Positions 1-64,000 of a DNA stretch of 64,000 nt are shown piece after piece (position 1 is the stretch's first letter; each line of letters starts with the position of its first letter). This DNA is from Megasphaera coli (GTDB lineage: Bacteria > Bacillota > Negativicutes > Veillonellales > Megasphaeraceae): assembly GCF_900095855.1 (NCBI RefSeq), contig NZ_FMIY01000002.1:1293322-1357321 (forward strand), written 5' to 3'. Both the position numbers and the translations under genes were made by a program. The notes under the pieces are model-generated. The model searched no databases. It had not been told where the DNA came from and saw only the letters and a list, made by a program, of their open reading frames with translations.

Positions 1-1
1 T

Positions 2-556
2 ATCGGTATTTGTATCATCAGAGCGGCCATCGGCATCGTCCACGATATGTATAATCATCTTATCGGTATTCGCGCCGATGATACGCTGGTCCGCAAGCTG
101 AAAGAAACAATTGCTTCTTACCCGCACGTAGGCGGCGTATACGATCTTATTTTAAACAGTTACGGCCCGGGAGAAACGATCGGCTCCGTTCATATCTCCC
201 TTCCGGATACGCTGACCATTGCCGACGTACATCCTTTAAACAAGCGCATTGCTTCCGATATTTACGACAAATTCGGCATCGTCATGACTATCGGCGTGTA
301 TGCGGAAAATCAAAATGACCTGAAAGCGCTGCAGATCAAAAAAGAACTGGATGATATTTTAAGTCTGTATCCTCACGTACTCCAAATCCATGCCTTCTAT
401 GTACAGGAATGCGAGAAAACGATTTATTACGACCTCATCTTCGACTTTGACGAGCCGGATCCCCGCGGCGCGCTGGAAAGCATCGAAAAAGAACTGCAAA
501 AGCGCATTCCCGAATACAGGCAGTTTGCCATTTTGGATACGGATTTCAGTAATTAA
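2..556 (+). CDS. Cation diffusion facilitator transporter, C-terminal part (cut by window edge)
   Basis: The reading frame is open to the left edge, so the gene starts before the window; about 184 residues remain. What is left is the end of the last membrane helix followed by the cytoplasmic domain of cation-diffusion-facilitator (CDF) transporters, recognisable from the pattern GIRADDTLVRKL, then a ferredoxin-like fold with SVHISLPDTLTIADVHPL. The CDF family exports divalent metals such as Zn, Fe or Mn in exchange for protons; the substrate cannot be told because the membrane metal site lies outside the window. After the CDF domain there is a further stretch of about 80 residues (IKKELDDILSLYPHVLQIHAFYV) that looks like a second copy of the same fold. 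A strong terminator follows directly. Confidence 0.8.
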   Translation: MGICIIRAAIGIVHDMYNHLIGIRADDTLVRKLKETIASYPHVGGVYDLILNSYGPGETIGSVHISLPDTLTIADVHPLNKRIASDIYDKFGIVMTIGVYAENQNDLKALQIKKELDDILSLYPHVLQIHAFYVQECEKTIYYDLIFDFDEPDPRGALESIEKELQKRIPEYRQFAILDTDFSN

Positions 557-578
557 AAAAGGCCTGCCGGGCCTTTTT
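556..578 (+). terminator. Rho-independent terminator of the CDF transporter gene
   Basis: Stem AAAAAGGCC / GGCCTTTTT with a five-base loop, overlapping the stop codon region and ending in a T run. Confidence 0.8.
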
Positions 579-644
579 ATATCTAAAAAATACGTGTGCC
601 CCTCTTGCTGCAGGAGAGTTGTACATATAGTTATTCTCCGCCTC

Positions 645-656
645 TCGTGCTATAAT
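645..656 (+). promoter_or_regulatory. Extended -10 promoter for the DUF4116/MoxR/VWA genes
   Basis: TGCTATAAT is a perfect extended -10 box (651-656 is TATAAT), 45 bases before the start codon at 702. The -35 region is weak (TAGTTA at 628-633 with 17 bases between), as is usual for extended -10 promoters. Confidence 0.55.
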
Positions 657-701
657 ACTGGCAATGAATTAAACGTATAATCTCAGATGCAGGGAGACTC
701 T

Positions 702-1511
702 ATGGATAATGTAAATTATTTGGAAATGGTAAAGCGCAACCCGTATACCCTGGAACATATTGAAAATCCGACGGAAGAAATCATGCTCGCCGCCGTTAAA
801 CAAAACGGTATGGTTCTGCAATATATTAAAAATCCGTCTCTCGCCGTCCAGGAAGCGGCTATTGAAAACGAAGCAAGAGCCGTTCAGTTCATCCCGGATC
901 CGCCGGAGCACCTGGCGGAAAAAGCCGTAAAAAAGAGCTGGGCCAATCTGGAATATATCAAGCATCCGTCGGGCCGGCTTATACGCCTGGCCCTGTCTTA
1001 CTCGGGCTGGGCTTTAAAGTATATTAAAGACGCCGACGAAGAACTGCAGCTCACGGCAATCCGCAAAAATTACGACGCCGTAAAATATATTGATTCTCCA
1101 TCCGTTGCCGTTCAGGAAGCGGCGGCGGCACAAAACTACGCTGCCCTGCGCTACATCGATAAGCCCGCCTTCAGTACGGAATGCATTGCCGTAAAAAATG
1201 ATGAACAGGCCCTGCGTTTTATAAAAAATCTGACTGCGGAAAAATTTCTCGCTCTCATGAAAGTAAACACGCTTATCGTAAAATACATGCCCACGGGCTT
1301 TGCCGTCGCCGTCGACGCCGTGGAAAACGCATTGCAGGAGGCCGTGGCGAATCCGGACGTGGACGAAAAGTACATCCGCGATTTCATCAACTGCCGCAGT
1401 ATCGGCAGAACCGTTTCGACCATGCCCATTGACAAAATTGCGCTCATCGACGAATACGGCAGCAAAAAGGCGCGCCGCATTGCGGTCGACGAAAAACTGA
1501 AATTCTCTTAG
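702..1511 (+). CDS. DUF4116 repeat protein
   Basis: 269 residues, made almost entirely of seven or eight repeats of about 25-30 residues with the pattern 'A(I/V)..N..A(L/V)(Q/K)YI..PS..VQ.AA', the signature of DUF4116-type helical repeats. No catalytic motif, signal peptide or membrane segment is visible, so a cytoplasmic protein-protein interaction role is the likeliest reading. An in-frame ATG exists at 687, but 702 is preferred because AGGGAG (691-696) lies five bases before it. It is followed after only nine bases by the MoxR-type ATPase, so the three genes to 4063 look like one operon. The protein may be an adaptor or substrate selector for the ATPase/VWA pair; that is inference. Confidence 0.7.
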   Translation: MDNVNYLEMVKRNPYTLEHIENPTEEIMLAAVKQNGMVLQYIKNPSLAVQEAAIENEARAVQFIPDPPEHLAEKAVKKSWANLEYIKHPSGRLIRLALSYSGWALKYIKDADEELQLTAIRKNYDAVKYIDSPSVAVQEAAAAQNYAALRYIDKPAFSTECIAVKNDEQALRFIKNLTAEKFLALMKVNTLIVKYMPTGFAVAVDAVENALQEAVANPDVDEKYIRDFINCRSIGRTVSTMPIDKIALIDEYGSKKARRIAVDEKLKFS

Positions 1512-1520
1512 AGGTACAGT

Positions 1521-2645
1521 ATGAACTTTACAGACACCTTAAAAAGCGTGGAACTCGTTTTGGCCGCCGGTCAGGTACCGCTCCTCGTCGGCAAGACGGG
1601 CATCGGCAAAACCGCCCTGGCTGTCGAAACGGCACGGCAAAACGGCTATAAACTGGTAACGATCGACGGCAACCTGCTGAAAGAAGGGGAAATCGGCGGC
1701 TTGCCCCTGATTGAAGACTTTTTCCGACAAACGGACACGTCCGCCGCAACGCGCGAAAAAACGACCGTATATGCAGTGCACCACAAACTGAAAGAAATTG
1801 ACGATCTGCTGTCGGCCGGTCATCAGGTTCTGCTTTTTATCGACGAAATAAACCGCTGTGAGCATGCAGTGCAGCAGGAACTGATGAACCTTATCTTGAA
1901 CCGTGAAATCAACGGTTACCGGCTTCGCCGGGACGTACATATCGTCGCCGCCATGAACCCGTCCGACACGTACGAGTATGAAGCCGTCGACATGGATGAC
2001 GCTCAAAAGAACCGCTTCGTCTGGCTCTACATGGAAGCCGATCCGATTCAATGGCTCAGCTGGGCTGCCGACAATCACATTGAAGAACGGGTATGTCAAT
2101 TTATCTCCACTTACCCGGAATACCTCAACAGCCTTAACGAAGACGATATCAACGCGACACCGCGCAGCTATGAACGTATTTCCAAACTCTATTCCTTATA
2201 TAAAGAAAATACGGACACTATTCCCCGTTCCGTTTTTTATAACGTCATTCGCGGTAATATCGGTAAAATGATTGCGGAAGAATTTCTCAATTTTATTGAA
2301 AGCACCTACAAGCCTCTCCTCACGTACGAAGACGTATTCTCCGGTGCCGAATTGTCCGGAAATATTGCAGCGGCCGTTGCCGATGAAACCCATACGCGCC
2401 TCTACATCAGCGCAAAAAATATTTTAAACGAACTGCGCCGCCATCTGGATGAGGGCTCCGTCGACAGCACAAAAGCCTTAAACAGACTGGTTCTCTTTTT
2501 GCAAACCTACCCGGTCGATCTGATGGTCGCCATCATGAAGGATATTCGCAACAACATGCCTCTCATTTATAAATATGCCGCAGAAAATGATGCCTTTATT
2601 GACGCCTATTTTGCGGCCTTTCGCAGAAAACGGCAAAGACTATGA
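1521..2645 (+). CDS. MoxR-type AAA+ ATPase
   Basis: 374 residues. Walker A GKTGIGKT is at residues 24-31 and Walker B LLFIDE at 104-109, followed by NRCEHAVQQELMN, which fits the MoxR/dynein-related AAA clade where the segment after Walker B leads to sensor 1 (AAMNPSD, near residue 145). These ATPases act as chaperones that insert metals or cofactors or remodel complexes, normally together with a VWA-domain partner encoded next to them. That partner is the next gene, whose ATG overlaps this stop codon in an ATGA (2642-2645), indicating translational coupling. The C-terminal 150 residues are helical and match no domain I can name. Confidence 0.8.
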   Translation: MNFTDTLKSVELVLAAGQVPLLVGKTGIGKTALAVETARQNGYKLVTIDGNLLKEGEIGGLPLIEDFFRQTDTSAATREKTTVYAVHHKLKEIDDLLSAGHQVLLFIDEINRCEHAVQQELMNLILNREINGYRLRRDVHIVAAMNPSDTYEYEAVDMDDAQKNRFVWLYMEADPIQWLSWAADNHIEERVCQFISTYPEYLNSLNEDDINATPRSYERISKLYSLYKENTDTIPRSVFYNVIRGNIGKMIAEEFLNFIESTYKPLLTYEDVFSGAELSGNIAAAVADETHTRLYISAKNILNELRRHLDEGSVDSTKALNRLVLFLQTYPVDLMVAIMKDIRNNMPLIYKYAAENDAFIDAYFAAFRRKRQRL

Positions 2646-4063
2646 AACGGACCGTCTCTCCGGAAAGTGAATCGATTCTCCTTTATCAGGAGCTTTGTAC
2701 CCTCGTCGACATGAGTGACGGCAAGGCGCAGGCAAGCTTCATCGTGCCGCCGCACTTTCGCCGGCGCTTCTTCGCCCTCATCAACGCCGTAAATCTCCGC
2801 CTCATGGAAGACTCGGACAACTTCTTCGGCTACTTTCTCTTTCATATGGGCCGCGATATTCGCTGCGACATGGAAAGTCCGACGGGGACAAACTTCAAAC
2901 AAGCCAAGTATATCATATACTTTAATCCCTTCCTCTTTCTGCCGCTCGCACCGGAACAGATGGAAAGCACGATTAAGCATGAAATACTGCATATCGTATC
3001 TCTCCACCTGCTGCGGGCAAAACAGCTGCGCAACGAATATTCCCCCTTGGCGCTGAACATGGCCATGGACATCGTCGTCAATACCTACCTTTCTCCCCTG
3101 CCGGCAGATGCCGTTACGCTGCCCCTCGTCAACCTGCAGTATAACCTTACCATGCCGCTCTTCGAGACCTTCGAGTATTACGCGGAAGAAATTCAGCTCG
3201 CCCTGAACCGGCGCAAAAAAGGCCGCAACGCACCTGACGAGGGAAGCATGTCCGAAGACGCCGTGCCCATGCGCTTCAATCCGGAAACAACCCACGACAT
3301 TTGGGAAGAATCGGATAAAGTCGACGAGGCGACACTCATTCGGTTTACAAAAAAGGCCGCCGACGGAGCACGGAAGGAAAAGCTTTCGTCCTACTTGGAC
3401 AATCTCCTGACGGAACTTTCCAAGCAGCGGAACGAGCGCCCCTGGTACGAGTACTTAAAAAAAATCGTCCGCTCCGTGGCGGCGGAAAAGAAAAAGACGA
3501 CGACGCGCCGAAACAGGCGCCAGCCGGAACGCCTCGACCTGCGCGGGGATCTGCGCAGCAGAAAGGCCAGGCTCTTTATTGCCCTCGATATCAGCGGCAG
3601 TATCAGCGACAGCGAATTCACACAGGCTATGGAACAGGTCCTGCAAATCATCCGGGCCTATAACCACGACATTACGGTCATTGAATGCGACAATGAAATT
3701 CGCCGCATCTATCCGGTCACCGAGCTGCGCGACCTGGAGGAACGCTATCCCAAGCGGGGCGGCACGGCTTTTACACCGGTCATCGCCTATGCCAATAAAG
3801 AAAAACCGGACGCCCTCGTCTACTTTACGGACGGCAAGGGAGAAGAAAAAATGACCCTCGCACCGGCAGGATATAAAATCCTCTGGCTCCTCTCCGGCAA
3901 GGACCGTACCTTATCCCTGCAAAAGCCCTACGGCATAGTAAAAAAACTGACTCCGCCGGATACCAAAGATACCGTACTTGACTTTGACAGCATCGAAAAG
4001 GGCGGTTTCTCCATGGCAAACCAGGAACGTACCCGGGACCTGTCCGAATACATTCGCGGCTGA
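2642..4063 (+). CDS. Metallopeptidase-like / VWA-like domain protein (DUF2201 type)
   Basis: 473 residues in two parts. The N-terminal half contains HEILHIVSLH (residues 113-122), a zincin-type HExxH helix as in the DUF2201 putative metallopeptidase domain. The C-terminal half begins near residue 308 with LFIALDISGSIS, a VWA fold whose DxSxS is the metal-ion-dependent adhesion site, and a later YFTDGKG supplies the second loop. It forms an operon with the MoxR ATPase; such pairs act together, the ATPase working on targets recruited by the VWA domain. Whether the peptidase site is active is unknown. No signal peptide, so a cytoplasmic protein. The central stretch (about 180-300) is charged and lysine-rich. 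Confidence 0.75.
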   Translation: MKRTVSPESESILLYQELCTLVDMSDGKAQASFIVPPHFRRRFFALINAVNLRLMEDSDNFFGYFLFHMGRDIRCDMESPTGTNFKQAKYIIYFNPFLFLPLAPEQMESTIKHEILHIVSLHLLRAKQLRNEYSPLALNMAMDIVVNTYLSPLPADAVTLPLVNLQYNLTMPLFETFEYYAEEIQLALNRRKKGRNAPDEGSMSEDAVPMRFNPETTHDIWEESDKVDEATLIRFTKKAADGARKEKLSSYLDNLLTELSKQRNERPWYEYLKKIVRSVAAEKKKTTTRRNRRQPERLDLRGDLRSRKARLFIALDISGSISDSEFTQAMEQVLQIIRAYNHDITVIECDNEIRRIYPVTELRDLEERYPKRGGTAFTPVIAYANKEKPDALVYFTDGKGEEKMTLAPAGYKILWLLSGKDRTLSLQKPYGIVKKLTPPDTKDTVLDFDSIEKGGFSMANQERTRDLSEYIRG

Positions 4064-4069
4064 AAAACG

Positions 4070-4107
4070 AAAACAGACGGCATGCACCATTGCGTGTCGT
4101 CTGTTTT
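4070..4107. terminator. Bidirectional terminator between the VWA gene and tpsB
   Basis: AAAACAGACG (4070-4079) pairs with CGTCTGTTTT (4098-4107), and the inner arms GCATGC/GCGTGT also pair with wobbles. The A-rich left arm and T-rich right arm let it work for both convergent genes. Confidence 0.8.
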
Positions 4108-4113
4108 GCATAT

Positions 4114-5787
4114 TTACCACCTCCGGCTGAGCGTAAAACCGAAGGCTCTGCCCGTTCGGTGCCCTTGCGGTTTGTATAGCGGCGTCCCTGCAAAAACGTC
4201 ATACGAAAAGCCGGGCGAAATATCTCCCCGCATGCCCACGACAGCACCGGCAAGGGTTCTGCCTGTCCCCATCCGTGCCGAAGGTCCGTATACGGCACCT
4301 GCATCGATACCGGCGTATGCGGAGCTGTGCAGTGCCGGGATATAGGAAGAAACTTCACTTTGCACGTACCAGCCGCTTTCTCCCATGAGCGTATATTCCC
4401 CGTCAAACCCCCGCACCGTGTACCGGTTCCCTATGCTGATCATATCCACGCCGTACAGTCTGTCGCCGCCGGTCGTCCACTGCCCGTGTAAAGAGGAGGA
4501 AAAGACAGCCGGCCGGTGTCCCATCGTAAAGGGATGTGTATATTCGGCATCGATGAGCCACATGTGATACCGGCTTTTCGGGGCGTCCGTATCCTTCGAT
4601 TCCGCCTGCGCTCCGAAAAGACCTATACCCCGCCGATACCCTAAGCGTGTATAGACCGTATCCTTGCCCGTGTAAAGGCGGCGGGATATCCCTACCTCCA
4701 AGGCCGTCGTATGCAGAGCCTGTACGGGAATCTCCATGTCGTTAATGTAGTAATGCGAATGCCGTTTCGTAAGGCTTACGTCCATGCTCGTCTTTTGCCG
4801 CCGCGTCCGGCTCAGGACATGGTCCCACGTAATGCCGCTCCGCTTCGTCTTGCCCGTACTGATAAAGGAATAAGGCCGTTGCCGCACGTGCTGCCGATAA
4901 TCATAATAGCTGTAAAAGAAGGAGAATGTATCGTTGCCATGAGGAATGCGGTAGTACAGGTTATGTCCCCGTGTGCCGCGCAGGTAGCCGTCACGCATGC
5001 CGTCTCCGTTTATACCGATAGACAGTATATCATTGGCGTATAAAGGCTGATCTATGGAAACAGAGGCGCTCCACTGTACTTTCCCCGTATCGGACAGTCC
5101 GGAGTTATCGAGGGATAAGAGTCCGTGAACCGGACGAGTACGCTTGACCGTAAGCTCTATATCCGTAAGCTCCGGGTCTTGTGTAGGCACGAGTTTCACG
5201 GCCACATCCTGGGAAGACAGCCGCTTCATCTGTTCCAGCCCCTGCTCTATGAGGCGAAGGTTAAGAATATCCCCTTCCCGTATAGGAAAGGCCGAGCGCC
5301 ACGGCACACGGGCACTGTCTTCACTGTAACGGACCGTGCGCAGCCGTCCTGCAAGAAGATACAGGCGCAGCACACCGTCCTGCAAATTTTGTTCCCGCAG
5401 GAGTACGCGGCAGGTGGCATAGCCTTTTTCGAGGAGCACCGTATTCAGCTCATCTACAAGCTGTTGAATGGCAGTGCTGTCCATTTGCCTCCCGGCCTGC
5501 GCCTGTGCCCTATATGCCAAAAAGGAAAACTCCTTGTCCGCATGTTCCACCTCTATGGAGCGGATATAAAAGGAAGTTCCCCCCGGCAAAGCCGTCGAAC
5601 TCGGATGCTCAACTGCGGCAGTACCGATTACCGCCTGCGGCGCCAGCCTCCGTTCCGAACGAATAAGCGCCTCCTGCCGCGTCTGCTCGAGCTGTTCCTG
5701 CCGTACCGGCATGGAAGGTGAAGCGGCTTGTATCCATGTACAGCAGGTTGCAAAGAAAATGGCGATGCAGATTGAGCGATATTGCAT
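4114..5787 (-). CDS. TpsB/CdiB-type outer-membrane transporter (ShlB/FhaC family)
   Basis: 557 residues, normal for the family. Residues 1-21 form a Sec signal peptide ending ..TWIQA. A short helix-like segment (about 27-45) is followed by a POTRA region (about 72-210) and then a 16-strand-type beta barrel. NRYTVRGFDGE around residues 454-464 holds the conserved VRG(Y/F) motif of the Omp85 lid loop, and the protein ends in an aromatic residue (Trp), as outer-membrane barrels do. It would export the TpsA/CdiA-like protein encoded upstream on the same strand. AGGAGG-like GGAGGACGAG precedes the ATG. The gene order exoprotein, small genes, transporter resembles Burkholderia-type cdiAIB rather than E. 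coli cdiBAI. The reading frame is intact even though the exoprotein gene is damaged. Confidence 0.85.
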   Translation of the reverse strand: MQYRSICIAIFFATCCTWIQAASPSMPVRQEQLEQTRQEALIRSERRLAPQAVIGTAAVEHPSSTALPGGTSFYIRSIEVEHADKEFSFLAYRAQAQAGRQMDSTAIQQLVDELNTVLLEKGYATCRVLLREQNLQDGVLRLYLLAGRLRTVRYSEDSARVPWRSAFPIREGDILNLRLIEQGLEQMKRLSSQDVAVKLVPTQDPELTDIELTVKRTRPVHGLLSLDNSGLSDTGKVQWSASVSIDQPLYANDILSIGINGDGMRDGYLRGTRGHNLYYRIPHGNDTFSFFYSYYDYRQHVRQRPYSFISTGKTKRSGITWDHVLSRTRRQKTSMDVSLTKRHSHYYINDMEIPVQALHTTALEVGISRRLYTGKDTVYTRLGYRRGIGLFGAQAESKDTDAPKSRYHMWLIDAEYTHPFTMGHRPAVFSSSLHGQWTTGGDRLYGVDMISIGNRYTVRGFDGEYTLMGESGWYVQSEVSSYIPALHSSAYAGIDAGAVYGPSARMGTGRTLAGAVVGMRGDISPGFSYDVFAGTPLYKPQGHRTGRAFGFTLSRRW

Positions 5788-5833
5788 TATGACTCGTCCT
5801 CCGTCTCTAAAAAATAGTAAATCCTTTCTCTTT

Positions 5834-5980
5834 CTAATTTGCCAGTAAAATATAAATTCCTAAAATAATCGATATGCCATATACAATATTTAATTCTCTA
5901 AGACAGGATTTCGTTGTTACTGCCAAGTGATGCCACGAAGCAGCTTTTTCTGAGTCGTTGTTGTCTCTAGTGTTACCCAC
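5834..5980 (-). CDS. Possible 48-residue membrane peptide upstream of tpsB
   Basis: In the 330-base gap between tpsB and the third paralog there is a frame starting with GTG at 5980 (GGGGA eight bases before it) and ending at 5834. It encodes a polar N-terminal half (TRDNNDSEKAASWHHLAV) and a hydrophobic C-terminal helix (VYGISIILGIYILL). The alternation looks protein-like, but no family is recognised and the start is weak. It could equally be the tail of a larger gene lost by deletion in this rearranged locus. The rest of the gap (5981-6119) shows nothing clear. Confidence 0.3.
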   Translation of the reverse strand: MGNTRDNNDSEKAASWHHLAVTTKSCLRELNIVYGISIILGIYILLAN

Positions 5981-6119
5981 TTATCTCGTCCCCTGTTTCT
6001 ATTAAACGGCTGATTTCAAGATGGCTATTAATTCTTTTTTCTTTTCCATCTAAGAATAATTGCAATCGCGCTTTCATAGCGAATTTCGCTGTGGAATGTA
6101 CTTTTCTCTTTACTCCCGG

Positions 6120-6674
6120 CTATAGAGAATCTAATCCTCTCTCCTTCTCCAAATACCCATCTATCTTGTCCGGGAAATGAATACATTTTCTTCTGAAATA
6201 AGCCTCTTTACGTGGATTTCCGGTCTGCTTTAATTCCATATAAATAGCTCTGTCTATTTCCGACACATCTTGCAACGAGTCCCTTAAAATCAGTTGCTCC
6301 CCGAATTTATCCTTAAACCGCTGTAATGTAGTCTCAAATGGCCCCATAAATTCGTCGGGCACATAGTTATAGTAAGCCGAATTATATACTTTCTCCACGC
6401 TTCCGCCGGGAAGTACATCGGTCTTGGTATATCCCGATACGCCATAGGTATATAAGTATGGGGGACTGTAGGTATATCTAAACACCCATGGCTCTACCGC
6501 AACGTTTGCCTCATCATGAATGAGCCTAATATCGGAAATAAATTCATACCGCAGCAGGCCAAAATATTTTATGGAATCCAATTCTACAAAGCCGATAGCA
6601 AGCCAACCCAGAATAACCAAGAGGATATATATCGTTACCTTTACCGCCTTCACCGGCCTTCGCTCAATATTCAT
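6120..6674 (-). CDS. Single-pass membrane protein, CDI-locus paralog 3 (candidate immunity protein)
   Basis: 184 residues: a basic N-terminus, one transmembrane helix (about 12-30, VTIYILLVILGWLAIGFV), then a globular domain with YLYTYGVSGYTKTDV and GPFETTLQRFKDKFG. It is nearly identical to paralog 1 at 7725-8279 and clearly homologous to paralog 2 at 6934-7488. I do not recognise the family. The position directly after a scrap of the exoprotein gene, with the same 'VEEKLNEY-stop' overlap as the intact locus, suggests a duplicated toxin-immunity module whose toxin part was lost. The low GC compared with tpsA is typical of such immunity genes. Function is inferred from position only. Confidence 0.65.
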   Translation of the reverse strand: MNIERRPVKAVKVTIYILLVILGWLAIGFVELDSIKYFGLLRYEFISDIRLIHDEANVAVEPWVFRYTYSPPYLYTYGVSGYTKTDVLPGGSVEKVYNSAYYNYVPDEFMGPFETTLQRFKDKFGEQLILRDSLQDVSEIDRAIYMELKQTGNPRKEAYFRRKCIHFPDKIDGYLEKERGLDSL

Positions 6675-6846
6675 TTAACTTTTCCTCCACATAATAGCCT
6701 TGAAATATGGGTCGGGAATTAAGGCGCGCCGTATCGCCTACGTTTACGGCAAAGCCGCCGTCTCCCGCATAGATACCGGCCTGTTCGGTCACTCCTATGT
6801 AGTCGCTTTCTATCTTCCTCTTGCTGATAGTGACCGTAATCTCCAT
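6664..6846 (-). pseudogene. Remnant of the exoprotein gene (pre-toxin scrap joined to the toxin tail)
   Basis: About 90 bases here (roughly 6725-6815) are almost identical to 9885-9975 in the exoprotein gene and encode ESDYIGVTEQAGIYAGDGG. The frame then jumps directly to the last residues of the exoprotein, VEEKLNEY, and overlaps the start of paralog 3 by 11 bases exactly as the full gene overlaps paralog 1. Everything between was deleted. It marks an old duplicate of the exoprotein 3' end and leaves the ribosome binding site for paralog 3 in place. Confidence 0.75.
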
Positions 6847-6933
6847 GTTTCCTTTTTTAGTTTTGTAAAGGTCGATACATATATAAAACTACTTTCAGTG
6901 GCATTGTTCTGATAAGGATACACCCTGAGTTTT

Positions 6934-7488
6934 TTATAATTCCTCCAAACAAGTCTTCATAGCAGAGATATCCTCTTGTTTTTCTAATCCACGACGAAGG
7001 ATCTCGTCAAAATACCAGATCTTTTCAGATTCTCCTTTGATTCTTAAGGTTTGGTATATCTGCCGATCGCCTTCTGACACGTCCTGTAAAGAATCCTTCA
7101 AAATCAACTGGCCCCCGAATTTATCCTTAAACCGCTGCAATGTAGTTTCGAACGGTCCCGTAAATTCTTCTGACACGGTTTGATAATAGCTCCGGTTATA
7201 AACCTTCTCGACTTTTCCAAAGGGGATTACATTGGTCTTGGTGTATCCCGATATTCCATAGGTATATAAGTACGGTGACTCGAAATAGTACGCAAATATC
7301 CATGGTTCTATAGCAACATAGACGTTATGCTGAATAAGGTTTCTATCGGATTCCATCTCATACCGCATCATCCCAAAGTATTTTACCTTATCTACCTGTA
7401 TAACATTCACGGTAGACCAGTACATACCATATAAAATAATAAATGCCATTACCGTCAACAAACTCCATGCTCTCATCCTAATTGTCAT
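6934..7488 (-). CDS. Single-pass membrane protein, CDI-locus paralog 2 (candidate immunity protein)
   Basis: 184 residues, diverged from paralogs 1 and 3 in the membrane helix (about 9-28) and the C-terminus. It keeps the core PYLYTYGISGYTKTNV, the FTGPFETTLQRFKDKFG block and DSLQDVSEGDR. It is preceded by a mosaic tpsA/tpsB remnant and followed, across about 90 bases, by the next scrap. Divergence concentrated at the ends with a constant core could reflect specificity for different toxin variants, but this is inference; no known immunity family is recognised. Confidence 0.6.
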   Translation of the reverse strand: MTIRMRAWSLLTVMAFIILYGMYWSTVNVIQVDKVKYFGMMRYEMESDRNLIQHNVYVAIEPWIFAYYFESPYLYTYGISGYTKTNVIPFGKVEKVYNRSYYQTVSEEFTGPFETTLQRFKDKFGGQLILKDSLQDVSEGDRQIYQTLRIKGESEKIWYFDEILRRGLEKQEDISAMKTCLEEL

Positions 7489-7495
7489 CTCTATT

Positions 7496-7687
7496 TCACC
7501 CTATATAATTCTGCCAACGAAAAGGTAACATCATAAGATCAGCAGCTTCCTTTGTCGTTGCAATCGTTTCCGGGGCGATAGACGATTTGACCGAGACGCG
7601 TCTATCTTGCTGACACCCCCTCATATAGTAAATATAAAAGAAAGTGCCCTTCGGCAAAGCCGTCAAGCTCGGCTGATCTGCTCTCAT
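7496..7687 (-). pseudogene. Mosaic remnant of tpsB and tpsA sequence
   Basis: The 63-residue frame starts with PSLTALPKGTFFYI, matching PSSTALPGGTSFYI of the TpsB N-terminus. It continues with VKSSIAPETIATTKEAADL, matching KSAIAWGTITTTKEDVDL of the exoprotein pre-toxin region. Two pieces from opposite ends of the locus are thus joined out of order, showing past recombination between module copies. Not expected to be functional. Confidence 0.6.
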
Positions 7688-7724
7688 TTTTTCAAAACAA
7701 TAAACTATTATTCTTTACTTCCGG

Positions 7725-8279
7725 CTATAGAGAATCTAATCCTCTCTCCTTCTCCAAATACTCATCTATCTTGTCCGGGAAATGAATACATTTCCTTCTG
7801 AAATAAGACGTTCTACGCTCTTGCCCAGCTTCTTTTAACCCTAAGTAAATATGTCTATCCATCTCCGACACATCTTGCAACGAGTCCCTTAAAATCAGTT
7901 GTTTCCCGAATTTATCCTTAAACCGCTGTAATGTAGTTTCAAATGGCCCCATAAATTCATCGGGTACATAGTTATAGTAAACCGAATTATATACTTTCTC
8001 TACGCTTCCGCCGGGAAGTACATCGGTCTTGGTATATCCCGATACGCCATAGGTATATAAATACGGGGGACTGTAGGTATATGCAAATACCCATGGCTCT
8101 ACCGCAACGTTTGCCTCATCATGAATGAGCGTAATATTGGAAATAAATTTATATCGCAGCAGGCCAAAATATTTTATGGAATCCAATTCTACAAAGCCGA
8201 TAGCAAGCCAACCCAGAATAACCAAGAGGGTATATACCGTTACCTTTACCGCCTTCACCGGCCTTCGCTCAATATTCAT
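7725..8279 (-). CDS. Single-pass membrane protein, CDI-locus paralog 1 (candidate cognate immunity protein)
   Basis: 184 residues, one transmembrane helix (about 12-30), then a soluble domain with YLYTYGVSGYTKTDV, GPFETTLQRFKDKFG and DSLQDVSEMDR. Its ATG lies inside the last codons of the exoprotein gene (11-base overlap) with GGAGG in the exoprotein tail. In CDI loci this is the position of the immunity gene that protects the cell from its own CdiA toxin tip. The family is not one I know, and which compartment the globular part faces cannot be settled by eye. About 560 bases are repeated almost exactly at 6111-6690. Confidence 0.65.
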   Translation of the reverse strand: MNIERRPVKAVKVTVYTLLVILGWLAIGFVELDSIKYFGLLRYKFISNITLIHDEANVAVEPWVFAYTYSPPYLYTYGVSGYTKTDVLPGGSVEKVYNSVYYNYVPDEFMGPFETTLQRFKDKFGKQLILRDSLQDVSEMDRHIYLGLKEAGQERRTSYFRRKCIHFPDKIDEYLEKERGLDSL

Positions 8280-11200
8280 TTAACTTTTCCTCCACTTCCT
8301 TCAATGAAAGGATAACATCATACGTGGTCTTAAATGCATAGGTCTTCCTCAGTCCGGACTGCTGTACCAGATATGCCGCTCCAAAGAGATCTCTAAGATG
8401 CGCATCAATTGGGCTATGATTCCAATTATCTGTTATTGTTATTTTCGCCGCAATTAAATCCGGACTTATTTTATATATTGTTACGATTGAGGTAGCCGAC
8501 CCTAATCCAAGCGCAAGATCTCTTCCATACGAATAAAAGCTGTTTGACGTCATAAACGTAGGCATTTTCACACCCTTATTTCCTACATTCCTTATAGTCT
8601 GACTAACAAGAAAGATGCTTAAAGGTACATTTTCCCGCAATACCCTGTTGACATTAGATTCCTTCCCGAATTCAAATATGGGATAGCCATTTTTTGTATG
8701 TTCGACATTCGTAATGCCATACTTTTTGTAATCAAGCTGCATCACACCGTCTTTCTCGTAATGATCCAAAAACACATTAAGCAAATCTCTGGCTAATGGC
8801 ATATCGTATTTTTTAGAAAGCTCAGCACGCGCTTCTAACAGTTCAAGGGCAGCCTTGTTTCTTTTGGCGGAATCGTATATTTTTACATTCTTTTGTTTAT
8901 CAAATTCATCATTATATTCGTTTACCATACTTTCATACGCTTCTTTCCGCATCTTTTTAGCATGGTCATCCAAATTCAAGCCGCTAACCGTAGCCTCTAT
9001 CCCTTCACCACCATAAATGGGATGCAGTTCAATTGGCGCGGAAGGCCGTTCTTCTTCATCCAGGAGTCGGCATTTCTCCAATACGGCATCCCGCTCTTCC
9101 TCCGTTTTACATGCATAATATTCTGCATTAAGTGCAAAAAATTCTTCATGCGTTAAATAGTTCCATTTCGTGCCGCTCAATGCCGCGGCACTTCCTATAC
9201 TGCGGGTTTCCCCGATAAGCACATTTGTCGCGCCGCCGATGAGGAAAGCAGTCCACTGCCGCACGGCCGGGTCTTTTATACTACGCAATTCTTTTTGCAC
9301 CAATTCATTTACTCCGGCGCCGAAGCTTCCCGCCTTAAAGGAGCCGCCGCCGATTTTGCTCATAACTCCCCCGACAAGGGCATGGAGCATGACTTTATTG
9401 GCCCCGCCATCCTGCCATGCCTTCCACTCTTCATAGCTTTTGGCATGGCGCTGCCGATAGGCTGCATAGTCGCCAATGGCTTTAAATGTTATTTCACCGA
9501 ATTCTTTAGCTAACAACTGCCTCTCTTCGAGCTTCTTCTTGTCGAAGATTTTCCCCAGCTGATTCAGAGCGTTGGCCGTATCCCTGTTTATCCCGGTAAG
9601 GTCAACGTCTTCCTTAGTCGTTGTAATCGTTCCCCATGCGATGGCGGATTTCGTCGCGGTATGTACGTCCTTCTGTACACCAGGCAAGACATCCGGCGTA
9701 AGGCCCGTCTTGTTGTAGTTTGCATCCCGTTCTTCTTTACCGGCGTACTTGTTATACGCTATGCCCTTGTTGTCCAGCTTGTACGACGCGCTGTTTTGTA
9801 TATCCTCCATGACAAGATGCCCCGTAGTCAGGCTGTTCTTTTCCGCACTTGCCGTGCTGCCGATAACGGCCCCTTTAAGCTGCGTCGTATCGCCCACGTT
9901 TACGGCAAAGCCGCCGTCTCCCGCATAGATGCCGGCCTGTTCGGTCACTCCTATGTAGTCGCTTTCTATCTTCCCCTTGTTAATAGCGGCAGCGGCACCC
10001 GCTCTTCCCGGTGTATAGGGTGCCGCATACTTGCTCAGGTGACTGTATTTGAGCCATTCCGGCGCCTTTTGTCCCGCTGCGAAGGCATACGATATTCCGC
10101 CCCCTATAGACGAGCTGTTGCCCCGGTAGGTATCTCTATCCTGCAGGCTCTCTACCGTAAGGTTCCGTCCTGCCCGTACCTCCGCCCTATTGCCCCCTAT
10201 CTGCGAGCCGATGAGGACCGTATCGGTTCCGGATGTTGTTTTCAGCGTACCGGCTGCAAGAACCGTGGTGCCCGTATAGGTCCGTTGTTCAGTTACGCCC
10301 GTTTCCTTTGCTTTCGAAAACGACGCGTCCGCGCCCGTCACCGTCCCGCCTGTAAAGGTCACACCGACAGACGCCCCCTTGCTCGTATAGTCCGTCGTTT
10401 CACGGCGCACGTTCTCGCCGGCATCCAAGCGGATGTCGCGTGACGCATGCAAGGTGACGTCTTTCCCCCGTAGGCTTTCGCCGGTGGCGTGAATGGTTCC
10501 TTTTGCCTCTGCCGCGCTGTCTGCAGCAATATGGATATGTGCACCACTAATAGTCCCGCCGACGTAGGTCTTTCTCTCTTCCCCGTAGGCCTGCTTATAT
10601 GACGACGAGCCGAGGCCCACATGAATGCCCGGCCTTCCCGTACCGTTCCTGCCGATGTCCTTGACGGTCTTACGCAGGTCCTTGATCCCTTCGCCCAGTT
10701 CCAGCAGCTTCAAGGTCCCGTTGTCCCTTGATGTTGCCGTTCTGTACGTACTGCGCGCACCTTCCGCGGCACTCACGACGGGACTGCTCACGCTCACCGT
10801 AAGCCCCGACCGCGATTCTTCGTGTGTCCGCTTCTCGTCGGCGATGTCCTGCACGCCGTCGAGGGTAATGTCTTGTGCCGTAAGGGAAACACCCGTCTTG
10901 CCGCTGACATCGGTTCCGGTCAACCGAGCCGTATCGCCGGCATGCAAAGAAACGGCGCCGTCTGCAGAAATAATCGCCGTGCCCGCGTGCGTCGTAAATT
11001 CGCCGTCATACGTGTCCCTTGTCTTCTTCGTGCCGATGAAAAGTCCCAATCCCGCACCCATGATGCCCGATTCCTTTACATGGTGATACGTATCTTCCCT
11101 ATCGTACCGGGCCGCTGCACCGGTCGTGAGGCGGCGGCCTGCGTCTATGGCTGCCCCGTCTTTGCCGGCAACTGTCGCCGCCGTCATGGCGATGTCCCGT

Positions 11201-12201
11201 TCTCCCTGAAGGGTTACGGTCTTTCCCGCCACGACCGTACCCAACACGCGTTCATGGTCGTCATGGGTCCTGGTCGTTGTCGCAGACGAGGACATAAGGC
11301 CGTGTTCCTTGTGCGTCAGGCCGTAATCGTCGACGGAGCGTTCTTTTCCTGCCGTAAGGCCTATATCCCGTCCTGCCGACAGGGTAACCGCCCCGTCTTT
11401 GCTGTACACCGCCGCCGCACGGGCCTTTATATCCCGGCCCGCTTCCACCGTAACCCCGCCCTTGCCGGCAAGCGTTGTGCCCAGCTCACTTTGCCGCTTC
11501 ATACGCAGGTAGTTGTCGCCGTCCGCGGTCATGTCCTTCTGCATGGAAAGCGTCTTCGCCGCAAGGGTTACGTCCTGCCCGGCATTCAGGACAACGGCTC
11601 CCTTCTCGCCAAGGGCCTGTAAGGCGGCACCTGCCAGCCGTATATCCTTTCCGGCACTTACGATGAGGACGCCGTCCGGTCCCGTAACGGCAATACCTGC
11701 CGTACGGGTTGCCGTGTCTTCATTGGCCAGGTGCGCTACGCCGGTGTCCATGGTGACGTTGCGACCCGCCGTTAGGGTTACCTTGCCGTTGCCCGTAATA
11801 CGCCCGTCCTGCCGAATGTCTTCGCTGCTGTGAAGGGCGATATCACTCCCGGCCAGATTCCCCGTATTGGTTATCTTTCCGGCCCGAACGGACAGGCTGT
11901 CTCCCTGTATCAAGCCTGCATTCTTTACAGCCTCTTTCGTGTCGATGACCAGTTTCCCGGCGCTGATAAGGCTCCCGTCGGGCAGAAGCCGGATGACCGT
12001 ATTCGGCTGCAGGTATACGCGCGGATACAGGACGGTCCGTGTTTTCCCGTCTACAGTAACCGTTTTCGTCTCCAGCCACACCATATCCGCCGTAAGGGCC
12101 GCCGCCCGCTCTTTCGACAAGGACACGCCGGGGGATAGGCCCACGTCCTCGGCATAGGCGATTCCTGCCTGCATCAAGGCCCTTGTACATGGCCTCATCA
12201 T
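8269..12201 (-). CDS. TpsA/CdiA-like exoprotein, C-terminal part with pre-toxin and toxin (after a frameshift)
   Basis: This frame continues the haemagglutinin-type exoprotein after a one-base shift at 12180-12182; about 1,300 residues are in frame. Order: beta-helical repeats with DITLDG, AGRDI and LTAGK motifs (N-terminal 700), an EQAGIYAGDGG block as in E. coli CdiA (about 740-780), a pre-toxin region with GGANKVMLHALVGGVMSK and GTKWNYLTHEE (about 900-1030), and a variable C-terminal domain of about 230 residues. The last part (SFYSYGRDLALGLGSATS, TDNWNHSPIDAHLRDLFGAA) should be the toxin, of a type I do not recognise. The start codon at 12201 is only the first ATG in this frame, not a real start. 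The overlap with paralog 1 suggests toxin-immunity coupling. Whether any full-length protein is made is doubtful. Confidence 0.75.
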   Translation of the reverse strand: MMRPCTRALMQAGIAYAEDVGLSPGVSLSKERAAALTADMVWLETKTVTVDGKTRTVLYPRVYLQPNTVIRLLPDGSLISAGKLVIDTKEAVKNAGLIQGDSLSVRAGKITNTGNLAGSDIALHSSEDIRQDGRITGNGKVTLTAGRNVTMDTGVAHLANEDTATRTAGIAVTGPDGVLIVSAGKDIRLAGAALQALGEKGAVVLNAGQDVTLAAKTLSMQKDMTADGDNYLRMKRQSELGTTLAGKGGVTVEAGRDIKARAAAVYSKDGAVTLSAGRDIGLTAGKERSVDDYGLTHKEHGLMSSSATTTRTHDDHERVLGTVVAGKTVTLQGERDIAMTAATVAGKDGAAIDAGRRLTTGAAARYDREDTYHHVKESGIMGAGLGLFIGTKKTRDTYDGEFTTHAGTAIISADGAVSLHAGDTARLTGTDVSGKTGVSLTAQDITLDGVQDIADEKRTHEESRSGLTVSVSSPVVSAAEGARSTYRTATSRDNGTLKLLELGEGIKDLRKTVKDIGRNGTGRPGIHVGLGSSSYKQAYGEERKTYVGGTISGAHIHIAADSAAEAKGTIHATGESLRGKDVTLHASRDIRLDAGENVRRETTDYTSKGASVGVTFTGGTVTGADASFSKAKETGVTEQRTYTGTTVLAAGTLKTTSGTDTVLIGSQIGGNRAEVRAGRNLTVESLQDRDTYRGNSSSIGGGISYAFAAGQKAPEWLKYSHLSKYAAPYTPGRAGAAAAINKGKIESDYIGVTEQAGIYAGDGGFAVNVGDTTQLKGAVIGSTASAEKNSLTTGHLVMEDIQNSASYKLDNKGIAYNKYAGKEERDANYNKTGLTPDVLPGVQKDVHTATKSAIAWGTITTTKEDVDLTGINRDTANALNQLGKIFDKKKLEERQLLAKEFGEITFKAIGDYAAYRQRHAKSYEEWKAWQDGGANKVMLHALVGGVMSKIGGGSFKAGSFGAGVNELVQKELRSIKDPAVRQWTAFLIGGATNVLIGETRSIGSAAALSGTKWNYLTHEEFFALNAEYYACKTEEERDAVLEKCRLLDEEERPSAPIELHPIYGGEGIEATVSGLNLDDHAKKMRKEAYESMVNEYNDEFDKQKNVKIYDSAKRNKAALELLEARAELSKKYDMPLARDLLNVFLDHYEKDGVMQLDYKKYGITNVEHTKNGYPIFEFGKESNVNRVLRENVPLSIFLVSQTIRNVGNKGVKMPTFMTSNSFYSYGRDLALGLGSATSIVTIYKISPDLIAAKITITDNWNHSPIDAHLRDLFGAAYLVQQSGLRKTYAFKTTYDVILSLKEVEEKLNEY

Positions 12202-14611
12202 CCGTATAGCCGTCCAGGTATCTTTTTCCCGTCCGGTTTAAGATCTGGTCGCGTATAAGCCCCTGTTCATAAAAGCCGTCACCCAGCCGCTTCGGCAGCT
12301 TATCCAGGTCCCAACGCATCTGCCCGTACATATAATCCGACGAGAGAAACCGCTGCCCGTTCGTAAAGGCCGGATCCGTTTCGATGACATATGCGGCCGT
12401 ACTCTCCGGATGAACGGTATATATGGCGGGAACGGGCACTTCCGCCCCCGCTTCCAGGGGTACATGGTCTTTATAGGCGGCGACACCGAGAGCTTCCGGG
12501 GAGGAATAGGAAATATCCGGCGTCAGGAAGACTTCCGCCTTATACCCTCTGCGCCGTGATTTATGCGGCCACCGCCGCTTATACGTATAGCTTGCCTGCG
12601 CCGTACCGACCGTAACCGTTTGCCTGTACTTCTCCGCCGCCCTGTTGTCTACGGCTCCCGTTACATGCAGGGTCTTGCCGGAGATCATACGGCTGTTGTC
12701 GTTTATAAGGCTTCCCTCAATCGCCATGTCGTCACCGCTGCGAATGAGGCCGCCGTTCGTCGTTTGTACGACCTTTTCCGACGACTGTGATTCGGTGCGC
12801 ATAACGGTGTAGTCGTGGATCGGGGCATCGGCCGTCTCTCCCAGTGCCGCGTTATGCCGCACGGCTTCCGTATTATGAGCCGTAATCTTTGCCTGCAGTT
12901 CTTCCAATATTGCCGCAAACTTCGTATCCCAGGCCGTCTGCGGCGCCCCTTCTTCCGCCGGGCGGGCGCTTTCCATCGGCGTTACGCCCAGGGTGGTAAA
13001 GATAGGGTCATTCCATTCGTAGTTGGCTATCTTTTTCCCGACTTCTTCTTCCGGGACAGGCTGTGCGCCGGCCGCTATCTCTTCCGCCGTCGGCTGCGTA
13101 ATTCTGTCATAGGCCGGCGCGTACTGTTCCATGGCACTGCCGTGATGATGCGCGCCGTAGCCGCTGCCCAAGCTCGAAAACTCGTCTTTGGCGAATATCC
13201 GTCCCCGCTCGGGGTGGTCGTATTGGTCGATACGAATTGTATCGGGATTGGTTGTCCACGCCCCGCCTATGCGTTTTGCCGAAAAGGCGCCGTTTGTATT
13301 CTCCACGGCCGGTGCCGCAAGTGTCATGGCGCCGAGGCTTTCTATGACGGCTCCCTTGTTGGTAATCGTATTGCCGGCACGAAGATGCATGGCCCTGCCG
13401 CTGTACAGCATGGCTCCGGCGGCATTTACCACCTTGTCGGCGGCGTTGACGGTCAGCGTCTTTCGCGCGGCCATGACGGGAGACGGCATTTCGTTCATGC
13501 GCGCCGTTACGGCTTTTACGGCCTGCAGCTTTGCATCATAGGCTCGGGACGCCGTTTCGATACGTTCATTATACGCCGCCAGGTCTTCCTTCGCCGTAAA
13601 TTTCGTAACGTCCGCACCGTACGCCTCGTCCAGTTCCCGTTCCGCCTGTCCCAAGGCGGCAACCGCCCTTTCCAGTTCTTTCTCCAAGGCCTCGTCTTTG
13701 CGGTTTGTAACGACTGTTCCCTGCAGCGCAATGTCCCCGCCGTACAGTTTTCCCGTGCCGCGGTTTACGATAGTTGCCGCCTGAATGCTTACCTTCTTGT
13801 CCGCCGCAATGAGGCCCTCATTATCCGCCGCACCGGCTTTGATCGTGACGTTCTCCCCGCTTATGCGGCCGTCCTTGCGCGCATGCAGGCTCCCGTCCGC
13901 TTCCAGCACGATATCCCCGGCGGCTATAAGTGTTCCGGCCGTACGTACGCCCAGCCCCTTCTCCGTGCCGATGAGATAAATTCGGTTCACATACATGCCG
14001 CCGATGGCCGCCACGTCAAGGGCCACCTCCGGCTTACCGTCTTTGCCTCTCGTAACCGTCAAGGCGCCCGTGTCATAGTCTATGTCGTTGGCTCCCGTAA
14101 CGATGCCTGCCTCCTTTGCCCAGATGCCCGCGTTGATTTCGGCCGCACGTGTCAGGACGGTCAGGCTGTCCGCCCCTCTTGCGTCCAATCCCTTGCCGTC
14201 TACGCGCACCGTCCCCTGCGCCACCTGCAGTGTCCTCAGGCTCCCGTCACTGCCGTACTGCGGCCTTCCCGTCGTCAAGACGGCGCGACTCGTATTGATG
14301 AATCCGCCGCCGTTTACACGGATGCCGTCGGGATTGGCCACAACGACAGAAGCCGCCCTGCCGGCCACTTCCATAAATCCGTTGAGGGCCGTAGGGCGGC
14401 CGGAGGTCACTTCGTTTACGATGACCTTGGCGGTGCCGCGATTCATATGGGGGTTACCTTGCACGTACCCGGCAAGCTGCGTTTGCGTCGGCGTGTACGA
14501 GTTGTTGAGGACGGCGCCTCGTTCGGGGACGTTGAAGTCCGCGTACCGGTTGCGCGACACGCCGCCTGCCGTAGGCGCCGTAATCTGCCGTCCCAACCTC
14601 TGCCGTCTCAT
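11843..14611 (-). CDS. TpsA/CdiA-like exoprotein, N-terminal part (frameshifted, no signal peptide)
   Basis: This encodes the TPS secretion domain (GGVSRNRYADFNV, LNNSYTPTQTQLAGYVQGNP, GFMEVAGRAASVVVANPDGI, GFINTSRAVLTTG; residues about 16-125) and the first beta-helical repeats with haemagglutinin motifs. It runs up to YTDDEAMYKGL near residue 808, where the frame is lost at GGG (12180-12182). The last 110 residues of this frame are out-of-frame and arginine-rich. Related exoproteins begin with a long Sec signal, but here the TPS domain starts about 15 residues from the ATG and an in-frame stop lies at 14642-14644, so no signal can be encoded upstream. AGGAGG lies nine bases before the ATG. 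Joined across the shift, the protein would have about 2,110 residues. Confidence 0.75.
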   Translation of the reverse strand: MRRQRLGRQITAPTAGGVSRNRYADFNVPERGAVLNNSYTPTQTQLAGYVQGNPHMNRGTAKVIVNEVTSGRPTALNGFMEVAGRAASVVVANPDGIRVNGGGFINTSRAVLTTGRPQYGSDGSLRTLQVAQGTVRVDGKGLDARGADSLTVLTRAAEINAGIWAKEAGIVTGANDIDYDTGALTVTRGKDGKPEVALDVAAIGGMYVNRIYLIGTEKGLGVRTAGTLIAAGDIVLEADGSLHARKDGRISGENVTIKAGAADNEGLIAADKKVSIQAATIVNRGTGKLYGGDIALQGTVVTNRKDEALEKELERAVAALGQAERELDEAYGADVTKFTAKEDLAAYNERIETASRAYDAKLQAVKAVTARMNEMPSPVMAARKTLTVNAADKVVNAAGAMLYSGRAMHLRAGNTITNKGAVIESLGAMTLAAPAVENTNGAFSAKRIGGAWTTNPDTIRIDQYDHPERGRIFAKDEFSSLGSGYGAHHHGSAMEQYAPAYDRITQPTAEEIAAGAQPVPEEEVGKKIANYEWNDPIFTTLGVTPMESARPAEEGAPQTAWDTKFAAILEELQAKITAHNTEAVRHNAALGETADAPIHDYTVMRTESQSSEKVVQTTNGGLIRSGDDMAIEGSLINDNSRMISGKTLHVTGAVDNRAAEKYRQTVTVGTAQASYTYKRRWPHKSRRRGYKAEVFLTPDISYSSPEALGVAAYKDHVPLEAGAEVPVPAIYTVHPESTAAYVIETDPAFTNGQRFLSSDYMYGQMRWDLDKLPKRLGDGFYEQGLIRDQILNRTGKRYLDGYTDDEAMYKGLDAGRNRLCRGRGPIPRRVLVERAGGGPYGGYGVAGDENGYCRRENTDRPVSARIPAAEYGHPASARREPYQRRETGHRHERGCKECRLDTGRQPVRSGRKDNQYGESGRE

Positions 14612-14658
14612 TTGCCTCCGCCTCCTGTATAATTCAAAATATTACAATTTATGTATTC

Positions 14659-14664
14659 AGTATA
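14659..14664 (-). promoter_or_regulatory. Possible -10 box for the exoprotein gene
   Basis: On the minus strand TATACT lies about 48 bases before the ATG at 14611, in an AT-rich stretch; the -35 is weak. Ribosome binding site AGGAGG follows at 14621-14626. Confidence 0.35.
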
Positions 14665-14735
14665 ACACAAATTTATTTCATTTGGCATATATCCGTTAAA
14701 TTTAGAATACACCGCATCAGCCGCTACGATCTTGC

Positions 14736-14786
14736 AAAAAGAGGATGCAACATTTCGGCTAAGCGCTCCAAAGTGCTGCATCCTCT
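14736..14786 (-). terminator. Terminator of the molybdate operon
   Basis: AGAGGATGCA (14740-14749 on the plus strand) pairs with TGCATCCTCT (14777-14786). On the minus strand the hairpin is followed by a T run. It closes the long operon that ends with modC. Confidence 0.8.
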
Positions 14787-14798
14787 CAAAGTTATCCT

Positions 14799-15842
14799 TT
14801 ACCTATACAAAAGCAGTATATCCTCAGATGCCACGCCCAGTCGTTCCGGCAAGGCCGCCGGCCGCCGGTCTTTGGCGAAACGCCACCAAATATGCTGCGT
14901 GCCTTCCTGCTGGTCGGCATAGCGGAATTTCAAAACCCACTCAAAGGGCTGCTCTATCTCTTCGACTATGCGCAAATTGAAGGCGTTGCGCTCTTCGTCG
15001 ATCTTAAACGCGTGAGCGCGCACGCCTACGGCACAAAGGTCGTCACCGACCGCTTCCTCCGTCGTAAAGGTCACGCCCCAGCCGGGAACGTTCACCTCAT
15101 GCTCGCCCGCTTTCGCGGCGGCAATAATGTTCTTGCAACCCGTCAAGGCGGCTGCCGCCTTTGTCCGCGGCGCTGCAAAAACATCTTTTGTCCTGCCGAA
15201 CACTTCCAGCCGTCCCGCCGAGAGAATCGCCAGGGAATCACAAAGCTGGTAGGCTTCATCGCGGCTGTGCGTGACGAGGACGACGTCCTTTCGGAAACGT
15301 GCCAACGTCTCGCTGAGTTCAATCATCACCTTTTCCTTCAAATAGCTGTCCAGCGCACTGAAAGGCTCATCAAGGAGCAAAACGTCCGGCTCGTTCACGA
15401 GAATGCGCGCCAAGGCGACGCGCTGTTGCTGTCCGCCCGAAAGCTGTCCCGGTTTCTGCCGTTCCAACCCGGTCAGACGCAGACGTTTTACCATGGAGTC
15501 GACGATTTTCCTCTTTTCCGCCTTATTGCAGTTCTCCCGAATACTGTGGAAAATATTTTCTTCTACGGTCATATTCGGAAAGAGGGCATAATCCTGAAAC
15601 AAATAGCCTACGCGCCGCTCCTGCACAGGTACGTCTATCTTTTTTTCGCTGTCGAAGAGAACCTTACCGTCCACGCCGACAAGTCCCCTGTCCGGCGTCT
15701 CAATACCGGCAATGCATTGCAGTGTCTTGCTCTTCCCGCAGCCCGACGCACCCAAGAGCCCGACGACGCCGCCGGCGGAGGAAAAGGAGAGATCGAGGAA
15801 AAAATTTCCCAGCGTTTTTTGCACGTTCACATCTATTGCCAT
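14799..15842 (-). CDS. modC: Molybdate ABC transporter ATP-binding protein ModC
   Basis: 347 residues from ATG 15842, preferred over an in-frame upstream start because GGAGGG precedes it and it overlaps modB by only ten bases. Walker A is GASGCGKSKT (residues about 33-42), the ABC signature LSGGQQQRVALAR, Walker B VLLLDEPFSALD, and the switch His is in VTHSRDE. A C-terminal extension of about 110 residues corresponds to the TOBE/MOP-type molybdate-binding region (CAVGVRAHAFKI), but it is diverged. It powers import of molybdate, and possibly tungstate, through ModB from the binding lipoprotein ModA. Last gene of the Moco/molybdate operon. Confidence 0.88.
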   Translation of the reverse strand: MAIDVNVQKTLGNFFLDLSFSSAGGVVGLLGASGCGKSKTLQCIAGIETPDRGLVGVDGKVLFDSEKKIDVPVQERRVGYLFQDYALFPNMTVEENIFHSIRENCNKAEKRKIVDSMVKRLRLTGLERQKPGQLSGGQQQRVALARILVNEPDVLLLDEPFSALDSYLKEKVMIELSETLARFRKDVVLVTHSRDEAYQLCDSLAILSAGRLEVFGRTKDVFAAPRTKAAAALTGCKNIIAAAKAGEHEVNVPGWGVTFTTEEAVGDDLCAVGVRAHAFKIDEERNAFNLRIVEEIEQPFEWVLKFRYADQQEGTQHIWWRFAKDRRPAALPERLGVASEDILLLYR

Positions 15843-16510
15843 GCGCCGACCCTCCTCTGCCGCGCCCGTTTTTCCATCATGTTGACCGTAAGCAGGACAA
15901 CGGCACTGATGACGATGTTGATAACAACCCATATAAAGGCGCTGTATTCGTCATTGGTCCGCCACAGCTGATAGACTGTCGTCGAAATGGTCGCCGTATT
16001 GCGGGGAATGTAGCCGATGAGCATGCTCGTTGCGCCGTATTCACCGAGAGCTCTCGCAAAGGCGAGGACGACGCCGGCAATAATCCCCTGCTTGCACGCC
16101 GGCAGACGAATACGCCAAAAGATGAACCGTTCCGACAGCCCCAAGGTGCGCGCGCTCCAAGCCAGATTTTCATTGAAGCTTTCAAATGCACCCCGTGCAG
16201 TGCGGTACATGAGCGGAAAGGCGACGACCGCCGAGGCGATAACGCCGCCGTACCAGGTCATGACGAACTGTATACCCATATCCTTCAGAAATATTCCCAC
16301 AGGATGGGTAAGCCCGAAAACGAGGAGCAACAGCCAGCCGCAGACCGTCGGCGGTAAAACCATCGGTAACGTAAGAAGGACGTCCAGGACGCCCTTCAAC
16401 AACGGCGGCAGCTTCGCGATGCGGTGTGCCGCGAATATACCCAGAAAAAATACAATTATGCAGGATATGCCCGCAATACGCAGACTGTTCCATAGAGGGT
16501 ACCAATCCAT
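15833..16510 (-). CDS. modB: Molybdate ABC transporter permease ModB
   Basis: 225 residues, about five transmembrane helices, with the inner-membrane permease EAA-type loop EYGATSMLIGYIPRNTATIS. The start at 16510 (MDWYPLWNSL) has AGGAG eight bases upstream and leaves a ten-base gap after modA; a longer frame to 16549 would overlap modA by 29 bases. Forms the channel for molybdate/tungstate with ModC. Confidence 0.88.
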   Translation of the reverse strand: MDWYPLWNSLRIAGISCIIVFFLGIFAAHRIAKLPPLLKGVLDVLLTLPMVLPPTVCGWLLLLVFGLTHPVGIFLKDMGIQFVMTWYGGVIASAVVAFPLMYRTARGAFESFNENLAWSARTLGLSERFIFWRIRLPACKQGIIAGVVLAFARALGEYGATSMLIGYIPRNTATISTTVYQLWRTNDEYSAFIWVVINIVISAVVLLTVNMMEKRARQRRVGAWQ

Positions 16511-16520
16511 AAGCCCGCTC

Positions 16521-17363
16521 CTATACGCGGCTGAACCCGACGCTTTCAAATACCTTCATAGCCGCGTCGCTCTGTAAGAATGTAAGGAATTCTTTAGCCG
16601 CATCCTGATTTTTGGAGTTCTTCAAGATAGCTGCGGGATAAATAATTTGACCGCACATTTCCTTCGTAGCCTGATCAATCGGTTTTAATTTGGCACTGAA
16701 CGCATCCGTAGCATAGACAACGCCGCAATCCGCACTGCCTTCCAACACTTGTGTCGTTACTTCCTTGACGTTTGAGCCGTACGTAATGTTGCCGGCAGCG
16801 GCAATCGCCTTTTCGTCAAGATTATAGAACTTGAGGATTTTTTCCGTATACTGACCGACAGGAACGTCATTGTTGCCCATGACGAGACGAATGGAACCGT
16901 CTTTTAACTTGGTTGCCATGTCGTTAAAGCTTTCCACATGCTTCGGATTGCCTTCGGGCGCTACGAGGACAACCTTGTTTTCCAAGAGGTCAATACGCGA
17001 ATCGGATTTGATGAAATCCAATTTATCGGGATTTGCCTTTTCATCCTTCGCCGCGTCAAGCTGATTCATCTGTTTCTGTGCCGCCGAAATGAAGATATCG
17101 CATTCCGCGCCGTTTTGAATCTGTTTCTTCAGCGTTCCCGAAGAATCGAAGTTGAACGTAATTTCCACGTTCGGATGGTCTTTTTGATACTCTGCCGCCA
17201 GCTTGTTCAACGTTTCCGTCATGCTTGCAGCCGCAAATACTGTAAGATGCACTTTATCCTTCCCCCCGCTTTGTTCCGCCTGTTTCTCCTGTCCGCAGCC
17301 GACAAGACCGACGGCCATCGTCGCTGCCAGTGCCAATCCGACAAACTTTTTCCATGTTTTCAT
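16521..17363 (-). CDS. modA: Molybdate-binding lipoprotein ModA
   Basis: 280 residues. The N-terminus is a lipoprotein signal (KKFVGLALAATMAVGLVGC) whose Cys would be lipidated and anchor the protein outside the inner membrane. The mature part starts with LTVFAAASMTETL, the classic ModA opening that supplies oxyanion-binding Ser residues, and continues with ECDIFISAAQKQMNQL and VPVGQYTEKIL. Start 17363 is chosen over 17393 because AGGAGGCGG sits ten bases before it. Captures molybdate (or tungstate) for ModBC. Confidence 0.9.
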   Translation of the reverse strand: MKTWKKFVGLALAATMAVGLVGCGQEKQAEQSGGKDKVHLTVFAAASMTETLNKLAAEYQKDHPNVEITFNFDSSGTLKKQIQNGAECDIFISAAQKQMNQLDAAKDEKANPDKLDFIKSDSRIDLLENKVVLVAPEGNPKHVESFNDMATKLKDGSIRLVMGNNDVPVGQYTEKILKFYNLDEKAIAAAGNITYGSNVKEVTTQVLEGSADCGVVYATDAFSAKLKPIDQATKEMCGQIIYPAAILKNSKNQDAAKEFLTFLQSDAAMKVFESVGFSRV

Positions 17364-17393
17364 GTTTTCTCCGCCTCCTGTTAAGGGTTTCAT

Positions 17394-18329
17394 TTATTGT
17401 TCGGCACAGTCTCTTGCCCCGTAACGAAGCAGTTCCAACGGATGAAAGACTGTATCCATAAAAACATCCATACACTCCCGGCACGCCTTGGGGCTGCCCG
17501 GAAGATTGACGATCAGCGTTTTCTTGCGCAGGACGCTGACGGCGCGGGAGTACATGGCGCGCTTCGTCTTTTTCAGCGATTCGGCCCGAATCGCTTCCGC
17601 CACACCCGGGACCTGTCTGTCCGCTACGGCAAGAGTAGCTTCCGGCGTAATATCGGACGGAGCGAATCCCGTACCGCCGGTCGTTATTATTATATCTACT
17701 TGCCGCTGATCCGACAAGCGACAAAGCTGTACTTTTATCTGTTCTTCATCATCCGGCAGAAGCAGCTTTTCCACTACTTCAAAACCGCGTTTTTCCAACT
17801 CCGACGCAATGAGCGGTCCGCTTTCATCCCTGCGCTGTCCCCGGCACCCTTTGTCGGACAAGGTAACCACCGCCGCCCGATAGGGGCGCGGCTCCTTTCG
17901 TTCTTCCATCACAAGTTCATCTCCCGTCTGTAAAATACCTCCCTGCAATACGCGCGCAAACACACCTTCCCGCGGCATGATGCAGTCGCCGACGGAGTGG
18001 TAAATGGCACAGTGTGTATGGCATTCCTTGCCGATTTGCGTCATCTCCAAAAGAACTTCACCCGAGCGCAGCAACGTACCGACAGGCATTTTCGCGAAGT
18101 CAAACCCCGAGACGACCATGTTTTCACCGAAAGCGCCGAAACCAACGTGAGCACCGCACTTGCGAAAATTTGCTATCTTGTCGGCCGACAAAAGACTTAC
18201 CTGACGGTGCCAGTCGCCGCCATGCGCATCGCCTTCAATGCCCCAGCCGACAATAAACCGTGCTGCCGGAACGGCTTCTTTTTGAATGCCCCGCCTTGTA
18301 CTGATACACAGAGCCTCTATTTTCCCCAT
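17394..18329 (-). CDS. MOSC domain - MogA/MoaB fusion protein
   Basis: 311 residues with two domains. Residues 1-145 are a MOSC domain (GIEGDAHGGDWHRQVSLL, GAFGENMVVSG, GKECHTHCAIY), the sulfur-carrying fold also found at the C-terminus of Moco sulfurases. Residues 150-311 are a MoCF-biosynthesis domain of the MogA/MoaB type (RAAVVTLSDKGCRGQRRDESGP, ITTGGTGFAPSDITPEAT, NLPGSPKACREC), which adenylylates molybdopterin before metal insertion. The fusion ties sulfur handling to molybdopterin activation. It lies two bases after moaA and 30 bases before modA in one operon. Confidence 0.85.
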   Translation of the reverse strand: MGKIEALCISTRRGIQKEAVPAARFIVGWGIEGDAHGGDWHRQVSLLSADKIANFRKCGAHVGFGAFGENMVVSGFDFAKMPVGTLLRSGEVLLEMTQIGKECHTHCAIYHSVGDCIMPREGVFARVLQGGILQTGDELVMEERKEPRPYRAAVVTLSDKGCRGQRRDESGPLIASELEKRGFEVVEKLLLPDDEEQIKVQLCRLSDQRQVDIIITTGGTGFAPSDITPEATLAVADRQVPGVAEAIRAESLKKTKRAMYSRAVSVLRKKTLIVNLPGSPKACRECMDVFMDTVFHPLELLRYGARDCAEQ

Positions 18330-18331
18330 CC

Positions 18332-19291
18332 TTATCCCCCGATTTGATTCATTGTCTTTCCTTCCGTAATTTCTTCCCTTTCACCGAAGCAGTGGCCCTG
18401 CGGTTTCTTGCCGATCGCCGCGGCGATGGCCTCTTCCAAAGTTCCGCCGGCCTTACCGCGAAGGACGGCCTTCAAATCAACGCCCACGTAGCAGAGGCAG
18501 GACTTCAAAAAGCCCGTACTCGTCAGGCGCAGGCGATTGCATGCATCACAGAATTTATGTGTGTTGGCCGCAATAAAGCCGATAGAACCGCGCATATCCT
18601 CACTTTTCCAATAGGTTGCCGGCCCGTTGCCATGCGTGCCGCCGTCAGGCCGCAGGTCCGTATATTTTTGCTGCAGCACGGCCAAAGCGTCCGCTTCGGT
18701 CAAGCCTCTTTCAAAGCGGCCGATACCGATAGGCATGACTTCAATGAAGCGCACGTCGACAGGCATAGCTTTCGCTAAAGCTGCAAGCGGCAAAATCTGA
18801 CTCCTCGTCTGTCCGAGCATGACGGCATTGACCTTCGTGCGAATACCGCTTTCCGCCGCGGCCGTCAGCGCGGCAACAACCCGTGTCAGGCCGTCGGTCC
18901 CGGTAATATCCGCAAATTGCTCTCTGTCCAGCGTGTCCAGACTGATATTGATACCGTCAATGCCGATGCGCACGAGTTCGGGCAAATGCTCTTCCAGATA
19001 TATGCCGTTTGTCGTGAGCGTCACGGCGCGCACGCCGTCCATGGCCTTGAGCTCCGCCATAAAAGGAATGATGCCGCGCCGAATGAGCGGCTCGCCGCCT
19101 GTAATCTTGAAGGCATTAATACCCAAACGAACGGCAGTGCCGCAAACGGCCAGAAACTCTTCATACCGCAGTATTTCTTCATGACACACGTCGGACACGC
19201 CCGCGGGCATACAATACTTACAGCGAAGGTTGCATTTGTCCGTGACGGAAATACGCAGATAGTTTATATTTCTTCCCAGCTTATCCTTCAC
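18332..19291 (-). CDS. moaA: GTP 3',8-cyclase MoaA
   Basis: 319 residues from GTG 19291, which has AGGA seven bases upstream and overlaps moaC by 11 bases. A TTG at 19318 would add nine residues but lacks a good ribosome binding site. The radical-SAM cluster motif CNLRCKYC is near the N-terminus, and the second, C-terminal cluster is C-x2-C...C in FCDACNRLRLTSTGFLKSC. With MoaC it converts GTP to cyclic pyranopterin monophosphate, the first step of molybdopterin synthesis. Oxygen-sensitive, which suits an anaerobe. The usual C-terminal double-glycine is present near the end (NQIGG). Confidence 0.92.
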   Translation of the reverse strand: MKDKLGRNINYLRISVTDKCNLRCKYCMPAGVSDVCHEEILRYEEFLAVCGTAVRLGINAFKITGGEPLIRRGIIPFMAELKAMDGVRAVTLTTNGIYLEEHLPELVRIGIDGINISLDTLDREQFADITGTDGLTRVVAALTAAAESGIRTKVNAVMLGQTRSQILPLAALAKAMPVDVRFIEVMPIGIGRFERGLTEADALAVLQQKYTDLRPDGGTHGNGPATYWKSEDMRGSIGFIAANTHKFCDACNRLRLTSTGFLKSCLCYVGVDLKAVLRGKAGGTLEEAIAAAIGKKPQGHCFGEREEITEGKTMNQIGG

Positions 19292-19781
19292 TTTTTTGTC
19301 CTGTCTTTCTGTAAACAAAGTGACCGCTTTTGCCGCCGATTTTTTCGGCTAAATGTATATTCGACAAAACCATCTCCCTGTCGACAGCCTTGCACATGTC
19401 GTAAATAGTGAGAAGCGCCGCTGAAACGCCTGTAAGCGCTTCCATTTCAACACCCGTCCCGCCTTGGCACTTGACGGTACACGTCACCTCAATGCGGCAC
19501 GCCTCGTCATGCAAAGTAAAATCGACGGCACACTTCGACAAAAGCAGAAGATGGCAAAGCGGAATAAGCTCGCTCGTCCGCTTGGCGCCCATAATGCCGG
19601 CAACACGTGCCGCCCCCAGGACATCACCCTTAGTCATGCCGCCGTTCCTAACGAGGTCATAGCACTCTTCGCTCATCGTAATAAAGCCCCTCGCCACAGC
19701 CGTGCGTGACGTAATGTTTTTCTCACTCACGTCGACCATGCGGGCGTTTCCTTTTTCATCTATATGTGTAAGTTCTGCCAT
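19281..19781 (-). CDS. moaC: Cyclic pyranopterin monophosphate synthase MoaC
   Basis: 166 residues from ATG 19781, with AGGAGG four bases upstream. Conserved family blocks: THIDEKGNARMVDVSEK, AARVAGIMGAKRTSELIPLCHLL, TGVEMEALTGVSAALLTIYDM. It rearranges the MoaA product into cyclic pyranopterin monophosphate. Located eight bases after the MoeA-like gene and overlapping moaA. Confidence 0.93.
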   Translation of the reverse strand: MAELTHIDEKGNARMVDVSEKNITSRTAVARGFITMSEECYDLVRNGGMTKGDVLGAARVAGIMGAKRTSELIPLCHLLLLSKCAVDFTLHDEACRIEVTCTVKCQGGTGVEMEALTGVSAALLTIYDMCKAVDREMVLSNIHLAEKIGGKSGHFVYRKTGQKSEG

Positions 19782-19789
19782 AAAGCCTC

Positions 19790-20809
19790 CTACTTGCCGA
19801 AGCCGCAATTGGGAAAAGTACAGACGGGACAGTCCAGGCAGAGGCCGCCTTCACCCATGCGGGCCAGGTCGGCCGCGCTTACGGGCACGCCTGCCATAAG
19901 ATAGGGCAGGACGAGGTCGAAAATCGTCCGCTTCGCGTACATGACGCAGCCCGGCAGGCCTGCGACGGGGCGGTTGTCATCCGTATAAGACAGGAGAAAC
20001 ATAGCGCCGGGCAGGACGGGCGCGCCGTAGGAGACGATGCGATTACCCGTGTTTTTGATGGCCAAGGGCGTCTTGTCGTCCGGATCGACGCTCATACCGC
20101 CCGTACAGAGAACCATATCCATGCCGGCAGCGAGCATATCAGTAATGACCGCCGTAATCCTTGACGGCTCGTCGCCGAGAACGACGCGCATTTCCACAGC
20201 TGCGCCGAACTCGCCCACCTTATACCGGATAACGGGCGTAAATGTATCGTCAATACGGCCGTAAAAGACCTCATTTCCCGTAACGACGAGGCCGACCCGT
20301 TTTTTTGTAAAAGGCCGGACCTGAAAAACGGGTCCGCCTGCAGCGGCCGCCTTCGCCTCTTCCATCTTCTTCTTCGCGATGACCAGCGGGATAACCCGCA
20401 TACCGGCCAGCTTATCCCCCTTCTTCACGGCAAAGCCGCCGTGACGGGACGCAATCATCATTTCACCCAAGGAGTTGACGGCGACAAGACGCCTTCTGTC
20501 GACGGTAAGCAGGCCGTCGCAGTCGGCAATAAGCTCGATTTTTCCTTCCTTCGGAGCCGTGGCGTGCATACAGGTACCCATGGAGATATCGCGCAATATG
20601 GCGGCACCGTCGTCTTCGTGCAGCATCGTTTCATCGTTTTCCCACACGAAGATATTCTCCTTGCCTACGGACAAAAGAACGGGAATGTCTTCCCTGACGA
20701 TTATATGGCCCTTGCGAAAGACGGGCCCCTTTGTAACGCCGCGAATAATCTGCGTTATATCATGACACAGTACTTGACCGACCGCGTCTTCCGTTTTAAT
20801 GCATTTCAT
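19790..20809 (-). CDS. MoeA-like molybdopterin-binding protein with Cys-rich tail
   Basis: 339 residues. It has the MoCF-biosynthesis fold (VGLVVTGNEVFYGRI, VLCTGGMSVDPDDKTP, PVLPGAMFLLSY, AGLPGCVMYAKRTIFD) but lacks the full four-domain architecture of MoeA, matching the 'MoeA_like' group. The C-terminus is CLDCPVCTFPNCGFGK, four cysteines that could bind a metal or Fe-S cluster. First gene of the operon, behind a good promoter. A conventional moeA lies at 26080, so this paralog probably has a separate role, perhaps in metal choice or sensing. That is inference. Confidence 0.75.
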   Translation of the reverse strand: MKCIKTEDAVGQVLCHDITQIIRGVTKGPVFRKGHIIVREDIPVLLSVGKENIFVWENDETMLHEDDGAAILRDISMGTCMHATAPKEGKIELIADCDGLLTVDRRRLVAVNSLGEMMIASRHGGFAVKKGDKLAGMRVIPLVIAKKKMEEAKAAAAGGPVFQVRPFTKKRVGLVVTGNEVFYGRIDDTFTPVIRYKVGEFGAAVEMRVVLGDEPSRITAVITDMLAAGMDMVLCTGGMSVDPDDKTPLAIKNTGNRIVSYGAPVLPGAMFLLSYTDDNRPVAGLPGCVMYAKRTIFDLVLPYLMAGVPVSAADLARMGEGGLCLDCPVCTFPNCGFGK

Positions 20810-20824
20810 TGATAAATACCTTCC

Positions 20825-20858
20825 CGGTTATAATAAATTCGCCTATATATGACAACCG
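20825..20858 (-). promoter_or_regulatory. Promoter of the molybdenum cofactor operon with flanking inverted repeat
   Basis: On the minus strand TTGTCA (20850-20855) and TATAAC (20827-20832) are 17 bases apart. A six-base inverted repeat CCGGTT...AACCGG begins at 20825 and ends near 20858, spanning both boxes, and could be an operator. GGGAAGG serves as ribosome binding site ten bases before the ATG. Confidence 0.65.
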
Positions 20859-20972
20859 GCTCGCGACAAAATGCCGGAACCGGTATCTGGTGTTCATTAT
20901 AGAATATTTTCATGTAAATATCCAATCATTTTACTAAAACGCTCCGCCCGTACAGCTGTCGAATTAAAGCTT

Positions 20973-21788
20973 TTACCGTTCCGTTTTATGATAGCACTTC
21001 CAATAGACGGTGCCGACCATGAAACTGCCGCCGATAATATTGCCGATTGTAACGGGAAGGAGGTTGCCGATAAAGAAATTGCCCCATGTAAGCATGGATA
21101 AATCCACGCCCTTTGCAGCGGCTGCAGCGGCATAGGCCGGATCCATGGATGCGAATATACCTGCCGGAATATAATACATATTGGCAACACTGTGTTCAAA
21201 TCCGCAGAGAACGAAAAGGAATATCGGCAAATATACACCGGCCAATTTTTCCGTTATTGTCGTTCCCGCAGTAGCGATCCAAACGGCAACACAGACGAGG
21301 GAGTTGCAGAATATACCCAGAATGACGGCGCTGATAGGAGATAAGGACACTTTTGCTATAGCCGTCTTCATGGTAACCATGGCAACACCGTTGCCGAAGA
21401 GAGAAAATTGATGGGCCTGAGTCATTAAAAAGGCGACCACCAAAGAACCTATGAGGTTGCCCACATATACGAGAATCCAGCAGCGGAGCATCTTACCGAC
21501 CGTGATTTTCCTGTCCAGATTGGAAATGAGCATCAAACAGTCACCTGTAAACAGTTCCGATCCCGCCAGGACAACCATGGCCAAACCGGCCGGAAAAATG
21601 AGAGAACTGATGATTTTTGCAATACCCGGGTTTTCCATCATACTGCCGCCCGTGTTGGCCCCGACGGCTGCCAAGGCAATGTACATGCCGGCAAGAATTC
21701 CCAGCAGAATTGCCTTGGAAACGCATAAATTTGCTTTCCCCAGACCGATACCGTCAAACTTCTCCGCAACTTCTTGTGGTGATAACAT
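20973..21788 (-). CDS. focA: Formate channel, FocA/FdhC (FNT family)
   Basis: 271 residues from ATG 21788 (AGGAGG eight bases upstream). Six hydrophobic helices; family blocks are ANTGGSMMENPG, SELFTGDCLMLI, VGNLIGSLV, CNSLVCVAVW, CGFEHSVANMY and GNIIGGSFMVG. FNT proteins are pentameric channels for formate or nitrite across the inner membrane; the formate dehydrogenase gene a few genes away points to formate. It has its own promoter and is transcribed away from the MobA-MobB gene. Confidence 0.9.
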   Translation of the reverse strand: MLSPQEVAEKFDGIGLGKANLCVSKAILLGILAGMYIALAAVGANTGGSMMENPGIAKIISSLIFPAGLAMVVLAGSELFTGDCLMLISNLDRKITVGKMLRCWILVYVGNLIGSLVVAFLMTQAHQFSLFGNGVAMVTMKTAIAKVSLSPISAVILGIFCNSLVCVAVWIATAGTTITEKLAGVYLPIFLFVLCGFEHSVANMYYIPAGIFASMDPAYAAAAAAKGVDLSMLTWGNFFIGNLLPVTIGNIIGGSFMVGTVYWKCYHKTER

Positions 21789-21853
21789 AACGATTCCTCC
21801 TTGTCTCACGCAATAATCATTTGTTTGCATATATTGCATGACTTTCGGTTATT

Positions 21854-21881
21854 AGTATACTATTCCCGTTTCATTCGTCAA
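21854..21881 (-). promoter_or_regulatory. focA promoter
   Basis: Minus strand: -35 TTGACG (21876-21881) and -10 TATACT (21854-21859) with a 16-base spacer. Confidence 0.65.
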
Positions 21882-21963
21882 GTATTTCGTTGTGTATACA
21901 TTTTTCTTGCAATCTTAAAATTCTGTGGTACGCTTTTCTTAAAAACGATAGGACAATCTTAAT

Positions 21964-23136
21964 ATGAGCTCACACAACGCAGCGAACCTCCTTTCTCTCC
22001 TCGTTCTTGCAGGCGGCGAAAGCAGTCGTATGGGATACAATAAAGCATACCTGCCTTGGCGCGGTAAAACCTTGTTGACAGATTTACTCTGCCGCAGTCT
22101 TGTCGTGCCCTTTTCTTCCATAATCGTTTCGGCAAATGCCCCCATCGACTTGACGAACTTGCCGGGACAACTAGAGGTTATCGCCGATAAATCATCCGAG
22201 AAGATAAAAGAATATTTTTGGACGTCGCCCAAAGGAGAATCGCGTACCCTTGCCGTCATTGGCGATACCTTCCCTCACTGCGGCCCCTTGAGCGGCATGG
22301 AGGCGGCCATGCGCGCCTATCCTGCACCGAGGCGTCTCGTCCTCTCCGTCGATCTGCCGTTCTACGACTTTTCCGCCCTGTCCCGTTTCCTCACATCGAC
22401 AGGTGCCGGTAGCTACGAAGCCATTGTCCCTGTCGTTAACGGCAAAGAAAATCCTCTTGCCGCCGTCTACACGGACAGTGTCTATAAAAAAATCCGTGCC
22501 GCCCTGCAAAGCGGTGATTACCGGGTCAGGCAGATTTATAAAGACGCGGCCCGCTTTGTCGACGAAAGTGCTTATGCGCACCAGTACGTCAACACGAATA
22601 CGCCCGTTGCTTACAAAGATGCCTTAGCCTACGAAACGAACCGGCAGCGTACCGTGCCCGTCATCTCCGTTACGGCCGACAAATCCGGTACCGGCAAAAC
22701 ACGGCTTTGCGTCGCCCTTATCCGCCGGCTGACCGCGCAAGGCTATGCCGTCGGCTACGTCAAGAGTACCCATCACAACGTGAGCGGGGAAAAGCCGGGC
22801 AGCGATACGTGGCGGGCAAAAGCGGCCGGTGCCGTATCCGCCTATATTGCCGCACGTGCCGACGCAGACGGGCCGGATAAATCCCGTGCCCTTTTGCTGC
22901 ACGCCGAAGCGATGCCGGCCGATGTCGTCTTTATCGAGACGAGGAGCCGCACCGTTTTTCCGGCCATAAAAGTCCTCGCTCCCGGCGAAGCGCCGCCTCC
23001 GGCGGATGACGGCGAAAAGATTACGGCCGTTGTTTCGCCCGAACCGCCGCCGGCAACGAACGACTACCGCTGTTTTACGCCTGCAAATATACGGGAAATA
23101 AGCGAGTATATCATTTCCCTTCTCCCTGCTGAATGA
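21964..23136 (+). CDS. mobAB: MobA-MobB fusion: molybdenum cofactor guanylyltransferase / guanine-nucleotide adaptor
   Basis: 390 residues. The N-terminal MobA part (1-215) has LVLAGGESSRMGYNKAYLPW for nucleotide binding and VLSVDLPF with the metal-binding Asp. Before GPLSGMEAA there is an extra segment of about 24 residues (roughly SSEKIKEYFWTSPKGESR) not usual in MobA. The C-terminal MobB part starts near residue 230 with a P-loop TADKSGTGKTRL and YVKSTHHN. MobA attaches GMP (or CMP in relatives) to molybdopterin, giving the bis-MGD form needed by FdhF; MobB assists transfer. The MobB end is diverged, ETRSR standing where EGxK is usual. AGGA lies about ten bases before the ATG. Confidence 0.85.
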   Translation: MSSHNAANLLSLLVLAGGESSRMGYNKAYLPWRGKTLLTDLLCRSLVVPFSSIIVSANAPIDLTNLPGQLEVIADKSSEKIKEYFWTSPKGESRTLAVIGDTFPHCGPLSGMEAAMRAYPAPRRLVLSVDLPFYDFSALSRFLTSTGAGSYEAIVPVVNGKENPLAAVYTDSVYKKIRAALQSGDYRVRQIYKDAARFVDESAYAHQYVNTNTPVAYKDALAYETNRQRTVPVISVTADKSGTGKTRLCVALIRRLTAQGYAVGYVKSTHHNVSGEKPGSDTWRAKAAGAVSAYIAARADADGPDKSRALLLHAEAMPADVVFIETRSRTVFPAIKVLAPGEAPPPADDGEKITAVVSPEPPPATNDYRCFTPANIREISEYIISLLPAE

Positions 23137-23177
23137 AGACGGCGAAAAATCTCATTTATACATTTTTTTGTTTTCAT

Positions 23178-23206
23178 TTGCATATTGAGAATATTAGGTA
23201 TACAAT
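23178..23206 (+). promoter_or_regulatory. fdhF promoter
   Basis: TTGCAT (23178-23183) and TACAAT (23201-23206), 17 bases apart, about 120 bases before the fdhF ATG, leaving a long leader. Confidence 0.6.
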
Positions 23207-23217
23207 AGGGTTATCCG

Positions 23218-23260
23218 TAAGATATATATGTGAAGCCTGTCACAGCCTTACATATTCTTA
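23218..23260 (+). promoter_or_regulatory. Imperfect inverted repeat in the fdhF leader
   Basis: TAAGATATATATG... and ...CATATTCTTA can fold into a stem of roughly 12 pairs with a bulge, between promoter and gene. It does not resemble the molybdenum-cofactor riboswitch that I know; it may be a regulator site or an RNA element. Confidence 0.35.
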
Positions 23261-23326
23261 TTCCTTAGTGAAATAATATACAAACACCTGCGTATTTGTT
23301 ATCAACCATAAAGAGGTGAATTTATA

Positions 23327-25531
23327 ATGGCTTATGAAAAGGTTACCACCGTTTGTCCTTACTGCGGTACAGGCTGTCTTATCGACTGTATTGTAGATAA
23401 AGAGAACAATCGCGTCATCGAAGCCAAGGGCTGTCCCGACGGCGTGAACAACGACGGACGCCTTTGTCTTAAAGGGTTGTACGGTTGGGACTTTCTGAAC
23501 GATCCCAAAATCCTTACGAAGCGTATTCGCACGCCCTTAATGCGCAAAGGCGGTAAAGGAAGTCCCCTTGAACCGGTTTCTTGGGAAGAAGCGATTCAAT
23601 ATACGGCAGACCGACTTAAAGCCATCATCAAGGAATACGGTCCCGATACGGTTATGGGTGCCGGCTCCGCCAGAGGTCCGGGAAACGAAGTCGGTTATTT
23701 GACACAGAAGTTTATGCGCGCAGTCGTCGGCACGAATAACGTCGACCACTGCGCACGTATCTGACACGCGCCTTCAGTCGCCGGGCTCGGCGAATCGGTT
23801 GGTGAAGGCGCTATGTCTTATAGTGTTCCCGAACTGGAAGATGCGGAAGTCATCTTCAACATGGGGTATAATGCGGCTACGTCCCATCCCCTCGTAGCTC
23901 GTCGGATTGTACGGGCTAAGAAAAAAGGCGCAAAGATTATTTGCGTCGATCCCCGCAAGACCGAAACCGCCCGTATTGCGGACATTTTCCTGCAAATCAA
24001 GGGCGGCACGAACATGCTTTTCCTCTGCGCAATGGCGCATGTCATCGTAACGGAAGACCTGGTCGATCATGAATTTGTCAATGCCCATACGGCCGGTTTT
24101 GAAGAGTACGCCAAAAAAATTGCCGATCCGAAATATGCACCCGAAGCGATTGCGGAACAGACTCACCTCAATCCGGAAGACATTCGCGCGGCGGCACGGC
24201 TCTTTGCGTCATCGAAACATACCATGACCACGTGGGGCATGGGCATTACCCAGTTCTCCCAAGGGGTGGAATGCGTTATTGCCTGCTCGAACCTCTGCCT
24301 CATGACCGGCAACTACGGACATTACGCTACAGGCGTCGGTCCCGTCCGCGGCCAGAACAACGTACAGGGGACATGCGACATGGGTGTTTTGCCCAACGTC
24401 TATCCGGGCTATCAGAAGGTTACGGACCCGCAGATCCGTGAAAAATTCGAACAAGCCTGGGGCGTCAAACTCTCCGAAAAGAACGGCATGCCCTTAACTC
24501 ACGTTCCGGACAGGGTACTCCGCGAAACGGATCCGAAAAAGCAGATTCACGCCTACTATATCATCGGCGAAGACCCGGCCCAGTCGGATCCCGATTTGCC
24601 GGAAATTCGCGCAACCCTGGAAAAAATCGACTTTGTCGTAATCCAGGATATCTTCTTCAACAAGACCAGCGAATACGCCGACGTCATCCTGCCGGCAACG
24701 TGCTGGGGCGAACACGAGGCGGTATATTCCTCTTGCGACCGCCGTTTCCAGCGAGTCCACAAGCTGGTCGAACCGGATCCGAATCTCAAAACGGATTGGG
24801 AAATCCTCTGTGAAGTTGCGACTGCCATGGGCTATCCCATGCACTATAACAATACGGAAGAAATTTGGAACGAAATGATTTCACTTGCTCCGAAATTTTT
24901 CGGCGCGACCTACGAAAAACTGGAAGCCAACCACGGCATCCAGTGGCCTTGCTGGTCGCAGGATCCGGAAGACAAGGGCACCCAATACCTCCATGCCGGT
25001 GCCGAATTCGCTACGGCCGACAAAAAAGGGCATTTCTACTTCTTCCCGTTCACGCCGGTCAAGGAAAAGGAAACGGAAGAATTCCCCCTCTCCTTGTCGA
25101 CGGTACGCGAAGTCGGCCACTACTCCGTCCGCACTATGACGGGCAACTGCCGGCTCCTGCGCTCTCTGGCGGACGAACCGGGCTTCATCACGATGAACCC
25201 GGAAGACTGCGAAGCTCTCGGCATCAAGGAAGGCGAACTGGTTCGCGTCATTTCACCGCGCGGCAGGACCGTTACGCGCTGCCTGCCGACGGAACGCGTT
25301 TCCAAGGGCGCAACGTACATGACCTATCAGTGGTGGATCGGTGCCTGCAACGAATTGACGAATGCCAAGCTCGATCCGAAGAGCAATACGCCTGAATTTA
25401 AGTATTGCGCGTGCCGTGTAGAAAAAATCGAAGATCAGAAAGCGGCGGAACAGTTCATTATTGAGCAATACGGCAAAATCCGTCAACAAATGGGCATTAT
25501 AAACGAAACGGAGGCGGCTTCCAATGAATAA
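23327..25531 (+). CDS. fdhF: Selenocysteine formate dehydrogenase catalytic subunit (FdhF type)
   Basis: One 734-residue protein interrupted only by an in-frame TGA at 23762-23764, read as selenocysteine (residue 146, within VDHCARI-U-HAPSVAGLG). E. coli FdhF carries Sec at 140 in the same sequence context, and both flanks keep the family pattern. The N-terminus holds a 4Fe-4S site (C10, C13, C17 and C47, CPYCGTGC). Later blocks GHYATGVGPVRGQNNVQG, YIIGEDPAQSDPD and the C-terminal MTYQWWIGACNELT are bis-MGD-binding features of the DMSO-reductase superfamily. It oxidises formate to CO2 or the reverse, with Mo or W. RBS GAGGTG precedes the ATG. No twin-arginine signal, so it is cytoplasmic. hydN overlaps its end by eight bases. 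Confidence 0.93.
23765..23811 (+). promoter_or_regulatory. SECIS-like hairpin directing Sec insertion in fdhF
   Basis: Three bases after the UGA a perfect nine-pair stem forms, GCGCCTTCA (23768-23776) with TGAAGGCGC (23803-23811). An upper stem TCGCC/GGCGA (23778-23782, 23789-23793) closes a six-base loop containing GGGCTC. Position and size fit the bacterial SECIS recognised by SelB. Confidence 0.75.
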
Positions 25532-26069
25532 ATTCATAAAGCCGGACCCTATGCTCTGCATCGGCTGCCGTACCTGTATGATTGCGTGTGTCGTAAATCA
25601 TACGGGAAAAAATATATTCACGATGGATCCGGACAGCTACGACTTCACGCCGCGCGTCCAGATTCAAATTACGAAAGACATGACCCGGCCTGTACAGTGC
25701 CGTCAGTGCCCCAAACCGAAATGTTTGGAAGCTTGTCCTTTCAAGGCCATCTCTATGGGCGAGGATATGGTTATCCTTGACCAGGATATTTGCAAAGGCT
25801 GCGGCAAATGTGCAAAAGCTTGTCCCTTTGGCGCTATCACCATGGCCCGTATTTACCACGGCGACACGAAAGGCCGTCCTTTCCGTCAACTAGCCTTTAA
25901 GTGCGATCTTTGCCGTGACACGGAATCGGGCGTTCCCGCCTGCATTGAAGCATGCCCGACTGAAGTCTTTACGCTCTTTGATCCGGCCGCTTTGGCTGCC
26001 AAGGCAAAAGCAGCCAAAGCGGCATTGGAAGCGAAAAAAGCGGCTGAAGCGGCAACAACGCAGTCATAA
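25524..26069 (+). CDS. hydN: HydN/HycB-type 4Fe-4S electron-transfer protein
   Basis: 181 residues with four Cys groups for four 4Fe-4S clusters: CIGCRTCMIAC near residue 12, CRQCPKPKCLEAC, CKGCGKCAKAC and CDLCRDTESGVPACIEAC. The opening matches E. coli HydN closely. It would carry electrons between FdhF and a partner such as a hydrogenase or an electron-bifurcating enzyme not encoded in the window. The last 30 residues are an Ala/Lys-rich helix (AKAKAAKAALEAKKAAEAA) not needed for clusters. Overlaps fdhF and is 11 bases before moeA: one operon. Confidence 0.87.
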   Translation: MNKFIKPDPMLCIGCRTCMIACVVNHTGKNIFTMDPDSYDFTPRVQIQITKDMTRPVQCRQCPKPKCLEACPFKAISMGEDMVILDQDICKGCGKCAKACPFGAITMARIYHGDTKGRPFRQLAFKCDLCRDTESGVPACIEACPTEVFTLFDPAALAAKAKAAKAALEAKKAAEAATTQS

Positions 26070-26079
26070 AGAGGAGCAT

Positions 26080-27306
26080 ATGACACCTGTATCAGTAGAA
26101 AAAGCCAAACAAATTTGGCAAGACACCCTGCAAAACATAACAATCGGGACGGAATACATCCGTCCCGATGCTGCGTCAGGCCGCATATTGTCAAAAAATA
26201 TCCATGCCGCCTATGCCTATCCGCCATATAGAAAGTCGCCCTTTGACGGCTATGCACTCCGCTATGCGGACGGTACCGCAAAATACCGTGTTTTGGCGAC
26301 CATCGGCGCCGGCGAAACGTACGATAATGCTGTCGCCCCGGGCGAAGCGGTACGTCTCATGACGGGCTGCGCCCTGCCCGACGACTGCGATACCATTGTC
26401 ATGCAGGAGCAGACGACACGTGACGGCGACGTAATTGTCCTGCACGGCACGGTCCGTAAGGGAGACTATGTCATTCCCGTCGGCGAAGAATGTGACAAGG
26501 GACCCCGCCTCTTTACGGCAGGCACGCACCTTACGGGCGGAGCGATTTCTGCGGCTGTCGGCATGGGCAACGAAGAACTGTCCGTTTATAAAATGCCGCG
26601 GGCAGTCCTCGTCACATCAGGACAGGAATTGGTTATGCCCGGCGCAAAGCGCAGCAAAGGGCAAATTTATAACTCCAACGCTTACCTTTTCACAAGCCTT
26701 TTGCGTGAATATGGCTTTACGCAAGTCACGCACATGCATGTAACCGATAAAGCGGAGACACTGAAAACGGAAACAGAACGAATCGGCGCAGCGTTAAAAA
26801 ACGCAGACATCCTCATCAGCACGGGCGGCGTCTCCGTCGGTCTCTTCGATACGATGCCGCAAATCTACGAAGCTCTCGGCGCGCGTAAGCTTTATGACCG
26901 CATCACCATGCGCCCCGGTTCGGCCGCCTTCGGCGGCGTTATTGAACAGGACGGCCGGACAATTCCCGTCTTGGGTTTATCCGGCAATCCGGCCGCCGCC
27001 TTCAACGCCTTCCACCTCATCGCCCTGCCGGTCCTGCGCAGACTGCAAGGTGAGACCGTGACGGATCTGCCCGTACTGGCCTGTACCATGGTCGGCGGCG
27101 TGAACAAAGACAATCCGGTCGATCGCTTTGTCCAGGGCATGATCTCCTTCTCTGACGGACGGCCCTTTTTTACGCCCAATACGGTAGCTACATCAAGTTC
27201 TCTTTTAGGCCTTGCTCATACAAACGGCTTGGCCATAATTCAGAAGGGCACGCCGCCATGCAGAGACGGGGAAACGGCAGACGTACTTCTTTTAAAATTT
27301 ATATAA
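26080..27306 (+). CDS. moeA: Molybdopterin molybdenumtransferase MoeA
   Basis: 408 residues from ATG 26080, preceded by GAGGAG. The frame is open further upstream but that part only shadows hydN. Conserved blocks: PPYRKSPFDGYALR, GAGETYDNAVAPGEAVRLMTGCALPDDCDTIVMQE, STGGVSVG, RPGSAAFGG and LSGNPAAAFNAFHL. It inserts molybdate (or tungstate) into adenylylated molybdopterin, the step after MogA. Cotranscribed with fdhF and hydN, so cofactor completion is tied to enzyme production. Confidence 0.93.
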   Translation: MTPVSVEKAKQIWQDTLQNITIGTEYIRPDAASGRILSKNIHAAYAYPPYRKSPFDGYALRYADGTAKYRVLATIGAGETYDNAVAPGEAVRLMTGCALPDDCDTIVMQEQTTRDGDVIVLHGTVRKGDYVIPVGEECDKGPRLFTAGTHLTGGAISAAVGMGNEELSVYKMPRAVLVTSGQELVMPGAKRSKGQIYNSNAYLFTSLLREYGFTQVTHMHVTDKAETLKTETERIGAALKNADILISTGGVSVGLFDTMPQIYEALGARKLYDRITMRPGSAAFGGVIEQDGRTIPVLGLSGNPAAAFNAFHLIALPVLRRLQGETVTDLPVLACTMVGGVNKDNPVDRFVQGMISFSDGRPFFTPNTVATSSSLLGLAHTNGLAIIQKGTPPCRDGETADVLLLKFI

Positions 27307-27320
27307 AAATTCTATATATG

Positions 27321-27360
27321 AAAAGACACTCGACATTATTTTAGCCGAGTGTCTTTTTTT
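27321..27360. terminator. Bidirectional terminator between moeA and fdhD
   Basis: AAAAGACACTCG (27321-27332) pairs with CGAGTGTCTTTT (27346-27357), with a T run on the right and an A run on the left. Confidence 0.85.
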
Positions 27361-27364
27361 ACGC

Positions 27365-28111
27365 TTACTGTTCAAAAGAAATACGTTCTTTATGTGTGTA
27401 CAGCCTGAACGAATCGGGACGCAGGCCGCAAATAACGGTAATTCCGAGCTTATCCGCCAATTCAAGCCCCAAGGCGGACGACAGGGCCCGTGACGCAATG
27501 AGATGAAGGCCCATGCCGTGTACCTTTGTAATGACCGACTGCGGCACGCGTCCGCTAAAGATGAGCATGACATCCGATACGTCTATACCCTTTTCTTCCA
27601 CAATGCCGCGCAGCCGATCGAGAACATTGTGGCGTCCGATATCTTCGGCATAGGCCAGCATTTCACCGCCCTTACGCACGAGCGCCCCTTCATGAACGCC
27701 GTGTGAGCTGTGATGAGCTGCCGAGAGAGAATCCAAGAGGCTGCCGTAGCTGCAAATCTCCTCGGCCGCGACAGGCCCCAGACGGTCGACCGGGCAGGAA
27801 GGCTTCTCATGCCCCTCCTTCGTCAGCGTGACAAGGGCCCTGCCGTCTGTAATAACGACAGATTCAATATCCGCATAGGTCCTCACCAAGCCTTCTGCCA
27901 AAACATACCCGATTGTAAGATGGTACAAATCCTGCGGTGATGCGATTAAGGCGCCCCGCTCTTCGCCGTCGATAATGACGGGCATGGTCACTTCTTCGGA
28001 AATAAGGGCCCGTTCTTCCGTTTTTTCTTTATTACGATAATTTGTATATACAATTTCCCTGCACGGGGAAAAACGCAGGACGTCGCTTTCTTCTACATGT
28101 CTCATTTTCAC
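27365..28111 (-). CDS. fdhD: FdhD, formate dehydrogenase sulfurtransferase (atypical Cys motif)
   Basis: 248 residues from GTG 28111 (GGGAG eight bases upstream; ATG 28105 is also possible). Family blocks: VIIDGEERGALIASPQDLYHLTIGYVLAEGLV, SHGVHEGALV, AYAEDIGRHNVLDRLRG, MLIFSGRVPQSVITKVHGMGLHLIASRALSSALGLELADKLGITVICGLRPDSFRLYT. FdhD passes sulfur from a cysteine desulfurase to bis-MGD in formate dehydrogenase. Most members carry CGxCG; here the matching region reads SCPVDRLG, and another CSYG occurs later, so the paired Cys motif is missing. It lies directly downstream of the rRNA operon terminator. Confidence 0.85.
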   Translation of the reverse strand: MKMRHVEESDVLRFSPCREIVYTNYRNKEKTEERALISEEVTMPVIIDGEERGALIASPQDLYHLTIGYVLAEGLVRTYADIESVVITDGRALVTLTKEGHEKPSCPVDRLGPVAAEEICSYGSLLDSLSAAHHSSHGVHEGALVRKGGEMLAYAEDIGRHNVLDRLRGIVEEKGIDVSDVMLIFSGRVPQSVITKVHGMGLHLIASRALSSALGLELADKLGITVICGLRPDSFRLYTHKERISFEQ

Positions 28112-28253
28112 ACTAATCACTCCCATACATGGCTCTGCATGTATTATGCCTGCTGCGGCAAAATTAGTCAAACGCCGTACACACCAAGGCATTTTTGCCG
28201 CCTCTTCGGAAGAACGAAAGATGTCCCGGCGAACAGGCAAGCAGCCTGTACAC

Positions 28254-28290
28254 AAAGAAACGGGACATGCAAATGCATATCCCGTTTCTT
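28254..28290 (-). terminator. Terminator of the rRNA operon
   Basis: AAGAAACGGGA (28255-28265) pairs with TCCCGTTTCTT (28280-28290); on the minus strand it follows the 5S gene and leads into TTTGTG. Confidence 0.8.
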
Positions 28291-28295
28291 AGTAA

Positions 28296-28409
28296 TCAGC
28301 GGCTTCCTATGCTCCCGGGGCGTCTCCGCCCAAGTACTGTCGGCGTATGCAGGCTTAACGGCTGTGTTCGGTATGGGAACAGGTGGATCCCTGCAGCTGT
28401 CACCACTGA
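28296..28409 (-). rRNA. rrf: 5S ribosomal RNA
   Basis: The minus strand shows the conserved core CCATACCGAACAC and the closing stem TCAGTGG/CCGCTGA at the ends, giving about 114 nt. Ends were set from that stem. Confidence 0.85.
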
Positions 28410-28463
28410 ATCGCCTCCCCCGTACCCTCACAACTACAGAAAACGTAAGCCTCCCCTCTTCGT

Positions 28464-33087
<4,624 letters not shown>

Positions 33088-33221
33088 GAAAGTGTCTCCC
33101 ACTCATGTATTTCTTTGTTGCCGTTTTTTGCCTTACTTTCGTAAGACCTCGCACTCTGGCGTTTTTTTGGTATTGTATTGTTCAGTTTTCAAAGGTCTTT
33201 TCGCCTTGCGGCGACTTGCTT

Positions 33222-33251
33222 ATCTTACCAAATTTCTTCCCCTTATGTCAA
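33222..33251 (-). promoter_or_regulatory. rrnP: rRNA operon promoter
   Basis: Minus strand TTGACA (33246-33251) and TAAGAT (33222-33227) with an 18-base spacer, about 135 bases before 16S. Between them and 16S lies the leader (33088-33221), in which I see no gene. Confidence 0.65.
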
Positions 33252-33291
33252 GGCCGGGGTTGCGAAAATATGCGAATGGGTCCGTTTTCGC

Positions 33292-33335
33292 AAAAAGCGG
33301 CGGCACACCGGCTCTGTAAGGCCGGTGTGCCGCTG
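33292..33335 (-). terminator. Terminator of the glcD-like gene
   Basis: CGGCACACCGGC (33301-33312) pairs perfectly with GCCGGTGTGCCG (33321-33332); on the minus strand a T run follows. Confidence 0.8.
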
Positions 33336-33344
33336 CAAGCCGTT

Positions 33345-34757
33345 TTACTCTTCTTCCAAATTAACAATCTTTGCGGGATTCATGATGTCATTCGGATCGA
33401 GAGCCCGTTTGATGGCCCGAATAATGCGCTGTTCTCCTTCCGGTGTATGGCGCTTAAACTCCTTCATTTTCTTGTAACCGATACCGTGCTCACCGGACAT
33501 TTTGCCGCCCAGGGCATAGACTTCACGAAACAGATCTTCATGGAATTTTTCCATCTTCAACATCCACGCTTCCGGTGAAAGACCGTCTTTATTTAGGGGA
33601 AGCACATGAATGTTGCCGTCACCGATATGGGCTACCGTCACGGCATAAAGGCCATGTTTTTCTTTAAGTGCCGGCAGTTTTCCCGTAATCGCCGCAATCT
33701 TGTCGAGAGGAACGACAAAGTCTTCGGCCACGTACATAATGTCAATGTCACGAGCCGCTTCGGCAAACTGACGCCGGCAGCTCCAAACCCGATCATCAGC
33801 CTGAATGACATCAACAGCACCGCAAGCTTCACTTATCTCGCTTGCTTTTTCCATCTTTCTGTCCAATTCGTCTTCATCAAAAGTCTCCACTGTGACGATG
33901 ACATAGCAGACGCCGCTGTCCACGTGTGGCAAGGTAATTTTACAAAAAGCGGAGCAAACACGTAACGCCTCATTATCCATGTATTCAACACTTGTCGGCT
34001 CAATGCCCGCCTTTAAAAGCTTATTAGGCAAGGTAAAGGCCTGTTCGTCTTTGTTAAAAATCGCCACGAGATCAAACTTATACGGCGGCAGGGGACGCAG
34101 TTTAAGTGTGATTTCCGTAATAACTCCCAAGGTTCCTTCAGAACCGCAGAACAGTTGCTCCAAACAGTAGCCTGTCGAGCACTTCTGCAAACGCGCCCCG
34201 ACGTCGACAATGTCCCCCGTCGGTGTAACGACCTTCATACCGTAAATCTGATTGCGCGTCGTTCCGTATTTAACAGCTTTGTTTCCTCCCGCATTAGTTG
34301 CCACGTTGCCGCCGATCTGACAACTTTCGGCGCTGCACGGATCGCCGGCATAGAGGAGGCCGCGCCGACGGCACTGTTCCTGTACTTCACTGGTACGAAC
34401 GCCCGTCTGGACAACGGCATACAAATTATCCTCGTCGAGCTCAAGAATTTTATTCATCCGGTCAAGCTCCATAACAATGCCATGGTAAACGGGGATGGCT
34501 CCGCAGGCAACACCGGAACCGGCAGCACGCGGCGTAATGGGGACGAGATGCTCGTTTGCCAACTTGACGACTGCCGCTACCTGTTCCGTCGTTTCGGGAA
34601 AGACTACAACTTCAGGTGTGCGGAACCAATAGGGATTACCTTCCTCGTCAGTCTGATACGTAAGGAGCTTTTCCGGATCGACGGTAAATCCCTTGTCACC
34701 TAAAATACTGCGCAGTTTCTCAATGAATTCGGGCGTTACTTTATTAAATCTAGCCAT
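33345..34757 (-). CDS. FAD-linked 2-hydroxyacid dehydrogenase (GlcD/D-lactate dehydrogenase type)
   Basis: 470 residues from ATG 34757 (GGAGG nine bases upstream; the frame is open further but that part is not coding). FAD-binding type 4 domain: VVVFPETTEQVAAVVKLANE, PRAAGSGVACGAIP, YAGDPCSAESCQIGGNVATNAGGNKAVKYG, GSEGTLGVITEITLKL. C-terminal FAD-oxidase domain: VAHIGDGNIHVLPLN and GKMSGEHGIGYKK with substrate/FAD His residues. The family oxidises glycolate, D-lactate or 2-hydroxyglutarate; lactate use is common in this bacterial group, so D-lactate is a reasonable guess. It follows the BASS transporter gene by 25 bases. Confidence 0.82.
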   Translation of the reverse strand: MARFNKVTPEFIEKLRSILGDKGFTVDPEKLLTYQTDEEGNPYWFRTPEVVVFPETTEQVAAVVKLANEHLVPITPRAAGSGVACGAIPVYHGIVMELDRMNKILELDEDNLYAVVQTGVRTSEVQEQCRRRGLLYAGDPCSAESCQIGGNVATNAGGNKAVKYGTTRNQIYGMKVVTPTGDIVDVGARLQKCSTGYCLEQLFCGSEGTLGVITEITLKLRPLPPYKFDLVAIFNKDEQAFTLPNKLLKAGIEPTSVEYMDNEALRVCSAFCKITLPHVDSGVCYVIVTVETFDEDELDRKMEKASEISEACGAVDVIQADDRVWSCRRQFAEAARDIDIMYVAEDFVVPLDKIAAITGKLPALKEKHGLYAVTVAHIGDGNIHVLPLNKDGLSPEAWMLKMEKFHEDLFREVYALGGKMSGEHGIGYKKMKEFKRHTPEGEQRIIRAIKRALDPNDIMNPAKIVNLEEE

Positions 34758-34782
34758 GTTGTTTTTCCTCCTTTGTTTATAT

Positions 34783-35748
34783 TTATACCGGTTCAATTTT
34801 TTCCGGTTTTTCAATTTCATCTTCCGCTGTTTTACTTCCCCAAAGGGACGCAATAAAAGAACAGCAAACAGTCGTCCAAACGACACCGACGGCAGCAGGT
34901 AATGCCGCAACGGGGTCAAAATATTTTACGGCAAGCGCAACGGCAAGCGCCGTATTCTGCACACCTACGACGAAGGTCATGGCTTTGCCTTTTTCTTTCG
35001 GCATGCGCAGGACCTTTGATACAAGAAAGCCGATAGCAAGGCCCATAAAAGTATACAGGACCATAGCCAGGGCCGCCGAAGGCGCAATGGCCTGCAGCCG
35101 TTCCGCATTAAGTGAAACGACGACAAGCACAATGAGAATAATGGCTATAATCGTCGTTAAGGGAACGAGCGCCAAAATAGTCGGTATTTGTTTGGCAAAT
35201 ATTTTGTGCATGACTAAACCCAAGAGTACGGGTATAATAACGATTTTAATAATACTGATAAACAGTGCCGTCCCGTCAACGGCAAGATACGTACCCGCAT
35301 AAAGAAGGAGCAGCAGCGGCATAATAACCGGCGCCAGCATAGTGCTGATGCTGGAAACCGTAACAGACAACGCTTTATCGCCCTTTGCCAAAAAGGTCAT
35401 GACATTGGACGTCGTCCCCGTAGGCGAACAACCGAGCAAAATAAGCCCGACAACGAGCATCGGTGCAAGTCCCAAGAGTTTACCGACACCCATGCCGACC
35501 AGGGGCATACAGATGTATACCGTAAGAACACCTATAATAACATCCTTAGGCCGCGTAAAAATCAACTTGAAATCATTCGGCGTCATAGACAGGCCCATGC
35601 CTAACATGATAAGGCTCAAACACGGCGAAATAATGCTGCCGTACGAGCGGAACGAATCAGGTGTCATGTAGGCGACAATTGCCGAGATGATAACCCAAAG
35701 GGGTACATATTTTGCCAAAAAAGCTATTCCCGCTTTCCAGTTTGCCAT
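34783..35748 (-). CDS. BASS-family (bile acid:sodium symporter-like) transporter
   Basis: 321 residues, about nine or ten transmembrane helices. Family blocks: CLSLIMLGMGLSMTPNDF, LGCSPTGTTSNVMTFLAKGD, GVQNTALAVALAVKYFDP and VGVVWTT, with the crossover helices of the ASBT fold. Substrates in bacteria include organic anions and keto acids rather than bile acids in most cases. Location upstream of a GlcD-type dehydrogenase in the same operon suggests uptake or export of its hydroxyacid or product (inference). AAGGAGGG precedes the ATG. Confidence 0.8.
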   Translation of the reverse strand: MANWKAGIAFLAKYVPLWVIISAIVAYMTPDSFRSYGSIISPCLSLIMLGMGLSMTPNDFKLIFTRPKDVIIGVLTVYICMPLVGMGVGKLLGLAPMLVVGLILLGCSPTGTTSNVMTFLAKGDKALSVTVSSISTMLAPVIMPLLLLLYAGTYLAVDGTALFISIIKIVIIPVLLGLVMHKIFAKQIPTILALVPLTTIIAIILIVLVVVSLNAERLQAIAPSAALAMVLYTFMGLAIGFLVSKVLRMPKEKGKAMTFVVGVQNTALAVALAVKYFDPVAALPAAVGVVWTTVCCSFIASLWGSKTAEDEIEKPEKIEPV

Positions 35749-36069
35749 ACTATCCCTCCTTTTCGAAAGATTATAAATTGTAATTCCGTTTATGAGTTAA
35801 TTTAATTATACTATATGTACATATTAAAGGTAAATATAATATATAAATATATAAAAATTTTTACTCTTGCAAATCGCAATAGCAATTAGGACAGCGGTGC
35901 ATATGTTTGAAAGCGGGCATCAACACAGTCGTAATCCGGAATTTTGCGAGGTAATTCGTTGACTCACCGTTTAATATGAGTAATAGTATCCGGGGATAGA
36001 AGGTTTAATAATGAGTACAAGACATGGGCAGGGCCTCCGGCTCCTGCCGCCGTTATTATATGCTCAATC
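35749..36069. other. Intergenic region, AT-rich promoter side plus an unexplained hairpin
   Basis: The part next to the transporter is very AT-rich and contains TATAAT on the minus strand (near 35812-35817). Farther right, TTGACT (35959-35964) is followed by a possible -10 and then by the hairpin GGCAGG/CCTGCC (36027-36048) without a T run. No protein-coding frame is convincing. Confidence 0.4.
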
Positions 36070-36098
36070 TTGACAAAGTATAACTATCAAGTTAAGAT
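36070..36098 (+). promoter_or_regulatory. cysE-cysK promoter
   Basis: TTGACA (36070-36075) and TAAGAT (36093-36098), 17 bases apart, ahead of the T-box leader. Confidence 0.75.
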
Positions 36099-36104
36099 AA
36101 CAGT

Positions 36105-36361
36105 AATTTCAAGAAATAAGCAATAAATGTGATGAGCAAAACAAGTACGCATATGAAAGTCATACAGAGAGCGCCGGTCACCGGCTGAAAGCCGACGCAG
36201 CAGCCGTAATATGCCGAATGCCTTTGTGAACAGGAAGGTTGAACTTTAGTAGACTTTCTCGCAAAACCTGCGTTACAGGTGTCATGAGAGATAATCATCC
36301 TTTTGATTATAATCAGAGTGGAACCGCGGATCCCCGTCTCTGTAAAGGGGGATCTTTTTTT
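36105..36361 (+). promoter_or_regulatory. T-box leader (probably tRNA-Cys) of cysE-cysK
   Basis: The T-box consensus AGAGTGGAACCGCGG is at 36315-36329. The intrinsic terminator follows at once: GATCCCC (36329-36335) pairs with GGGGATC (36348-36354), then seven T. The T-box sequence overlaps the terminator's left arm, so antiterminator and terminator are exclusive. The stem I region contains two TGC triplets (36212-36214, 36219-36221) that could be the specifier for cysteine, fitting the genes controlled. Uncharged tRNA would stabilise the antiterminator and allow transcription. Confidence 0.9.
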
Positions 36362-36394
36362 GTACCCATTTATACCTTAGGAGGTAATGTTTCC

Positions 36395-37090
36395 GTGTTT
36401 AATCGATTAAAACAAGATATTCAAGTAATACGGGATCGGGATCCCGCTGCAAAGAATACATTGGAAATACTTCTTTGCTATGCCGGATTACACGCTATTT
36501 GGGCACATCGACTCTCGCATTTTCTCTATCTTCACAAATGGTTCGTTACGGCTCGCCTTATTTCCAGCATTACCCGCTTCTTTACAGGAATTGAAATTCA
36601 TCCGGGCGCACAAATTGGTGCCGGATTGTTCATCGACCACGGTACGGGTATCGTCATCGGTGAAACGACGATTATCGGCAACAACGTTTCCCTCTACCAG
36701 GGCGTGACGCTCGGCGGTACGGGAAAGGAAAAAGGCAAACGCCATCCGACCATAAAAGATTGCGTCGTCATAGCCAGCGGCGCTAAGGTGCTCGGCTCTT
36801 TCACTGTCGGCGAAGGCGCCAAAATCGGCGCCGGATCCGTTGTCCTTCATGAAGTACCGCCGTACTCGACGGTTATCGGTATTCCCGGACACGTAGTCAT
36901 GCAGCACGGTAAACGCGTCGGCAGAACCTATACGGAACAGGACATCGACTTGGAACACAATCAGCTGCCCGATCCGATTGAAGACGAAATCAGAGAATTA
37001 AAGCAACAAATTGCATTCTTGCAACAACGCCTTAATGACATGAATACAACCGAACACACGCATATAAAAAAACTGGTACAGCACAAATAA
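36395..37090 (+). CDS. cysE: Serine O-acetyltransferase CysE
   Basis: 231 residues from GTG 36395, with AGGAGG ten bases upstream and just after the T-box terminator; a longer frame runs back through the leader and is not real. N-terminal helices (VFNRLKQDIQVIRDRDPAAKNTLEILLCYAGLHAIWAHR) are followed by the left-handed beta-helix with HPGAQIGAGLFIDHGTG and GVTLGGTGKEKGKRHPTI, the active-site His residues of hexapeptide acyltransferases. It makes O-acetylserine from serine and acetyl-CoA. A charged C-terminal helix (IRELKQQIAFLQQRLN) extends beyond the usual end and may form a coiled coil. Followed by a tiny ORF and cysK. Confidence 0.92.
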   Translation: MFNRLKQDIQVIRDRDPAAKNTLEILLCYAGLHAIWAHRLSHFLYLHKWFVTARLISSITRFFTGIEIHPGAQIGAGLFIDHGTGIVIGETTIIGNNVSLYQGVTLGGTGKEKGKRHPTIKDCVVIASGAKVLGSFTVGEGAKIGAGSVVLHEVPPYSTVIGIPGHVVMQHGKRVGRTYTEQDIDLEHNQLPDPIEDEIRELKQQIAFLQQRLNDMNTTEHTHIKKLVQHK

Positions 37091-37128
37091 TCCCGCACGG
37101 ATTTATCAGGAGAGGAGACTACGCAGCT

Positions 37129-37185
37129 ATGCCCGACACAAAAACATATATCCCCGAGGGCACGCGATGTTGTCGTCATAGGTAA
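37129..37185 (+). CDS. Tiny ORF with adjacent Cys codons between cysE and cysK
   Basis: 18 codons, MPDTKTYIPEGTRCCRHR, preceded by AGGAGAGGAG eight bases before the ATG. It lies in the otherwise non-coding 146-base gap in a cysteine-synthesis operon and holds two consecutive Cys codons (TGT TGT). It could be a leader peptide sensing cysteine supply for cysK, or chance; no terminator hairpin follows it that I can see. Confidence 0.35.
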   Translation: MPDTKTYIPEGTRCCRHR

Positions 37186-37236
37186 ATTACTCTCATATTA
37201 CAACGAACTGTTTTCACACCAAAGGAGAAATTACTT

Positions 37237-38172
37237 ATGAAAACGATTTATACATCCGCACTGGAATTCATCGGCAATACGCCCTTACTTGAACCGGTTC
37301 ACTATAACAAAAAAAGCGGCATAGACGCAAAAATATTGGTAAAATTGGAGGCCTTCAATCTTTCGGGCTCCGTAAAAGATCGTATTGCCAAAGCCATGCT
37401 GGAAGCAGCCGAGAAATCGGGCCAATTGCAAAAAAACTCCGTCATTATTGAACCGACAAGCGGTAACACGGGTATCGGCTTAGCTGCAGTTGCCGCGGCA
37501 AAAGGCTATCGCGCCATTTTAGTTATGCCTGAAACCATGTCCGTCGAGCGGCGCAACCTTATGTCCGCTTACGGAGCTGAAATCGTTCTCACACCGGGTA
37601 AAGAAGGTATGCAAGGTACGGTAGATAAGGCAAACGAGTTGCTCAAGGAAATTCCCGGCGCTTTCATTCCCGGCCAATTTACAAATCCCGTTAACCCGCA
37701 AATTCATTTTGAAACGACAGGTCCCGAAATTTATGAAGCTACGGACGGTGCTGTTGATATATTCATCGCCGGCGTAGGCACAGGCGGCACACTCTCCGGC
37801 GCAGGTAAGTATCTAAAGAGTCGGAAAAAGAATATTTCCGTTGTCGCCGTCGAACCGACGAACTCACCTCTTCTCTCGGAAGGGCATGCAGGTCCGCATA
37901 AAATCCAAGGCATCGGCGCAAACTTTATTCCCGGCACGTTGGACACAAAAATCTATGATGAAGTCTTCCCCGTAACGGACGAGGATGCCTTCAAGGCGGC
38001 ACGGGTATTCACCAAATCGGAAGGACTGCTTATCGGCATCTCCGGTGGCGCAGCCTTGCATGCAGCTACAGAAATTGCCAAACGTCCGGAAAACAAGGGT
38101 AAGACACTTGTAGTCCTGCTCCCGGACAACGGCGATCGCTACTTGACAACACCCGGCTTTATTGCCCAATAA
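37237..38172 (+). CDS. cysK: Cysteine synthase (O-acetylserine sulfhydrylase) CysK
   Basis: 311 residues, standard length. The PLP-binding Lys is K47 in LSGSVKDR; the substrate loop EPTSGNTGIG and the PLP phosphate loop GVGTGGTLSG are intact, and EGLLIGISGGAA lies near the end. It makes cysteine from O-acetylserine and sulfide. AAAGGAG precedes the ATG by eight bases. The gene lies under the T-box promoter with cysE. An IS200-type element begins about ten bases after its stop, so its original terminator may be displaced. Confidence 0.94.
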   Translation: MKTIYTSALEFIGNTPLLEPVHYNKKSGIDAKILVKLEAFNLSGSVKDRIAKAMLEAAEKSGQLQKNSVIIEPTSGNTGIGLAAVAAAKGYRAILVMPETMSVERRNLMSAYGAEIVLTPGKEGMQGTVDKANELLKEIPGAFIPGQFTNPVNPQIHFETTGPEIYEATDGAVDIFIAGVGTGGTLSGAGKYLKSRKKNISVVAVEPTNSPLLSEGHAGPHKIQGIGANFIPGTLDTKIYDEVFPVTDEDAFKAARVFTKSEGLLIGISGGAALHAATEIAKRPENKGKTLVVLLPDNGDRYLTTPGFIAQ

Positions 38173-38326
38173 GACAGAATCATAACCACCAGTAGAACTG
38201 GTGGTTTGCTCTGACCCTATAAGGGTCTATCTCTTGTGGTAGCACCAAATGGTGCACTGAATAAAATCCGGCAATCACATCGCTGTTACTGGCAGCCCCC
38301 TCCTCGGGGGCTCTTTCTTTGCCTAC

Positions 38327-38791
38327 TTAGGTACCCTTCTTACCCGTAAACGGGTCTACATACTCTTTGAAATCCAACCTGTCCTGTGCTATATCTTCCT
38401 GCAGTTGTTGTCGGATATATGTTTTTATCGCACCTTCGTATTTTCCTACCGTGTCTACATAGTACCCCCGGCACCAGAAATGTCTATTGCCATACTTATA
38501 TTTTAAGTTTGCATGTTTATCAAATATCATTAAACTGCTCTTACTTTTTAGATACCCCATGAAACCGGATACACTTAGATGTGGCGGTATCGTCACCAGC
38601 ATATGGATATGATCCGGGCAACATTCTGCTTCCAGTATTTCTACGTGCTTCCGGTTGCACAACTCCCGCAATATTTTTCCTATATCTGCCTTTATGGTCC
38701 TATATATAACTTGCCTTCTATATTTGGGCGCAAATACGATATGGTATTTGCATCTCCATTTACTGTGTGATAAGCTGTGTACGTCATTCAT
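38327..38791 (-). CDS. tnpA: IS200/IS605-family Y1 transposase TnpA
   Basis: 154 residues, complete. The HUH motif is HIHMLV (near residue 61) and the catalytic Tyr is in YYVDTVGKYEGAI; SKWRCKYHIVFAPKYRR is the classic opening. It cuts and joins single-stranded DNA as a dimer. AGGAGG (38807-38802, minus) is the ribosome binding site and is paired in a repressing hairpin. Confidence 0.93.
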   Translation of the reverse strand: MNDVHSLSHSKWRCKYHIVFAPKYRRQVIYRTIKADIGKILRELCNRKHVEILEAECCPDHIHMLVTIPPHLSVSGFMGYLKSKSSLMIFDKHANLKYKYGNRHFWCRGYYVDTVGKYEGAIKTYIRQQLQEDIAQDRLDFKEYVDPFTGKKGT

Positions 38792-38798
38792 TGACAGT

Positions 38799-38860
38799 GA
38801 ACCTCCTATCCGTTATGTGATGTGGTTGCCAGACCATCATCATTCTAACACAGGAGGTTC
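38799..38860 (-). promoter_or_regulatory. Hairpin hiding the tnpA ribosome binding site
   Basis: On the transcript GAACCTCCT (plus 38852-38860 reversed) pairs perfectly with AGGAGGTTC (plus 38799-38807 reversed), which contains the ribosome binding site of tnpA. The Salmonella IS200 transposase is kept low by the same kind of structure. Confidence 0.7.
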
Positions 38861-38933
38861 CTTCTTTTTCTATAAGTATTTTTTATGTTCCCCCAGTAAA
38901 CTGGGGGTTTAGTCATGCCTATTCGGCGCCAAT

Positions 38934-38969
38934 AAAAATAACCGCTTCCGATTGGAAGCGGTTATTTTT
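38934..38969 (-). terminator. Terminator of the SGNH hydrolase gene
   Basis: A perfect 16-pair stem (38934-38949 with 38954-38969; core ATAACCGCTTCC) with A and T runs at the two sides; it lies three bases from the stop codon. Confidence 0.85.
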
Positions 38970-38971
38970 AT

Positions 38972-40387
38972 TTACACTGAATCCACGTCTTTCATACCGC
39001 TCCATGCCTCAGGCGGCACTTCCAATATATTCGGCCATGCCCGGTTAATGGCGTCACCTATCATCTTTTTTCCCGGCGGATCGAGGTGCAGTCCGTCCAG
39101 AGCCAACTCATTCCGCAAGTTGCCGTCCGAATCGGCCATTCCGTCAGTAATGTCAATATGCACGTGCCCGCGAATATACTCGTTTACCAAGGCCGTCTGA
39201 TACTGCCAATCGGCAACCGTGTCATACTTAAAAGCCCTGTATATATTACCCGGATTAACGGGCGGTATCGTTAAAAATACGGGCCGTATACCGTACTGCA
39301 AGCATTTTAGACGCACTGTTTCCATGTCGCGAATCACATTTTCCGCCGCTACGCCGCCGCGCAAACTGTTGGACCCCATAAGAATGAGTACGTACTGCGG
39401 CTTAAACGGCAACACGTCGGCTTCAAAACGCTCCGCCGTCATACGGCTCGTATCACCGCTTCTGGCCGCATTCAGCGAAGGAAAGGCCAAATAATACTGG
39501 TAGTCAAATTCCCAATCTGTCGGCGAATAGGAAATGCTGCCTCCACCGTGACTGATGCTGTCGCCCAAGGTCACCACCGTATAATTATCGTCGGGATTTA
39601 CAGTAAATTGCCGCGCATCCGAATATACGCCTATAGGCCGGTCTTCTTCATCAAGGGCTAATACTCGCCAATAAAAAGGTCTGGCTCCATAGCGAGGTTC
39701 AGTATCATACACTTCCGCAGTCTCCGTATGCAGTACGTCAATGCGATGGCATGACGCGGTGACCCCGTTCGGATTTTCCGGGGGCCCGTCGAGAATCTCC
39801 ACTTCATAACGAGCGGCACCGGGAACGTTAACCCAATCATATACCGGATAGAGGAGAACCGTACCGTTGCCGCAATTATACTGCGATAACAAAATCGGTT
39901 TCTCCATATACGACTGACCGAAGTTATACGGCGTTTCTTTCAATTCCGACCAATCGCTTACGGGGCCGTCAAGGCCTACACCGCGAACACGCCAATAAAA
40001 TATGTCTTCCCAAAAATCTTTCGGCAAAACCGCCTCATATGCCGTCGCATACGAACGAAGGAGCGGCATGATTTCTCTATAATACACGTTCCCTTCACCG
40101 TCTGTCTCCTGACGTACAATTTGGACATCATACATAACAGCTCCGTCAACGCGCGACCACTGCAGTATGGCGTGTGATGGCGCCGGATTTTCCTGCGTAT
40201 ACGGAGAAAAAACGACCGGTTTGATACTACCATATAAGGCCCCCTGCCACACAGCTGTCGCCCCGTGCCCTTCGAGAAAAGAAACTACGGGCAAACGCAC
40301 ACCGTCCCGATAAGAAGTCCGCATCAAGCCGACAGCTGCGAGAAATACTATGAGAGTTGCCGTAAATATCACTTTTTTACGCTCCAT
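38972..40387 (-). CDS. Membrane-anchored SGNH/GDSL hydrolase with fibronectin-like repeats
   Basis: 471 residues. One N-terminal membrane helix or uncleaved signal (5-22, KVIFTATLIVFLAAVGLM). Residues about 60-265 contain two modules with 'A.YDVQIV' / 'ARYEVEILDG' and 'FYWRV' patterns, typical of fibronectin type III-like domains. The hydrolase domain starts near 272 with VVTLGDSISHGG (nucleophile Ser), then LILMGSNSLRGG (oxyanion block) and DGLHLDPPG with the catalytic Asp-His pair. It probably deacylates a cell-surface polysaccharide or glycan outside the inner membrane; the substrate cannot be told. It is transcribed alone behind its own terminator. Confidence 0.75.
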   Translation of the reverse strand: MERKKVIFTATLIVFLAAVGLMRTSYRDGVRLPVVSFLEGHGATAVWQGALYGSIKPVVFSPYTQENPAPSHAILQWSRVDGAVMYDVQIVRQETDGEGNVYYREIMPLLRSYATAYEAVLPKDFWEDIFYWRVRGVGLDGPVSDWSELKETPYNFGQSYMEKPILLSQYNCGNGTVLLYPVYDWVNVPGAARYEVEILDGPPENPNGVTASCHRIDVLHTETAEVYDTEPRYGARPFYWRVLALDEEDRPIGVYSDARQFTVNPDDNYTVVTLGDSISHGGGSISYSPTDWEFDYQYYLAFPSLNAARSGDTSRMTAERFEADVLPFKPQYVLILMGSNSLRGGVAAENVIRDMETVRLKCLQYGIRPVFLTIPPVNPGNIYRAFKYDTVADWQYQTALVNEYIRGHVHIDITDGMADSDGNLRNELALDGLHLDPPGKKMIGDAINRAWPNILEVPPEAWSGMKDVDSV

Positions 40388-40453
40388 AACACTGCCCCTA
40401 TATCGCTCTCTTTCGTATATAACCGCAGGCGCACCTCTCCGGAGGTGCGCCTG

Positions 40454-40738
40454 CTACACTTCATACATATCCATCTGTCTTTCCATTTCAATCCGCCGCT
40501 CGTGAAGCAATCTTTCCTTTTTTCCTCTCGGCCACCGCTTTATTTGCCATTCCCAGTGCATGGCCGAGTGCTTATCGGTAAAGGCCTTGCTCCAAACGAG
40601 TTCGACAGGCCGCCTCGTACGCGTATATTTTGCGCCCTTGCCGCTGTTATGCAGACAAAGTCGCTGCTCCAAATCCGTCGTCCACCCCGTATACAAGCTG
40701 CCGTCCCGGCAGCGCAGTATATACGTATAGTACAACAT
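40454..40738 (-). CDS. GIY-YIG domain protein (UPF0213/YhbQ type)
   Basis: 94 residues. The GIY-YIG core is [18 protein letters not shown] (Y.Y...DGSLYTGWT) followed by the conserved Arg in [10 protein letters not shown] and Glu in HWEWQIKRW. Small stand-alone proteins of this family are probable DNA-processing or repair nucleases of unsettled role. Its start overlaps the stop of the cyclophilin gene by one base (TAATG), so translation is coupled. A long hairpin (40425-40454) follows the stop but has no T run. Confidence 0.82.
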
Positions 40739-41214
40739 TACCGCTCTTCCGTAATCTCGAGCGATTCCAACACGACATCCTGCACGGGTTTATCGGCACC
40801 GTTTGTTTTTGCTTTACTGATTTTCTCCACAACATCATAATTTTTAACAACCTTGCCGAAAATAGAATGATGATTTTGCAGCCACGGCGTCGGGACAACA
40901 GTAATAAAGAACTGCGAGCTGCCCGTATTGGGACCCGCATTGGCCATAGCCAATACACCCGGTTCCGCAAAGGTGAGCGATGCTTCAAATTCATCGGGAA
41001 TCATTTCATCGGAACCGCCGAAGCCCGTGCCTTCCGGATCGCCACCTTGAATCATGAAGTCCTTAATAATGCGGTGAAAAATAGTTCCGTCATAAAAATT
41101 ACTGTCAGCCAGCTTTTTAAAGTTGGCAACTGTAATGGGTGCTTTATCAGAGAAAAGCTCAACTGTAAATTCACCTTCATTAGTTTTAAAATGAGCATAC
41201 AATGTATTCGCCAC
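40738..41214 (-). CDS. ppiB: Peptidyl-prolyl cis-trans isomerase, cyclophilin type
   Basis: 158 residues, cytoplasmic (no signal). Active-site blocks: [26 protein letters not shown] and [18 protein letters not shown]. Accelerates proline isomerisation during folding. AAGGAGG precedes the ATG. Confidence 0.92.
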
Positions 41215-41251
41215 TGGAATTCCTCCTTTTTATTATCTCAAGTTTCCGCCC

Positions 41252-42214
41252 TTACGGCAGAAACATAATCGGGTTGTTGGGAATCCCGTTTAAACGCACT
41301 TCATAATGCACATGAGGTCCCGTACTTCTACCCGTACTGCCTGCAAGAGCAATAATATCTCCAGTCTTTACGGACTGCCCTTCTACGACGAGAAGCATTG
41401 AATTATGGCCGTAACGCGTAACGATGCCGTTGTCGTGATCAATTTCTACAAGGTTGCCGTATCCGTCTACCCAACCGGCCATAGTCACTTCTCCCGACGC
41501 CGTCGCGCGCACGGGCGTACCGTAGTCCACACCGATGTCGACGCCTTCGTGGAAGGTGCTTGCACCCGCCGTCGGACTGGAACGATAACCGAATTGCGAT
41601 GTAATCGTCCCCTTTACCGGCCAAATGGACGGATAGTTGGAGACATTATATTTTGATGCCGACTGCTGCATACGCACGACCTGCTGTCCGGCCGTGTCGC
41701 TGAGGACGGTTTTCAGCGTAATGAAGCTGATAATTCTGGCATTGCTCTTTGTTTCCAACCGTGACGCGGCGTGCAGCAACTCATTATACCCGGCTTGAAA
41801 TAAATCTTCACTGTATTTTTTTTTGCCCGCCACACTGCCTTCTCCCTTCGGGCTTTCACCCGTACCGGCACCTTTAACCATCTGTCGCAGTTCCTGGTCG
41901 AGGGAGTCCATCTTGTCCATTTTTTCCTGAAGCGTCGTCGTCTTGCTCCGCAACAGCTCCAATTGCTGCTCATGCAGCTCTTCCTGTTGCCGCATGGCAT
42001 TATACGAAACAATACCGTATATGCCGCCTGCAATACCGATTACGCCTATAAGCGCACCGACCAGGAGAATTATTTTATATCGTTTATATTGCTCCGGAGA
42101 AACCGTAATAGGCTTATCCGGAACATCCATGTACATTGTGAAGAAAGTTTTTACAAAAGCCAGCTTTGCTTCCGCCGCTTCTCTCCACAAGAGAATCCGA
42201 TCTCGTACGTTCAA
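41252..42214 (-). CDS. M23-family (LytM) peptidase, membrane anchored
   Basis: 320 residues. A cytoplasmic N-terminus (1-47), one transmembrane helix (about 49-70, IILLVGALIGVIGIAGGIYGIV), a coiled coil (EELHEQQLELLRSKTTTLQEKMDKMDSLDQELRQ cut short at about 115), then the LytM domain. Zinc ligands are in FHEGVDIG and GPHVHYEV, and the domain starts with SQFGYRSSP. It may cut peptidoglycan cross-links or act as an activator. Upstream neighbours are a DUF4446 protein, parB and parA, the same direction, so envelope and segregation genes share an operon. Confidence 0.85.
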   Translation of the reverse strand: MNVRDRILLWREAAEAKLAFVKTFFTMYMDVPDKPITVSPEQYKRYKIILLVGALIGVIGIAGGIYGIVSYNAMRQQEELHEQQLELLRSKTTTLQEKMDKMDSLDQELRQMVKGAGTGESPKGEGSVAGKKKYSEDLFQAGYNELLHAASRLETKSNARIISFITLKTVLSDTAGQQVVRMQQSASKYNVSNYPSIWPVKGTITSQFGYRSSPTAGASTFHEGVDIGVDYGTPVRATASGEVTMAGWVDGYGNLVEIDHDNGIVTRYGHNSMLLVVEGQSVKTGDIIALAGSTGRSTGPHVHYEVRLNGIPNNPIMFLP

Positions 42215-42226
42215 ATAATCGCCTTC

Positions 42227-42751
42227 TTATCCTTTCTGAACGGGACTGATGGTCCCGCCGTACTGCAGTGCGCTTTCCAAGCTTTCTTTTTCTTCTTCGC
42301 TCATACTGTAAAGGCACTTTCCGTCCATAATAGGTTTGGCAAAAATGCGTGATTCATTTCTTCCATACACGCTGGATAAACAGAACCCGTTATTCTTGCC
42401 GTCCAGAAGCGTAAAGGCAAAACTCAAATTATTGCCTATATTATCAAAAGCATTATACTTTACGAAGCCGATTTTACGAAAACACTGATTTTGCATAGAT
42501 ACGATGTCATTCTGCGTAGTATGCAGTCGTTCCAACGAACCTTGCAGTTCCTGCAGATTTGCCACATCCGCGTGAAGCTTGGCCTCAAAACTCTGCCCGA
42601 TTTCATCCTGCATAAAAAAAGCATATTTCTTACGCAGTTTGTTTACGCGATAATTAAGCAAAATAATATATATCAGTAAGAGTAACAGCAAAACGCCTGC
42701 AGCCCCGGCTGCCCCCAAATAAAAAAGCTGCAGATCCAATTCGCCAATCAT
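42227..42751 (-). CDS. DUF4446 family membrane protein
   Basis: 174 residues. One N-terminal transmembrane helix (about 11-32), a short coiled coil (SFEAKLHADVANLQELQGSLERL) and a conserved C-terminal domain with CFRKIGFVKYNAFDNIGNNLSFAFTLLDGKNNGFCLSSVYGR. The domain is common in Firmicutes next to parAB; its role is unknown. Eighteen bases after parB. Confidence 0.85.
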   Translation of the reverse strand: MIGELDLQLFYLGAAGAAGVLLLLLLIYIILLNYRVNKLRKKYAFFMQDEIGQSFEAKLHADVANLQELQGSLERLHTTQNDIVSMQNQCFRKIGFVKYNAFDNIGNNLSFAFTLLDGKNNGFCLSSVYGRNESRIFAKPIMDGKCLYSMSEEEKESLESALQYGGTISPVQKG

Positions 42752-42769
42752 AATATCCTCCTGCTTGCT

Positions 42770-43663
42770 TTATAGAGAAAAAGGAATCCCCTTTTCCGCC
42801 CTATTTTCCTCTTCTGTCAACAATGATATAAGCCGTTCAAATTCGTCTGCCGACGAAAAAGCTATTTCAATTTTACCTTTATTCTTATTTTTTACGCGAA
42901 TGGATACATTCGTTCCCAAACAAATTTTCAAGCGATCCTGCAGCGCCTCAAGATGTGCGTCCCGAACAACCGGGTTCTTTTCCTTAGGCCGTTCCGTCAA
43001 CTGCTTCACAAGCAGTTCCGCCTGTCTTGCCGAAAGTCCTTGGGCTATGATTTTTTCGGCAGCCTGCACTTGCAGCTCGGCAGTCTTCAATTGCAACAAC
43101 GGCCTCGCCTGTCCCATAGACAAACTGTTGTTTTCAATAAGCATCCGCACCGGCGGAGCCAGGGCGAGAAGGCGCATCATATTGGCCACGTGCGACCGGC
43201 TCTTGCCGACTTTAAATGCCAATTGTTCCTGCGTCAAATCGCTCATGTCGGCAAGAAGCTTATAGGCGGCCCCTTCTTCAATAGCGTTCAGATTTTCACG
43301 CTGAATATTTTCAATAAGTGAGACTTCTGCCGCCACCCCCGTTTCATAAGAGCGAACAAGGGCCGGAATTTCCGTAAGTCCCGCCAGCTTCGATGCGCGC
43401 CAACGCCGCTCTCCCGCAATGAGCTCATAACGGCCGTTTTCAAAAGGACGCACGACAACGGGCTGTACGACACCGTACTGCCGGATCGAGTCGGCCAAGG
43501 CCTGCAATGCATCTTCATCAAAGACCTGTCGTGCCTGACGGGGACTGGCAACAATATCCGCAAGAGGCAAAATAGTAATGCCTTCACTCGCCATGACGCG
43601 CTTCGCATTATCAAAGCCGAAAGCACCCAACCCTCTTCCTAATCCAGCTTTTTTAGCCGACAC
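42770..43663 (-). CDS. parB: Chromosome partitioning protein ParB (Spo0J)
   Basis: 297 residues. The CTP-binding N-terminal domain shows SPRQARQVFDEDALQALADSI, PVVVRPF and GERRWRASKLAG (phosphate-binding GERRxRA), then the ENIQRENLNAIEE box. A helix-turn-helix (LTQEQLAFKVGKSRSHVANMMRLL) follows, and a C-terminal dimerisation domain. It loads on parS sites, one of which lies at 52441, and slides as a CTP clamp. The start overlaps parA by 11 bases. Confidence 0.94.
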   Translation of the reverse strand: MSAKKAGLGRGLGAFGFDNAKRVMASEGITILPLADIVASPRQARQVFDEDALQALADSIRQYGVVQPVVVRPFENGRYELIAGERRWRASKLAGLTEIPALVRSYETGVAAEVSLIENIQRENLNAIEEGAAYKLLADMSDLTQEQLAFKVGKSRSHVANMMRLLALAPPVRMLIENNSLSMGQARPLLQLKTAELQVQAAEKIIAQGLSARQAELLVKQLTERPKEKNPVVRDAHLEALQDRLKICLGTNVSIRVKNKNKGKIEIAFSSADEFERLISLLTEEENRAEKGIPFSL

Positions 43664-44429
43664 GCTTCATCACCTCTCTCGCCAATTTCTTATATACGGC
43701 AGCCCCCTTGGAATGGGGATCATACGTCGTAATCGGCTCACCGTAACTGGGCGCTTCGCCGAGGCGAACATTGCGGGGAATAATCGTCTTAAAAACTTGA
43801 TTACCGAAATATTTCTTAACCTCTTCCGCGACTTGCAAGGAAAGGTTTGTTCTGCCGTCATACATCGTAAGCAAGAGTCCCAATACGGATAAGTTCGGAT
43901 TCATGCCGGATGCAACATAACGAACGGTCTCCGTCAACTGAGTCAATCCTTCAAGAGCATAAAACTCGCACTGCACCGGAATCAGTACAGTGTGCGCCGC
44001 AACGAGCGCATTTACCGTAAGGAGGCCCAAGGAAGGAGGGCAGTCAATAAGGATATACTCAAAAGGTTTTCCCTTCCCCGTAACGGCATTCGTCAAAACG
44101 TCACGCAACACGGCATCCCGATTATCCACACTGACGAGCTCCACCGTCGCACCGGCCAAATCCATCGTCGCCGGTGCGATAAACAGCTTTTTTACGGCCG
44201 TTTCTACAATGATCTCGTTTATGTCGCGCCCGTCAATGAGACAGTCATATATGCCGCCGAAAAGTCGAGTTTTATCAATACCGAGGCCGCTTGTCGCATT
44301 CCCTTGCGGGTCAAGGTCCACTAAAAGCGTCCGTTTCCCCGTTTCCGCCAGGCAGGCGCTTAAATTAACGGCTGTAGTCGTTTTTCCTACGCCGCCCTTT
44401 TGATTGGTCACGGTAATAACATGCGCCAT
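43653..44429 (-). CDS. parA: Chromosome partitioning ATPase ParA (Soj)
   Basis: 258 residues from ATG 44429 (GGAG eight bases upstream; ATG 44438 three codons earlier is less well placed). Deviant Walker A KGGVGKTTTAVNL, ILIDCPPSLG, and LLTMYDGRTNLS are the family marks. ATP-dependent dimers bind DNA and move ParB-parS complexes; Soj also regulates DnaA, encoded 18 kb away. Confidence 0.94.
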   Translation of the reverse strand: MAHVITVTNQKGGVGKTTTAVNLSACLAETGKRTLLVDLDPQGNATSGLGIDKTRLFGGIYDCLIDGRDINEIIVETAVKKLFIAPATMDLAGATVELVSVDNRDAVLRDVLTNAVTGKGKPFEYILIDCPPSLGLLTVNALVAAHTVLIPVQCEFYALEGLTQLTETVRYVASGMNPNLSVLGLLLTMYDGRTNLSLQVAEEVKKYFGNQVFKTIIPRNVRLGEAPSYGEPITTYDPHSKGAAVYKKLAREVMKRVG

Positions 44430-44611
44430 CGGTTTCACTCCATTCGCTAAATAATATCTTATGTTTTTCTGTAGTCTAACGTATAGTATAGCATAAAGAC
44501 AACCTTTATACGATACAATTTATTCCGTTTTTTCGCTCTGTCATCTGCCTGCCCGCCGGTGTTATAATCTAAATAAAACTCTTCACGCCTTTACGAAAGG
44601 AATGAATCCGC

Positions 44612-45265
44612 ATGCCCAAAACAGCCCTGCACATAAGCGAAATTAAAAAAGACAAAATCTCTTTTTACGCAGCACAGCGAAATATGCAAAGCCTGCAGGA
44701 TGCCGCCGTAGACCAAATAATTGACACCGTTTTAGCTGCCGCTAAACCGCAAGGTATATTTGAGCATATTCCTTACGATATTCCGTCGCGCACCTTTTTC
44801 GGCAATGTACCCTTCACGGTGGCGGGAGAGCAAATTCTGCCCTTTTTGGAACAGACCGAAACGGTTGTCGCCATGGCCGCCACCTTGGGCGCCGACGTAG
44901 ACCGACAAATCGATGCCTTCTTTGTAGATCAACACTTTACCGAAGGCATGCTCTTCGACTGTGTCGCCAATGCGGCCCTGGACGAACTCCTCAATAGGCT
45001 GACAAAAATCATCGACATTACGTACGCCGCCGACCGATACAAAACGGCCTGGCGTGTTTGCCCGGGAGAAGGCGACTTCCCCTTGAGCCAACAGGAGCCC
45101 ATCTTACACATACTGAACGCTCCCGCAATCGGTATTACCGTATCACCCAGTCACATGATTACACCGCGAAAGACCGCAACCGCTTTATCGGGTCTGCGTT
45201 CACTGCAGAGCTCGGGCTGCAGCGGCTGTGCCATGCATGGCCACTGCGGCGAAGAAGCGGAATAA
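44612..45265 (+). CDS. Stand-alone MetH-activation-domain-like protein
   Basis: 217 residues. TVVAMAATLGADVDRQIDAFF, TEGMLFDCVANAALDELLNRL, YRTAWRVCPGEGDFPLSQQEPIL-type blocks (here YKTAWRVCPGEGDFPLSQQ) match the C-terminal vitamin B12-dependent methionine synthase activation domain, which binds AdoMet for reductive reactivation. Clostridia and Negativicutes carry it as a separate protein with split MetH. The tail CSGCAMHGHCG is Cys-rich and may bind Fe-S or zinc. Promoter TATAAT follows TGTT near 44566. Transcribed away from parA and ended by a clear terminator. Confidence 0.75.
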   Translation: MPKTALHISEIKKDKISFYAAQRNMQSLQDAAVDQIIDTVLAAAKPQGIFEHIPYDIPSRTFFGNVPFTVAGEQILPFLEQTETVVAMAATLGADVDRQIDAFFVDQHFTEGMLFDCVANAALDELLNRLTKIIDITYAADRYKTAWRVCPGEGDFPLSQQEPILHILNAPAIGITVSPSHMITPRKTATALSGLRSLQSSGCSGCAMHGHCGEEAE

Positions 45266-45271
45266 AAAAAC

Positions 45272-45304
45272 CGACATATCAATTTTTGATATGTCGAATT
45301 TTTT
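45272..45304. terminator. Bidirectional terminator between the MetH-like gene and purA
   Basis: CGACATATCAA (45272-45282) pairs with TTGATATGTCG (45286-45296), flanked by an A run and a T run. Confidence 0.85.
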
Positions 45305-45309
45305 ATCAC

Positions 45310-46608
<1,299 letters not shown>

Positions 46609-46737
46609 TCAAACGTATAAATAAGTCAGCAAACACTTATATTATACATGAAACTACGCTTTGTGCCTACCTCATGCGGTAAATTCATCCATCCCGTCCT
46701 CCTTACGGCCGCCGTTCACGAAAGGTGGTCCGTCAAA

Positions 46738-46767
46738 TTAGCATTTTAGCCGTATTTACGCTATAAT
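46738..46767 (+). promoter_or_regulatory. Promoter of the OYE-family gene
   Basis: TTAGCA (46738-46743) and TATAAT (46762-46767) with 18 bases between; the start codon is at 46811 after GGAGG. Confidence 0.55.
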
Positions 46768-46810
46768 GAAAAAATATCTTAGAAAATTAAGGTCGAAGGA
46801 GGGAACATGT

Positions 46811-47914
46811 ATGTTGTTTGATAAAGCTCAAATCGGCGGCATTGTCGCAAAATGCCGTATCGTTCGTTCCGCGACCTTTGAAGGCTTGGCCGATGCAAAA
46901 GGGTATCCCACAGAACACTTGCTGCAAAATTACGAAAAATTGGCGGACGGCGGTAGCGGTATCATTATTACAGGCATGATGGCTGTCAGCCCCTTCGAAC
47001 CGCACCAGCATAATCAGCTCCGCATCAGCTCCGATGACTGCATTGCGCCGCTTCGGGAACTAACGCGTCGGGTTCATGCCCACGGCGGTAAAATAATTGC
47101 ACAGCTGGTTATAATGGGCTCCGCTATAGCCGTTCCGGAAGGGCCCGGAAATATTATCAGCCCCAGCGGTGTCCCTGAAAAAATTGTCACGGCCGAAGCG
47201 CCCTTACATATCTTAACGGCCAATGAAATAAAAGAACTCACACGCCATTTGGCAGATGCCGCCGGACGCGCCGTCAAAGCGGGCTTTGACGGCATACAAA
47301 TTCACGGCGCCCACGGTTATTTAATAAGTAAGTTTCTTACGCCTTATTTTAACAAACGAACAGACGAATACGGCGGTTCACTACAGAACCGTGCCCGTTT
47401 TCTTATGAACTGCATTCATGCGGTCCGTACCGCTGTCGGCCCGGCGTACCCATTTTGGCTCAAACTCAACAGTGCCGATTATATGGCTGAAGGCGGTATG
47501 ACCTTTGAAGAGAGCAAGGTGGTCATGACCGCTGCCGCCGACGCCGGCATAAACGCCGTCGAAGTAAGCGGCGGCAACACGGCGTCCTTACCGCGCCAAG
47601 GCCCGATTCGAGCCATTCGCCGCACAAAAGAACCCATGTATTTCGCCTCTTGCGCGGCCGAAGCGGCCAGGCTCTTAAAAGATAAAGCCGATGTCGGTGT
47701 CGTAGGCGGCTTCCGTGATGTAGACGCCATGGAAACCTGTCTTGCAACAACGGATATAGCTTTCATCTCCCTCAGCCGTCCGTTGCTGCGCGAACCGGAC
47801 TTACCTCTTCGCTGGCAGCACGGAAGTAAAGAACCGGCCCTTTGTATTTCCTGTTCACGCTGCTTTAAGGCGGATAACGTAAGCTGTATTTTTAACGAAG
47901 AAACCGAAGCCTAA
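46811..47914 (+). CDS. NADH:flavin oxidoreductase, old yellow enzyme family
   Basis: 367 residues from ATG 46811 (GAAGGAGG eight bases upstream). FMN TIM barrel with the signature GFDGIQIHGAHGYLISKFLTPYFNKRTDEYGGSLQNR holding the His pair and the NGG loop (shortened here to its key parts), plus VEVSGG and GVVGGFRD near the phosphate site. The C-terminus LCISCSRCFK has three Cys but the domain is too short for a full 2,4-dienoyl-CoA reductase, so it is a single-domain ene-reductase. Substrate unknown. Confidence 0.85.
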   Translation: MLFDKAQIGGIVAKCRIVRSATFEGLADAKGYPTEHLLQNYEKLADGGSGIIITGMMAVSPFEPHQHNQLRISSDDCIAPLRELTRRVHAHGGKIIAQLVIMGSAIAVPEGPGNIISPSGVPEKIVTAEAPLHILTANEIKELTRHLADAAGRAVKAGFDGIQIHGAHGYLISKFLTPYFNKRTDEYGGSLQNRARFLMNCIHAVRTAVGPAYPFWLKLNSADYMAEGGMTFEESKVVMTAAADAGINAVEVSGGNTASLPRQGPIRAIRRTKEPMYFASCAAEAARLLKDKADVGVVGGFRDVDAMETCLATTDIAFISLSRPLLREPDLPLRWQHGSKEPALCISCSRCFKADNVSCIFNEETEA

Positions 47915-47957
47915 TCCCTTACGCATCTTTATATAAATGTTATAATTAAGAAGAAGT

Positions 47958-48713
47958 ATGGAAATCGGCGGAAAGAAGGAAATCTCATTGGCATTTATCC
48001 TGACTGGTATTGTACTGCTCTTAATGATCGCTTTTATTGCCGTTTCCATCCCTTCTACATATTCTCTACACGCTTATATAGGGGACTCGCCATCCGTAAA
48101 GATAACCTTTTCCTGGCTGAACAATTTCGTTTATTTTTCTTACACCTTTGCATACGGGCAAAAACCGAAAAAGGAATACCGAATCAGTCGCTTCGCGCAC
48201 CATACAAAAGAGGAAAAAACGGTGCCGAAATCCGGCTTTCCATTTGAGGAAGCAGCCATCCCTGATCGGAATGCAAACGGCCCCGATATAGATGAAGCCA
48301 TAGCTGATGCGGCAGTGACAAACAATACATTTGCCGGAAAAGGGACACGTTCGCAGTCTAAGCCACCGCGTGAGTGGCGGAAATTTGTCTTGAACACGAA
48401 TTTCCTTTTCGCTTTCCTTCGTTACATCCATCGGATCCTATGTCATTCAAAAATTCGTAACTGCGAAATAAGCGGTTCCGTCGGGCTTAATAAGCCGCAC
48501 GAAACGGGAATGCTCGCCGGACTCCTTTATGCTCTCATGATAACGTATATAAGCGGCCTGAACTTCAATTATTCGGAAGAGGATCTCCGTGTATGTCTTG
48601 TCTTGAGCGGGCGGATTGTGCCCGCCGTCTGTATACTCTATACGTTCTCTTTCTTCTTTTCCGAACCGGTCCGGCCCTTGTTCAAATACTTATACTCTCA
48701 CCGAAAGGGGTAA
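47958..48713 (+). CDS. DUF2953 family membrane protein
   Basis: 251 residues, N-terminal transmembrane helix (about 11-30) and ISGSVGLNKPHETGMLAGLLYAL, typical of DUF2953, followed by another hydrophobic segment (about 208-230). In spore formers this gene sits before ytfJ, as here. ATG 47958 has only AAGAAG upstream; a TTG at 47988 has AAGGA eight bases before it and would start right at the helix. Role unknown. Confidence 0.72.
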   Translation: MEIGGKKEISLAFILTGIVLLLMIAFIAVSIPSTYSLHAYIGDSPSVKITFSWLNNFVYFSYTFAYGQKPKKEYRISRFAHHTKEEKTVPKSGFPFEEAAIPDRNANGPDIDEAIADAAVTNNTFAGKGTRSQSKPPREWRKFVLNTNFLFAFLRYIHRILCHSKIRNCEISGSVGLNKPHETGMLAGLLYALMITYISGLNFNYSEEDLRVCLVLSGRIVPAVCILYTFSFFFSEPVRPLFKYLYSHRKG

Positions 48714-48718
48714 CATTC

Positions 48719-49132
48719 ATGGACGACAATTATATTAAGAATAACTTGGAGACCATTTTTAAACGCTTCCAAGATATGATCAAAGTGGAAACGGTCGTAG
48801 GAGAGGCCGTTCACATCGGCGATGCCATTCTCGTTCCCTTTGTCGACATCTCCTTCGGTTTCGGCTCCGGCAGCACGGACGGAAAAGGCGATGCATCCCG
48901 CCAAAGTGTAGGCGGCGGTGGCGGGGCCAAACTGGAACCGACGGCTATTCTCGTCATAAAAGGCGATCGTGTAGAAATGTTCTCCATCAAAAAAGACGGC
49001 TATCATGCATCCGGTTTTGAAAAGCTTTTGACTATGGCACCGGAGATCATTGAAAAGCTGAAACGCGATAAATATATATACATAAAAGATACTGACAATC
49101 CTACGTCTGAATCGAAAAATAACGATGTCTGA
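48719..49132 (+). CDS. GerW/YtfJ family protein
   Basis: 137 residues from ATG 48719 (GGGG seven bases upstream); a longer frame overlapping DUF2953 is not needed. Family blocks: ETVVGEAVHIGDAILVPFVDISFGFGSG, a Gly-rich GGGGGAKLEPTAILVIKGDRVEMF, and an amphipathic C-terminus. In Bacillus, YtfJ/GerW is a sporulation protein needed for germination; its function in non-sporulating relatives is unknown. Six bases after DUF2953. Confidence 0.87.
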   Translation: MDDNYIKNNLETIFKRFQDMIKVETVVGEAVHIGDAILVPFVDISFGFGSGSTDGKGDASRQSVGGGGGAKLEPTAILVIKGDRVEMFSIKKDGYHASGFEKLLTMAPEIIEKLKRDKYIYIKDTDNPTSESKNNDV

Positions 49133-49248
49133 ACACACAATACGGACTATCGTGTTACAAAATAAGGCATTACGTTGTCTTTTGTGCATGCCTTTGCTAT
49201 AATAAGACAATGTAACGACAATCTTTGGGTTTTAGGAGGTATATGAAT

Positions 49249-49677
49249 ATGAATTTGAAAAAACAGCTCGCGTCTTTTGCCGTAGTCGGCATGCTCGGTG
49301 TTGCAGCGGCAACTTCCGCATTCGCATCCGGTGTCGGTTACGTGAATTTTGATGCGTTAATACAGGCACACAAAAATTATCCGAAAGCGTCGGCTCAAAT
49401 GCAGGCTGCCGTAAAGAAAGCACAGGATGAGTACAAGAGCAAGAGCGAAAAAATGCAGTCCGACAAGGAACGCCAGGAACTCGGCAATAAACTCAGCCAA
49501 GACTTGAACAAACTGGAATTTGAGCTTCTCGATCCCATTCAGAAAGACATTGTTGCTAAAGTTGAACAGGATCGTCAGGCGAAGGGTCTTGACGCTATCG
49601 TCATTCAGGGTTCCGTTATTGCCGGTGCCGACAAAGCCGTTGATGAAACACAGGCCGTTGCCGCTTTATTAAAATAA
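49249..49677 (+). CDS. OmpH/Skp-type periplasmic chaperone
   Basis: 142 residues from ATG 49249, which is nine bases after AGGAGG; an ATG at 49243 is too close to it. Signal peptide 1-25 (KKQLASFAVVGMLGVAAATSA), cut near AFA-S. The mature part begins GVGYVNFDALIQAHKNYPKA, then a long charged coiled coil (KKAQDEYKSKSEKMQSDKERQ) as in Skp tentacles, and a final beta segment LDAIVIQGSVIAGADKAVDET. Skp carries unfolded outer-membrane proteins across the periplasm, which fits a diderm. Single gene with its own terminator. Confidence 0.88.
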   Translation: MNLKKQLASFAVVGMLGVAAATSAFASGVGYVNFDALIQAHKNYPKASAQMQAAVKKAQDEYKSKSEKMQSDKERQELGNKLSQDLNKLEFELLDPIQKDIVAKVEQDRQAKGLDAIVIQGSVIAGADKAVDETQAVAALLK

Positions 49678-49693
49678 TAACTCAACAAGCAAG

Positions 49694-49729
49694 AAGACAT
49701 GATGGAAAATTTCTCTGTCATGTCTTTTT
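49694..49729 (+). terminator. Terminator of the OmpH/Skp gene
   Basis: AAGACATGA (49694-49702) pairs with TCATGTCTT (49718-49726), followed by T residues. Confidence 0.8.
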
Positions 49730-49737
49730 GTTTATTC

Positions 49738-49766
49738 TTGACGTATACCCATAAGGGGTATATCAT
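49738..49766 (+). promoter_or_regulatory. csoR-copA promoter with CsoR operator
   Basis: -35 TTGACG (49738-49743) and -10 TATCAT (49761-49766), 17 bases apart. Between them lies the palindrome GTATACCC-ATAA-GGGGTATA (49743-49762), the G/C-tract operator form of CsoR-family repressors. Confidence 0.8.
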
Positions 49767-49802
49767 AAAGGTGTTCAATCTATATTCAGTAAGGAGGATA
49801 AC

Positions 49803-50123
49803 ATGGTCAAAGAGCAAAAAGAATGTTGCCATACGAATATAAAATTTAAAGAGCGTGACAAAGAAACAACCGAATATAAACGACTTGTTTGCCGTTTAAA
49901 CCGTATTGAAGGCCAAATACGGGGCATAAAAAAAATGCTTGACGACGATCGCTACTGCGTTGATATTCTAACACAGGTCAGTGCCGTTCAATCGGCATTG
50001 AATGCCTTTAACAAGGAACTATTGGGACAACATATTAAAAGCTGTGTCGTCAACGATATTCGACAAGGCAAAGACGAGGTCGTCGATGAACTCGTCTCGT
50101 TATTGCAAAAAATGATGAAATAA
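49803..50123 (+). CDS. csoR: Copper-sensing repressor CsoR
   Basis: 106 residues, all helical. The C-H-C copper site is present: Cys in DDRYCVDILTQ, then His and Cys in GQHIKSCV. The conserved LNRIEGQIRGIKKML helix 1 supports DNA binding. It represses in the absence of Cu(I) and releases the operator upstream when copper is bound, derepressing itself and the ATPase 17 bases downstream. The N-terminus has an extra Cys pair plus His (KECCHTN) beyond the usual start. AGGAGG precedes the ATG. Confidence 0.9.
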   Translation: MVKEQKECCHTNIKFKERDKETTEYKRLVCRLNRIEGQIRGIKKMLDDDRYCVDILTQVSAVQSALNAFNKELLGQHIKSCVVNDIRQGKDEVVDELVSLLQKMMK

Positions 50124-50140
50124 TCCGAGGGGGAAATGCA

Positions 50141-52708
50141 ATGAAGCACGAAAAATACACCGTTACGGGCATGACCTGCTCTTCCTGCTCCAGTCGTGTG
50201 GAAAAAACGGTCTCTCAATTGCCCGGTGTAATAACGGTTTCCGTTAACTTGCTGACAAACAGTATGCAGGTCGATTATGATGAAGCGAGATTGTCCGACA
50301 CAGAAATAATCGCAGCCGTTACCCATGCAGGCTACGGCGCATCCCTTGCAGGTGCGCCGGACCGTACTGCCGAAAAAAGCACACTTTCTTCCGCCGCTGT
50401 AAATGCCATGACAGAAATGAAATTCCGTCTCATAAGCTCGCTCATCTTCTTAATTCCGACGATGTACATCGCATCGCATCGCATATTCAACAGGCTCTTC
50501 GGCCTGCCTGTACCGAGTATTATTACGGCAGTATTTGATGGCCCGCAAAATGCTATTGCCTATGCATTCTCTCAATTTCTTTTAATTTTGCCGATTATGT
50601 ATTTTAACCGTCACTACTATATTAACGGTTTTCGCAATCTCTTCCGCGGCGCGCCGAATATGGACAGCCTCGTCGGTCTGGGCTCGGCGGCTGCGGCCGC
50701 CTTCGGTATTTTTGCGCTCTTTCGCATCGGCTGGGGCCTCGGTTACGGTGACATGGAACTTGTACGGTCATATAGCTCCAACCTCTATTTTGAATCGGCC
50801 GGTATGATTGTCACTTTGATCACGGTCGGCAAGTATTTAGAAGCCCGCGCAAAGAGCAAGACAAGTGAAGCCCTGGAAAAATTGATGGACTTGGCACCGA
50901 AAGAGGCAACGGTTATCCGTAACGGCGCAGCGTCCGTCATTCCGGTCAGTGACCTTGTCGTAGGTGACGAAATTTTTGTCCGTCCCGGCGAAAGTATTCC
51001 TTCAGACGGCGTGATTATAGAAGGCACGACGAGTATTGACGAATCTGCCCTCACAGGTGAAAGCATTCCCGTCGACAAAGAACCCGGAGACACTGTTACA
51101 GCGGCAACCTTGAATAAATCGGGAGCCATTCGCATGACGGCTCAACGAATCGGGGAAGATACAACGATCAGCCAAATTATCCGCCTCGTCGATGAAGCGA
51201 GCAGCAGTAAAGCACCTATCGCTAAAATTGCCGATAAGATTTCGGGTATTTTCGTTCCTGCAGTTATTGCCATCGCCCTTATTACTATCGGCGTTTGGTA
51301 CCTTCTCTTGGGAGCAACCTTGGAATTTTCTTTTTCTGCCGGCATTTCGGTCCTCGTCATCTCCTGCCCCTGCGCACTCGGCCTGGCTACGCCCGTAGCC
51401 ATTATGGTCGGCACCGGTAAAGGCGCGGAAAACGGGATTCTTATTAAGTCCGGTGAAGCGCTGGAACGGGCACACTCCATCGACACGGTCGTCATGGATA
51501 AGACTGGTACCATTACGGAAGGAAAACCTGTCGTAACGGATATCATCCCCATCGGCACTACAAAAAAAGATCTGTTGCCTCTTGCCGTCGGATTGGAAGG
51601 CAAGAGTGAACATCCCTTGGCTCAGGCTATCGTCACCTATGGTGAAGCACGGGATGTTTCCCCGGCAAAGGTCGACGATTTTTCCGCCCTCTTCGGAAGA
51701 GGTGTGCGAGGCACCATAGACGGTACGCTTTACTATGCCGGAAACTTACGCCTCATGAAGGAAAACGGCATTCCCACGGATGACGTGAACGAACGTTTGA
51801 ACAACTTGGCCGACGAAGGTAAAACGCCCATCCTCTTTGCGACAAACGCCGGCATTCAGGGAATCATTGCCGTTGCCGATATGGAGAAACAAACAAGTGC
51901 CGCTGCAATTGACTGCTTCCGTCGCATGGGTATTGACGTTGTCATGCTTACAGGCGATAATAAACGGACGGCACGGGCCGTTCAAAAGCGGCTCCGTATT
52001 CCTAAGGTCATTGCGGAAGTATTGCCGCAAGATAAAGAAAAACACATTGCCGAACTGCAGGACCAAAACCATCGGGTTGCCATGATTGGCGACGGTATCA
52101 ATGACGCTCCGGCTTTAATGAAAGCCGATCTGGGTATTGCCATCGGCGCCGGCACGGACGTTGCGATTGAAAGCGCGGATGCCGTCCTGATGAAGAACGA
52201 TCTCCTCGATGCCGTTACGGTTGTTCGTCTCAGCAAGGCCGTAATCAAAAACGTCAAGGAAAATCTCTTCTGGGCCTTTATTTACAACGTCATAGGTATC
52301 CCGTTGGCGGCAGGCCTGTTCTATCCGGCATTCGGACTCAAGCTCAATCCCATGATTGGAGCCGCAGCAATGAGCCTCAGCAGCTTCTGCGTTGTCATGA
52401 ATGCGCTGCGTCTCCGTTTCTTTAAGGTAACGTACCCGAATGTTTCACGTGAAACAATTTTAAACACCACTCATACTTTCACCACTTCCAAGGAGGTCCC
52501 CGCTATGAAAACAACATTGCACATTGACGGCATGATGTGCGACCATTGCAAAAAGCACGTAACGGAAGCGCTTTCCGCAATGGACGGCATCACTGATGTA
52601 ATCGTAAATTTGGAAAACAAGTCTGCCGACGTGACGGCAAATCGTGAGATTTCGACTGACGAGTTTGACAAGGTCATTGCCGACGCAGGCTACACATTGG
52701 TAAAGTAA
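50141..52708 (+). CDS. copA: Copper-exporting P-type ATPase CopA with a C-terminal CopZ-like domain
   Basis: 855 residues. N-terminal metal-binding domain with MTCSSCSSRVEK (residues 9-14), eight transmembrane helices, actuator TGES, membrane Cu site CPC in ISCPCALGLATP, phosphorylation site DKTGTIT, and hinge GDGINDAPAL. After the last helix (MNALRLRFFKV, about 760-770) a linker of about 20 residues leads to a second heavy-metal-associated domain (GMMCDHCKKHV), unusual at this end of CopA and shaped like CopZ. A full ribosome binding site and ATG lie inside the gene ahead of it. It pumps Cu(I) out of the cytoplasm using ATP. The linker DNA also contains a perfect parS. Confidence 0.93.
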   Translation: MKHEKYTVTGMTCSSCSSRVEKTVSQLPGVITVSVNLLTNSMQVDYDEARLSDTEIIAAVTHAGYGASLAGAPDRTAEKSTLSSAAVNAMTEMKFRLISSLIFLIPTMYIASHRIFNRLFGLPVPSIITAVFDGPQNAIAYAFSQFLLILPIMYFNRHYYINGFRNLFRGAPNMDSLVGLGSAAAAAFGIFALFRIGWGLGYGDMELVRSYSSNLYFESAGMIVTLITVGKYLEARAKSKTSEALEKLMDLAPKEATVIRNGAASVIPVSDLVVGDEIFVRPGESIPSDGVIIEGTTSIDESALTGESIPVDKEPGDTVTAATLNKSGAIRMTAQRIGEDTTISQIIRLVDEASSSKAPIAKIADKISGIFVPAVIAIALITIGVWYLLLGATLEFSFSAGISVLVISCPCALGLATPVAIMVGTGKGAENGILIKSGEALERAHSIDTVVMDKTGTITEGKPVVTDIIPIGTTKKDLLPLAVGLEGKSEHPLAQAIVTYGEARDVSPAKVDDFSALFGRGVRGTIDGTLYYAGNLRLMKENGIPTDDVNERLNNLADEGKTPILFATNAGIQGIIAVADMEKQTSAAAIDCFRRMGIDVVMLTGDNKRTARAVQKRLRIPKVIAEVLPQDKEKHIAELQDQNHRVAMIGDGINDAPALMKADLGIAIGAGTDVAIESADAVLMKNDLLDAVTVVRLSKAVIKNVKENLFWAFIYNVIGIPLAAGLFYPAFGLKLNPMIGAAAMSLSSFCVVMNALRLRFFKVTYPNVSRETILNTTHTFTTSKEVPAMKTTLHIDGMMCDHCKKHVTEALSAMDGITDVIVNLENKSADVTANREISTDEFDKVIADAGYTLVK
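52441..52456. other. parS: parS site (ParB binding), perfect match
   Basis: TGTTTCACGTGAAACA, identical to the Bacillus consensus, inside the copA linker (codons for NVSRET). ParB and ParA are encoded 8-9 kb to the left. Confidence 0.92.
52505..52708 (+). CDS. copZ: Possible separately translated CopZ copper chaperone (internal start in copA)
   Basis: ATG 52505 is preceded by AAGGAGG with eight bases spacing, an ideal ribosome binding site buried in the copA frame. The 67-residue product (heavy-metal-associated fold with GMMCDHC near residue 8-14) has the size and form of CopZ. It may be made both as the C-terminal domain of CopA and alone. It is in the same frame, so protein evidence would be needed. 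Confidence 0.5.
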   Translation: MKTTLHIDGMMCDHCKKHVTEALSAMDGITDVIVNLENKSADVTANREISTDEFDKVIADAGYTLVK

Positions 52709-52744
52709 GCGAAAGCAATAGGATAATATTTATAGGCACTATAT

Positions 52745-52781
52745 GAAGAGAGGCCCGGCGGAATCCGCCGGGCCTCTCTTC
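52745..52781. terminator. Terminator between copA and ptsI
   Basis: A perfect 17-pair stem, GAAGAGAGGCCCGGCGG (52745-52761) with its complement at 52765-52781; the loop is AAT plus one base. Lacks a strong T run but serves convergent genes. Confidence 0.7.
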
Positions 52782-52836
52782 ATGTTTCCAGTTGTTGTAA
52801 CACATGTCCGCGAATCGAATATATGTGCAATCCAAT

Positions 52837-54468
52837 TTATTTGCTCAAATTTAAGGAGCATATTTTCTCGCGAAGCGGCAAAATAGCTGCCGGAGCCACG
52901 GAAAGTTCGTCTACACCCATGCGCAGAAATGTCTCGGTCAGGGTCAAGTCAGCTCCCAAATCCCCGCAGATACCGACAGGAATGCCCGCCTTATGGCCGT
53001 TTTCCACGGTCATTTGAATAAGCCGCAATACTGCCGGGTGCCGAGGGTTGAAAAGGGCATCCAACTCTGTCTGCTGCCGATCGACTGCCAAAGTGTATTG
53101 TACTAAATCATTCGTGCCGATACTGAAGAAATCTGCTTCTTCTGCCAATACATCACTTATGAGAGCCGCCGCCGGCGTTTCAATCATAATGCCGACTTGC
53201 ATAAATTCATCATAAGTAAGGTGCTGCGCCTTTAATTCCGCCTGCACCGCCTGCAGCAAGGCCTTACACTGCAAGACTTCCTCGAGGGAAACGATTAATG
53301 GAAACATGACCGATATTTTGCCGAAAGCCGATGCGCGGCATAAGGCGCGCAACTGTGTTTTAAACAAATCCGGGCGAGCCAGAGAAATTCGCACGGCCCG
53401 CATACCCAAAGCCGGATTAATTTCTTTTTTCAGCTTAAAATATGCAGCCTGCTTATCCGCCCCCATATCCAAAGTACGAATAATAACCGGCCTGGCTCCC
53501 ATCTTTTCGGCAACTTCCTTATATGCGGCAAACTGCTCTTCTTCCGTTGGGTAGTCCTCTTTATCCAAATATAAAAATTCGCTGCGGAAAAGGCCGATAC
53601 CTTCTGCACCGTTTTCTTCCACTTGCAGTAAATTGTCAGGGCTGCCGATATTGGCAAAAACGGGTAATTTTCTCCCGTCTGCCGTACGGGAAACGCTGTC
53701 ACGCAAACGGCTTAATTGCAATTTCCGTTTGTCATATGCATTTTTTTTTGTTTCCATATCTTTTTGTATTGCTTCCGACGGATCAATATACACGGTTCCC
53801 GTAAAGCCGTCAATAAGGACCGTTTTATGTGCTCCCGCCTCAGTAAAGGGCATGCCGGTCCTGACGATCATGGGAATACTCAATGTCTGCGCTAAAATAG
53901 CGGTATGAGAATTCACACTGCCGCCGGAAAGAACAATACCTGCAAGCGTTCCTATATGAAGCTGCAGCATGTCACTGGCATATAAATCTTCAGCACATAA
54001 AACGGCCCCGTCGTATGCGGAAAAATCTCTCGTTTCGCCGCTGCCGAGCAGGCGCTTCACCCTGTTTGATATATCAAATACGTCGGCAGCTCTTTCCCGC
54101 ATATATGCGTTATCCATGGCGCGAAACGCGGCGGAAATCCGCTTAGCAGCCGCATCCACGGCCATTTCGGCGCGGATATCCCCGTCTTTAATTCGTGTTT
54201 CAACTGCATCAATGTAATCATCATCGCAAAGCATCATTTCATGAGCCTCAAAAAGGTCGGCACCGCTTTGACCGACCTTCTCAACAGCGCTTTTATACAG
54301 CTCCGCCAATTCTGCAAGCGCCGCAGTTCGAGCCGACCGAAAGCGTTCTATTTCCTCTGCCGGCGTCCCGGCTTTTCCCCTTTCTTCGAACTCGGAGTTT
54401 CCGCAAAATACGGCAAACCGGCCTGTAGCGATGTCTGAAAAAACGGGAGTTCCCTTAAGAATCAGCAT
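52837..54468 (-). CDS. ptsI: Phosphoenolpyruvate-protein phosphotransferase (PTS Enzyme I)
   Basis: 543 residues, slightly shorter than usual (about 570). The phospho-His is in GGSVNSHTAILAQ (near residue 188), the Arg/Glu block is GIGLFRSEFLYLD, MIETPAAAL and GTNDLVQYTLAVDR form the PEP site, and GICGDLGAD has the active Cys, with Asp where most have Glu. It takes phosphate from PEP and gives it to HPr. Eleven bases after ptsH. No sugar-specific EII components are in the window. Confidence 0.93.
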   Translation of the reverse strand: MLILKGTPVFSDIATGRFAVFCGNSEFEERGKAGTPAEEIERFRSARTAALAELAELYKSAVEKVGQSGADLFEAHEMMLCDDDYIDAVETRIKDGDIRAEMAVDAAAKRISAAFRAMDNAYMRERAADVFDISNRVKRLLGSGETRDFSAYDGAVLCAEDLYASDMLQLHIGTLAGIVLSGGSVNSHTAILAQTLSIPMIVRTGMPFTEAGAHKTVLIDGFTGTVYIDPSEAIQKDMETKKNAYDKRKLQLSRLRDSVSRTADGRKLPVFANIGSPDNLLQVEENGAEGIGLFRSEFLYLDKEDYPTEEEQFAAYKEVAEKMGARPVIIRTLDMGADKQAAYFKLKKEINPALGMRAVRISLARPDLFKTQLRALCRASAFGKISVMFPLIVSLEEVLQCKALLQAVQAELKAQHLTYDEFMQVGIMIETPAAALISDVLAEEADFFSIGTNDLVQYTLAVDRQQTELDALFNPRHPAVLRLIQMTVENGHKAGIPVGICGDLGADLTLTETFLRMGVDELSVAPAAILPLREKICSLNLSK

Positions 54469-54479
54469 AGATTTCTCCC

Positions 54480-54737
54480 TTATAAATGTTTGTGCAGAAA
54501 AGCTTCCATGGCCTGTGCTGCCGCTTCTTCATCAGGACCTTCAAGGACAACTGTAAGTAAGTCGCCCTGCTTTGCTCCCAAGGTCATAACATTAAAAATC
54601 TTTTTCGCGTCTCCCTTCTTTTCACCTTTTTCAAGGGATATTCGCGCGTCAAACCGCTTGGCCTCTTTTACCAATAATCCGGCCGGGCGCGCGTGAATAC
54701 CTTGCAAGTCCGTAATTGTATATGTAAAGCTTTTCAT
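54480..54737 (-). CDS. ptsH: Phosphocarrier protein HPr (lacking regulatory Ser46)
   Basis: 85 residues, standard. GIHARPAG places the phospho-acceptor His at residue 15 and Arg17 is kept. In Firmicute HPr the region AKSI holds Ser46, target of HPr kinase; here it reads AKKIFNVMTL with Lys at 46, so it cannot be phosphorylated there. Phosphotransfer from Enzyme I should be normal. Confidence 0.92.
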   Translation of the reverse strand: MKSFTYTITDLQGIHARPAGLLVKEAKRFDARISLEKGEKKGDAKKIFNVMTLGAKQGDLLTVVLEGPDEEAAAQAMEAFLHKHL

Positions 54738-54790
54738 GCCGTACTACCTCACCTTTACTGTATTATTTCTATACATATAAGCATGCACGA

Positions 54791-55720
54791 TTACTGCACC
54801 GCCGCCTGCTGCTCCCTTACGAGATCCCGCAGTGTCTGTCCTGCCGAGGCATCGCGCACGATATAGGCTTCTCCGTCATCGGGCGCTGCACTCTTGCGCA
54901 TAACCGATTCCTGTTTTTGCGCGAACGCATAATCCATCAGCCGTGTCGCATCGCCGGCCCGATCGTCGGAGTTTAAGACAACGGCTATAATCGTCTTACC
55001 GTCCCTTGTTGCGGAGGCAACCAAATCGGCTCCGCCGTAGTCCGTTGCACCCGTCTTAATTCCGTTCGCTCCCTTGTAGTCAGAACGTAAAAACTCATTC
55101 AGTGTATAGACTGTCTTTTCCCCTCCCGTCGCATAGGGCATAGTGAAAAATGTTTTACCTGTAAACGATTTAAATGTACCGTTTTGCATGGCGTAAGCAC
55201 TGATTTTTGCAAGATCCCGCGCTGTCGAATAATGATTTTTATCAGGCAGCCCGTGAGGATTTACAAATTTCGTATTCACCGTGCCTATGACCGCCGCTTT
55301 TTCATTCATGCAGTCGACAAAAGCGGACACCGTCGGCGCGACGGTTACGGCCGCATCCAGGGCCGCATCACAGCCCGAATAGGTCATCATGGCCGTTACG
55401 GCATTACGCAGCGTAACAGGTTTATCCGCGCTGAGCCCCAGAACGGCGGCATCCGCTTCAAGGGTATTTACTTCAGGCGCATGCGTAACGTGCCGGTCCA
55501 GGACCGCATCACCCGCTTCAGCACACAAGAGCGCCGTCATAATCATGGTCGTGCCGCCGGGATACATCTTTTCGTCCGCATTCTTAGCGTAAATTTCCGC
55601 ACCCGTATCCCCGTCCATGACATAGGCTGCCCGGGCATGAATATCGCTTGGCGGCTCGGTTGCCGTTACCGTTAAGGATAAGCAGCAAAGAAAAGCACTG
55701 CAGGCAAATTTCTTCAACAT
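54791..55720 (-). CDS. D,D-carboxypeptidase-family (S11/DacF) protein with degenerate active site
   Basis: 309 residues with signal peptide 1-20 (LKKFACSAFLCCLSLTVTA). The fold is that of penicillin-binding D-Ala-D-Ala carboxypeptidases: YVMDGDTGAEIYAKNADEKMYP, NTKFVNPHGLPDKNHYSTARDLA, and KGANGIKTGAT with the KTG triad intact. However the catalytic SxxK (normally PASTTKIMT) reads PGGTTMIMT (residues 54-62), losing both Ser and Lys, and the second motif SxN reads SGC (115-117). It should not hydrolyse peptides or bind penicillin covalently. It may be a structural or regulatory pseudoenzyme in the periplasm. It lacks the C-terminal membrane anchor domain. Confidence 0.82.
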   Translation of the reverse strand: MLKKFACSAFLCCLSLTVTATEPPSDIHARAAYVMDGDTGAEIYAKNADEKMYPGGTTMIMTALLCAEAGDAVLDRHVTHAPEVNTLEADAAVLGLSADKPVTLRNAVTAMMTYSGCDAALDAAVTVAPTVSAFVDCMNEKAAVIGTVNTKFVNPHGLPDKNHYSTARDLAKISAYAMQNGTFKSFTGKTFFTMPYATGGEKTVYTLNEFLRSDYKGANGIKTGATDYGGADLVASATRDGKTIIAVVLNSDDRAGDATRLMDYAFAQKQESVMRKSAAPDDGEAYIVRDASAGQTLRDLVREQQAAVQ

Positions 55721-55746
55721 AATTACATACCTCCCGCCTTTACAAA

Positions 55747-56460
55747 TTATAAGGGATTCTTAATCGCTATCCCGGGTCTTCGCGGATACTTACAGGGACT
55801 CTTGCTTATTTTTTTAATATAGATGACCGCTCGTGTATCCGTCAAGCCCGGCAATTGTTTCATTCGTACGTCAACGACGGTCCCGCCCAGTATTTGCAAG
55901 GCTTTTTGCGACTCGGCCAATTCCGCCTTATATGCCGCTCCTTTAAGAGCCACAAAAATACCGTCTTCTTTAACATACGGCAAGGCCCATTCGGCAAGAA
56001 CCGGCAGCCTTGCGACGGCACGTGTCGTCACGACGTCAAATACTTCTCTGTACTCTCCCTTGTGTGCTTCTTCTTCGGCACGGCCGTGTAAAAAAACGGC
56101 TTTTTCATACCCTATAGCGGCAGTAAGCTCCTGTAAGAACTGCAACCTCTTTCGCAGGCTGTCAAAAAAAGTTATTTCCAGATCGCCGTGCATGACGGCA
56201 AGAGGAATCCCCGGAAAGCCGGCACCCGTTCCTAAATCGAGCAATCTGGCGCCCTGCGGAAAATAGGCCTCATCATAACATGTAAGACTGTCGATAAAAT
56301 GCTTTACTACGATTTCATCGGCTTCCGTAATGGCGGTCAAGTTCATGACCTTATTTGTCTCCACCAGCCGCTTAGCAACAGTCTCAAAACGCCTCAGCTC
56401 TTCTTCCGTAAGAGAAAATCCCGCTGCGGCAAACAGTTTTTCACCATTACATAGAAACAT
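55747..56460 (-). CDS. rsmG: 16S rRNA (guanine-N7) methyltransferase RsmG
   Basis: 237 residues. AdoMet loop [23 protein letters not shown] and KHFIDSL at the N-terminal part, and [18 protein letters not shown]. It methylates G527 (E. coli numbering) of 16S rRNA. Overlaps mnmG by 14 bases. Confidence 0.93.
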
Positions 56461-58339
56461 TGCCTTTTTTCTCCCGTTCGTATTGCTCCATGAAAATTAA
56501 AAGGGCCGTAATATCCGCCGGCGATACGCCGGAAATGCGGCTGGCCTGCCCCAGGGAACGCGGTCGTATGTGGGCCAGCTTTTGCCTTCCTTCCATCGAC
56601 ACGGTTTCAATTTTCATATAATCGATATCCGCCGGGAAGAGTTTCCGTTCCAACCGATTGAGCTTCTCGACCTGCTCCTTTTGGCGATTAATATATCCGT
56701 CATACTTGATCATGATTTCCACTTCTTCAGCCACATCTTCGGAGCGCACCGACAGTCCCGGGAAAATACCGCGCAAAACAGCGTACGTCATTTCCTGGCG
56801 GCGCAGTAAATCGGCAACTTTTATGCCCGTCCGCAGCGGAGCGGAACCTGCCGCTTCAAGTTTTGTATTTGTCTCCGCCGTCGGCGTCGCCATGGTTCCT
56901 TCCAACTCGGCAATCATCGCTTCTATGTCCGCCTTCTTTTGACAAAATGCCTCATAGCGCTCATCCGAAACCAATCCGATACGGCGCCCCTTTTCCGTAA
57001 GACGCAGATCCGCATTGTCCTGACGCAGAATGAGACGATATTCGGAACGACTGGTCATCATGCGATAGGGCTCTTCCGTCCCCTTAGTAACCAAATCATC
57101 AATCAACACGCCTATATACGCTTCGGCACGAGTCAAGACAAACGGTTCCTTGCCTTGCAGTCTCAAGGCCGCATTAATGCCGGCCATCAATCCTTGAGCC
57201 GCCGCTTCTTCATAACCGCTCGTCCCGTTCGCCTGGCCGGCGGAATAGAGGTTGGCAACGTGCTTCACTTCCAGCGTCGGCAAGAGCTGCAGCGGATCCA
57301 GACAGTCGTACTCGATGGCATAGCCGGGCCGCATAATTTCCACCTCTTCCAAACCGGGAATGGTCTGTAAAAATTCCTTTTGCACATCCATGGGCAAGCT
57401 CGTACTCATACCCTGCACGTACATTTCTGTCGTGTACAGGCCTTCCGGCTCAACAAAGAGTTGATGCCGCTTTTTATCGGCAAAGCGCAAAATCTTGGAC
57501 TCTATGGACGGGCAGTAACGCGGCCCGATACCGGTGATGGTGCCGTTGCACATGGGCGCTCTCTCCAAGTTGCGGCGAATAATGTCATGTGTGTTTTCAT
57601 TCGTATACGTAAGCCAACAGCATACCTTATTACGATTTTCCCGCTTGGACAGGAAAGAAAAGGCATGGTCTTCCTTATCACCATCCTGAAGAGTCATTTT
57701 CTCTCGCCGTAAGCTCCGCCCGTCTACACGGGCAGGCGTACCGGTCTTAAAACGCAGCAAAGAAATTCCCGCCTTGCGCAACGAATCGGACAAGGCTTCC
57801 GCCGACCGTTGGCCGATAGGGCCGGCGGCACAGGTCGTTTCACCGATAATCACGCGGCCCTTCAAATACGTCCCTGTTGCCAAAATGACCGCCCGGCTCA
57901 TAAACGCTTCGCCTAATTCCGTACAAATGCCCTTAACTACGCCGTTCTCTATAATGAGCTCCGTAACCATAAGCTGTTTCACGTCCAAACCGGACTGCGT
58001 CTCCAAGACGTGCGTCATGACGGCCTGATACTGCTTCTTGTCCGACTGTGCCCGCAAAGAATACACGGCCGGACCCTTGCCCGTATTGAGCATTCTCATT
58101 TGAATCGCCGTCTTGTCGGCAATAAGGCCCATCTGCCCGCCGAGGGCATCGATTTCCCGAACAAGATGGCTCTTGCCGGGACCTCCTACAGCAGGGTTAC
58201 AGGGCATGAGCGCAATATTATCCAAGTTCAATGTTATGAGCAAGGTCCTCACGCCGAGCCGGGCGGCCGCCAACGCGGCTTCACAGCCGGCATGCCCGGC
58301 GCCGACGACGATGACATCATACATACCTGCAATAAACAA
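56447..58339 (-). CDS. mnmG: tRNA uridine 5-carboxymethylaminomethyl modification enzyme MnmG (GidA)
   Basis: 630 residues. FAD loop [32 protein letters not shown]-type [31 protein letters not shown] and [17 protein letters not shown] are the family signatures. With MnmE it installs the cmnm5 group on wobble U34. A TTG at 58339 is six bases after AGGAGG, while the ATG five codons later (58324) lies about 21 bases from it, so TTG is the better start. In the classic mnmE-mnmG-rsmG order near the origin. Confidence 0.94.
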
Positions 58340-58349
58340 AAAACTCCTC

Positions 58350-59726
58350 CTACTTTCCCAAACAAAAGCGGCTGAAAATTTCGCCGACTATATCGCTCTG
58401 CGCCGTGTCACCTGTAATGGCGCCCAGTAATTCCCATGCTTCCCGTATATCGACAATGGCAAAGTCCGCAGGCATACCGGCTCGAACCGACTCCGATGCC
58501 CGCTCGAGAGCCGCCAAGCTTTGCCGAACGAGTTCTGTGTGTCGCGCATTGGCAAGGAGCACTTCATTACCGGTAAAACTATTTTGAGCAGCCGCTTCCG
58601 TAAGAAAATGCTCCAATTCATCCATTCCTTCTCCCGTTGCGGCGGATATGGCAATAATCGGCAACGAATATTCCATCAACTGTTCTGTCGTAACAGCAGC
58701 GGGCAAATCCGTTTTGTTAAGCACGATTGCCGCCCGTTTTCCGGCAAGAGAGGAAAGAATATCCTTTATTTCCTGCATAAGTGTCTGCGACCGATCGACG
58801 ACAACTAAAACCATATCCGCCGTTTCTAAATAAGCCCTCGCCTTCGACACACCTATTTTTTCAACTGTATCCGCCGTTTCTCGAATACCGGCCGTATCGA
58901 CGAGGCGAAAAGGAATTCCCTTTATAGATACCCATTCTTCCAAAGCGTCTCGCGTCGTACCGGGAATATTCGTGACAATGGCCCGTTCTTCGGCGAGAAG
59001 TCGATTTAAAAGACTTGATTTCCCCGCATTCGGAGCGCCTGCTATGGCGACCATGACTCCGTCCCGTATGATGCGCCCTTTAGTCGACTCGGCAAGCATA
59101 CCTCGAAATTGCCCTTTCATGTCTTCCAAGGCGGCACTCAGGTCGGTAACGACAATATCCTCCAAATCTTCTTCCGGATAATCCACAGTCACTTCAAGCC
59201 GCGTAATAAAGTCGGTCAAATCCCTTCTCATAGCGCCGACGATTCGGGAGAGGCGACCTTCCAGTTGATTTACGGCTGCACTTAATCCCTGAGCGCTCTT
59301 GGCCTGAATAACGTCCATTACCGCTTCGGCCTGGGCCAAATCAATGCGGCCGTTTAAAAAAGCGCGCATTGTAAATTCCCCCGGCTCGGCCAATCTGGCA
59401 CCGCTTTGCAGAACAAGAGCCAATATTGCCGCAAGAGACTGTCTGCCGCCGTGACATTGTATTTCCAGGACGTCTTCGGCCGTATATGAATGAGGCCCCT
59501 TCATGATTAAGACCAGTACTTCATCTATGACAGCACCTTCCGTATCGACAATCGTGCCGAAATGAACGGTCCTGTCCGTATATTCGCTGACTCTTTTTTT
59601 TCCCTTGCCGTGAAAAATTTTCTCGCCCACACCATAGGCCCCTGAGCCGCTAATACGAATAACACCTATACCGCTCTCGCCGACAGGGGTGGCAATGGCA
59701 GCAATCGTATCGGTCGTATCATACAT
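58350..59726 (-). CDS. mnmE: tRNA modification GTPase MnmE (TrmE)
   Basis: 458 residues. N-terminal folate-binding domain ([21 protein letters not shown]), a G domain inserted in the helical domain with [24 protein letters not shown] and NKTD, and the C-terminal CLGK carrying the catalytic Cys. It partners MnmG in U34 modification. Confidence 0.95.
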
Positions 59727-59750
59727 ACACTGTTCCTCTCCTTATATAGG

Positions 59751-59774
59751 AAAAAGCCCGGTGCACAGCACCGG
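59751..59774 (-). terminator. Terminator after jag
   Basis: CCGGTGC (59758-59764) pairs with GCACCGG (59768-59774); on the minus strand a T run follows. It separates the rpmH...jag operon from mnmE-mnmG-rsmG. Confidence 0.75.
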
Positions 59775-59781
59775 ACCTCAT

Positions 59782-60510
59782 TTATTTGTAATAAATCACA
59801 ACATGGCGATATGGATCCTGTCCTTCACTTTCCGTGCGAATGTGCTCCATATCTTGAAGAGCAAGATGAATAATTTTTCGTTCATACCCGTTCATCGGTT
59901 CAAGAATAACTTTATTATGACTGTGCTTTACGCGGCTTGCCAGGCGATGTGCCAACGCTTTCAGCGTTTCTTCCCGCCGCGCACGATAATTTTCCACGTC
60001 GAGCATAATAAAGAAGCGGCTTTCTTTTCCCTTATTCGCTTTCAAATTGACTAAATATTGAAGTGCATCCAAGGTCTGTCCGTGCTTACCGATGAGAACA
60101 CCCAAATCATTACCTCGTAAATGAAAAATGATTCGTTCTTCCTTAATCATCTTTTCAATCATTACGGGAATGCCCATCTTGTCAAGAACTTCCTGCAAAA
60201 AAGCCTTTCCGTCAGCCGCGACTTCTTCAGCAGACAAACGATTTTCCTCTTTATCCGCCTTCGTTTCAACCGAATCATCCGCTTTCTCCGCCTCTGTCAT
60301 CTCTTCTGTTGCTGCAGGAGTGACAACAGCTTCGACCGGTTCTTTAACAGTAAGTCTGATCTTCGCTTCTTTTTTACCGAACCCGAAAATACCGCTGCTC
60401 GGCTCAGTAATAACTTCCATTACTACTTCTTTTTCTTCTTTTTGCAGTTGTTCCAGTCCGGATTTAAGAGCTTCTTCAATAGTTTTCCCCGTAGCCTCAA
60501 TAGTGATCAT
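59782..60510 (-). CDS. jag: RNA-binding protein Jag/KhpB (KH-R3H)
   Basis: 242 residues. An N-terminal Jag domain (ITIEATGKTIEEALKSGL, SSGIFGFGKKEAKIRL), an acidic/basic linker rich in E and K, a KH domain (DLGVLIGKHGQTLDALQYLVNLKANK) and an R3H domain at the C-terminus (RREETLKALAHRLASRVKHS). Partner of the neighbouring YidC (SpoIIIJ); in Gram-positives it binds RNA and influences envelope growth. Its start overlaps the yidC stop. Confidence 0.92.
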   Translation of the reverse strand: MITIEATGKTIEEALKSGLEQLQKEEKEVVMEVITEPSSGIFGFGKKEAKIRLTVKEPVEAVVTPAATEEMTEAEKADDSVETKADKEENRLSAEEVAADGKAFLQEVLDKMGIPVMIEKMIKEERIIFHLRGNDLGVLIGKHGQTLDALQYLVNLKANKGKESRFFIMLDVENYRARREETLKALAHRLASRVKHSHNKVILEPMNGYERKIIHLALQDMEHIRTESEGQDPYRHVVIYYK

Positions 60511-61187
60511 TTGCTTTCTCCTTTTTTAAGGCGACCCATAATAAGCTGTTGAGCCATTTGGAAAATGTTTGAAACAATCCAATAAATTACCAAGCCGCTG
60601 GGAAAGGTTAAGCTGATCCAGCCGATAAACAGAGGCATGGCAACCTGCATTACTTTCTGTTGCGTCGCCTGCGGCCCCTCTCCGGAAGGCTGCGCACCGG
60701 TCATCTGCTTTTGGATAAAGAAGGTCGATACCGCCGATAAGACGGGCAGTATATACGTTCCGTCAGCTTCTCCGAGGCTGGGAAGCCAAAGAAAGCTTTG
60801 ATACGCCGGATCATAAGGATATGAGCGAAGAGCATAGAAAATGGCCACAAGAAAGGGCATTTGAATCAGGATAGGCAGACACCCGGATAAAGGATTGATG
60901 CCCGTTTCTCTGTAAAGCTTGCTCATTTCTTCCTGCAGTTTTTTTTGATTACCCTTATATTTTTTCTGTAATTCTTTAATCTTCGGCTGTAAAACCTGCA
61001 TACCTTCCATTGAGCGAATTTGTTTCGCCGTCAACGGGCTGAGTATGAGCTTTATAATAACCGTAAGCATAATAATAGCGAGTCCGTAGCTCGGATACCC
61101 CAGTGATTGCGTCAAAGCATAGCAATAATCAAGGCAGGTCGACATAAACCCGCCCAGTCCATCCATAATCCCGCTGAAAAAGCCCAA
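60507..61187 (-). CDS. yidC: Membrane protein insertase YidC/OxaA (short form)
   Basis: 226 residues from a TTG at 61187 (GAGGAG nine bases upstream; TTG 61196 and ATG 61166 are alternatives). Five transmembrane helices; the conserved hydrophilic groove Arg is probably in PLTAKQIRSMEGMQ. QKKYKGNQKKLQEEMSKLYRETGINPLSGCLPILIQMP is the signature loop. It lacks the large periplasmic domain of Gram-negative YidC and the lipobox of SpoIIIJ. Inserts proteins into the inner membrane, with or without Sec. Confidence 0.9.
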   Translation of the reverse strand: MGFFSGIMDGLGGFMSTCLDYCYALTQSLGYPSYGLAIIMLTVIIKLILSPLTAKQIRSMEGMQVLQPKIKELQKKYKGNQKKLQEEMSKLYRETGINPLSGCLPILIQMPFLVAIFYALRSYPYDPAYQSFLWLPSLGEADGTYILPVLSAVSTFFIQKQMTGAQPSGEGPQATQQKVMQVAMPLFIGWISLTFPSGLVIYWIVSNIFQMAQQLIMGRLKKGESK

Positions 61188-61252
61188 AAACCTCAACTCC
61201 TCAAGTCATAATCATTACATACGACGGCCTTTATTTCATCCGTCGTCTTACG

Positions 61253-61462
61253 TTACGGTACCGGGTCATAGCCGCCCTTATGAAAAGGGTGACACTTCAA
61301 AATACGTTTAACCGATAAAGTGATTCCTTTTATTACACCGTACTTTTGCAAGGCTTCTACAGCGTAAGCGGAACAGGTAGGATAAAAACGGCACCGCGGC
61401 AAGCTTAACGGAGATATACACATTTGATACAGTCGGATAAAAAAAATAAAAATATGCCTCAT
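61253..61462 (-). CDS. yidD: Membrane protein insertion efficiency factor YidD
   Basis: 69 residues. [29 protein letters not shown] and [18 protein letters not shown] are the family signature with its three conserved Cys. An amphipathic inner-membrane protein that helps YidC. Three bases after rnpA. Confidence 0.95.
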
Positions 61463-61465
61463 AGC

Positions 61466-61819
61466 CTACTTCTTTCGCAACACTCCTGCTTGCTTGAAAA
61501 GTCGCATAATCGTACGTTCCGCATCGGCAAATCCGCCGTTTTTCAAACGGACTCTGCCGATCAGCACCAGATCATAGCCGTCACACAATTCCGTCCTATG
61601 CAGGCGATATACTTCTTTCATGAGACGACGACAATAATTTCGTTCCACGGCACAACCGATTTTTTTACCCGTTACGAATCCCATTCGCACGGGCCGTTCC
61701 GAAGAGCGACGCATAACATACAACACAACCGCCCTGTCGACAAAAGACTTGCCGTATCTGTATACGAGTTGATACTCGCGATTTTTACACAAACGATCTT
61801 CTTTTCTCAACTCATACAT
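61466..61819 (-). CDS. rnpA: Ribonuclease P protein component
   Basis: 117 residues. VTGKKIGCAVERNYCRRLMKEVYRLH includes the RNR-type RNA-binding motif. Partners the RNase P RNA in 5' tRNA maturation. The inverted repeat AACAGAAAA/TTTTCTGTT (61851-61881) lies between rpmH and this gene and may mark a processing site. Confidence 0.94.
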   Translation of the reverse strand: MYELRKEDRLCKNREYQLVYRYGKSFVDRAVVLYVMRRSSERPVRMGFVTGKKIGCAVERNYCRRLMKEVYRLHRTELCDGYDLVLIGRVRLKNGGFADAERTIMRLFKQAGVLRKK

Positions 61820-61896
61820 ACATCAAATTCCTAAACAGCAGCACCGGATAAACAGAAAAATCCCGTACGGACTTTTCTGTTCATCGTTTGCAGTTA

Positions 61897-62031
61897 TTAA
61901 GCGGAAAGCTTCTTTCTGCCTTTCATGCGGCGTTTTTTTAAAACCATACGACCGCCTTTTGTCTTCATTCTTTCACGGAATCCGTGTGTTCTCTTTCTCC
62001 ATAAATTATTAGGCTGAAAAGTCTGTTTCAA
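61897..62031 (-). CDS. rpmH: 50S ribosomal protein L34
   Basis: 44 residues: [21 protein letters not shown] to [11 protein letters not shown], the usual L34 sequence. It starts with TTG at 62031; AGGAGG is eight bases upstream. No ATG is available at the start of the conserved region. The start codon lies inside a near-perfect parS palindrome. Confidence 0.95.
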
Positions 62032-62039
62032 GTGAAACA
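62024..62039. other. parS: Near-perfect parS site at the rpmH start
   Basis: TGTTTCAAGTGAAACA differs from the parS consensus at one central base. Position next to oriC is where parS sites cluster. Confidence 0.6.
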
Positions 62040-62084
62040 CCTCCTTTTGTGCAGAATATAATTAGCCCACACTATAACAGTGTA

Positions 62085-62113
62085 ATTATACTCAATGCGT
62101 TCACTGCTGTCAA
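62085..62113 (-). promoter_or_regulatory. rpmH operon promoter, perfect consensus
   Basis: Minus strand TTGACA (62108-62113) and TATAAT (62085-62090) with a 17-base spacer, the full consensus. A five-base inverted repeat ACACT/AGTGT (62069-62083) lies just downstream, at the expected start of the transcript. Confidence 0.85.
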
Positions 62114-62114
62114 A

Positions 62115-62358
62115 CAAAAAACCGTTATATTCCGTTGTTTTAACAACGTATTTATATATTTACTGCCTATTCCATTTACACCTGTTTTAGTGTAAACTGT
62201 GGATATGTAAAAAAGACTTATTAACAGGTTATCAACAATTGTTGATAACTTTGTTTTTTTCATGAATTTCGCCAAGTATCTTTTTGTCCCGATTTTTTTC
62301 ATCGAGTTATAAACATTACGCCTGTAAAGGTATTTTGTCTTAAAAAGAAAGGAATGTT
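62115..62358. other. oriC: Origin region upstream of dnaA (DnaA boxes)
   Basis: AT-rich. The palindrome TTATCAACA / TGTTGATAA (62229-62237 and 62240-62248) consists of two facing one-mismatch DnaA boxes, and TGTGGATAT (62198-62206) is another on the other strand. TTTACAC/GTGTAAA (62175-62196) is a further inverted repeat near the likely dnaA promoter. Together with boxes after dnaA this fits a bipartite origin of the Bacillus type. Confidence 0.7.
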
Positions 62359-63846
62359 ATGGAAACGGTAGATATAACGAATTTATGGATAGAAATGTTG
62401 GATCGTCTGAAACAAACCTTACCAATACAAATCTACAATACATGGATCGAAACATCTCTCATTCCCTATTCTTTTGAAGATGACGTATTTACCCTTGATA
62501 CAACAAATCATTTTATATGTTCTTTTATATCAAAAAAGTATACGAATCTGTTGGAAAATACGGCTTCTTCTGTCATTAACCGTCCCATCACGGTGCGTCT
62601 TATTCACAGTTCCGACAACCTTTCCGAAGAAAAATCTCCCAAGCCTGTCGTTTCCCATGACGATTCGGACAACACGTACTATCTGCCCGAACCGGATCAT
62701 ACACCTGTCGTTGACGCCGCTTCGTATAGATCCTCTCCTGACCCGGCGGATTCCTTAATACCGGCTGTTTCCGTTTCAATAACGCCTGCTTCCCGCTTTG
62801 CCAAAACGGGCGCTTACACCTTAAACAGCGCTTATACCTTTGATACCTTTGTCATCGGCAACAGCAATCGCCTCGCCCATGCGGCAGCTTTAGCCATTGC
62901 TGAAGCGCCGGCGAAAAAATATAATCCCTTCTTTATTTACGGCGGCAGCGGCCTCGGCAAAACTCACTTAATGCATGCCATCGGACACTATATATTAGAA
63001 CATTTTCCTCATATGCGCCTTCGCTGTATTACAAGTGAAGATTTTGCAAACGAATTGATTCAATCCATCCAGGATAAAAGTTCCGAAAGCTTCCGTCAGC
63101 GTTATAGAAACATAGATATTCTCCTCGTCGATGATATTCAATTTCTGGAAAGCAAAGAACATACGCAAGAAGAATTTTTTCACACTTTCAACAAACTTTT
63201 AAAAGACCATAAACAAATGGTTTTTACGAGCGATCGCCCGCCGCAGGACATAAAGAAAATAGAGGATCGCCTCCGTTCCCGCTTTAAGGGCGGCACCGTC
63301 GTCAGTATAGAGCCTCCCGACTTGGAAACGCGAACGGCTATTCTTCGCAATCGCGCAAAAATGGAAAATATTCGGATTCAAAAGGAAGCTATTGACTACA
63401 TTGCTTCCAATGTAAGCGAAAATATCCGCGAACTGGAAGGTGCTTTTATACGGGCACAAATGCAGGCTTCCGTAGAAAAATCACCTATTACGTTGGAACT
63501 GACACAGCGGGCGCTGAAAGAACTTGTTTCCGTAAAGAAAGAAAAAAAATATATTACCATCGACGAAATAACAAAAGTCGTCTGTACCTTCTATAAAGTA
63601 AAATACGAAGACCTGATGAGCAAGACAAAGACAAAAAATATTGCCTATCCGCGCCAAATAGCCATGTATTTATGCCGGGAACTGACGGACAATACATATC
63701 CTCATATCGGTACGGCTTTTAACGGCAGAGATCACACGACTGTCATGCACGCATGTACAAAAATATCAAATAATATAAAAAAAGATGAATCTTTTTTTCA
63801 GACAATAGAACAATTAAAGAATATGATCTTAAAGGTGGATAACTAA
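62359..63846 (+). CDS. dnaA: Chromosomal replication initiator DnaA
   Basis: 495 residues. Domain I (1-80, LWIEMLDRLKQTLPIQIYNTWI), a long polar linker (90-165), AAA+ domain with FIYGGSGLGKTHLMHAIG (Walker A) and ILLVDDIQFL (Walker B), and the C-terminal DNA-binding domain ending with YPRQIAMYLCRELTDNTYPHIGTAFNGRDHTTVMHA, which reads DnaA boxes. The usual SNRPP of sensor regions appears as SDRPP. It initiates replication at the surrounding DnaA boxes. AAAGGAA lies six bases before the ATG. Confidence 0.96.
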   Translation: METVDITNLWIEMLDRLKQTLPIQIYNTWIETSLIPYSFEDDVFTLDTTNHFICSFISKKYTNLLENTASSVINRPITVRLIHSSDNLSEEKSPKPVVSHDDSDNTYYLPEPDHTPVVDAASYRSSPDPADSLIPAVSVSITPASRFAKTGAYTLNSAYTFDTFVIGNSNRLAHAAALAIAEAPAKKYNPFFIYGGSGLGKTHLMHAIGHYILEHFPHMRLRCITSEDFANELIQSIQDKSSESFRQRYRNIDILLVDDIQFLESKEHTQEEFFHTFNKLLKDHKQMVFTSDRPPQDIKKIEDRLRSRFKGGTVVSIEPPDLETRTAILRNRAKMENIRIQKEAIDYIASNVSENIRELEGAFIRAQMQASVEKSPITLELTQRALKELVSVKKEKKYITIDEITKVVCTFYKVKYEDLMSKTKTKNIAYPRQIAMYLCRELTDNTYPHIGTAFNGRDHTTVMHACTKISNNIKKDESFFQTIEQLKNMILKVDN

Positions 63847-64000
63847 GAGAATAGGCTGTATACATACTGTTCTTACTTTTTTATCTTTTTCCATATTGTC
63901 AGTTTGTGGATATCCAAATTTCGAATACCCACAGTTTATACACATCTATAAATCAGGCCTCTTTAATGAAAATCTCACTTTTTCACAAATTCACAATGCC
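63847..64000. other. Region after dnaA with DnaA boxes
   Basis: TTATACACA (63936-63944) is a consensus DnaA box and TGTGGATAT (63905-63913) a near match on the other strand; ATACCCACA (63925-63933) is weaker. No gene is seen before the window ends; dnaN would be expected next. Confidence 0.65.

Follow-up and report, generated by a model that had tools for sequence, protein, structure and literature searches.

Low-molecular-weight penicillin-binding proteins (PBPs) have been studied as enzymes. The window analysed here, the whole 64,000-nucleotide stretch of Megasphaera coli DNA, encodes a protein of the peptidase S11 family (X) that raises the question of whether it is still an enzyme and, if it is not, what it may be kept for. 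An earlier note had read its SxxK motif as GTTM, and the 309-residue open reading frame bears this out. Residues 55-59 of X are G-G-T-T-M, against the canonical [AG]-S-T-T-K of S11 proteins, with Gly56 at the position of the catalytic Ser and Met59 at that of the catalytic Lys, and the SxxK that characterizes an active D,D-carboxypeptidase or PBP is missing. Every active ortholog or paralog in the comparison has Ser at position 56 and Lys at position 59. X is almost certainly dead as a D,D-peptidase. The features of the gene and its product are collected in Table 1.

Table 1. Coordinates of X, its motifs and its conserved upstream neighbours (positions in the window)
Feature	Position	Strand	Basis or conservation
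X, S11-family pseudo-D,D-peptidase, 309 aa	54791..55720	(-)	Open reading frame; Peptidase_S11 match of 148.7 bits; orthologs in 13 genomes, same locus
Signal peptide of X, about residues 1-20	55661..55720	(-)	Sequence; cleavage site inferred by eye
Motif 1, GTTM (residues 56-59), replacing SxxK	55544..55555	(-)	Gly in 6/6, Met in 5/6 dead orthologs
Motif 2, SGC (residues 115-117)	55370..55378	(-)	SGC in 7 intact orthologs and K15; ancestral
Motif 3, KTG (residues 222-224)	55049..55057	(-)	KTG in 12/13 orthologs; RTG in G014
Arg254, aligned with Arg248 of K15	54959..54961	(-)	Invariant in 14 aligned sequences
Private tail motif Y..R.A..GQTL (residues 286-297)	54830..54865	(-)	Single match in each of 13 X-bearing genomes
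rsmG and mnmG, upstream of X	55747..58339	(-)	Conserved neighbours; rsmG ends 26 nt before X

The ATG of X is preceded, 9 nt to its 5' side, by a good Shine-Dalgarno sequence (GGGAGG), and the reading frame is undamaged over its full length and includes a signal peptide. The product matches the Pfam family Peptidase_S11 (PF00768) at 148.7 bits (E 2.4e-43) against a curated cut-off of 27.6, a score so high that the assignment is not due to chance; no NCBIfam model scored above its own cut-off. So strong a match also carries a warning for annotation, namely that S11 matches are not all carboxypeptidases or penicillin targets. By sequence, the best solved relatives of X are DacB of Bacillus subtilis (3mfd) and the K15 DD-transpeptidase of Streptomyces (1skf and 1es5, also S11). 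An AlphaFold2 model built from 14 homologs has a mean pLDDT of 84 and superposes on 3mfd with a Z of 34.8 (1.6 Å over 240 residues) and on K15 with a Z of about 33, the rmsd to the two lying between 1.6 and 1.9 Å over about 240 residues. On this confident model, X is predicted to keep the DD-peptidase/beta-lactamase fold. The N-terminus is modelled as a low-confidence helix at the signal peptide, and residues 274-290 are of low confidence and followed by a 12-residue helix. The layout of PBP5-type proteins, a second beta-sheet domain followed by an anchor helix, is absent, the chain stopping about 35 residues past the catalytic domain. The signal peptide, overall fold, KTG and intact frame that had been ascribed to X are borne out by sequence, Pfam and model.

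SGC in place of SxN had been taken as a further mark of inactivity, and this part of the earlier reading does not hold. SGC is an accepted variant of SxN, present in K15 and in all seven orthologs with an intact SxxK, and is ancestral. In a structural survey the motifs of K15 (entry 1es5) are given as TGSTTK, SGC and KTGA (PMC12073871); entry 1es5 is the S216A mutant of the enzyme. X resembles K15 in its fold, with 36-38% identity over about 244 residues, in SGC and KTG, and in Arg254, which corresponds to Arg248 of K15 when counted along the sequence alignment, while the GSTTK context of K15 is that of the active X orthologs. The two differ in Ser35 and Lys38 of K15, where X has Gly56 and Met59, and in a private C-terminal tail of X that lies past the end of the K15 chain. 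DacB, the closest solved structure (34% identity), differs in its intact ASITK, SGN and KTG and has no Arg at the position of Arg254.

Orthologs were searched for in 17 genomes of the family, 15 of them from one genus (the Megasphaera group), and X was found in 13 of these 15, the window's own copy included, with an intact frame in every one. The other 12 orthologs are 51-68% identical to the window protein over the matched part; those with intact motifs are 49-54% identical to it. Six species carry PGG at motif 1 (PGGTTM in five and PGGTTT in G011), and seven carry an intact PGSTTK. By identical protein sequences, G003 is Anaeroglobus geminatus and G004 is Veillonellaceae bacterium Marseille-P2974. 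The codons of the motif fit single steps, AGY to GGY for the Ser and AAG to ATG or ACG for the Lys. A comparison of homologs had been proposed as a check on the two substitutions, and it finds Gly and Met together in five species and Gly in six. Since intact-motif orthologs occur in the same genus, the loss took place within the Megasphaera group. Homologs with an intact SxxK, which had been named in advance as the sign of a recent mutation, do exist in seven species of the genus, but the loss is not recent, as the closest relatives of the window protein are dead too. A sequencing error or recent mutation is ruled out, the change of Ser to Gly recurring in six species and that of Lys to Met in five. 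The idea of a conserved periplasmic pseudoenzyme is upheld by orthologs at one locus in six species without the catalytic Ser.

X is absent from G005, a genome of the same genus that is 99% complete and showed no S11 protein at all, so that the role of X is dispensable in that species. It was not found in G012 (same genus, 78% complete), nor downstream of rsmG in G015, which belongs to a sister genus. Across the class, the DNA pattern P[GA]GTTM, which is blind to other kinds of dead S11 protein, occurs in 5 of 380 genomes of Negativicutes, all of the genus of X, and a dead form with this motif is not widespread in the class. Of 17 S11 proteins taken from elsewhere in the order, 16 have ASTTK and none shows a dead variant, according to an automatic read-out that took the wrong stretch for motif 1 in L069 and for motif 3 in two rows. 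An active-type S11 paralog is present in all six genomes with a dead X; the window genome has a single copy, with the motifs ASTTK, SGN and KTG. A third, more distant S11 protein, in an open frame of 507 amino acids, was seen in one species of the genus, G002 (C1:192868-193665, L053).

Comparison of dead and active orthologs separates what was lost with catalysis from what was kept. Thr223, Gly224 and Arg254 are invariant in the 14 aligned sequences, and Cys117 (xGC) does not vary among the 13 orthologs, dead or active; Ser115 does, motif 2 reading TGC or GGC in three dead orthologs. Among the differences that consistently divide the two groups only Ser56Gly, Lys59Met/Thr and Leu145Ile stand out. 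In all, 32 positions fixed in the active proteins are altered in at least one dead protein, including Ser115, lost in three dead species, and Ala228, just past KTG, lost in all six. Because these and other positions have changed, the constraint on the catalytic cleft of the dead forms is partly relaxed. Ligand binding by dead X may even be gone, given the changes at Ser115 in three species, at KTG in one (RTG) and at Ala228 in all six.

The tail shows a different pattern. Past the catalytic domain, dead and active orthologs alike keep Y..R.A..GQTL, and the corresponding DNA pattern is found in exactly one copy in each of the 13 X-bearing genomes and in none of the four X-less ones. It is not shared with other Megasphaera proteins, the sole match per genome always being X. 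For the tail, a Pfam search of five orthologs at E <=10, in which HMMER filters drop weak matches, listed neither LysM nor any other domain. That the tail persists where catalysis has been lost suggests that it contributes to the function X retains.

The reading favoured here, to which a probability of about 60% is given, is that X works non-catalytically in the periplasm, by binding stem peptides or by docking on a partner. Its ancestor would have been a K15-type D,D-peptidase (PGSTTK, SGC, KTG) at the mnmE-mnmG-rsmG locus of the Megasphaera group. With Ser replaced by Gly and Lys by Met, neither stem peptides nor beta-lactams should, on chemical grounds, give an acyl-enzyme with X any longer. 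X has kept the fold, the private tail and, in the cleft, the half on the carboxylate side (Thr223, Gly224 and Arg254). In the periplasm this cleft could bind D-Ala-ended stem peptides through the Thr of KTG and Arg254 without cutting them; alternatively, the surface of X together with its tail might dock on a partner wall enzyme. Either way, by analogy with the inactive LytM factors DipM and EnvC, X would position, shield or regulate. The sole active-type S11 paralog, with its intact ASTTK, SGN and KTG, presumably supplies the remaining S11-type carboxypeptidase activity.

A stricter form of docking would leave the cleft empty, so that surface and private tail alone matter, as a scaffold that docks on a membrane partner or a wall enzyme. 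No other feature retained in both active and dead forms is as distinctive as the tail, and the relaxed positions lie in and around the cleft, as this explanation would have it; KTG and Arg254 are nevertheless conserved in the dead forms, with RTG in one species, and a pure scaffold is considered rather unlikely.

The remaining question of whether X is kept at all was approached through one-ratio codon models (MG+F3X4, kappa fixed at 1). The dead six have a dN/dS of 0.147, and the trio of window, G003 and G008 one of about 0.10; the active orthologs have 0.11-0.13, the active paralog has 0.095 and rsmG has 0.07-0.11. These values are rough, with synonymous sites near saturation, and all lie far below 1. 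X is under purifying selection in the dead species, and selection for a non-catalytic role is quite probable. The alternative that X is a decaying relic, its activity lost because the paralog suffices and its sequence drifting toward loss under relaxed selection, draws on the slightly higher dN/dS of the dead six than of the active orthologs, on the 32 altered positions with Ser115 and Ala228 among them, and on the lack of X in G005. It is unlikely in view of frames that are undamaged in all six divergent species, of a dN/dS far below 1, and of the constancy of Gly56, Met59 (5/6) and the GQTL tail at an overall identity of about 50-67%. That X has become a different enzyme, with Cys117 or another residue as nucleophile, has in its favour the invariance of this Cys in all 13 orthologs beside a variable Ser115, but is very improbable, since the Cys is ancestral, coexists with the intact Ser/Lys pair and occurs also in K15, and no general base partner is evident once Lys59 is lost.

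A non-catalytic role in the periplasm would have precedents both in the superfamily and in wall metabolism; dead members of this superfamily and dead regulators of wall hydrolases are already known. The protein of entry 5IHV, from Burkholderia ambifaria, is an inactive protein of the beta-lactamase fold with Gly for Ser and Ala for Lys that keeps the geometry of the catalytic core (PMC12073871). Like X, it is a natural pseudoenzyme with Gly at the nucleophile position and a non-base residue for Lys; it differs in belonging to the class A branch and not to S11, and its second and third motifs are GDK and KAG. The paper on 5IHV (PMC12073871) gives structures and not, as here for X, a set of orthologs at a single locus with active members. 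In wall metabolism, LytM-domain proteins that are themselves inactive bind wall hydrolases and stimulate them (PMC10336132). The LytM factors DipM, EnvC and NlpD can serve as a working analogy to X, as inactive wall-peptidase domains turned regulators; their fold is unrelated, of the zinc metallopeptidase type, and regulation is proven for them, whereas for X it is a putative role. As far as could be found, an ortholog group of S11 pseudoenzymes with intact siblings at the same locus and in the same genus is new; an exact-word search of open papers, a weak instrument, found none pairing pseudoenzyme with D,D-carboxypeptidase. With intact and dead orthologs at one locus, sharing fold and tail, it becomes testable whether the function of an S11 protein is separable from its catalysis.

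The number of catalytic losses was addressed with two phylogenies. With the motif columns left out, the tree of X brings the six dead species together (84/98), although a tree constrained to keep G011 among the active forms is worse by less than 1 log unit (p-AU 0.43). A species tree from five genes (rpoB, gyrA, mnmG, mnmE and rsmG) groups the window, G003, G008 and G014 in one firm clade, places G011 among the active species (100/99) and leaves G004 without a resolved position. On the five-gene tree a single clade of the six dead species is rejected (p-AU 0.035 under LG+G4 and 0.013 under a mixture model), in a test that leaves out two X-less genomes, one of them a close sister of G011; with MnmG alone it is not rejected (p-AU 0.128). 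These AU p values are moderate, and the dead group was defined after the gene was seen. As the dead species do not form one clade on the five-gene tree, there were at least two losses of catalysis, each with a change of Ser to Gly, or X passed from one species to another, which is a lead rather than a result. Under repeated loss, the base was replaced by Met in one or more lineages and by Thr in G011, and the Thr fits an independent loss. That a K15-type D,D-peptidase was made a pseudoenzyme two or more times in one genus, each time by Ser to Gly and each time keeping fold, locus and private tail, is put forward tentatively, at somewhat less than even odds. If true, it would mean that X played a non-catalytic part even while it was an active enzyme, and its orthologs, some active and some inactive, would form a natural series in which to isolate that role. 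In the draft of A. geminatus (L136, L156-L158), rpoB and gyrA are fragmented by frame changes, most likely sequencing errors.

The surroundings of X had been described as an mnmG-rsmG-ptsHI cluster, and this stands for one side only. The genes mnmE-mnmG-rsmG directly precede X in all 13 X-bearing genomes, while adjacency to ptsHI is limited to the window and A. geminatus, perhaps through a local rearrangement, and a functional link between X and ptsHI as a general feature is ruled out. In most relatives the gene downstream of X encodes an MFS transporter, and in G008 a DeoR/fructose-kinase/PTS operon follows. A cobalt-chelatase-like gene stands after rsmG in G005 (L096), in the place of X. Elsewhere in the window, positions 50141-52708 hold a gene identified by eye as a P-type ATPase of the copper type that has heavy-metal-binding domains at both ends; a CsoR-like regulator gene (49803-50123, also by eye) precedes it on the same strand.
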